A DNA stretch of 24,113 nt from a virus, in the IMG/VR virus record IMGVR_UViG_3300017751_004446, positions 1 to 24,113 of that record. One strand, 5' to 3'. Both the position numbers and the translations under genes were made by a program. The notes below the pieces were generated by a model, which saw only the letters and a list, made by a program, of their open reading frames with translations, was not told the DNA's origin and searched no databases. Positions 1-24,113 of this stretch are shown in pieces (the stretch's first letter is position 1; every line of letters begins with the position of its first letter).

Positions 1-264
1 ATCAGGCGCTCCCATCCATTGGAGAAGTTTACGCAACTTGTGACTAAAGTTCCTGCCCGGTTGCCAGCTTGCTTTGAAGCCGCAGTTAAAACAATGATAA
101 CTTACGCCTCCATCTGGGTTGCTTATCAAGCCACCTCTTCCGCGAGTGTCTGCACTGTTACCATTGTTATGACAACAGGGTGCATTAAAAGATAACCATC
201 CGCTAGGAGTTGTTTTCCTCTTAGCAGGCAAGTATGTCAGAACTGTATCGGCTACTACACTCAT
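1..264 (-). CDS. 61: T4 gp61-like DNA primase, N-terminal part (cut by window edge)
   Basis: The first 88 residues of a primase of the T4 gp61 kind, which makes the RNA primers for lagging-strand synthesis with the gp41 helicase. The reading frame is open to the left edge, so the catalytic part lies outside the window. The visible part is the zinc-binding domain: Cys30-Cys31-His32, then Cys58-x2-Cys61 in a YHCFNCGF segment, followed by a basic stretch with PGR at 69-71 and a Trp-Gly segment at 83-85. The ATG at 264 is the only reasonable start; the protein reads MSVVADTVLTYLPAKRK from there, as I recall for primases of marine T4-like phages. There is no ribosome site. The start sits 6 nt after a perfect TATAAT, so the mRNA is probably leaderless. 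The gene assignment is from remembered family patterns, not a search. Confidence 0.88.
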   Translation of the reverse strand, partial: MSVVADTVLTYLPAKRKTTPSGWLSFNAPCCHNNGNSADTRGRGGLISNPDGGVSYHCFNCGFKASWQPGRNFSHKLRKLLQWMGAPD

Positions 265-270
265 ACTATT

Positions 271-299
271 ATTATAGCGTCAATGTAGTAGTTTGTCAA
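271..299 (-). promoter_or_regulatory. Perfect sigma70-type promoter for the primase gene
   Basis: On the minus strand, TTGACA (299-294), a 17-nt spacer (293-277) and TATAAT (276-271) match the bacterial housekeeping consensus at all 12 positions. The usual start site, 7 nt past the -10 hexamer, is base 264, the A of the primase ATG. The -35 hexamer abuts the TGA stop (302-300) of the upstream gene. This looks like an early promoter read by unmodified host RNA polymerase. Confidence 0.85.
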
Positions 300-1088
300 T
301 CAGTTTCGAACAAGTATTTTGGTTATTTTGTCTGCCGGACTAGCTGTTGATTTGAATCGTACATGGCTAAACACACCATTATAGTTTACTGGTGTTGGCG
401 TAGTTTCGTTGCCTGTAAATGTTACAGTTGCTACATCAGCCCAACTAGTACCACCAGTAACTTGGTTGTCTAATGTTGCTTGTACAGTTACGTCACCAAC
501 ATATGATGTTGTATACACTACTGCTGTGTGCAATGCTTCATTACCATTAATACCTGGCTCAGCATCTAATGTTTCTGTTATCCAGTAAGGTGTTGATTCA
601 GTAACTTCAGTAAATGTTGATACATTGTATGTTGCTCTTGGTGCAGGGTTCGCCGCACTGCTTACTTTAATAATACCATTGTTTTCAAAGTGACTGTTTG
701 TATATGTTAATACAGAATCGTTATTAGCATCTTTTAAATGTATACTATATTTTAAAAATTGATCTTTAACATTTAATAAATCGTTTTCTGTAATTGTTAC
801 TTTAAATAATCCTTTAATAGGTGTTGATCCATCACTAGTTAATTGTATTCCGTCATGTTCAATTATTAAAGAATTGTTTTCATCGAACGCTTGGAACTTT
901 GGTGTGTATGCACTAAGGTCAATTGGTTTTTGATCTGCGTTTAGTAATTTAAAATCTAAGACATTATCAATGCCTTTGTAAACTTGTAGTTGTCTGTTAT
1001 ACACTGGTCTATACTCCGTTACGAATCCTGCTTCATTAGCTGTTAGGGTTGATCTATTTGAGACTAAATATCTAGGTATTAATTGCAT
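300..1088 (-). CDS. Probable virion structural protein
   Basis: A 262-residue protein without a recognised enzyme motif. It is rich in Thr, Ser, Asn and Val, with alternating polar and aliphatic residues typical of beta-sandwich phage tail or neck proteins. The last 90 residues look like a separate beta domain (TVQATLDNQVTGGTSWADVA), a pattern seen in adhesion and baseplate-type proteins. No signal peptide or membrane segment is visible. I recall similar proteins in marine T4-like phages annotated only as structural or hypothetical. The ATG at 1088 has no ribosome site but lies 4 nt after a late-promoter-like AATAAATA, which fits late expression of a virion part. It is divergent from the next plus-strand gene. 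Confidence 0.7.
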   Translation of the reverse strand: MQLIPRYLVSNRSTLTANEAGFVTEYRPVYNRQLQVYKGIDNVLDFKLLNADQKPIDLSAYTPKFQAFDENNSLIIEHDGIQLTSDGSTPIKGLFKVTITENDLLNVKDQFLKYSIHLKDANNDSVLTYTNSHFENNGIIKVSSAANPAPRATYNVSTFTEVTESTPYWITETLDAEPGINGNEALHTAVVYTTSYVGDVTVQATLDNQVTGGTSWADVATVTFTGNETTPTPVNYNGVFSHVRFKSTASPADKITKILVRN

Positions 1089-1093
1089 ATTGT

Positions 1094-1101
1094 ATTTATT
1101 C
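1094..1101 (-). promoter_or_regulatory. Late-promoter-like AATAAATA
   Basis: Minus-strand AATAAATA differs from the T4 late consensus TATAAATA only at the first base. It ends 4 nt before the ATG at 1088 of the probable structural gene, and no ribosome site lies between. Placement and target support a late promoter, but an 8-mer in AT-rich DNA can occur by chance. Confidence 0.5.
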
Positions 1102-1109
1102 GGAAACCT

Positions 1110-1481
1110 ATGTTAACAAAGAACATTCAAGAAAATTATCCTTACATTAGCGTTGTTACTTACGGCGGTAATGAATACGTTGGCATCATTGCTAATCAAG
1201 ATCAATTCATTACGACTATGTATGTATTTACAAACATTATTGATGAAGTTGAAAAGAAGTATTTCTTAGAGCTAGGCGAAACATGGTGGTGGGAGTCAAA
1301 TAGAATGATTCCAATCAACATCTTTTTAACTAGTGAAATGGAACGCTACAAATATACCTTAATGGTCATGAATAGCAAAGATGTAAAAGTTACGATTGGC
1401 CCATGTGTTAATTTAAATAACTTAACTATTAAAAGAGTAAAGCGTAAAAACGTGCAACTAGTACGTAAGCCTAAGAGCTAA
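1110..1481 (+). CDS. Conserved phage protein of unknown function
   Basis: A 123-residue protein of unknown role, one of three plus-strand genes. The frame extends to a TTG at 1083, but that would run into the divergent gene; the ATG at 1110 gives the natural N-terminus MLTKNIQENYPYISVVTYGG. The N-terminal half is beta-rich, around YGGNEYVGIIANQDQFITTM, and looks like a small barrel. The C-terminal tail is very basic (IKRVKRKNVQLVRKPKS), so nucleic-acid binding is possible, though this is inference. I recall proteins of this type in marine T4-like phages. Its 3' end overlaps the convergent polymerase-III-like gene by 11 nt. A CTAAATA at 1063-1069 may be its promoter, but this is weak. Confidence 0.7.
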   Translation: MLTKNIQENYPYISVVTYGGNEYVGIIANQDQFITTMYVFTNIIDEVEKKYFLELGETWWWESNRMIPINIFLTSEMERYKYTLMVMNSKDVKVTIGPCVNLNNLTIKRVKRKNVQLVRKPKS

Positions 1482-2031
1482 ATTCCTCACACAACATGTT
1501 CATGTGTACTATTACACTCATTGCATATGCAAAAGCGTGTGCTTTCTTAAAAAAGTAATCACCGTTTGTTGGTTTTATCCAAACTTCTTCCATTATCTTT
1601 TCCCAGCTCTCGTTTGCTAGATATCGTTTCGCTGGACGGATTATCGCTAGTGTTGCCGCCAATTGATCTACCGACGACGGTTTCAATTGTTTTAATAGAC
1701 TGTCGTGCCCGCTTAGATGAAATACTTTGTCGACGAAGTCTTTGTGTTCCAGTAGTTGCCATATTGGTTTCCTTTCCATAAGTTCTTGTAAATGTGCCTC
1801 GTCTTTTACATCTTTGTATATAGACACATTTAAAAAATCTAGTTTAAAGTAACCGCGTTCTTCTGCTGTCTTGTGTTCGATAGTAGATAAATTATCTACT
1901 GGGTTGTGTGGTATTTCTGTAGTATATACGCCAGTGTTATGTTTCTTTCCTGTATTTAATTTTGCCACACGGTGTTTGAGCTGTGAAAGCACAATGTCTC
2001 TGTCTGCAAAATCTATATCAATATCTGGCAT
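1471..2031 (-). CDS. Miniature DNA polymerase III alpha (DnaE)-like protein
   Basis: A 186-residue protein carrying, in order, the core signatures of the bacterial replicative polymerase alpha subunit and little else. MPDIDIDF (1-8) matches the DnaE PDFDIDF motif, so Asp3 and Asp5 align with catalytic D401 and D403 of E. coli DnaE. YFKLDFL (61-67) matches KFDFLGL, placing Asp65 at catalytic D555. KPSSVDQLAATLAIIRP (117-133) matches the segment before RPGP, and FKKAHAFAYA (161-170) matches FNKSHAAAYA. The PHP, thumb, OB and tau-binding regions are absent; DnaE is usually about 1,100 residues. Whether it polymerises, or acts in another way, cannot be told. The ATG overlaps the upstream membrane-peptide stop as TAATG, so the two are probably translated together. 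I recall homologues in marine phages annotated as hypothetical. Confidence 0.75.
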   Translation of the reverse strand: MPDIDIDFADRDIVLSQLKHRVAKLNTGKKHNTGVYTTEIPHNPVDNLSTIEHKTAEERGYFKLDFLNVSIYKDVKDEAHLQELMERKPIWQLLEHKDFVDKVFHLSGHDSLLKQLKPSSVDQLAATLAIIRPAKRYLANESWEKIMEEVWIKPTNGDYFFKKAHAFAYAMSVIVHMNMLCEEFSS

Positions 2032-2117
2032 TATTTTGGTTCTTCGTTATTCATAATTATTAGCATACCTACTGGTACTATGTAACATGCTAGTAAAAAT
2101 AAAATTGCTGTAATCAT
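2031..2117 (-). CDS. 28-residue single-span membrane peptide
   Basis: A very small ORF supported by its junctions: the ATG at 2117 overlaps the upstream gene's stop as ATGA, and its TAA overlaps the next ATG as TAATG, so it fills the only gap in a coupled run. The peptide starts MITAILFLLACYIVP, continues with a hydrophobic VGMLIIM stretch, and ends in a short polar tail NNEEPK. That is one membrane helix of about 20 residues with the charged end probably in the cytoplasm. There is a Cys at residue 11 within the helix. The role is unknown; small phage membrane peptides include lysis and superinfection factors, but nothing here proves either. Confidence 0.6.
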   Translation of the reverse strand: MITAILFLLACYIVPVGMLIIMNNEEPK

Positions 2118-2278
2118 TTATCTCTTTTTAAATTTTTTACTCGTTGACTTAAAAACGATATAGTTGTATTAATGTGTCCGGTGTCATGCGGCTGTAATAA
2201 AGTTTTATAATATTCAATTTCTTCTTCTAATACACTTATACGCACAATATCATTTATTAGTTTTTTCTTGTTGTTCAT
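2114..2278 (-). CDS. Small coiled-coil-like protein, 54 residues
   Basis: An unknown small protein. The frame is open upstream to 2353, but that part lies inside the preceding gene. The ATG at 2278 (MNNKKKLINDIVRISVLEEE) follows a GGAAGAAG ribosome site at about 4 nt and is preferred. Residues 5-30 form a likely amphipathic helix with Leu/Ile/Val spacing typical of a short coiled coil, and the C-terminus is basic (RVKNLKRDK). It overlaps the upstream gene by 29 nt and is joined to the following membrane peptide by an ATGA overlap. Confidence 0.55.
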   Translation of the reverse strand: MNNKKKLINDIVRISVLEEEIEYYKTLLQPHDTGHINTTISFLSQRVKNLKRDK

Positions 2279-2453
2279 CAATCTTCTTCCAACTAAACTT
2301 GCTAGGATTGCTAGGATGGTGTCCTTCGTATTCTTCACCTGTTTCCATATCAATCAATTTCCATTTTTGTGGACACTTTGTATACACAGTTAGTGTATGT
2401 TTCTCTTCAAACTCTTGTACATTGCGTCCATCTAATAATTTTCTACTTTGCAT
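2250..2453 (-). CDS. Small conserved phage protein, 67 residues
   Basis: A short hydrophilic protein with a central segment KWKLIDMETGEEYEG that looks like a small beta fold. I recall similar short proteins in marine T4-like phages, with no assigned role. It starts at the ATG at 2453, overlapping the 3' end of the deformylase gene by 11 nt. No clear ribosome site is present, so translation may depend on coupling. The C-terminal tail is Lys/Glu-rich. Confidence 0.6.
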   Translation of the reverse strand: MQSRKLLDGRNVQEFEEKHTLTVYTKCPQKWKLIDMETGEEYEGHHPSNPSKFSWKKIDEQQEKTNK

Positions 2454-2949
2454 TTTTTATAAGTTTTTCTAACTTCTTTGCTTTTTTCTTTGCCATATTC
2501 CATTTTAGATTGCTTACACGATCTTTAAATGTAATACCTAAACAATGATCTAACTCATGTAGATAGCAACGTGCTGAGTAGCCTGTAATTTTTACAGTTT
2601 GTTTTTCTAAATTCTCATCGTGCCATTCTGCAAGTATTTCTTTAGGTCTTGGAATCTTTACAAATATATTTGGAAAACTTAAACATCCTTCTAGCTCTAA
2701 TACCTTCTCTTCTGTATATTGTAACACAGTTGGATTGATATGTAAAGTTGAATTGGTTAGACTATCTCCCATAACAAATACATTGTGTGTTAATCCAACT
2801 TGTGATGCTGTCAATCCAATGCCGCCATTATCAACCATAACTTTAGTCATTTGTTCTTTTAGTTCTACAGGATCAAACCCTGGGTCTTCAAGGTTAACAT
2901 CATCTAGTTTTTGATCTAGAATTGGGTCGGGGTAATATACTAGTTTCAT
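2443..2949 (-). CDS. def: Peptide deformylase
   Basis: A 168-residue peptide deformylase, the metal enzyme that removes the formyl group from new polypeptides. All three family motifs are visible: GIGLTASQ (43-50, family GIGLAAxQ), EGCLS (87-91, metal ligand Cys89) and HELDH (131-135, with two His ligands and the catalytic Glu132). The usual Leu after HExDH is Cys here. The length is normal for the family and the C-terminus is Lys-rich. Deformylases are known auxiliary genes in marine phages and are thought to help process phage or photosystem proteins in infected cells. The ATG at 2949 has an AAGGA ribosome site and an ATGA overlap with the upstream gene. Confidence 0.92.
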   Translation of the reverse strand: MKLVYYPDPILDQKLDDVNLEDPGFDPVELKEQMTKVMVDNGGIGLTASQVGLTHNVFVMGDSLTNSTLHINPTVLQYTEEKVLELEGCLSFPNIFVKIPRPKEILAEWHDENLEKQTVKITGYSARCYLHELDHCLGITFKDRVSNLKWNMAKKKAKKLEKLIKNAK

Positions 2950-3356
2950 AATTTTCCTTCTCGTCGCAGTTGCTTACGTATCTTAGTTGCACTAATGTCG
3001 TGTATCTCTTTACCTAAGTCATGTTCAGTAAATGTATATCCTACACCTCGGCCATAACTAATATCTACAATATTAGGCACCTGCATTATTATATATTCAA
3101 CATGATGATCAAACCCATGTTGCTTCAATGCCCATTGTATATCACTGCTTATAGTAATAAAGTCAAAGGGGTTATCATCTTGTACAACTGTACGTCCTGC
3201 GCCAGCATCTTTGCCTATGATGCCTTCTACGTTACGTACCATTATACATACTTGTCCTGTTTCAGCAAGAGCACGTTTGAATAGTTCTGTATGCCCATCA
3301 TGCCAAGGTTGCCATCTACCTAGCATCTGTGTGGTTGGCTTTTTTAAATCAAACAT
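2946..3356 (-). CDS. HxGH nucleotidyltransferase (nucleotidylyltransferase superfamily)
   Basis: A 136-residue enzyme of the cytidylyltransferase/adenylyltransferase fold. GRWQPWHDGH (13-22) carries the HxGH nucleotide-binding motif, and ISATKIR (121-127) matches the ISxTxIR motif near the C-terminus. Both are needed for transfer of a nucleotide from NTP. The substrate cannot be read from the sequence: nicotinamide mononucleotide, phosphopantetheine, glycerol phosphate and sulfate are all used in this superfamily. It lies next to an adenylylsulfate-kinase-like gene, which hints at a shared pathway, but the resemblance to ATP sulfurylase is not enough to claim it. The start has a good GGAGAAG ribosome site. 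Confidence 0.82.
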   Translation of the reverse strand: MFDLKKPTTQMLGRWQPWHDGHTELFKRALAETGQVCIMVRNVEGIIGKDAGAGRTVVQDDNPFDFITISSDIQWALKQHGFDHHVEYIIMQVPNIVDISYGRGVGYTFTEHDLGKEIHDISATKIRKQLRREGKL

Positions 3357-3774
3357 TATTCTTCTCCATCCATCTTTGTACTACAGGCATAAGTTGTGTA
3401 TGTGTATCATCAAACCAATTTGCTACGTGATAGTCAACCTTTTCAGGTGTTTCAAACATATCGTTTGTATCTTCAAAACGACCTCTAGAAATAGTATCCA
3501 TCCATACTGTATAGTCTGGTTCAAATTCTTTACGTGTTTGTTCAGTGGGGCACACAAAGTCGGCAACTGCTACTTTGCCGGCCATGACTACTCCATCAGC
3601 TAAGTGGCGCATACGTTGTGCTTGTCGCATACGTCCTTCTGGTGTAAAGTCCCAATCATCATACTTAGTACGCACTTCGTCTGCGTTTATATGTACGGCG
3701 CCTATTAGATCTGCAAATGGTTTTGCTAATGTACTCTTACCGCTACCTGGCAGACCAAAAATTAATATTTTCAT
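3349..3774 (-). CDS. Adenylylsulfate-kinase-like P-loop kinase
   Basis: A 141-residue P-loop kinase. The Walker A motif GLPGSGKST is at 7-15, followed by NADEVR, where APS kinase has DGDNVR. DWDFTPEGRMRQAQRM then matches the DLGFSxEDRxENIRR region of APS kinases, and the segment DFVCPTEQTR matches AFISPxRxxR. APS kinase makes PAPS, the sulfate donor for sulfotransferases, and a sulfotransferase is encoded at 18346. The protein is shorter than CysC (about 200 residues) and some CysC motifs are changed, so a kinase of another small molecule or nucleotide is possible. It overlaps the upstream gene as ATGA and the downstream gene by 8 nt. Confidence 0.7.
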   Translation of the reverse strand: MKILIFGLPGSGKSTLAKPFADLIGAVHINADEVRTKYDDWDFTPEGRMRQAQRMRHLADGVVMAGKVAVADFVCPTEQTRKEFEPDYTVWMDTISRGRFEDTNDMFETPEKVDYHVANWFDDTHTQLMPVVQRWMEKNNV

Positions 3775-4472
3775 AAACTACTTTCTCTTGCAACATCTTT
3801 TACAAGTTGTAGATCATTAGGCAGTTTTCTAAATCTCATTGCCCAATGTTCCGGGTTAATTACGTGATAAACCATTTGTAATTGTTCATCATTAAACTTA
3901 CTTAACATAGTCTTTCCGCTAGTACAATTCAAAATGAGCCAAGGACTTATTTTTCCATCTTTAATATCCCATACTGCTCTGTTCAAACTAATATAATTAA
4001 AATAATGATTCCAAGCCGCTGGTTCGTTTTCTTCAGCCCAGTCCATCATATTTTTTACACTACGTTCTAATGCAGTAGTTACATCTTCTTTTAAAATAAA
4101 TTCTAATACATATTTTTCATACATTGTATCTCTACACCAGTGATCTAATTTTACGCCACTAGTAACAACATAGTCAATATACTTTTCTGGATACAAAGGT
4201 TTTACATTACTAAGAAAGCTACCAAACTTAACAAAAGCATTGTAATAAGGACTAGAACAAAAATCCTCATATGTTTTCTCTTTCTTATTGCCTGCACTTA
4301 ATTTATAAAAACGCCCAAATGCATAAAATCCATAACGCACTCGTTTCTCATCTTTCTGCAAAGCTCTGCGTTTCTTTTCACACATATGCGCAAAGAGAGT
4401 TTTCTCTCTTACGTAACTGCTACCACAGTATTCGCATTTAAATGCTTTCTCAGAGTTTAACATCGATGTCAT
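3771..4472 (-). CDS. Conserved phage protein with N-terminal zinc finger
   Basis: A 233-residue protein of unknown role, of a type I recall as conserved in marine T4-like phages. Near the N-terminus FKCEYCGSSYVREKTLFAHM holds a Cys-x2-Cys-x12-His-x-Cys zinc-finger pattern, followed by a basic KKRRALQKDEKRVRYGF stretch suited to nucleic-acid contact. The remaining 180 residues are helical and Trp/Tyr-rich, with a conserved-looking segment SPWLILNCTSGKTMLSKFN. A role in late transcription or DNA handling is conceivable but unproven. The first ATG is at 4472 and a second, in frame, is at 4463; neither has a clear ribosome site. It overlaps the upstream gene by about 20 nt, with which it seems to form a fixed pair. 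Confidence 0.75.
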   Translation of the reverse strand: MTSMLNSEKAFKCEYCGSSYVREKTLFAHMCEKKRRALQKDEKRVRYGFYAFGRFYKLSAGNKKEKTYEDFCSSPYYNAFVKFGSFLSNVKPLYPEKYIDYVVTSGVKLDHWCRDTMYEKYVLEFILKEDVTTALERSVKNMMDWAEENEPAAWNHYFNYISLNRAVWDIKDGKISPWLILNCTSGKTMLSKFNDEQLQMVYHVINPEHWAMRFRKLPNDLQLVKDVARESSL

Positions 4473-4902
4473 GGTCTTTTGCAAGTTCTTTGAGTTCTTT
4501 TTTTGTAGATATTCTAGCAAGTAATTCTACCTCATCTTGTTTCATAGTTGGATAGAGCTTTTGTAAAAAGTTGATTGCATTGTTGTTACCAACTTTCTTT
4601 TTAAAACCAATCCATTTGTGGAATTCTATTTTGCCTGTGTTGCCTGATTGACATAATAACTGCCATTGTAATTTAGGATGCCTTGTGCCAAACTCGTTCC
4701 AGTTTTTGTTGTAGTATTCATTAGTTTTAAATACTGCAAGTTCTTGTGCATCTCTATTACCATTAACAGAACTTACGTATCTGTTTAACAGCCAAAAGTT
4801 AATTTGTTTGCGTTCTTCGTCTGATAATTCGTCCCACACATTCTTTGCACCCATATCAATGGCTGCCAATATATCTTTTATTGGGAGTTTTTGTAATGCC
4901 AT
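4450..4902 (-). CDS. Conserved marine T4-like phage protein, function unknown
   Basis: A 150-residue protein whose segments AIDMGAKNVWDELSDEERKQ, NRYVSS, HPKLQWQLLC and FHKWIGFKKK match a family I recall beside the zinc-finger protein in cyanophages and pelagiphages. It is mostly helical, and the C-terminal ELLARISTKKELKELAKDHD looks like a helix-hairpin segment. There is faint likeness in layout to the small clamp-loader subunit gp62 (a K-x-W-x-K segment and a Lys/Leu-rich tail), but not enough to name it so. The start ATG at 4902 has an AGGA site 9 nt upstream and overlaps kdsB by 25 nt. Confidence 0.72.
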   Translation of the reverse strand: MALQKLPIKDILAAIDMGAKNVWDELSDEERKQINFWLLNRYVSSVNGNRDAQELAVFKTNEYYNKNWNEFGTRHPKLQWQLLCQSGNTGKIEFHKWIGFKKKVGNNNAINFLQKLYPTMKQDEVELLARISTKKELKELAKDHDIDVKL

Positions 4903-5570
4903 AAATGTAAGTCCTCTTGTGTGTTTATCTCTACTCCTTTAAAGTATACACTACTACAACCAATTTGCCAACCACTTTTTAACCAACGTAGTTGTTCAAG
5001 TTGCTCAATTGTTTCTTCTTGTGTAATCTCTAATGATGGATACAAGTTTAATGTTTCACGTCGATATCCATATATACCTAAGTGCCATTCGCCATACCCA
5101 GTCATGCCTCTACCAAACCATAGAGCTTGGTCGCCTGCTCTAACCATTTTAACTGAGGCAGGATTGTCTTGCATTTCTTTTGGCATTTCTGTAAACACTG
5201 TACTAACAGGATAATACTTTAACCATTGGACACAACGTTCGATCATCTCAACTGTTACGTCTGGCATATCACCTTGTACGTTAATGAACTGATCGTATTG
5301 TTTTAGTTCATCCCACTTTGTTACGGCGCCGGCGCATCGTTCAGTACCGTTTGCATATGGTGCTATTTGTTCTTCTTCAATCCAACACTTGTTAGAACCA
5401 AACAAACCAAAGATACGCATATCATCAGTAAGCACGTATGTTGGTATCTTAGACGCAATACAAGCGTCATACACACGTTTTATCATAGGAACGTTGTCCA
5501 ACATAGCCAACGACTTTCCAGGCAGTCTAGTGCTGTTATAACGTGCTGGTATTAGTATTGCAGTGTTCAT
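4878..5570 (-). CDS. kdsB: CMP-Kdo synthetase (3-deoxy-manno-octulosonate cytidylyltransferase)
   Basis: A 230-residue enzyme that activates Kdo with CTP to give CMP-Kdo, the donor for Kdo transferases. The N-terminal PARYNSTRLPGK (8-19) matches the CTP-binding PARxxSxRxPxK motif. NGTERCA (74-80), FINVQGDMP (95-103) and HLGIYGYRRETL follow in family order, and the C-terminus has EQLEQLRWLKSG and a GV-x-x-NTxEDL segment. The length is slightly below E. coli KdsB (248). Two family positions differ: QGDEP is QGDMP, and VDTPEDL is INTQEDL, so one metal-ligand Asp may be Asn. The ATG at 5570 overlaps the hemE stop as ATGA. With kdsA two genes upstream, the phage codes two of the Kdo pathway steps; the phosphatase KdsC is not in the window. 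Confidence 0.9.
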   Translation of the reverse strand: MNTAILIPARYNSTRLPGKSLAMLDNVPMIKRVYDACIASKIPTYVLTDDMRIFGLFGSNKCWIEEEQIAPYANGTERCAGAVTKWDELKQYDQFINVQGDMPDVTVEMIERCVQWLKYYPVSTVFTEMPKEMQDNPASVKMVRAGDQALWFGRGMTGYGEWHLGIYGYRRETLNLYPSLEITQEETIEQLEQLRWLKSGWQIGCSSVYFKGVEINTQEDLHLWHYKNSQ

Positions 5571-6547
5571 TTTTCAAATCTTTCCTTTACCATATCTATA
5601 AACATTCGGACATTGTCTTCTGGTGTTTCTTTGTGTATGCCATGTCCTAATCCGCATATCCATCCAGTTCTGTCAACTCGCTCCATACCATCGAGCCATT
5701 CGTTAATTTCTGTTTTTAAATACTGTCTAGGCAACATCATAAGTTTCTCATCAAAGTTACCTTGGATAAATCCGTCTTTATATTTTTTAAATGTTCTATG
5801 TATATCAACAGTACTATCAATACCTAATCCTGCCCAACCCATTCTATACAAAGAAGGTAAGCATCTTGAATTTAAATGCTGTGTGTAATATCCTGTGTTA
5901 GGATTTTTTAATGGTTTTAATATATTCATGTAATGCGTTTTAAAAAAGGCTTCACTCATATTACCTACACCACTATCTAATATCATAACTTTTTCAGCAC
6001 CAGCTTCTAATTGTAAATGAATGTTACTCCGAAGCAATGGCACTATAACTTCTTCTAAATATTCTGCCTTCCACTTTAAACTCATGTTAGGCTGTTTGCC
6101 TGTAGCATAATTTAACAATGTCCAAGGGCCGCCTACAAAGCCAATTAAACTTTTTGATCTATGTAATGCTTCTCGAGTTGCTCTAACTGCTGTTGCTTGA
6201 AACTCCATATGTTCAGACGCTTTAGCAATATTGCTATGATCTTTATAATTGGTTTCGTTAATAGTCCATTCAAATTGAGGACCTGGTGCAAACTTTAAAG
6301 GAACGCCTAATCCTTCAATAGGAAAAAGAATGTCACTAAACAATATAGCAATATCAAAGTCAAATTGATCAATTGGTAGCATTGCAGTACGTGCGGCTAT
6401 TCTTGGTAGTTTACACATTTGTTCAAAGGTAAACTGTTCCTTTAGTTCCATGTATCCTTTTTGGTATCTACCTGCTTGTCGCATCATCCATATAGGTGGA
6501 CAAGGTTGATCGATACGCTCACACGCATTTTGAAATTTAATATTCAT
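5567..6547 (-). CDS. hemE: Uroporphyrinogen decarboxylase
   Basis: A 326-residue HemE, which removes four carboxyls from uroporphyrinogen III to give coproporphyrinogen III in haem and chlorophyll synthesis. The signature PPIWMMRQAGRY (17-28) is intact. All active-site positions known from the human enzyme have counterparts: Arg23 and Arg27 (human R37, R41), Asp72 in FSDIL (D86), Tyr147 in PWTLLNY (Y164), Ser192 in ILDSGVG (S219) and His302 in GLGHGI (H339). IQGNFD matches the family LQGNLDP. It is slightly short of the usual 340-360 residues, with no truncation visible at either end. It overlaps kdsA by 11 nt and kdsB as ATGA, so it is co-translated with Kdo genes. Why tetrapyrrole and Kdo enzymes share an operon is not explained. 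Confidence 0.9.
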   Translation of the reverse strand: MNIKFQNACERIDQPCPPIWMMRQAGRYQKGYMELKEQFTFEQMCKLPRIAARTAMLPIDQFDFDIAILFSDILFPIEGLGVPLKFAPGPQFEWTINETNYKDHSNIAKASEHMEFQATAVRATREALHRSKSLIGFVGGPWTLLNYATGKQPNMSLKWKAEYLEEVIVPLLRSNIHLQLEAGAEKVMILDSGVGNMSEAFFKTHYMNILKPLKNPNTGYYTQHLNSRCLPSLYRMGWAGLGIDSTVDIHRTFKKYKDGFIQGNFDEKLMMLPRQYLKTEINEWLDGMERVDRTGWICGLGHGIHKETPEDNVRMFIDMVKERFEK

Positions 6548-7310
6548 GATGAAATGCTATAATATCCTTTACTACATTTTCAAAGTCGTCTAACCGTAAC
6601 ATGTTAGGACCATCGCTAGGTGCTACATCAGGATCTGTATGGACCTCCATGAAAAAGTTCCTGATCCCAAGAGCAGACCCACTACGAGCCAACCCAGGCA
6701 CGTAATCCCTATTACCACCTGAACTAGAACCAAGTCCGCCGGGTTTTTGGACAGAGTGCGTAACATCAAAAACAATATCATGTTCATAAGTGTCGAGCAT
6801 ATACATAAGACCAGTATAGTCAACGACAAGATTGTTATAACCAAAACTTGTACCCCTCTCAGTTATCCAGACATCCTTTGCGCCTTCACATTTACTTAGT
6901 ATACCTTTTAAATCCCAAGGTGCTAAGAATTGTCCTTTCTTTATATTTACTATCTTATCTGTAGCACAAGCCGCTTTTACTAAGTCGGTTTGTCTACACA
7001 AGAATGCAGGAATCTGATAGACATCAACTGCATCTTTAAATTCTCTTTCAATACGTGCAACCTGCACATAGTCATGTATATCAGTAAGTGTCTTTACACC
7101 TAGTTCTACTTTTAGTGCAAGGAAGTCAGTTAGTGTTGCTTCCATACCCATACCACGTATACCTTGCATACTACTACGATTGGCTTTATCGTAACTTGCT
7201 TTGAAGTAGTATTCAATGCCATACTTGTCACATACACGTTTGCACTCTTTAGCAATCTCTGCACTCTGTGCTAGTCCTTCGTGTTGACAAGGTCCTGCTA
7301 TAATTCTCAA
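6537..7310 (-). CDS. kdsA: Kdo-8-phosphate synthase, metal-dependent class
   Basis: A 257-residue KdsA, which joins phosphoenolpyruvate and arabinose 5-phosphate to give Kdo 8-phosphate. KASYDKANRSS (37-47), QIPAFLCRQTDL (99-110), ITERGTSFGYNNLVVD (149-164) and FDVTHSVQ (181-188) are diagnostic. The AGPC motif has Cys8 where the E. coli enzyme has Asn, and His185, Glu222 and Asp233 are in place, so all four metal ligands of the Aquifex-type enzyme are present. The start is a TTG at 7310: a GGGAG ribosome site lies about 7 nt upstream, the TTG overlaps the cupin stop as TTGA, and the protein then begins directly with the first strand, RIIAGPC. No ATG is available upstream within the gene limits. 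Confidence 0.93.
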   Translation of the reverse strand: MRIIAGPCQHEGLAQSAEIAKECKRVCDKYGIEYYFKASYDKANRSSMQGIRGMGMEATLTDFLALKVELGVKTLTDIHDYVQVARIEREFKDAVDVYQIPAFLCRQTDLVKAACATDKIVNIKKGQFLAPWDLKGILSKCEGAKDVWITERGTSFGYNNLVVDYTGLMYMLDTYEHDIVFDVTHSVQKPGGLGSSSGGNRDYVPGLARSGSALGIRNFFMEVHTDPDVAPSDGPNMLRLDDFENVVKDIIAFHHEY

Positions 7311-7636
7311 TGGTTTCTCCCGCCGTCAAATACACAAATAAATTTTAAACCAAAGTCTGTATTGTTGTGTACTTTGTGAAATACGTTGTCTTCAATTAGC
7401 ACAGTATCACCTGCTGTAACATCAAATATTTTATGATCAAGTTCCATCTGGCCACTGCCACTGACAAACATATATACTTCTTCTTGTCCGGCATGTCGAT
7501 GTCCAGTTGTACTTTTATGAGCTGATAACATTGTACTGCTTACTACTAAGTTGTTTAATAATGTGTTATCTTTTACAACGTAGCGGTCATCGTTTTTAAC
7601 TTCATCGCCGCCAATGTCCCATTTACTGTATTTCAT
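7307..7636 (-). CDS. Single-domain cupin protein
   Basis: A 109-residue cupin. The first cupin motif is TTGHRHAGQEEVYMFVSGSG (HxH, a downstream Glu and a closing Gly), and the second is GDTVLIEDNVFHKVHNN with the metal-binding His. A single metal site is therefore likely. Such small cupins include sugar epimerases, isomerases and binding proteins; the substrate is not readable. It lies directly before kdsA and overlaps it as TTGA, which suggests a role in sugar supply. The ATG at 7636 is preferred over one at 7645 because an AAAGGA ribosome site lies 8-9 nt before it, too close to the earlier codon. It overlaps the preceding gene by 14 nt. Confidence 0.82.
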   Translation of the reverse strand: MKYSKWDIGGDEVKNDDRYVVKDNTLLNNLVVSSTMLSAHKSTTGHRHAGQEEVYMFVSGSGQMELDHKIFDVTAGDTVLIEDNVFHKVHNNTDFGLKFICVFDGGRNH

Positions 7637-7919
7637 TTCTATCATCCTTTATCATATAGTAAGTTGTTACTATTTTATCGAGTTGATGTTTGAGCGTTTC
7701 GTTTTGTGCGGCCACCTCACAGATATCTTTCCATGTACCGTAGTCCATTAAATCACCTTGTGCTCTTGCAACAGCACCTGGGTCTCCGCCTATGATCCAA
7801 CGTTCGATCTCAGGCTTATCTCGATAACGAGCAAACACGACACCTTCGGCCCGCTCGTATATTAATGCTTCTCCGGGTAGTAAACTACCTCTTACTTCAT
7901 CATTTGAGTATTGCGACAT
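7623..7919 (-). CDS. Conserved phage protein of unknown function, 98 residues
   Basis: I cannot name this protein. The N-terminal 45 residues read as a small beta domain (LLPGEALIYERAEGVVFARYRD, then IERWIIGGDP). The C-terminal half is a helix with heptad-like spacing (AAQNETLKHQLDKIV) that could dimerise. I recall like proteins in marine T4-like phages. The ATG at 7919 is used rather than the TTG one codon upstream. It overlaps the methyltransferase gene by 20 nt and the cupin gene by 14 nt, so it is part of a tightly packed operon. Confidence 0.65.
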   Translation of the reverse strand: MSQYSNDEVRGSLLPGEALIYERAEGVVFARYRDKPEIERWIIGGDPGAVARAQGDLMDYGTWKDICEVAAQNETLKHQLDKIVTTYYMIKDDRNEIQ

Positions 7920-8430
7920 CAAATTTTCCTTTAGTTGTTAATTCACTGTATTGTATATCACCATCGATACAATCATTAATTTTTGTTGTCCACCAGTCAG
8001 GAGATTCTAAAATTAAATGTGCATTGCGTCCATCTGGTAAACTTTTCCTTGCTGGTAGTGTGTCAATACGTAACCATATATAGTTACTTGATAAACTGTT
8101 TATGTGTTCTAAAACTTGGTTAACATAGTTTGGTTCTATGTGTTCTAATACATCGTTTGAAAATACACATTCGTAAACTCTGCTTGGTACTCCAGCAAAC
8201 ATTTTTACTGCTGGATCATACCCTTCAAACATTGTATTAGGATATTTGTCTCGTAGTTGTGATAATACATATCCCTTACCACATCCATAATCAAGTAAAG
8301 TGCTTGGCTTCCAAGCATCCATCCAATTATAGAATCTACCTAACTTCTTAGGTTTGCCTCCAAAGCCTTGAGGCCGACTACTGTCAGTGTGTAGGCTTTG
8401 GAGTTGTTTTATGTAGCTGTTGCTATACAT
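7900..8430 (-). CDS. Class I SAM-dependent methyltransferase
   Basis: A 176-residue Rossmann-fold methyltransferase. Motif I, LLDYGCGKG, is at 45-53 and binds S-adenosylmethionine; motif II (YDPA, 71-74) follows; and SNDVLEHIE (91-99) is the post-II segment of the UbiE/COQ5-like group. The last 50 residues contain the dipeptide WW and have no target-recognition domain, so a small molecule or sugar is a more likely acceptor than DNA. Its ATG overlaps the stop of the transporter gene by one base (TAATG). Substrate unknown. Confidence 0.85.
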   Translation of the reverse strand: MYSNSYIKQLQSLHTDSSRPQGFGGKPKKLGRFYNWMDAWKPSTLLDYGCGKGYVLSQLRDKYPNTMFEGYDPAVKMFAGVPSRVYECVFSNDVLEHIEPNYVNQVLEHINSLSSNYIWLRIDTLPARKSLPDGRNAHLILESPDWWTTKINDCIDGDIQYSELTTKGKFDVAILK

Positions 8431-9038
8431 TAACCAGCTTCTGTGTCATTAGTACGTCTTTTGATGTAACGTAGTAATAAACCGTATGCTGGTAGGAACA
8501 CAATTAGTCCCACTGCAATCTTCAAGCCTGCTTGGCTTGTTGCAATTTCCATCCAGTTAGCGGCCATGTACTCATCGGCGCTGTTGTTGAATGCAACTGC
8601 AAAGAATGTATAACTGTCAATTACGTTTGCAACTACAGTTGACAATGCCGGTGCTAACCACCATACATTCATACGCTCTCTAATTGCTTGGAACACATAT
8701 ACGTCAATAAATGTACCTACTGCATATGCTGTTGCTGATGCAAAACCAATACGCATTGCTACACTCTCTGGTGCACCTTCTGCTAGTACTACCGCAATAC
8801 TTGTGATAATAGCAATTGGATACGCCGCGGCAATAGTTGCTCGAGCAATGTTCTTACCTAACATTCTAACTGTTAGGTCAGTTGCTAGAATAACTAATGG
8901 GAACGTAAATGCCGCCCAAGTTAATTTAATACCAGCAATCTCTACTGGAATCGCAACTAGTGCGTTACTTATTGTGATGACTACAACATGCAATAGTGCA
9001 AGTTTGAGCATCATCTTCTTATCGATGTTTTTAAACAT
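8430..9038 (-). CDS. yhhQ: YhhQ/VUT-family transporter, probable queuosine-precursor importer
   Basis: A 202-residue integral membrane protein with about six hydrophobic helices, ending in a basic tail (RYIKRRTNDTEAG). The order of segments (an N-terminal ALLHVVVITISNALV helix, FPLVILATDLTVRMLGK, a TAYAVGTFIDVYVFQAIRE loop, and the ANVIDSYTFFAVAF helix) fits the VUT/YhhQ family. In E. coli YhhQ takes up preQ0 and preQ1, precursors of queuosine in tRNA. Some phages use the same precursors for 7-deazaguanine DNA modification. No queuosine or deazaguanine synthesis gene is visible in the window. A GGAAAGAAG ribosome site precedes the ATG at 9038. Confidence 0.85.
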   Translation of the reverse strand: MFKNIDKKMMLKLALLHVVVITISNALVAIPVEIAGIKLTWAAFTFPLVILATDLTVRMLGKNIARATIAAAYPIAIITSIAVVLAEGAPESVAMRIGFASATAYAVGTFIDVYVFQAIRERMNVWWLAPALSTVVANVIDSYTFFAVAFNNSADEYMAANWMEIATSQAGLKIAVGLIVFLPAYGLLLRYIKRRTNDTEAG

Positions 9039-9041
9039 TTA

Positions 9042-9401
9042 TTACTTCTTTCCTGTTGCGGTGCCTACTGTGCGACGAACAATGTCGTCATGATTAAATT
9101 CAGCCCAATAAAGTTCGAAAGCGACACCATCTTCCAAACCTTCAAACTGGTGAATTTTTCCGGGCTTCACTTGTGTAAAGTCCCCAGCTTCAAGGATAGT
9201 TTCATCTACTAAGCCTTGATCATCTTGCCAAACACGAACAAGCATCTTGCCCGATTCAACAAAGAATCCGTTCCATTTAAATTGGTGCTCATGTTCTGAA
9301 CACTTAAAACCTTTTTTGTATTCTATACGGTGAAACTCTAACACACCATTAGCATGTATTAGTTCTGTGCTTCCCCAAATTTTTCCTGCTTTAATTCCCA
9401 T
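9042..9401 (-). CDS. Cupin-domain protein
   Basis: A 119-residue cupin, second of its kind in this run. The first motif runs through KCSEHEHQFKWNGFFVESGK (two His plus aromatic residues), and the second through AGDFTQVKPGKIHQFEGLED with the closing His. It is unlike the cupin at 7307 outside these motifs, so the two are not a recent duplication. Possible roles are sugar-phosphate isomerase-like chemistry or ligand sensing, and nothing decides between them. The ATG at 9401 has an AAAGGAAG ribosome site, and the gene ends three bases before the transporter start. Confidence 0.8.
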   Translation of the reverse strand: MGIKAGKIWGSTELIHANGVLEFHRIEYKKGFKCSEHEHQFKWNGFFVESGKMLVRVWQDDQGLVDETILEAGDFTQVKPGKIHQFEGLEDGVAFELYWAEFNHDDIVRRTVGTATGKK

Positions 9402-9411
9402 TGTACTTCCT

Positions 9412-9918
9412 TTACATTAATAAACTGTAATCTATTGTTTCGCTCTGTCTTGATATATCTTTTACAAAGTATGCACACAACGGATTATCTCCATCTTCAA
9501 TTGGTACACTTAGTAATTGTCCGTTTTTCATTTTAGGAAAATACCATTTAACATCATTGTAAAAGTTTGTAATTTTTATATCACCAAAGTCAAATTTATA
9601 ACTCTTTAAAGGATTAAACAAGAATGCTTCAAATCCTCTATCGTTAATACTTGTTAGTGGTAAAATTTCAACGTCACAGCCAGCTGATGAATCACCTACT
9701 GCTATGCACCAATCTACTGGCATCATTATTTCTTTGCCGTTAATTTCTAATACCATTGCAGGTGAACTGAATGACTCAATAAAAATTAAAGGAATAAAAA
9801 AGAAATCAGGGTTTTTAGAATCGCTGTTATCTAATACACTAAAATGTATTTCGTCTTCAATCTCATCCGGTAAGTTTTTTAATTTGTAACATTTGTTATC
9901 TAGTGTTAGTATCTGCAT
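9412..9918 (-). CDS. Conserved phage protein of unknown function, 168 residues
   Basis: A hydrophilic, acidic protein of 168 residues with strong beta character (MQILTLDNKCYKLKNL at the start; VDWCIAVGDSSAGCDVEILP in the middle). There is no signal peptide, membrane span or catalytic motif I can name. I recall proteins with this layout next to uvsW in marine T4-like phages, always as hypothetical. The ATG at 9918 lies 6 nt after the uvsW stop, so it is co-transcribed with the helicase. Confidence 0.65.
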   Translation of the reverse strand: MQILTLDNKCYKLKNLPDEIEDEIHFSVLDNSDSKNPDFFFIPLIFIESFSSPAMVLEINGKEIMMPVDWCIAVGDSSAGCDVEILPLTSINDRGFEAFLFNPLKSYKFDFGDIKITNFYNDVKWYFPKMKNGQLLSVPIEDGDNPLCAYFVKDISRQSETIDYSLLM

Positions 9919-9924
9919 ATATTA

Positions 9925-11388
9925 TTAGTTCCAATCTACTTTTTCTATAGTGAAAGGATATTGTGCTTCTTTATAGAATTTTTTTCGTTGTGTTAAATGT
10001 CTCTTTGCAAATTTGCACGTTGAAGTGATATCCCAAATTTGAACAAAGTCTTTGTCTTTTGCTATTCGAACTCCTCTACCGATACTCTGTATTACTCTCA
10101 CAAAGCTCTTTCCAGGCTCCAAAAGAACCAAGTTAAAGATACGAGGAATGTTGAGACCCACAGCGGCCACTCCGTATGTAGCGATAATGACTTCATTAGT
10201 TCCTTCACGTATTGTATCATACGTTTCCTTTCTGTCTTTTACTTTAACTGAACCGCTTACAAAAGTACTATCAGGTATAAGTTCAGCAAGCATTTCACCT
10301 GCTGATATTCTATCTACTAGTATTAGTGTATTGCCGTCCTGTTTAACTGTGTTTAAAAGTTTAGCAATATATTCTATCCTTGATGGATTGCTTACGAGGT
10401 ATTTTAGTTCTTCTTGATAGTTACTGTGTCCTACAGTATCAATCATTTGTACTACATTAACATGGCATTTAGATAAAACACCTTTGTCTTGTAATGACTT
10501 AGCACTAATGCTTCCAATGACTGGACCTAAACTAGCATGTATTGATTCAAATTCAAACTTCTCTTTAGGCACTGTGCCAGTAAGTCCCCAACGAATTGGA
10601 GCATTACGTAAGTTACGTGTAAGTAAATTTTTCAATACTTCTGCTTTTGCTTGATGCACTTCATCAACAATAATAGTGCTTACGCCTTCTAAGAACTCTG
10701 CAAGACTCAACACTGCACTGCCGTCTTTATATTTCTTTTCTAAAATATTTAGACTTTGCCAAGTACAGATTGTGTGAGTCTTGCCTAGTTGTTTTCTATC
10801 ACCAAAGTATACACCTACGTCAAGTCCGCAGTTGATATAATCTTCTTCGGTTTGCTCAACTAGTGATTTGTTAGGCACAATAACCAGGCTACGCCCATAT
10901 GGTTCTGTTATGTGACTAAGCGTTGCTGTAGTAATAGTCTTGCCGGCGCCTGTGGCAATTTGTTGTAAACTCTGCGGATTGTCAAGGAAGTTATTAATAG
11001 CTTCAACTTGATAATCACGTAGAATAATTTCTTCACCTTCTACTGGATGACCTTTAGGCCAGCGTATGCCTTGGTCGGCCCAGTATCGTTCTGTAACAGG
11101 TGTAAATTCTAATTTAATTGGATGACGTCTATCTTCAATGTCTACTATTTGTACATTATTTTTTTGTAGCACTTGACTAACAGTGTCAAGATGATTGACA
11201 TAGCCAGTACCACCAATACCAAAGAAAGCAACCTTTCCATCCCAACGACCAAGTTTATATTGTGGCATATATCTTGCGTAAGGCACTTCAAACTTGAGAG
11301 CATTCGCAAGTTTCCTTCGTACATCAACCTCTAGTCCTTCTAGCTTTATGTTTACTTCATCTTCAATTATTAGTTTACATGATGCCAT
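9925..11388 (-). CDS. uvsW: UvsW-like superfamily 2 DNA helicase
   Basis: A 487-residue ATP-dependent helicase of the T4 UvsW group, which branch-migrates recombination intermediates and unwinds R-loops, ending origin-type replication in T4. The N-terminal 100 residues hold a UvsW-type DNA-binding domain (MPQYKLGRWDGK at 41-52). Then come LRDYQ (123-127), Walker A ATGAGKT (145-151), the DEVH box (VDEVHQ, near 251), GLTGT (near 279), and the C-terminal helicase half with IIATYGVAAVGLNIP and motif VI QSIGRGVRIAK. The size matches T4 UvsW (about 500). The start is the ATG at 11388, one base after the upstream stop; an in-frame TTG at 11418 is less likely. Confidence 0.95.
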   Translation of the reverse strand: MASCKLIIEDEVNIKLEGLEVDVRRKLANALKFEVPYARYMPQYKLGRWDGKVAFFGIGGTGYVNHLDTVSQVLQKNNVQIVDIEDRRHPIKLEFTPVTERYWADQGIRWPKGHPVEGEEIILRDYQVEAINNFLDNPQSLQQIATGAGKTITTATLSHITEPYGRSLVIVPNKSLVEQTEEDYINCGLDVGVYFGDRKQLGKTHTICTWQSLNILEKKYKDGSAVLSLAEFLEGVSTIIVDEVHQAKAEVLKNLLTRNLRNAPIRWGLTGTVPKEKFEFESIHASLGPVIGSISAKSLQDKGVLSKCHVNVVQMIDTVGHSNYQEELKYLVSNPSRIEYIAKLLNTVKQDGNTLILVDRISAGEMLAELIPDSTFVSGSVKVKDRKETYDTIREGTNEVIIATYGVAAVGLNIPRIFNLVLLEPGKSFVRVIQSIGRGVRIAKDKDFVQIWDITSTCKFAKRHLTQRKKFYKEAQYPFTIEKVDWN

Positions 11389-11389
11389 A

Positions 11390-12649
11390 TTATAGTTCTT
11401 GTATCCCGTTTTTATCAAATCTCATTATCTGAGATGCAGTTTCATCAAAGTGTATTACTAAGTTTGCTTCTTCAATGTATGTTTTTACATTGGTAGACGG
11501 CATCACACTGTCCATCATTAGAACAGTTAATGCCTCCCATTTAACTTTTAGTAACGGCTTTGGTATTTTATTATTATTAATATACACTACTTTTAATGAT
11601 TTGTCAAGTGTTGTATTAATTTTTTCTCTTTTAATATAGTTGTTAAACTCAGGATTAACATGCGAATCTAATCTAAATAACACACTACACTCATGTGGTT
11701 CAATAAATCCTTTTAATGAGTTGTGTACTAATTGTAATGAATCTAATGGATCAAAATTTGTAGGTAGCATTACAAGTAACGGAAATCTATCTAATTCTAA
11801 TAATGATTCAGCAATGTTGTTAAAGTTATATTTTGTTTTATTTACGAAAACATGTGTTGAAGTTCTTCGAACGATACCTTGTGATAAAGTTGAAAGCATA
11901 TTAATACTTTCATCAAGTTTGTTTGGGTCAATGTGTTCTATGCCTAATGAAGAACTGCGATCTTTATATAGTGAAAGGTTATCAATACTAGGTTCTCCTA
12001 AACTAGACAGCATAAATTTTACTGCACGATCATTTAAATTTTTTAATTTAAAATTATATATTCCAGGTATATGTTCCTTTTTGTTTTGTTTCATCTCTTG
12101 TAGCTTTCTATTCCATTCAAGCAATTCTTCATCTATTCCAAACTGTTTGTTTTCAAACTGTTCTAGAATCTGTATTGCATTACGTTCAGTTAATAAAAAA
12201 TAATGTTCATGTGAACCTTTCTCATGAATGTATTCGTGTGTCTTATATCTAATCTTATCAAGTGCTACAATAAGTTTTTTAGAAAAAGGAAAACGTATTT
12301 TAATCCAAGGTAACTCCATACCGTGTAAGTCAACTGATTGAAATTTGGTCATTGTCATATTAACAATTTTAATATACTTACTTCTATCAATCTGACGCAA
12401 GGGCATACGTAGGTTATTAATTGCAAAATGAAAATCTATATTATTTTCTATAAATTGATCTTTGTATGTGTTTAATTTCTCTTGAACCACCTCTAGTTGT
12501 CTGTCTGTCAGTGCTACACCTTTAAATACTTGCCTCGCAATACTATACATGATAGTCATGTCGTTGCGCTGTAGTGTCATTTTGTGAGAAGTAGATAGCC
12601 CAGCTATACTTTCGAGAAGGTCTTCAACAGTGTATATTTCATGATCCAT
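11390..12649 (-). CDS. Large conserved phage protein upstream of uvsW, function unknown
   Basis: A 419-residue protein that I do not recognise as an enzyme. The N-terminus (MYSIARQVFKGVALTDRQLEVVQEKL) resembles a helical accessory module I recall in phage replication proteins. The rest is a mixed fold with Asn/Lys/Ile-rich segments and no Walker motif. The C-terminal 120 residues (LLVMLPTNFDPLDSLQ, then KWEALTVLMMDSVMPS) might be a Rossmann-like or degenerate helicase half, which is inference. It is first in the uvsW operon, 1 nt ahead of the helicase, so a role in replication or recombination is likely. The ATG at 12649 follows a perfect TATAAT by 6 nt and has no ribosome site, so it is probably leaderless. 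Confidence 0.75.
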   Translation of the reverse strand: MDHEIYTVEDLLESIAGLSTSHKMTLQRNDMTIMYSIARQVFKGVALTDRQLEVVQEKLNTYKDQFIENNIDFHFAINNLRMPLRQIDRSKYIKIVNMTMTKFQSVDLHGMELPWIKIRFPFSKKLIVALDKIRYKTHEYIHEKGSHEHYFLLTERNAIQILEQFENKQFGIDEELLEWNRKLQEMKQNKKEHIPGIYNFKLKNLNDRAVKFMLSSLGEPSIDNLSLYKDRSSSLGIEHIDPNKLDESINMLSTLSQGIVRRTSTHVFVNKTKYNFNNIAESLLELDRFPLLVMLPTNFDPLDSLQLVHNSLKGFIEPHECSVLFRLDSHVNPEFNNYIKREKINTTLDKSLKVVYINNNKIPKPLLKVKWEALTVLMMDSVMPSTNVKTYIEEANLVIHFDETASQIMRFDKNGIQEL

Positions 12650-12655
12650 ACACGT

Positions 12656-12684
12656 ATTATAACTTATTTTATCTTAGATGTCAA
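12656..12684 (-). promoter_or_regulatory. Perfect sigma70-type promoter for the uvsW operon
   Basis: Minus-strand TTGACA (12684-12679), a 17-nt spacer (12678-12662) and TATAAT (12661-12656) match consensus at all positions. The expected start site is base 12649, the A of the ATG of the next gene. The -35 and most of the spacer lie inside the 3' end of the preceding glycan gene. It has the same hexamers, spacer length and 6-nt gap as the primase promoter at 271-299, though the spacers share no sequence. Confidence 0.85.
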
Positions 12685-13521
12685 GTACTTTAGTGGTATT
12701 CCTTGAGATATTTCTTCAATGGTATGTTCAGTATGTGCGTAATCATTTAGCCATTGTGTTCTATCTGGTGTTAAAGGATTTTCAATATCGTGTAGGAAGT
12801 CTATGTCATTACCAACGTCATACGCAAGCGATAAGGGCCCTACAAACGCTGGAATACCTTTTATGATACTATGTATACCCGGATTGCTAGAATAGCTTAC
12901 AGTAGCGTATACGTTGTTAAAACCCATATCAAAATCATCATATGTAAATGTTAATTTTATAGGGTCTTGCCTATATACATCTTTGTATCTTTTTTCAATA
13001 CCTTTCCCTGCAGGACATCTTGGGTGTGGCCTAAGTAGTATTGGTCTTTTAGTGTGTTCACGGATAGTTGAAATAGTACGTTCTAGCCATATGTCTAGCG
13101 GAGGCATATCTTGCCATTGTAAACTTTTGTTATGTTGTCCACATACTAAAATATACTCGCCTGTGTTATCCCAAGGCTTTAGTTCAAGTCCAAGTTGTTT
13201 AGCCCTACTGCTATCATTACTGTCATCGCTAAAAAAAGCAGTTCTATTGATTCCATTTAGTCCTACCTTCCATGTTGTTCCACGTTTGATACCGCCAACT
13301 TCTAATACTATTGTTGGTTTTTTGTTTGCTTGATTTCTGTCCCAGATGTTTTTGTTTGAAGCCATTCTACCATGCCAAAGAACACTCCAGATAACATCAA
13401 CATCGCTATTAGGGTTATTCCACACAACATCATGGCCAGCATCCAAAATGCTGTGAGCAAAGGCATCAAAAATCGGTTTACTATTGAGTGCGCCATAATC
13501 AGTCCAAAGGCTAAACTGCAT
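12664..13521 (-). CDS. KpsC/KpsS-like capsule polysaccharide protein, paralogue 1
   Basis: A 285-residue protein of the capsule-synthesis group (GT-B-like Kdo transferases such as KpsC and KpsS). RPILLRPHPRCP holds the Arg-x-His-Pro element, followed by YSSNPGIHSIIKGIPAFVG, the nucleotide-sugar loop pattern, and the tail IENPLTPDRTQWLNDYAHTE. The same three blocks occur in the genes at 15219 and 16117. KpsC and KpsS add beta-Kdo from CMP-Kdo to a lipid; kdsA and kdsB here could supply that donor, which is inference. The ATG at 13521 (MQFSLWTDYG) is chosen over an ATG at 13551 because of a GAAGAAG site before it and an 11-nt overlap with the upstream stop. It is last in the glycan operon. Confidence 0.72.
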   Translation of the reverse strand: MQFSLWTDYGALNSKPIFDAFAHSILDAGHDVVWNNPNSDVDVIWSVLWHGRMASNKNIWDRNQANKKPTIVLEVGGIKRGTTWKVGLNGINRTAFFSDDSNDSSRAKQLGLELKPWDNTGEYILVCGQHNKSLQWQDMPPLDIWLERTISTIREHTKRPILLRPHPRCPAGKGIEKRYKDVYRQDPIKLTFTYDDFDMGFNNVYATVSYSSNPGIHSIIKGIPAFVGPLSLAYDVGNDIDFLHDIENPLTPDRTQWLNDYAHTEHTIEEISQGIPLKYLTSKIK

Positions 13522-14410
13522 CTTCTTCGTCGTAACCTGCTTCAATTCCATCAAAGTTTATTCTTTCTTTTAATCCTGCTTTGAAGTGCTGTATGTAAGG
13601 ACCAATTACACTTCTACTAAACGGTGTCTTGTGTCTGCCTGGATTTAGATTTAGCATCTTATGTCCTTTTGCTTCCATTAGCTCAACAGTCTTACCGTAT
13701 ACTTCACCGTCATAAAATCTTCTAATATCTTCTTTTTCATCGTTAACATAGATGCGTTTGTATGTTTCACAAAAGTCTTTGTAACCAGGATGCTCTTTGT
13801 TTAACACAAAAAATCCTGTTTCACAACTATGATATTCTCTACCATTTGCTTCGTGCCATACTGAGAAGTGTGTACTAAGAACATCTTGTGGAGCAATCAT
13901 ATCAAGTAATTGATCATTAAAGTCTTCTGTAAACAATGTATCAGCATCAAACCATATTAAACGTTTACAATCAAGATTTTCCATTGCATGTATAATACTA
14001 AAACCTTTTTTAGCAAATGTTTTTACTTTATCGTTTTTCCAACGATTTTGAAACTTAATAAATTCAGGACCTAAATCCCAACCCATTTCAACCAAGTTCT
14101 TTGACTTAGGTGTAAATAATCCTTCGTTGTACACATGTATGTCGCAAATAAAACCAAAGTGTTTACTAAAGCTTCTTAGAAATGGCCGTCCTGTTTTGTT
14201 ATAGTATGTATTATTCATACTAGTTATTGCCGCATATTTCTTACTACTCATTTTTGTTTCTCCTGTTGATCGATCAATTTTAATCTTGCTCCATCGTGAT
14301 TTAATAAATTCTTGTCCGCTAATATGCGAAGTTTTTGCTCGCCACACATTGTCGTTGTGCTCTACATGATTACCCATACTATAAGGTGTTAAAGGTTGCC
14401 AGTTTTTCAT
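13511..14410 (-). CDS. Glycosyltransferase with N-terminal carbohydrate-binding-like module
   Basis: A 299-residue protein with two parts. Residues 3-42 (from NWQPLTPYSMGN to SRWSKI) follow the CBM5/12 pattern of W...Y..G..V....VWRA......W seen in chitin-binding and phage tail modules. From about 58 on it is a GT-A glycosyltransferase: RLIWFDADTLF places the DxD metal/nucleotide-sugar motif at 155-157, with CETGFFVLN and GRHKTPF further on. It resembles the following upstream gene (14407) in layout, so the two are probably paralogues, but only this one carries the N-terminal module. The ATG at 14410 overlaps the upstream stop as ATGA; a TTG at 14422 is less likely. The acceptor is unknown. 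Confidence 0.75.
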   Translation of the reverse strand: MKNWQPLTPYSMGNHVEHNDNVWRAKTSHISGQEFIKSRWSKIKIDRSTGETKMSSKKYAAITSMNNTYYNKTGRPFLRSFSKHFGFICDIHVYNEGLFTPKSKNLVEMGWDLGPEFIKFQNRWKNDKVKTFAKKGFSIIHAMENLDCKRLIWFDADTLFTEDFNDQLLDMIAPQDVLSTHFSVWHEANGREYHSCETGFFVLNKEHPGYKDFCETYKRIYVNDEKEDIRRFYDGEVYGKTVELMEAKGHKMLNLNPGRHKTPFSRSVIGPYIQHFKAGLKERINFDGIEAGYDEEDAV

Positions 14411-15222
14411 ATCGTTTTCCAATATTCTTCAGTGCGTGGTTTTAATAAGTCTGTTCTTTTACTCTTACCGTCATCTTTCCGACCGCCTTTGAGATGATCT
14501 AAGTAACCGCCCCATACACTGTTTATTAAAGGATGACCTTCACCTCTTACAAGTCCGGCGGCCCAGTTATGGTTTTGCAGTTTCATTGGTTTACGTACTA
14601 CTTCAAACACAAAACTATCATGCCATTCGTCCATTTGGAATATACCGTTTTCTGCATCGTTATATACTCGTCTAAATTCTTTGAGGAATCTTTTGCCCAT
14701 TTTTGATGTAAGGTTAGTACTGTATAGTCCGCACTCTGGCCATTTACGTTCCCTACCAACATAGCACAAGTCTGCATTGTCCGGGTGTAATTTTAAAATT
14801 GTTTCTAATGTAATAGGACTGTGACAGAACATATCAGCGTCCATCCACATTAACCAATCTGTATTACAAATTTCTGCACAATGAAAAATGCTATATACCT
14901 TGTGCGAGAATCTTACAGCGTCCCATTTAAATCCTTTACCTGCATCTCTTCTTTTACTACGAATTGGATCTTGTGATACATCGCCGTTTGCTTTTGGAAC
15001 ATTTTTCCATTTTTCTTTAAATGCAACTAACTCCGGTACACTTGAATGTAGATCAAATAATTCGATCCTATCATGGTCCTTAATTTTTGGATTGCAGTCT
15101 TCTGCATACACATATAGTGTTACTTCCTTTGGCCAGTTATCAATAAAACTATCAATCATACGCTGTCCGTATTTCCGCAATCCGTCTGCGTTAAACGTTG
15201 TTACTACACTTAATGTTCTCAT
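14407..15222 (-). CDS. GT-A fold glycosyltransferase
   Basis: A 271-residue glycosyltransferase. It begins with a Rossmann-type strand (MRTLSVVTTFNADGLRKYG) and has the DxD motif in LMWMDADMF (128-130), within a stretch typical of GT-A enzymes that act in the cytoplasm. There is no signal peptide or membrane span. Proteins of this size and pattern are frequent in marine T4-like phages. The donor and acceptor sugars cannot be told. The ATG at 15222 overlaps the upstream capsule-like gene as ATGA, so the ORFs from 18321 to 13511 are read as one coupled operon. Confidence 0.78.
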   Translation of the reverse strand: MRTLSVVTTFNADGLRKYGQRMIDSFIDNWPKEVTLYVYAEDCNPKIKDHDRIELFDLHSSVPELVAFKEKWKNVPKANGDVSQDPIRSKRRDAGKGFKWDAVRFSHKVYSIFHCAEICNTDWLMWMDADMFCHSPITLETILKLHPDNADLCYVGRERKWPECGLYSTNLTSKMGKRFLKEFRRVYNDAENGIFQMDEWHDSFVFEVVRKPMKLQNHNWAAGLVRGEGHPLINSVWGGYLDHLKGGRKDDGKSKRTDLLKPRTEEYWKTI

Positions 15223-16130
15223 AAGTAGTCCTTTATAATACTCCAGGCTTTACCTGAACGTAAATCACTATAATTAAAATGACACATACAAATTTTTTCT
15301 ATCCATTGCTGTCTGTCAGGCAGTTTAGGGTTTTCAATATCTTTTATATCAAAGTTTGCAATATCGTATGCTTGGCTTGTTTGTGGTACAGGGTCTGTTA
15401 CAAAAACTGGAACGCCTTCAATAGCACTTACTACTCCAGGGCTACTATTAAATGTTATAGTTGCCCAACAGTTAATTAGGTCTGTTACAATACTTTTGTT
15501 TTGACTTACTACTACACCAGGCATAATTTTTTTCATATAATTTAATGCTTGTCTATCCCCAGGATGTGCTCTAACTAATATTGGTCTGTCTGTATACTTG
15601 CGTAATCTTTTAATTGTGTGATTGCACCATTGTACAACATTAGTTTGCCCCATACTCCAGCCACCGTTACGTTGTAAACAAATTAATATATGATTGCCTT
15701 CTGTACGCCAAGGTTGAAGATCCATATCGTAATCTTGTTTTATTTGTTGCCAGCGTTTTGGATCTACATTATCTGTAAAATAATTTCCTGTAGTAGGAAA
15801 CACATCATCTAAACTAAAACGAAAATACTTTAACGGATTATTTGTATCTCTATATAAAAATAAATTACTATCAATAGCAAGTGTGTGTCCTTTGTGTACA
15901 CGCTGTTCGTTAATTATTTTTCTTCTAAACATTAGATGCGGTGTACGTCCACTGTTTTGATGCACCCAACCCTGCATAACAGCAAGGTCAGTTGGTTGAT
16001 AATTCATGCCTTCAACAAGAGTACTTTGATTATCTGGAACACCTTCATGAAAGAATGTTAGCATATCTCTCTTTTCAGGTTTTGTATTTTTTGCAGGAAT
16101 ACCTGCATAGTAGACTCTAACTGACTTCAT
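15219..16130 (-). CDS. KpsC/KpsS-like capsule polysaccharide protein, paralogue 2
   Basis: A 303-residue relative of the proteins at 12664 and 16117. The shared blocks are RPILVRAHPGDR (Arg-x-His-Pro), FNSSPGVVSAIEGVPVFVT and IENPKLPDRQQWIEKI. The N-terminal 130 residues differ from the paralogues and contain several aromatic residues (MKYFRFSLDDVFPTTGNYF region), probably the acceptor side of a GT-B fold. A role in capsule or lipopolysaccharide-like glycan assembly is likely; Kdo transfer is inference from family and context. The ATG at 16130 overlaps the upstream gene by 14 nt and no membrane helix is seen. Confidence 0.72.
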   Translation of the reverse strand: MKSVRVYYAGIPAKNTKPEKRDMLTFFHEGVPDNQSTLVEGMNYQPTDLAVMQGWVHQNSGRTPHLMFRRKIINEQRVHKGHTLAIDSNLFLYRDTNNPLKYFRFSLDDVFPTTGNYFTDNVDPKRWQQIKQDYDMDLQPWRTEGNHILICLQRNGGWSMGQTNVVQWCNHTIKRLRKYTDRPILVRAHPGDRQALNYMKKIMPGVVVSQNKSIVTDLINCWATITFNSSPGVVSAIEGVPVFVTDPVPQTSQAYDIANFDIKDIENPKLPDRQQWIEKICMCHFNYSDLRSGKAWSIIKDYL

Positions 16131-16893
16131 TTTTTAACATCCTATAAGCATCACCATTTTTTAATTCGTTAACATGAAATTGTCCGTATGCTAAATGGCA
16201 AGCCCATTTGTATATAGTATCTGTATCACTCCACTGTGGATTTTCTATATTACTAAGATCTTTATTTGCAACAGGATCTGCGGCAGTGGGTGCTAAAGTA
16301 AATGCTGGCACACCATACATTACGCTTTCTACTGCCGCAATGCTTTGATAAGTTACCATTGCATGACAGTCGTCAAGATCATGAAAGATTGTGTTATTAA
16401 TTCTTGTTGGTCTAGATTGTTTATCTCTTACAATAACTGTGCGATCAGTATGCTTGCCAATCTCGTCTACAGTTTCTTTAATCCATTGTTCTCTATCAAT
16501 ACCGTAAAACTTACATGGCTTCTCACTAGGCGTAACTAACAAAATATGTTTGCCTTGTTTACGTTTATGTAGTATTTGTTGTAATTGTTTCCATCTATCA
16601 TCTGGTCTATCAATAATTTCATTATGCTGTACATCGTCTTTTACAATTCGATGAAATAACTTCCATCCATTTGGATTAATTCGACTTCTGTAATTGCCTA
16701 CATAACCACTGTCCATATAATAAAATTGTTGTTTGTTTTCCCAACATTTATGTATTAACTTACGTTTGCCCATGCTACGTATTAGTATAGGTTCGTTATT
16801 AGGAAAATGATCGTAATTAAAGATAGGTAAGTTTGCACCTTTAGCAAACATGTTAACATATTCGTCAGTAAGATTTTTACTTAAACATATCAT
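16117..16893 (-). CDS. KpsC/KpsS-like capsule polysaccharide protein, paralogue 3 (diverged)
   Basis: A 258-residue third member of the capsule-like family. It keeps YQSIAAVESVMYGVPAFTL and the tail IENPQWSDTDTIYKW but lacks the Arg-x-His-Pro of the other two: the matching segment reads RTVIVRDKQSRP. The active site may therefore differ or be lost. The ATG at 16893 (MICLSKNLTDEY) is preferred: the longer frame begins with a GTG at 16956 that would overlap the upstream glycosyltransferase by 80 nt. The overlap with that gene is 17 nt. Three copies in one operon suggest either a multi-step glycan chain or subunits of one enzyme complex. Confidence 0.65.
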   Translation of the reverse strand: MICLSKNLTDEYVNMFAKGANLPIFNYDHFPNNEPILIRSMGKRKLIHKCWENKQQFYYMDSGYVGNYRSRINPNGWKLFHRIVKDDVQHNEIIDRPDDRWKQLQQILHKRKQGKHILLVTPSEKPCKFYGIDREQWIKETVDEIGKHTDRTVIVRDKQSRPTRINNTIFHDLDDCHAMVTYQSIAAVESVMYGVPAFTLAPTAADPVANKDLSNIENPQWSDTDTIYKWACHLAYGQFHVNELKNGDAYRMLKNEVS

Positions 16894-17548
16894 ATAGTTC
16901 TTGTTTCCACAATTCGTTATATTCACAATTACGATAGTTTTCAAACCAAGGACCACCTTCTGTATAGTGTATTAGATTTGGTTTTTCAATATCATCATAC
17001 ACACCTACTAAGTAGTTCCATGTATGATCTAGTTCGCCTACTTCGCTATCATCAAGCCAACTAAAGCGATGTAAGTATGCACCGTTAATTTCTGGTTCAT
17101 TAACTAATTCTTGAGTAAGAGCTTTGTTACTAGGATGTTCGCAATTAAACAACATTACACTTGACCAGTTCTTACGTGGATAGATAGTTTGTTTTTGTCC
17201 GTCCATCTTAAACTGTTCTTTAACTTTATAATCATGTTGTACACACATAACAGCATACTTGTCGTCTGCTTGATCAAACAATTTTTTAATGTCAGTTGTA
17301 AGGATCATATCACAATCCATAAACACTGCCCAACCTTTGAAGTTACATAACTCAGGTATAAGGAAACGTGTAAAAGTAAACTCAGTGCTTGCTAGTTTAT
17401 CTATAGGTCTATTATACCAGCCTGCATCTCTTAATTCTTGTTGTTTTAAAGGGCGCACATCGGCATCAGGTTGTCTAGCTAATATACTATGCTTACAAAC
17501 TTGATAAGCAATGTCCTCTCTAGTGTCATACCCTACAAATACTTTCAT
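16877..17548 (-). CDS. Family-8-like GT-A glycosyltransferase
   Basis: A 223-residue glycosyltransferase. It opens with MKVFVGYDTREDIAYQVCKH, a pattern common in phage GT-A enzymes, and has the DxD motif in FMDCDMIL (78-80). WSSVMLFNCEHPSN and LIHYTEGGPWFENY near the end are typical of the same group (the last probably donor-site His and acceptor-site residues). It is not membrane-bound. The start ATG at 17548 overlaps the stop of the upstream fusion gene as ATGA. The sugar donor is unknown. Confidence 0.8.
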   Translation of the reverse strand: MKVFVGYDTREDIAYQVCKHSILARQPDADVRPLKQQELRDAGWYNRPIDKLASTEFTFTRFLIPELCNFKGWAVFMDCDMILTTDIKKLFDQADDKYAVMCVQHDYKVKEQFKMDGQKQTIYPRKNWSSVMLFNCEHPSNKALTQELVNEPEINGAYLHRFSWLDDSEVGELDHTWNYLVGVYDDIEKPNLIHYTEGGPWFENYRNCEYNELWKQELYDMFK

Positions 17549-18321
17549 GTGTCTTTTCTTTCAATGTCTTCTTCAATACAATTTGTTCCGTATTGTATTT
17601 CTACTAATTTTAAATTTGTGTTGTGTTCGTTAGCAAGTTGATGCCAAGTTCCTACAGGTATATGTAACGACTCGTGTTGATTGTATGTACCTAATGTTTC
17701 TATATCAGTACTACGTGTGTTAATAGTATATACTGTTGCTGTTCCTTCTGCAACAAACCAATGTTCTGAACGTTCTTTATGACGTTGCATCGATAGCTTA
17801 CCACCTGGTGGCACTGCTAATTCCTTTACTTTAGTATGTTCATCATATTCGTGTATCACTCTGTAGTACCCCCATGTACGCTCAGTCTTTGGTGCCTTCC
17901 ACTCGTCTAGTATCCAGCTACTTGAATTCTTTTTATCTTCGCCACCTACGCCAAATACAAATTCTACATTAGGCATATCACCATATGTAGCATACTCCGG
18001 TGTTGTTGTGTTAGTTCTATCTCCACCGTTAGCAAAGATTACTTTGATGTCTCCATGTGTACTTAGCGTATGAAAAATTGCATGACAAGCACTATCGTCG
18101 CTGTCGTCAAATCCAATTACTTTATCTACAATTTCCATTTCTTGTATAAGTGCAATACGTTCTGTAAAGGGCATAAAGGGCCTACCTTTTTTACGTGTTA
18201 ACCATTCGTCACTATTCACGCCGACAATAAGTTTGTCGCCGAGCTTCTTTGCTTCTTTGAAATAGGCTAGATGCCCTGAGTGTAGTGGATCAAAGCCACC
18301 TGTTACTAATACAACGTTCAT
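17545..18321 (-). CDS. Nucleotidyltransferase fused to a mannose-6-phosphate-isomerase-type cupin
   Basis: A 258-residue two-domain protein. Residues 1-138 are an HxGH nucleotidyltransferase: GGFDPLHSGH (8-17), KLGDKLIVGVNSDEW (26-40), RPFMPFTERI, and a C-terminal SSSWIL motif; the pattern is close to the ADP-heptose (HldE/RfaE C-terminal) and glycerol-phosphate cytidylyltransferases. Residues 147-258 are a type II phosphomannose-isomerase cupin like the C-terminus of ManC: WGYYRV, PPGGKLSMQRHKERSEHW, LHIPVGTWHQ and ENHNT-like NEHNTN. It is normal in ManC to follow a sugar-nucleotide domain of another fold, so this pairing is unusual. It leads the glycan operon. It has no ribosome site; a late-like element lies 5 nt before the ATG at 18321. 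Confidence 0.82.
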   Translation of the reverse strand: MNVVLVTGGFDPLHSGHLAYFKEAKKLGDKLIVGVNSDEWLTRKKGRPFMPFTERIALIQEMEIVDKVIGFDDSDDSACHAIFHTLSTHGDIKVIFANGGDRTNTTTPEYATYGDMPNVEFVFGVGGEDKKNSSSWILDEWKAPKTERTWGYYRVIHEYDEHTKVKELAVPPGGKLSMQRHKERSEHWFVAEGTATVYTINTRSTDIETLGTYNQHESLHIPVGTWHQLANEHNTNLKLVEIQYGTNCIEEDIERKDT

Positions 18322-18326
18322 AAGTA

Positions 18327-18340
18327 TATTTAATTAAATA
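18327..18340. promoter_or_regulatory. Palindrome TATTTAATTAAATA with a late-like element facing each way
   Basis: This 14-bp perfect palindrome lies between two divergent genes. Read on either strand it contains ATTAAATA, six of eight matches to the T4 late consensus TATAAATA. On the plus strand it ends 5 nt (gcagt) before the ATG at 18346; on the minus strand it ends 5 nt (tactt) before the ATG at 18321. The symmetry suggests one bidirectional promoter. Neither gene has a ribosome site. Confidence 0.5.
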
Positions 18341-18345
18341 GCAGT

Positions 18346-18927
18346 ATGGCTATACATATTCCTGAGCATAACTTGACCTTTATTCATATTCCAAAGACAG
18401 GCGGCTCTAGTATACAAGATTGGTTATTAAAAAATAACAAATGCGTATATCCTAAAAAATCAGTACATTGGAACGTTAGTCAGACTAAGGAACACTTTGT
18501 TAATGTTGGCAAAACATTTTGTGTAGTACGCAATCCATATGATTGGATGGTTAGTTGGTTTGAATACGAACGTAAACTTACACCAAGATACATAGCAAAG
18601 TTAGGCAGTATACATAAACTTAATCTTGAGAAAGAGACTCACAACAAAGAACTTCTTATTAAAAAACAGTCTATACTAGATAAAGGATTTAAATGTTATT
18701 TGTTAGAATATGGAATTAACATAACGTCACAATACAGTTGGGCAAATGATGTTGATATTGTATTACGTTTTCACAATTTAAATAATGATTTTAAACAACT
18801 GTTTAAAACTAACACTAACTTGCCTACAGTGAACACTACAGAACGTCAAGCCTGGCCTAGTTATTACGATAAAGAATGTAAACAAATTATGTTAGATTAT
18901 TTTAGTAAAGATTTTACCCTTTTATAA
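18346..18927 (+). CDS. Sulfotransferase family protein
   Basis: A 193-residue sulfotransferase, which moves sulfate from PAPS to a sugar or other hydroxyl. IHIPKTGGSS (13-22) is the 5'-phosphosulfate loop, and VVRNPYDWMVSWFEY (60-74) is the 3'-phosphate-binding segment with Arg62 and Asp66. The length is short but usual for phage and bacterial carbohydrate sulfotransferases. The PAPS donor could be made by the kinase-like protein at 3349. It stands alone on the plus strand, overlaps the convergent pyruvyltransferase-like gene by 31 nt, and seems leaderless at the shared palindromic promoter. Confidence 0.88.
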   Translation: MAIHIPEHNLTFIHIPKTGGSSIQDWLLKNNKCVYPKKSVHWNVSQTKEHFVNVGKTFCVVRNPYDWMVSWFEYERKLTPRYIAKLGSIHKLNLEKETHNKELLIKKQSILDKGFKCYLLEYGINITSQYSWANDVDIVLRFHNLNNDFKQLFKTNTNLPTVNTTERQAWPSYYDKECKQIMLDYFSKDFTLL

Positions 18928-19667
18928 AACTCTCTATTTAAAGATCTACAATCTTCTAAATATCCACTAACATGCCGATCACCTTTATAATTTTTCCAGT
19001 TATCAACAGAATCAATAATAGTAGGTTTATTTTTAAAGTTTTGAAACTTAGTAGTCCAACTAACTACACGAACATCTCTGTTTAATAACAATCCCCAATA
19101 AGCGCCATGATAACTGTCTGTTACAATAGTCTTACCAGATCCTAAAAATTCTATAACTTCGTCAAAGTTTGTATTAGTATTATGCATAACAGTATCACTT
19201 TCAGGATAAGTATCAGCCGACCGCGTTCTGTGTAAGAAAAATACAGTGTCTTTAGTTGCCGTATACGTTTTATCAAATGCAGGGTGCATACAACTAACAC
19301 ATGGCAAATATTCAGCTGTCCTATTACTAAAGTAATCTCTAACTCCGTACAGTGTAGATTGCGTTAACCAATCCGGCCACCAAAAGTTTTCTTTAAAACT
19401 AAAGTTATGTCCAATGCCCCAAACTATTAAATTTTTATAATTTTGTTTATCTATGTGTGCTGTGTATTTGTTAAAGTATTTTCTAATAAGTCCGCCACCA
19501 CCTACAATAATAGTTTTATTATTTAGGTCATACTTTGTACATTTAGAAATACAATCACTAGTAACGTTTGCAAAGTTAAAATAACGACTAGGATTACAAT
19601 ACATATCCCCTACATTATTATCGCCTTTTTTATAGTGAAATTCTAAGATCTTCTCTTGTGGAACCAT
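18897..19667 (-). CDS. Polysaccharide pyruvyltransferase family protein
   Basis: A 256-residue protein of the CsaB/WcaK-type pyruvyltransferase family, which adds ketal pyruvate to sugars and so gives glycans a negative charge. The family blocks are NNVGDMY (near 17-23), IIVGGGGLI, WGIGHNF, YGVRDYFS and TIVTDSYHGAYWGLLLN. The last has the conserved Ser-Tyr-His-Gly. It is short compared with many members (300-400), and the two halves seem complete. The ATG at 19667 is inside the end of the upstream FkbM-like gene (25-nt overlap). Confidence 0.85.
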   Translation of the reverse strand: MVPQEKILEFHYKKGDNNVGDMYCNPSRYFNFANVTSDCISKCTKYDLNNKTIIVGGGGLIRKYFNKYTAHIDKQNYKNLIVWGIGHNFSFKENFWWPDWLTQSTLYGVRDYFSNRTAEYLPCVSCMHPAFDKTYTATKDTVFFLHRTRSADTYPESDTVMHNTNTNFDEVIEFLGSGKTIVTDSYHGAYWGLLLNRDVRVVSWTTKFQNFKNKPTIIDSVDNWKNYKGDRHVSGYLEDCRSLNREFYKRVKSLLK

Positions 19668-20233
19668 GTGTCGTAGTCTACCTCAGCAAAGGGAATGTCT
19701 TCTTTTACAAACCAAGTTTCAAATATTCTAGTTGGCACTTTATGCCATACATCTCTAACAGCTACTTTGTAGCCTAATGGAATCAAGTAATTGCAAGCAA
19801 TAGTATGATAGTCTTCTTCACACTGATATCTATCATGCTCAAATGTAATTACATCAAATGTAATGCCATCACCAATTACTTTTTGTAATGCTTTAAATGT
19901 ATTTTCAGGAGGCTCAATATCTATTGACAAATAATTAATATGTTTAGGCAAATTTAAATCTTCAAGGGCATTTTTGTAATTAAACTTTATAGCATCGCCC
20001 CAGTATATAGGATTTGTTCTTTGTGGACAATTATCCCATTCTGACTTATATTGCATATCAAATTCAATACTAAATCCCTTCCAGTTTTGTAACACTTCTA
20101 AGTTGTATGTGTTACTGCGCTTTCTTGGAAGGTGACCTCCTATTTCAATATAAGTACCGCCCATACCAATGCAATCAGAAGCAAACATATCCTGTCCTGC
20201 TTGACTACATTTTCTCCATTTCTCTCGTTTCAT
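19643..20233 (-). CDS. FkbM-like methyltransferase
   Basis: A 196-residue Rossmann methyltransferase. SQAGQDMFASDCIG, then GGTYIEIGGHLPRKRSNTY holds the SAM-binding glycine segment (IEIGGH in place of the usual DIGA), and FSIEFDMQY is motif II. LSIDIEPPE with the conserved Asp matches the FkbM-type SIDVEG segment. FkbM-like enzymes O-methylate sugars or other small molecules. The ATG at 20233 follows a good AAAGGA ribosome site, and the leader of about 30 nt begins near a late-type CATAAATA, so this gene is late but not leaderless. Confidence 0.78.
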   Translation of the reverse strand: MKREKWRKCSQAGQDMFASDCIGMGGTYIEIGGHLPRKRSNTYNLEVLQNWKGFSIEFDMQYKSEWDNCPQRTNPIYWGDAIKFNYKNALEDLNLPKHINYLSIDIEPPENTFKALQKVIGDGITFDVITFEHDRYQCEEDYHTIACNYLIPLGYKVAVRDVWHKVPTRIFETWFVKEDIPFAEVDYDTWFHKRRS

Positions 20234-20254
20234 CGTGATCCTTTAAACTACGTA

Positions 20255-20262
20255 TATAAATA
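20255..20262 (+). promoter_or_regulatory. Perfect T4-late TATAAATA for the glycosyltransferase at 20268
   Basis: Plus-strand TATAAATA is an exact match to the T4 late promoter consensus. It ends 5 nt before the ATG at 20268, so a start site 6 nt downstream is the A of ATG. No ribosome site fits. The element overlaps a 12-bp palindrome TAAATATATTTA (20257-20268). Confidence 0.7.
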
Positions 20263-20270
20263 TATTTATG
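20263..20270 (-). promoter_or_regulatory. Late-type CATAAATA for the FkbM-like gene at 20233
   Basis: Minus-strand CATAAATA fits the relaxed NATAAATA late pattern I recall from marine T4-like phages. It lies back to back with the plus-strand TATAAATA, sharing an AT palindrome. The expected start site near 20257 leaves a leader of about 24 nt containing AAAGGA, a normal ribosome site 6-7 nt before the ATG at 20233. Confidence 0.6.
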
Positions 20271-20951
20271 AGAATACTTTATGCCACCGGCACAAGCAGA
20301 TCCTACTTTTCAACAATAACTGGTTATACACTGCCTTCTTGGAAGTATTTAATCGGAGATAAAATTGTATACCTTGATGAAGATTTTAAAATTCCTTCAT
20401 TTAAAACAAGGTCAATAATGTTTGAAAAATGGAAAAAACCAAGTCTGTTTAGTGCATCAGAAGAAAAGTTTTATAGAAAAAGTAGATGCATTGTACAAGC
20501 ATTAGAAGACGGTTGGAAATACGACTATGTTATCTGGATAGATGGTGATGTTGAAGTTACTAAACAACCTAATTTGTTAGAAATTTTACCAAATAGTAAT
20601 GAGCTAGTAAGTGCAGTACGGAAGCCTGGTAAAGACGGAACAGGACTTGATAGTGGGTTTGTTGCATTCAATATGAAACACAAATCACTTGGTGTATTTT
20701 TATCAGAGTATACATCATTCTGGCTTGACAAAGAACGGCTTAGAGCATTGCCTTACAGATATGATGCACCTGTGTTGGAAGAAATATTAAAAAAGTATAC
20801 TTGGCGTAATTTACTTAATGATGATTATGATGGTGATAATCCGGAAAAGAAACATCATTGTGGGTTTGATGGTAGTGTATTAGAAAAGTATTTTTTACAC
20901 TATTGGGGCAAAAAACTTAAACAACAAAGATTTTCTAACAAGAAAAGATAG
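20268..20951 (+). CDS. GT-A type glycosyltransferase
   Basis: A 227-residue protein with DxD in VIWIDGDVEV (92-94), set in the same position and context as the DxD of the other glycosyltransferases here. It starts with a Rossmann strand MRILYATGTS and has TGLDSGFVAFNMKHKSLG after the DxD, a segment common in this group (donor binding and a conserved Asn). It ends with a very basic tail (KKLKQQRFSNKKR), possibly membrane-facing. It overlaps the convergent methyltransferase gene by 17 nt. It begins directly downstream of a perfect late promoter and lacks a ribosome site. Confidence 0.75.
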   Translation: MRILYATGTSRSYFSTITGYTLPSWKYLIGDKIVYLDEDFKIPSFKTRSIMFEKWKKPSLFSASEEKFYRKSRCIVQALEDGWKYDYVIWIDGDVEVTKQPNLLEILPNSNELVSAVRKPGKDGTGLDSGFVAFNMKHKSLGVFLSEYTSFWLDKERLRALPYRYDAPVLEEILKKYTWRNLLNDDYDGDNPEKKHHCGFDGSVLEKYFLHYWGKKLKQQRFSNKKR

Positions 20952-21603
20952 CATCATTGTGTCCTTGCCAAATCATTTTATAACCGTGTGTCTTTAAAAT
21001 TTTATTAGTTCTATCGTGGACACTTTGATCTCCACCTTTGTCAATAGGCATAAACTCAATACATAATAACGGTTTGTATTTTCTAATAGTGTTTCTTGCA
21101 CCTTCTAATACATCTGCTTCATATCCTTCACAGTCTATTTTAATACAAGAAATATTTTTAAATCTAAAATCGTCTAACGGTTTAACTAGTATATTAGTGC
21201 AAATCTCGTTACCTTTTCTTGGTTTAGGTTTGTCTGCAATTTTAAATGTTCCGGTATTGTTCAAACGACCAATCATTTCTACTTCGCCTGACTTGCTACC
21301 TAATGCACAGTCATACAGCTCTATATTATCGTAACCGTGAACATTACGTACTAAGCATTCATTGTTTAATGGAACAGGCTCAAATGCAAAAACTTTATTA
21401 AAGTTCTTGGCAAACGCTACAGCAAATAATCCTACATTAGCACCAGCATCAATTACATTGCCTGTCGTCTCAGATAGTTTAACAATTTTAGCTATGTACT
21501 TTGTTTGAAAATTATGACCGTATGGTGTGTGTTCTTTATTAATACAATGTTTTGTAAAAAGTATATCGCTGGTTGGTAAATGAAATCTGCCAATTCTTTT
21601 CAT
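20935..21603 (-). CDS. FkbM family methyltransferase
   Basis: A 222-residue FkbM methyltransferase. VIDAGANVGLF (50-60) is the SAM-binding motif; FAFEPVPLNN (around 73-82) is motif II; and CIKIDCEGYEADVLEGA is the FkbM signature IKIDVEGxExxVLxGA. LLCIEFMP follows as expected. FkbM enzymes methylate sugar hydroxyls. It differs from the neighbour at 19643 in all motifs, so the two are not a recent duplicate. It has a CGGAG ribosome site and a perfect late promoter TATAAATA (21627-21620) upstream, and lies between the late glycan block and uvsY. Confidence 0.9.
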   Translation of the reverse strand: MKRIGRFHLPTSDILFTKHCINKEHTPYGHNFQTKYIAKIVKLSETTGNVIDAGANVGLFAVAFAKNFNKVFAFEPVPLNNECLVRNVHGYDNIELYDCALGSKSGEVEMIGRLNNTGTFKIADKPKPRKGNEICTNILVKPLDDFRFKNISCIKIDCEGYEADVLEGARNTIRKYKPLLCIEFMPIDKGGDQSVHDRTNKILKTHGYKMIWQGHNDAIFSC

Positions 21604-21619
21604 AATAAGTCTCCGTTAT

Positions 21620-21627
21620 TATTTATA
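21620..21627 (-). promoter_or_regulatory. Perfect T4-late TATAAATA between uvsY and the FkbM gene
   Basis: Minus-strand TATAAATA is an exact consensus match that overlaps the uvsY stop codon (21625-21623). A start near 21614 gives a short leader carrying CGGAG and the ATG at 21603. It marks the border between the uvsX-uvsY module and the late glycan genes. Confidence 0.75.
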
Positions 21628-22078
21628 GACTAGCATCTTCCATACCTGCAACACGCAATTTAACTACGTTAGTAATTTGCCATTGCTTTTGGTCAAGTGC
21701 TTTGAGAACTCCTAACCATTTGTTACGCATTAGCGCAAACTCATTAATAATCTTTTCGTAGTCAACGACATCTGCCTCGCCGTCGACGTATTTTTCTACA
21801 TCGCGACTAGACAGAGCTCGTTGATAATTTTCAAGATATTTCTTAAAGTATGAACTACGCAACCTGCGTAGCTCAATATTTAGATAGTGTAATATTGCTT
21901 CAATTTCTTGAAGTTGATTAAATCGGTGTTCAACAATGCCTGGCATACTAGCGGCCGCTCTTTCAACGTTACCTACCAATTTACATTCTGCACGAGCATC
22001 AGTTAATTCATGCTCATAGTGTGCAACTGCATCTGGTATTTTACTTACGTCTCTTGATACTTCGCTATACCAACCCAT
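21623..22078 (-). CDS. uvsY: UvsY-like recombination mediator
   Basis: A 151-residue helical protein of the T4 UvsY type, which loads UvsX onto gp32-coated single-stranded DNA. The key region is LRRLRSSYFKKYLENYQRALSSRDVEKYVDGE in the middle, then NEFALMRNKWLGVLKALDQKQW and the end VVKLRVAGMEDASL, as I recall for UvsY of marine T4-like phages. The length matches (T4 UvsY has 137). It begins 3 nt after the stop of the 75-residue protein and is in one run with uvsX and gp32, so the presynaptic proteins are co-transcribed. Confidence 0.92.
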   Translation of the reverse strand: MGWYSEVSRDVSKIPDAVAHYEHELTDARAECKLVGNVERAAASMPGIVEHRFNQLQEIEAILHYLNIELRRLRSSYFKKYLENYQRALSSRDVEKYVDGEADVVDYEKIINEFALMRNKWLGVLKALDQKQWQITNVVKLRVAGMEDASL

Positions 22079-22081
22079 TAT

Positions 22082-22309
22082 TTAATCCCAATCATCATCT
22101 TGTTCACTATCTGTTTCGTCTATTTCTAGATAATACCGGATGGCATCATCTAATTTATTGTCTACCCCAAAGGTGCTTTGGAATACGTGATCTGATACTC
22201 CGTAATCTGCAAGTAAGTCAACATAACGTTCCGCGGCCATCTCAACATGCTTCTTGTCAAGATATTCCTTAAAAAGTGTCCATATATCAGCAATCTGTTC
22301 TTCAGTCAT
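22082..22309 (-). CDS. Small acidic conserved phage protein between uvsX and uvsY
   Basis: A 75-residue helical protein: MTEEQIADIWTLFKEYLDKK, then MAAERYVDLLADYG, and an acidic tail ending SEQDDDWD. I recall the same family beside uvsX in marine T4-like phages, without a known role. Its ATG at 22309 lies within the last codons of uvsX (8-nt overlap), so its amount is tied to UvsX. Its place between recombinase and mediator makes a recombination role plausible, but this is not shown. Confidence 0.75.
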   Translation of the reverse strand: MTEEQIADIWTLFKEYLDKKHVEMAAERYVDLLADYGVSDHVFQSTFGVDNKLDDAIRYYLEIDETDSEQDDDWD

Positions 22310-23402
22310 TAGTAGCTAGTTCCTCGATAGGTTGTATTTCGTCTTCGCTGTCTGCGTCGAGTGTTTCAGAGGTATTTACCATAGTTGTTTCTTTTACTAG
22401 GTAATCTGACATAACCTTATCGAGATTTTCGCCAATCCACTTTTTACGATAGTCAAGAATTTCTTCACCATCTAGTGTAGTGTATGCAAGTCTATTGCCT
22501 TGCTTTTTAATAATGCCTTTTGCTTCAAACAATTCAAGCAAACCACTATAAGGGTTCATGCCTGTTTCATAAGGAATCTTCACTTGCACACCTTCAAAAG
22601 GTTTTGCATAACGAGTCTTCATTACTTTACAACCTGCTCTAATACCCATTACTTGACTGATTTTATTGCCGTCTTCGTCTTCTTTTAGTTTCAACTTCTT
22701 CATTGCAACAACAATACTTGATGCATAGATAAAGCCTTGACCGCCACTAATCTTATCATCTGGATCAAACATATCCTGTGATGCATAAGTGTGGTTAGTA
22801 CATACTAAGCCTACATTGTGTGAGCCAATCATGTTAACAGTATTACGGACTAATGAAGTTAGTGCTTTAGGCTTACGACCCATATCACCTTTCATATCAC
22901 CTTTGTTAAATTGATCAACGTCTGTAGGTGTTAGTAACATACCTAAACTATCAATAACAAACAACACCTTAGGACGTTCTTCTTCGTCCATTGCTTTGTA
23001 GTCAATCATAAACGTACTAATAGTTTTAGCAACGTCATCAATCATACTCATGTTTAGTTTTAATAGTTTTTCTTCTGAGGTATCAACATCAAGAGCATGT
23101 AACCAGCTTTCGTCAAGTGCATTCTCTGAGTCAATTAGTACTACAAAGATGCCTTGATCTTGTGCCGCTTTTACAATGTTACCTGCACAGATATATGATT
23201 TACCTGCACCAGACTCTCCTGCAAAAACTGTAACCTTACCCATTGGAACACCTCTATGGAAGTCACCGCTGATAAGATAGTTGAGTGCAAAGTTGCCTGT
23301 ACTAATCCAGTCAGTAGGATCATTAAAACCACTACTCATACCTGAAATAGATTTTGTTAGACTGTTCCGAAACTTACTCGGATCAAACGATTTATTAGCC
23401 AT
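22302..23402 (-). CDS. uvsX: UvsX, RecA-like strand-exchange recombinase
   Basis: A 366-residue recombinase of the T4 UvsX type, which coats single-stranded DNA and drives strand exchange in recombination-dependent replication. Walker A GESGAGKS is at 62-69, the Walker B strand is VLFVIDSLGML, and a loop with DMGRKPKAL followed by VCTNHTYAS (the RecA NQ-like segment) follows. SGGQGFIYASSIVVAMKKL also matches T4 UvsX. The size fits (T4 UvsX has 391). The ATG at 23402 has a good AGGAG ribosome site 6 nt upstream. A structured leader and a possible 16-codon upstream ORF lie between gp32 and this gene. Confidence 0.95.
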   Translation of the reverse strand: MANKSFDPSKFRNSLTKSISGMSSGFNDPTDWISTGNFALNYLISGDFHRGVPMGKVTVFAGESGAGKSYICAGNIVKAAQDQGIFVVLIDSENALDESWLHALDVDTSEEKLLKLNMSMIDDVAKTISTFMIDYKAMDEEERPKVLFVIDSLGMLLTPTDVDQFNKGDMKGDMGRKPKALTSLVRNTVNMIGSHNVGLVCTNHTYASQDMFDPDDKISGGQGFIYASSIVVAMKKLKLKEDEDGNKISQVMGIRAGCKVMKTRYAKPFEGVQVKIPYETGMNPYSGLLELFEAKGIIKKQGNRLAYTTLDGEEILDYRKKWIGENLDKVMSDYLVKETTMVNTSETLDADSEDEIQPIEELATND

Positions 23403-23411
23403 ATTTTTCTC

Positions 23412-23492
23412 CTATCTAAAAAGTGCCGTTACTAGCGTTTGGAGTGTTGACAGGTAAACCATGAATCTCTGCTCCGGTTTTGCTAGTAACGG
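23412..23492 (-). promoter_or_regulatory. Structured leader / possible attenuator between gp32 and uvsX
   Basis: In the transcript, CCGUUACUAGC (23492-23482) and GCUAGUAACGG (23436-23426) can form a perfect 11-bp stem with a 45-nt loop; CAC and then five U (23422-23418) follow the stem. That could be a partial terminator or attenuator that lowers uvsX relative to gp32. Inside the loop GGAG (23475-23472) stands 9 nt before an ATG (23462) that opens a 16-codon ORF, MVYLSTLQTLVTALFR, whose TAG (23414-23412) overlaps the uvsX ribosome site. GGAG can also pair with CUCC (23444-23441). These are visible base pairs; function is inference. Confidence 0.5.
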
Positions 23493-23500
23493 TAATTGTT

Positions 23501-24113
23501 TTATTGTCCTTGACGTGCTCTAATCATTTGTAAAATGTCTTGAGCGTTGCCGCTTTCTGCAGGGGCTGCCGCTGGTGCCGCTTCTGCTACTGGAGCAGTT
23601 GCCGCTGGTGCCGCCTCTGGAGTTGGAGCAGGTGTTGCTACTGGTGCTACTGGAGCACTTTGGCTAACTGCTGTCGCGTTTGGGCTTGCCGCTCTCTGCG
23701 GATCACCTGTACGTTGCGGCATTCCTGCTGGACGGAAATATTGTCCCCAACGATCCATATCAAATGCTTCACCGTCTACTGACGCTTCAAACATTTCTGA
23801 CATGACCTTTAGTTCTACATCTCCTGGCTTTTTAGGAAGGAAGTCACTTAGATTATATAATCCGTGTGCATTAACTGCCGCCATTTGCGCATCGTCTAAT
23901 GGACGCTCTCTACGTGCCCAATTACTTGTGCTATAGTCTGCGTATCCACCTTTTGATGTTTTGTTTAGACGGAAGTCTACACCAGCAGTATAATCTGTTG
24001 GCAATTCTTCCATATCTGGGTCCATAAGGGCCTGCTTAATGATATTGAAGATTTGTGGACCAATAATAAAGCGTCTGATTGGATTCTCAGGTGCTTGATC
24101 ATCGGCAATTGGA
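23501..24113 (-). CDS. 32: gp32-like single-stranded DNA-binding protein (C-terminal part, cut by window edge)
   Basis: The last 200 or so residues of a T4 gp32-type protein, which covers single-stranded DNA in replication and recombination. The frame is open through base 24113 so the N-terminus, including the zinc region, lies outside. Family segments RFIIGPQIFNIIK, then TDYTAGVDFRLNKTSKGGYA and DYSTSNWARRERPL are clear. The end differs from T4: an Ala/Pro-rich linker of about 60 residues (repeats of PVA, PAP, EAAPA) leads to a short helix NAQDILQMIRARQGQ instead of an acidic tail. It sits first in the run gp32, uvsX, 75-residue protein, uvsY. Confidence 0.92.
   Translation of the reverse strand, partial: PIADDQAPENPIRRFIIGPQIFNIIKQALMDPDMEELPTDYTAGVDFRLNKTSKGGYADYSTSNWARRERPLDDAQMAAVNAHGLYNLSDFLPKKPGDVELKVMSEMFEASVDGEAFDMDRWGQYFRPAGMPQRTGDPQRAASPNATAVSQSAPVAPVATPAPTPEAAPAATAPVAEAAPAAAPAESGNAQDILQMIRARQGQ

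Follow-up and report, generated by a model that had tools for sequence, protein, structure and literature searches.

Leaderless phage mRNAs are known, as are both of the promoter types considered here, and leaderless mRNAs in phages of proteobacteria have usually been treated as curiosities. The standard model is the cI mRNA of phage lambda, which starts at its AUG and has no Shine-Dalgarno (SD) sequence (PMC5230787, PMC8138138), an organization that we predict for the DNA primase gene described below; cI, however, is a single lysogeny regulator of a temperate phage, whereas the genes at issue here encode core replication and virion proteins of presumably lytic jumbo phages and are served by two promoter classes. 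In E. coli, undissociated 70S ribosomes favor leaderless initiation, and IF3 counteracts it on the 30S subunit (PMC5230787, PMC8138138). The late promoters of T4, with gp55 as their sigma factor and the octamer TATAAATA as their box (PMC1524935, PMC2988020), have the same box as the phages studied here, several contigs of which encode a gp55-like sigma, but none lies 4 to 5 nt from an ORF in T4, as against about a fifth in this lineage. Jumbo phages of the RaK2/GAP32/121Q type have the same order of virion gene, primase (gp61) and helicase (gp41), but their primases have leaders with SD sequences, unlike the primase of our sequence. AR9 and the phiKZ-type phages are jumbo phages with mapped promoters, but they use multisubunit RNA polymerases of their own (PMC5312081); the untranslated regions of AR9 measure 26 to 491 nt, none being leaderless, and the same paper describes phage transcripts as often leaderless (PMC5312081). 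In the open-access literature, we found no account of a phage lineage in which leaderless mRNAs and both promoter types are systematically combined in the expression of core replication and virion genes.

Kinship of the phage and the primase promoter

The stretch of DNA analyzed (the window; 24,113 nt, 36% GC) is part of the genome of an uncultured jumbo myovirus, broadly of the RaK2/PA5oct/SCTP-2 kind, and not of a classic T4 phage, because its UvsX and primase find their best matches in jumbo phages (the primase by tblastn to annotated jumbo-phage primases) and positions 1 to 8000 gave no nucleotide match in 50,697 phage records. Membership of the RaK2-type jumbo lineage is indicated by the virion gene-primase-gp41 order in relatives and cultured phages and by the relationship of the primases; in the primase tree, the RaK2 block is separate from the group of the window. 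Instead of the leadered late promoters and T4-like nearest relatives of the Straboviridae, we found a leaderless late class and jumbo-phage nearest relatives, and the label "T4-like" in the preliminary description thus holds in a broad sense only, the closest annotated relatives being jumbo phages and T4 itself having no leaderless site among 34 late ones. The window also carries genes for a uroporphyrinogen decarboxylase (5567-6547), a DAHP/KDO8P-synthase family enzyme (6537-7310), a KdsB-like cytidylyltransferase (4878-5570), a peptide deformylase (2443-2949; Pfam, 2e-36) and a Vut_1 family membrane transporter (8430-9038; Pfam, 5e-24).

The primase gene (gp61 type) lies on the minus strand at positions 1 to 264, where the window end cuts it to its N-terminal 88 codons. 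Its earlier identification as a primase held up in profile searches (PHROG 47, E=3.4e-9), and L034, a full-length relative, matched the same family with a score of 5e-40. The promoter noted previously is exact and its arithmetic was right, with the addition that it is read from the minus strand: a -35 hexamer TTGACA (299-294), a 17-nt spacer (293-277), a -10 hexamer TATAAT (276-271) and a 6-nt discriminator AATAGT (270-265) precede the ATG (264-262), so that sigma70 consensus (TTGACA, 16 to 18 nt, TATAAT) is matched without deviation and the predicted transcription start (+1), judged by sigma70 geometry, is the A at position 264. None of AGGA, GGAG, GAGG and AAGG occurs before this ATG in the window sequence. 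In leadered promoters of the same lineage, A occupies the predicted +1 register in 85 of 117 cases.

Perfect 12/12 sites with a 17-nt spacer occur twice in the window, against none for a backwards control pattern, and each of the two, read on the minus strand, is followed after exactly 6 nt by an ATG that opens a long ORF; weak matches (up to three mismatches) show no excess, with 67 found and 69.8 in shuffled sequence. The second perfect promoter, TTGACA-N17-TATAAT at 12684-12656, precedes the ATG at 12649 and overlaps the upstream ORF at its 3' end. Another promoter-like site (11607-11579) is located within an ORF. A near-perfect site, TTGATA-N18-TATAAT (11418-11389, minus strand, abutting the uvsW ATG at a distance of 0), was judged to be a chance site or a coupled start and set aside because it would set +1 within the ORF and the stop of the upstream gene overlaps it.

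Among 80 IMG/VR relatives, which yielded 67 distinct primase upstream regions, 64 retained at least 10 of the 12 promoter bases, 62 of these with the 17-nt spacer; the distance from -10 hexamer to ATG was 6 nt in 57, 7 nt in 6 and 5 nt in 1, and an SD core was present in 0 of 67, in keeping with the earlier statement that the gene lacks one. In the 55 aligned upstreams with 6-nt spacing, TTGAC was invariant (55/55), TATAAT was nearly so, T stood at the predicted -1 in 50 and most spacer columns carried 0.5 bit or less. The preliminary description had treated loss of the hexamers in close relatives as counting against its reading; nearly all relatives retain them, whereas the spacer sequence has mostly diverged, which is conservation beyond neutral drift, and a chance origin of this promoter is excluded by its retention (64/67, 57 of them at 6 nt).

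The wider sample extended down to about 30% identity and included cultured jumbo phages, to a total of 129 distinct proteins. A sigma70 promoter in leaderless register was called for 107, an SD sequence instead for 12 and neither, under our thresholds, for 10; the start codon was free to vary in calling some relatives, which favors the register, and the same procedure gave 0.4% on a shuffled null. On the primase tree, the leaderless and SD labels clustered much more strongly than when shuffled, and RaK2, GAP32, Munch and Vibrio 2.275 fell together in a single SD block; the tree is read for coarse grouping only because some duplicate rows and long branches remain in it. Promoters in leaderless register were found for the primases of Pseudomonas phage PA5oct, where a perfect promoter is followed after 6 nt by a GTG that lies two codons into the annotated gene, and of Salicola phage SCTP-2, where the start is ATG. 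Both starts look misannotated, that of PA5oct (MK797984, 145884) belonging at the GTG 6 nt downstream and that of SCTP-2 (MF360958, 160281) about 96 nt upstream. Genome-wide, the leaderless pattern is weak in PA5oct, with counts of 2 late sites and 1 sigma70 site, and SCTP-2, with 7 late sites, shows it to a modest extent.

We consider it very probable that this host-type consensus promoter yields a leaderless primase mRNA: RNA polymerase would start at the A of the ATG or no more than 1 nt from it, and ribosomes would initiate at the 5'-terminal AUG without SD pairing. The "early" timing earlier assigned to this mRNA would follow from the host-type consensus. The main rival bears on the reason for the layout and does not conflict with leaderless transcription. 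Genome compaction alone may have squeezed promoters against or into neighboring genes, with leaderless initiation tolerated rather than selected; the 35-nt gap after the stop codon (at 300) of the upstream virion structural protein gene (300-1088, minus strand; PHROG 14467) is filled by the primase promoter, and the second perfect promoter encroaches on its neighbor. Compaction explains a lack of room but neither the exact registers, 6 nt for sigma70 sites and 5 nt for the late boxes described below, nor the retention of the primase layout down to about 30% identity, and we regard it as a plausible explanation that falls short of an even chance.

Distances between promoters and start codons across the lineage

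Leaderless transcription of the primase gene can also be viewed against the distances between all recognizable promoters and start codons in seven large related contigs and the window (1.58 Mb in total; sigma70 sites with at most one mismatch, ATGs of ORFs of at least 60 amino acids). The sigma70 distances are bimodal, with 4, 21 and 5 sites at 5, 6 and 7 nt (30 in total), none at 4 or 8 nt and a second, broad class of 131 at 18 to 45 nt; a reversed control pattern gave no peak. ATGs placed 6 nt after a site open long ORFs in 21 of 26 cases, compared with a base rate of 18% for all ATGs, and an SD core precedes none of 34 leaderless genes (distances of 4 to 9 nt) as opposed to 93 of 120 leadered ones. 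An unsupervised positional 6-mer scan upstream of ORFs without SD sequences likewise recovered TATAAT at 6 nt and TTGACA at 29 nt. About a fifth of the recognizable ORF-preceding sigma70-type promoters would thus place +1 on the ATG, those of the primase, often the DnaB-like helicase and the protein encoded upstream of uvsW among them, and the remaining promoters of this and the late class would give leaders of 20 to 45 nt, usually with an SD sequence.

The genes recurrently found in this register encode the primase, the DnaB-like helicase (PHROG 19), the protein upstream of uvsW (in all eight sequences) and a UvdE-type endonuclease (in two). In the window, the uvsW-upstream gene (11390-12649, minus strand; 419 amino acids) follows the second perfect promoter, which is conserved in relatives, and is the second predicted leaderless sigma70 gene. 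Its 48 distinct relatives comprise 39 with a leaderless promoter and no SD sequence, 7 with an SD sequence and no promoter and none with both, and 2 further ones called at 11 nt, which are doubtful. The start codon is ATG at every start spaced 5 to 7 nt from the promoter and mostly TTG or GTG at SD-type starts, so that the AUG preference expected of leaderless mRNA is seen in this gene; the GTG of the PA5oct primase is an exception. The helicase gene is leaderless in 21 of 52 distinct relatives, and the layout is therefore not obligatory but switches state in evolution. As a separate observation, the 419-amino-acid protein family adjoining uvsW is widespread in these phages. PHROG and PDB sequence searches with the window protein gave nothing solid, and its AlphaFold model (pLDDT 79, pTM 0.52) had good matches only to uncharacterized phage proteins, the helicase-like matches in the PDB being weak and all above E=0.001.

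These distances also bear on a reading that accepts a genuine, conserved promoter but places the transcription start a few nucleotides further downstream or at multiple positions, with translation beginning at an internal in-frame codon or relying mainly on a longer transcript from upstream. The choice of start site can wander by 1 to 2 nt, a minority of sites are spaced at 5 or 7 nt and a GTG lies two codons into the window primase. Against this, the peak is sharp, the ATG-AGT of the primase is near invariant among close relatives, a longer upstream transcript would offer no SD sequence and a second promoter class with a different geometry leads to the same +1; we hold a displaced start to be improbable.

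A second promoter class of T4 late type

The second class that supports initiation on the start codon itself emerged from the same unsupervised scan, in which TAAATA at 5 nt (35 ORFs) and 4 nt (21 ORFs) was among the strongest signals. The T4 late box, of which TAAATA forms the core, occupies -13 to -6 from the transcription start (PMC1524935), so that an ATG 5 nt past the box would have its A at +1. The octamers found resemble TATAAATA, as in T4 late promoters, and their leaderless peak at 5 nt differs in geometry from the 6 nt of sigma70 sites while predicting the same +1. With the full late box (NATAAATA), the 1.58 Mb contain 55 ORF starts at 4 to 5 nt (40 of them at 5 nt) versus 191 at 10 to 45 nt; ATGs at 5 nt open ORFs of at least 60 amino acids in 40 of 42 cases (18% for all ATGs), and an SD core precedes 6 of the 55 genes. 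About a fifth of the T4-late-type promoters would accordingly be placed to start transcription on the ATG of genes for virion structural proteins, tail tube and others. In five of the eight lineage contigs we detected a gp55-like sigma factor (E about 1e-6, central part only), the window being itself a fragment. The conserved late leaderless families comprise the virion protein adjoining the primase, a tail tube-like protein, other virion proteins and a cytidylyltransferase; in PA5oct, the orthologous virion gene adjoining the primase starts 5 nt after ATAAATA, and its product is annotated as detected by mass spectrometry.

TAAATA precedes four ATGs of the window, by 5 nt at 18321 (minus strand), 18346 (plus) and 20268 (plus) and by 4 nt at 1088 (minus). 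The last of these belongs to the virion gene upstream of the primase, whose box, AATAAATA (1093-1100, minus strand), is a predicted leaderless late promoter. A palindromic box, TATTTAATTAAATA (18327-18340), is common to two divergent genes whose ATGs at 18321 and 18346 are separated by 24 nt (18322-18345), and reading it on either strand would put +1 on an ATG. The minus-strand gene (17545-18321) encodes a cytidylyltransferase/cupin protein (Pfam CTP_transf_like and MannoseP_isomer), orthologues of which have the same layout in six contigs, and the plus-strand gene (18346-18927) encodes a sulfotransferase-like protein; both are predicted to be leaderless late genes. So is a 227-amino-acid ORF (20268-20951, plus strand) that had no PHROG or Pfam match and is preceded by the box TATAAATA (20255-20262). 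Other divergent gene pairs with late boxes on both strands were seen in G007 and G009.

The late register is absent from T4 (0 of 34 box-to-ORF distances at 4 to 5 nt), and RaK2 has neither form in register (0 of 35 late and 0 of 31 sigma70 sites); Syn9 and P-SSM2 have 0 to 2 sites in register. The excess over T4 and RaK2 is significant for the late class (Fisher p=4e-7), as is that over RaK2 for the early class (p=0.005). An origin of these layouts in base composition, with AT-rich sequence supplying TATAAT or TAAATA near ATGs, finds some encouragement in the 36% GC of the window and in weak promoter matches at chance level, but it is rejected as next to impossible on the grounds of the reversed-pattern controls, which gave no peak, the shuffles, the conservation of the promoter and the absence of late sites in register from T4 and RaK2, which are equally or more AT rich.

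Pelagibacter phage HTVC008M (NC_020484) has the late form in common with this lineage, with nine late boxes exactly 5 nt before ATGs versus eight leadered, but only one sigma70 site in register, and it belongs to a different group, the Kyanoviridae. Four of the register starts that we examined, those of the tail tape measure, DNA end protector, baseplate tail tube cap and baseplate wedge genes, are the submitters' own. In view of these nine boxes, a further phage group may make leaderless late mRNAs.

Possible consequences for gene expression

The earlier prediction of a transcription start on the A of the primase ATG is supported by the retention of both the hexamers and the 6-nt spacing, and it holds more widely, for further genes and for a second class of promoter; as far as sequence comparison can tell, the local prediction is a well-supported case of a lineage-wide, two-promoter leaderless program. 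A large group of aquatic jumbo phages thus appears to start the mRNAs of key replication and virion genes exactly on the start codon. We propose that a leaderless gene would be translated only from the transcript of its own promoter, since its AUG would lie internally, and without an SD sequence, in any RNA that reads through from the virion gene, and that promoter choice would in this way gate translation. A more tentative suggestion, which we put forward as one possibility among others, is that these phages have a second translation mode by design, in which promoters for the host sigma and for the late sigma alike set +1 at the AUG of selected core genes, tying the translation of these genes to their own promoters and to an infection-induced ribosome state (for example, 70S or factor depleted), and thereby timing expression without a dedicated regulator. 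E. coli uses leaderless translation little (PMC5230787), which weighs against the leaderless reading. The host was sought by looking in genome contigs for relatives of the uroporphyrinogen decarboxylase of this phage, and none was confirmed.

The primase genes of a highly diverse lineage of aquatic jumbo phages repeatedly show the register-exact design, which extends over two sigma classes, and the reason for leaderless expression can therefore be tested in sister phages in which a gene, such as the helicase gene or the neighbor of uvsW, has switched from one type of start, leaderless or SD, to the other. The promoters also offer a rule for calling starts in phage genes that have no SD sequence, and applying it corrects the start-codon annotation of the PA5oct and SCTP-2 primases. 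Among leadered genes, a run of small genes in G007 (L114-L115, 11700-23400) has an individual sigma70 promoter for each gene, with a near-identical leader (ATAGGGCAAACA...GAGGGCAA) and a promoter/leader spacing of 28 to 43 nt before the ATG.
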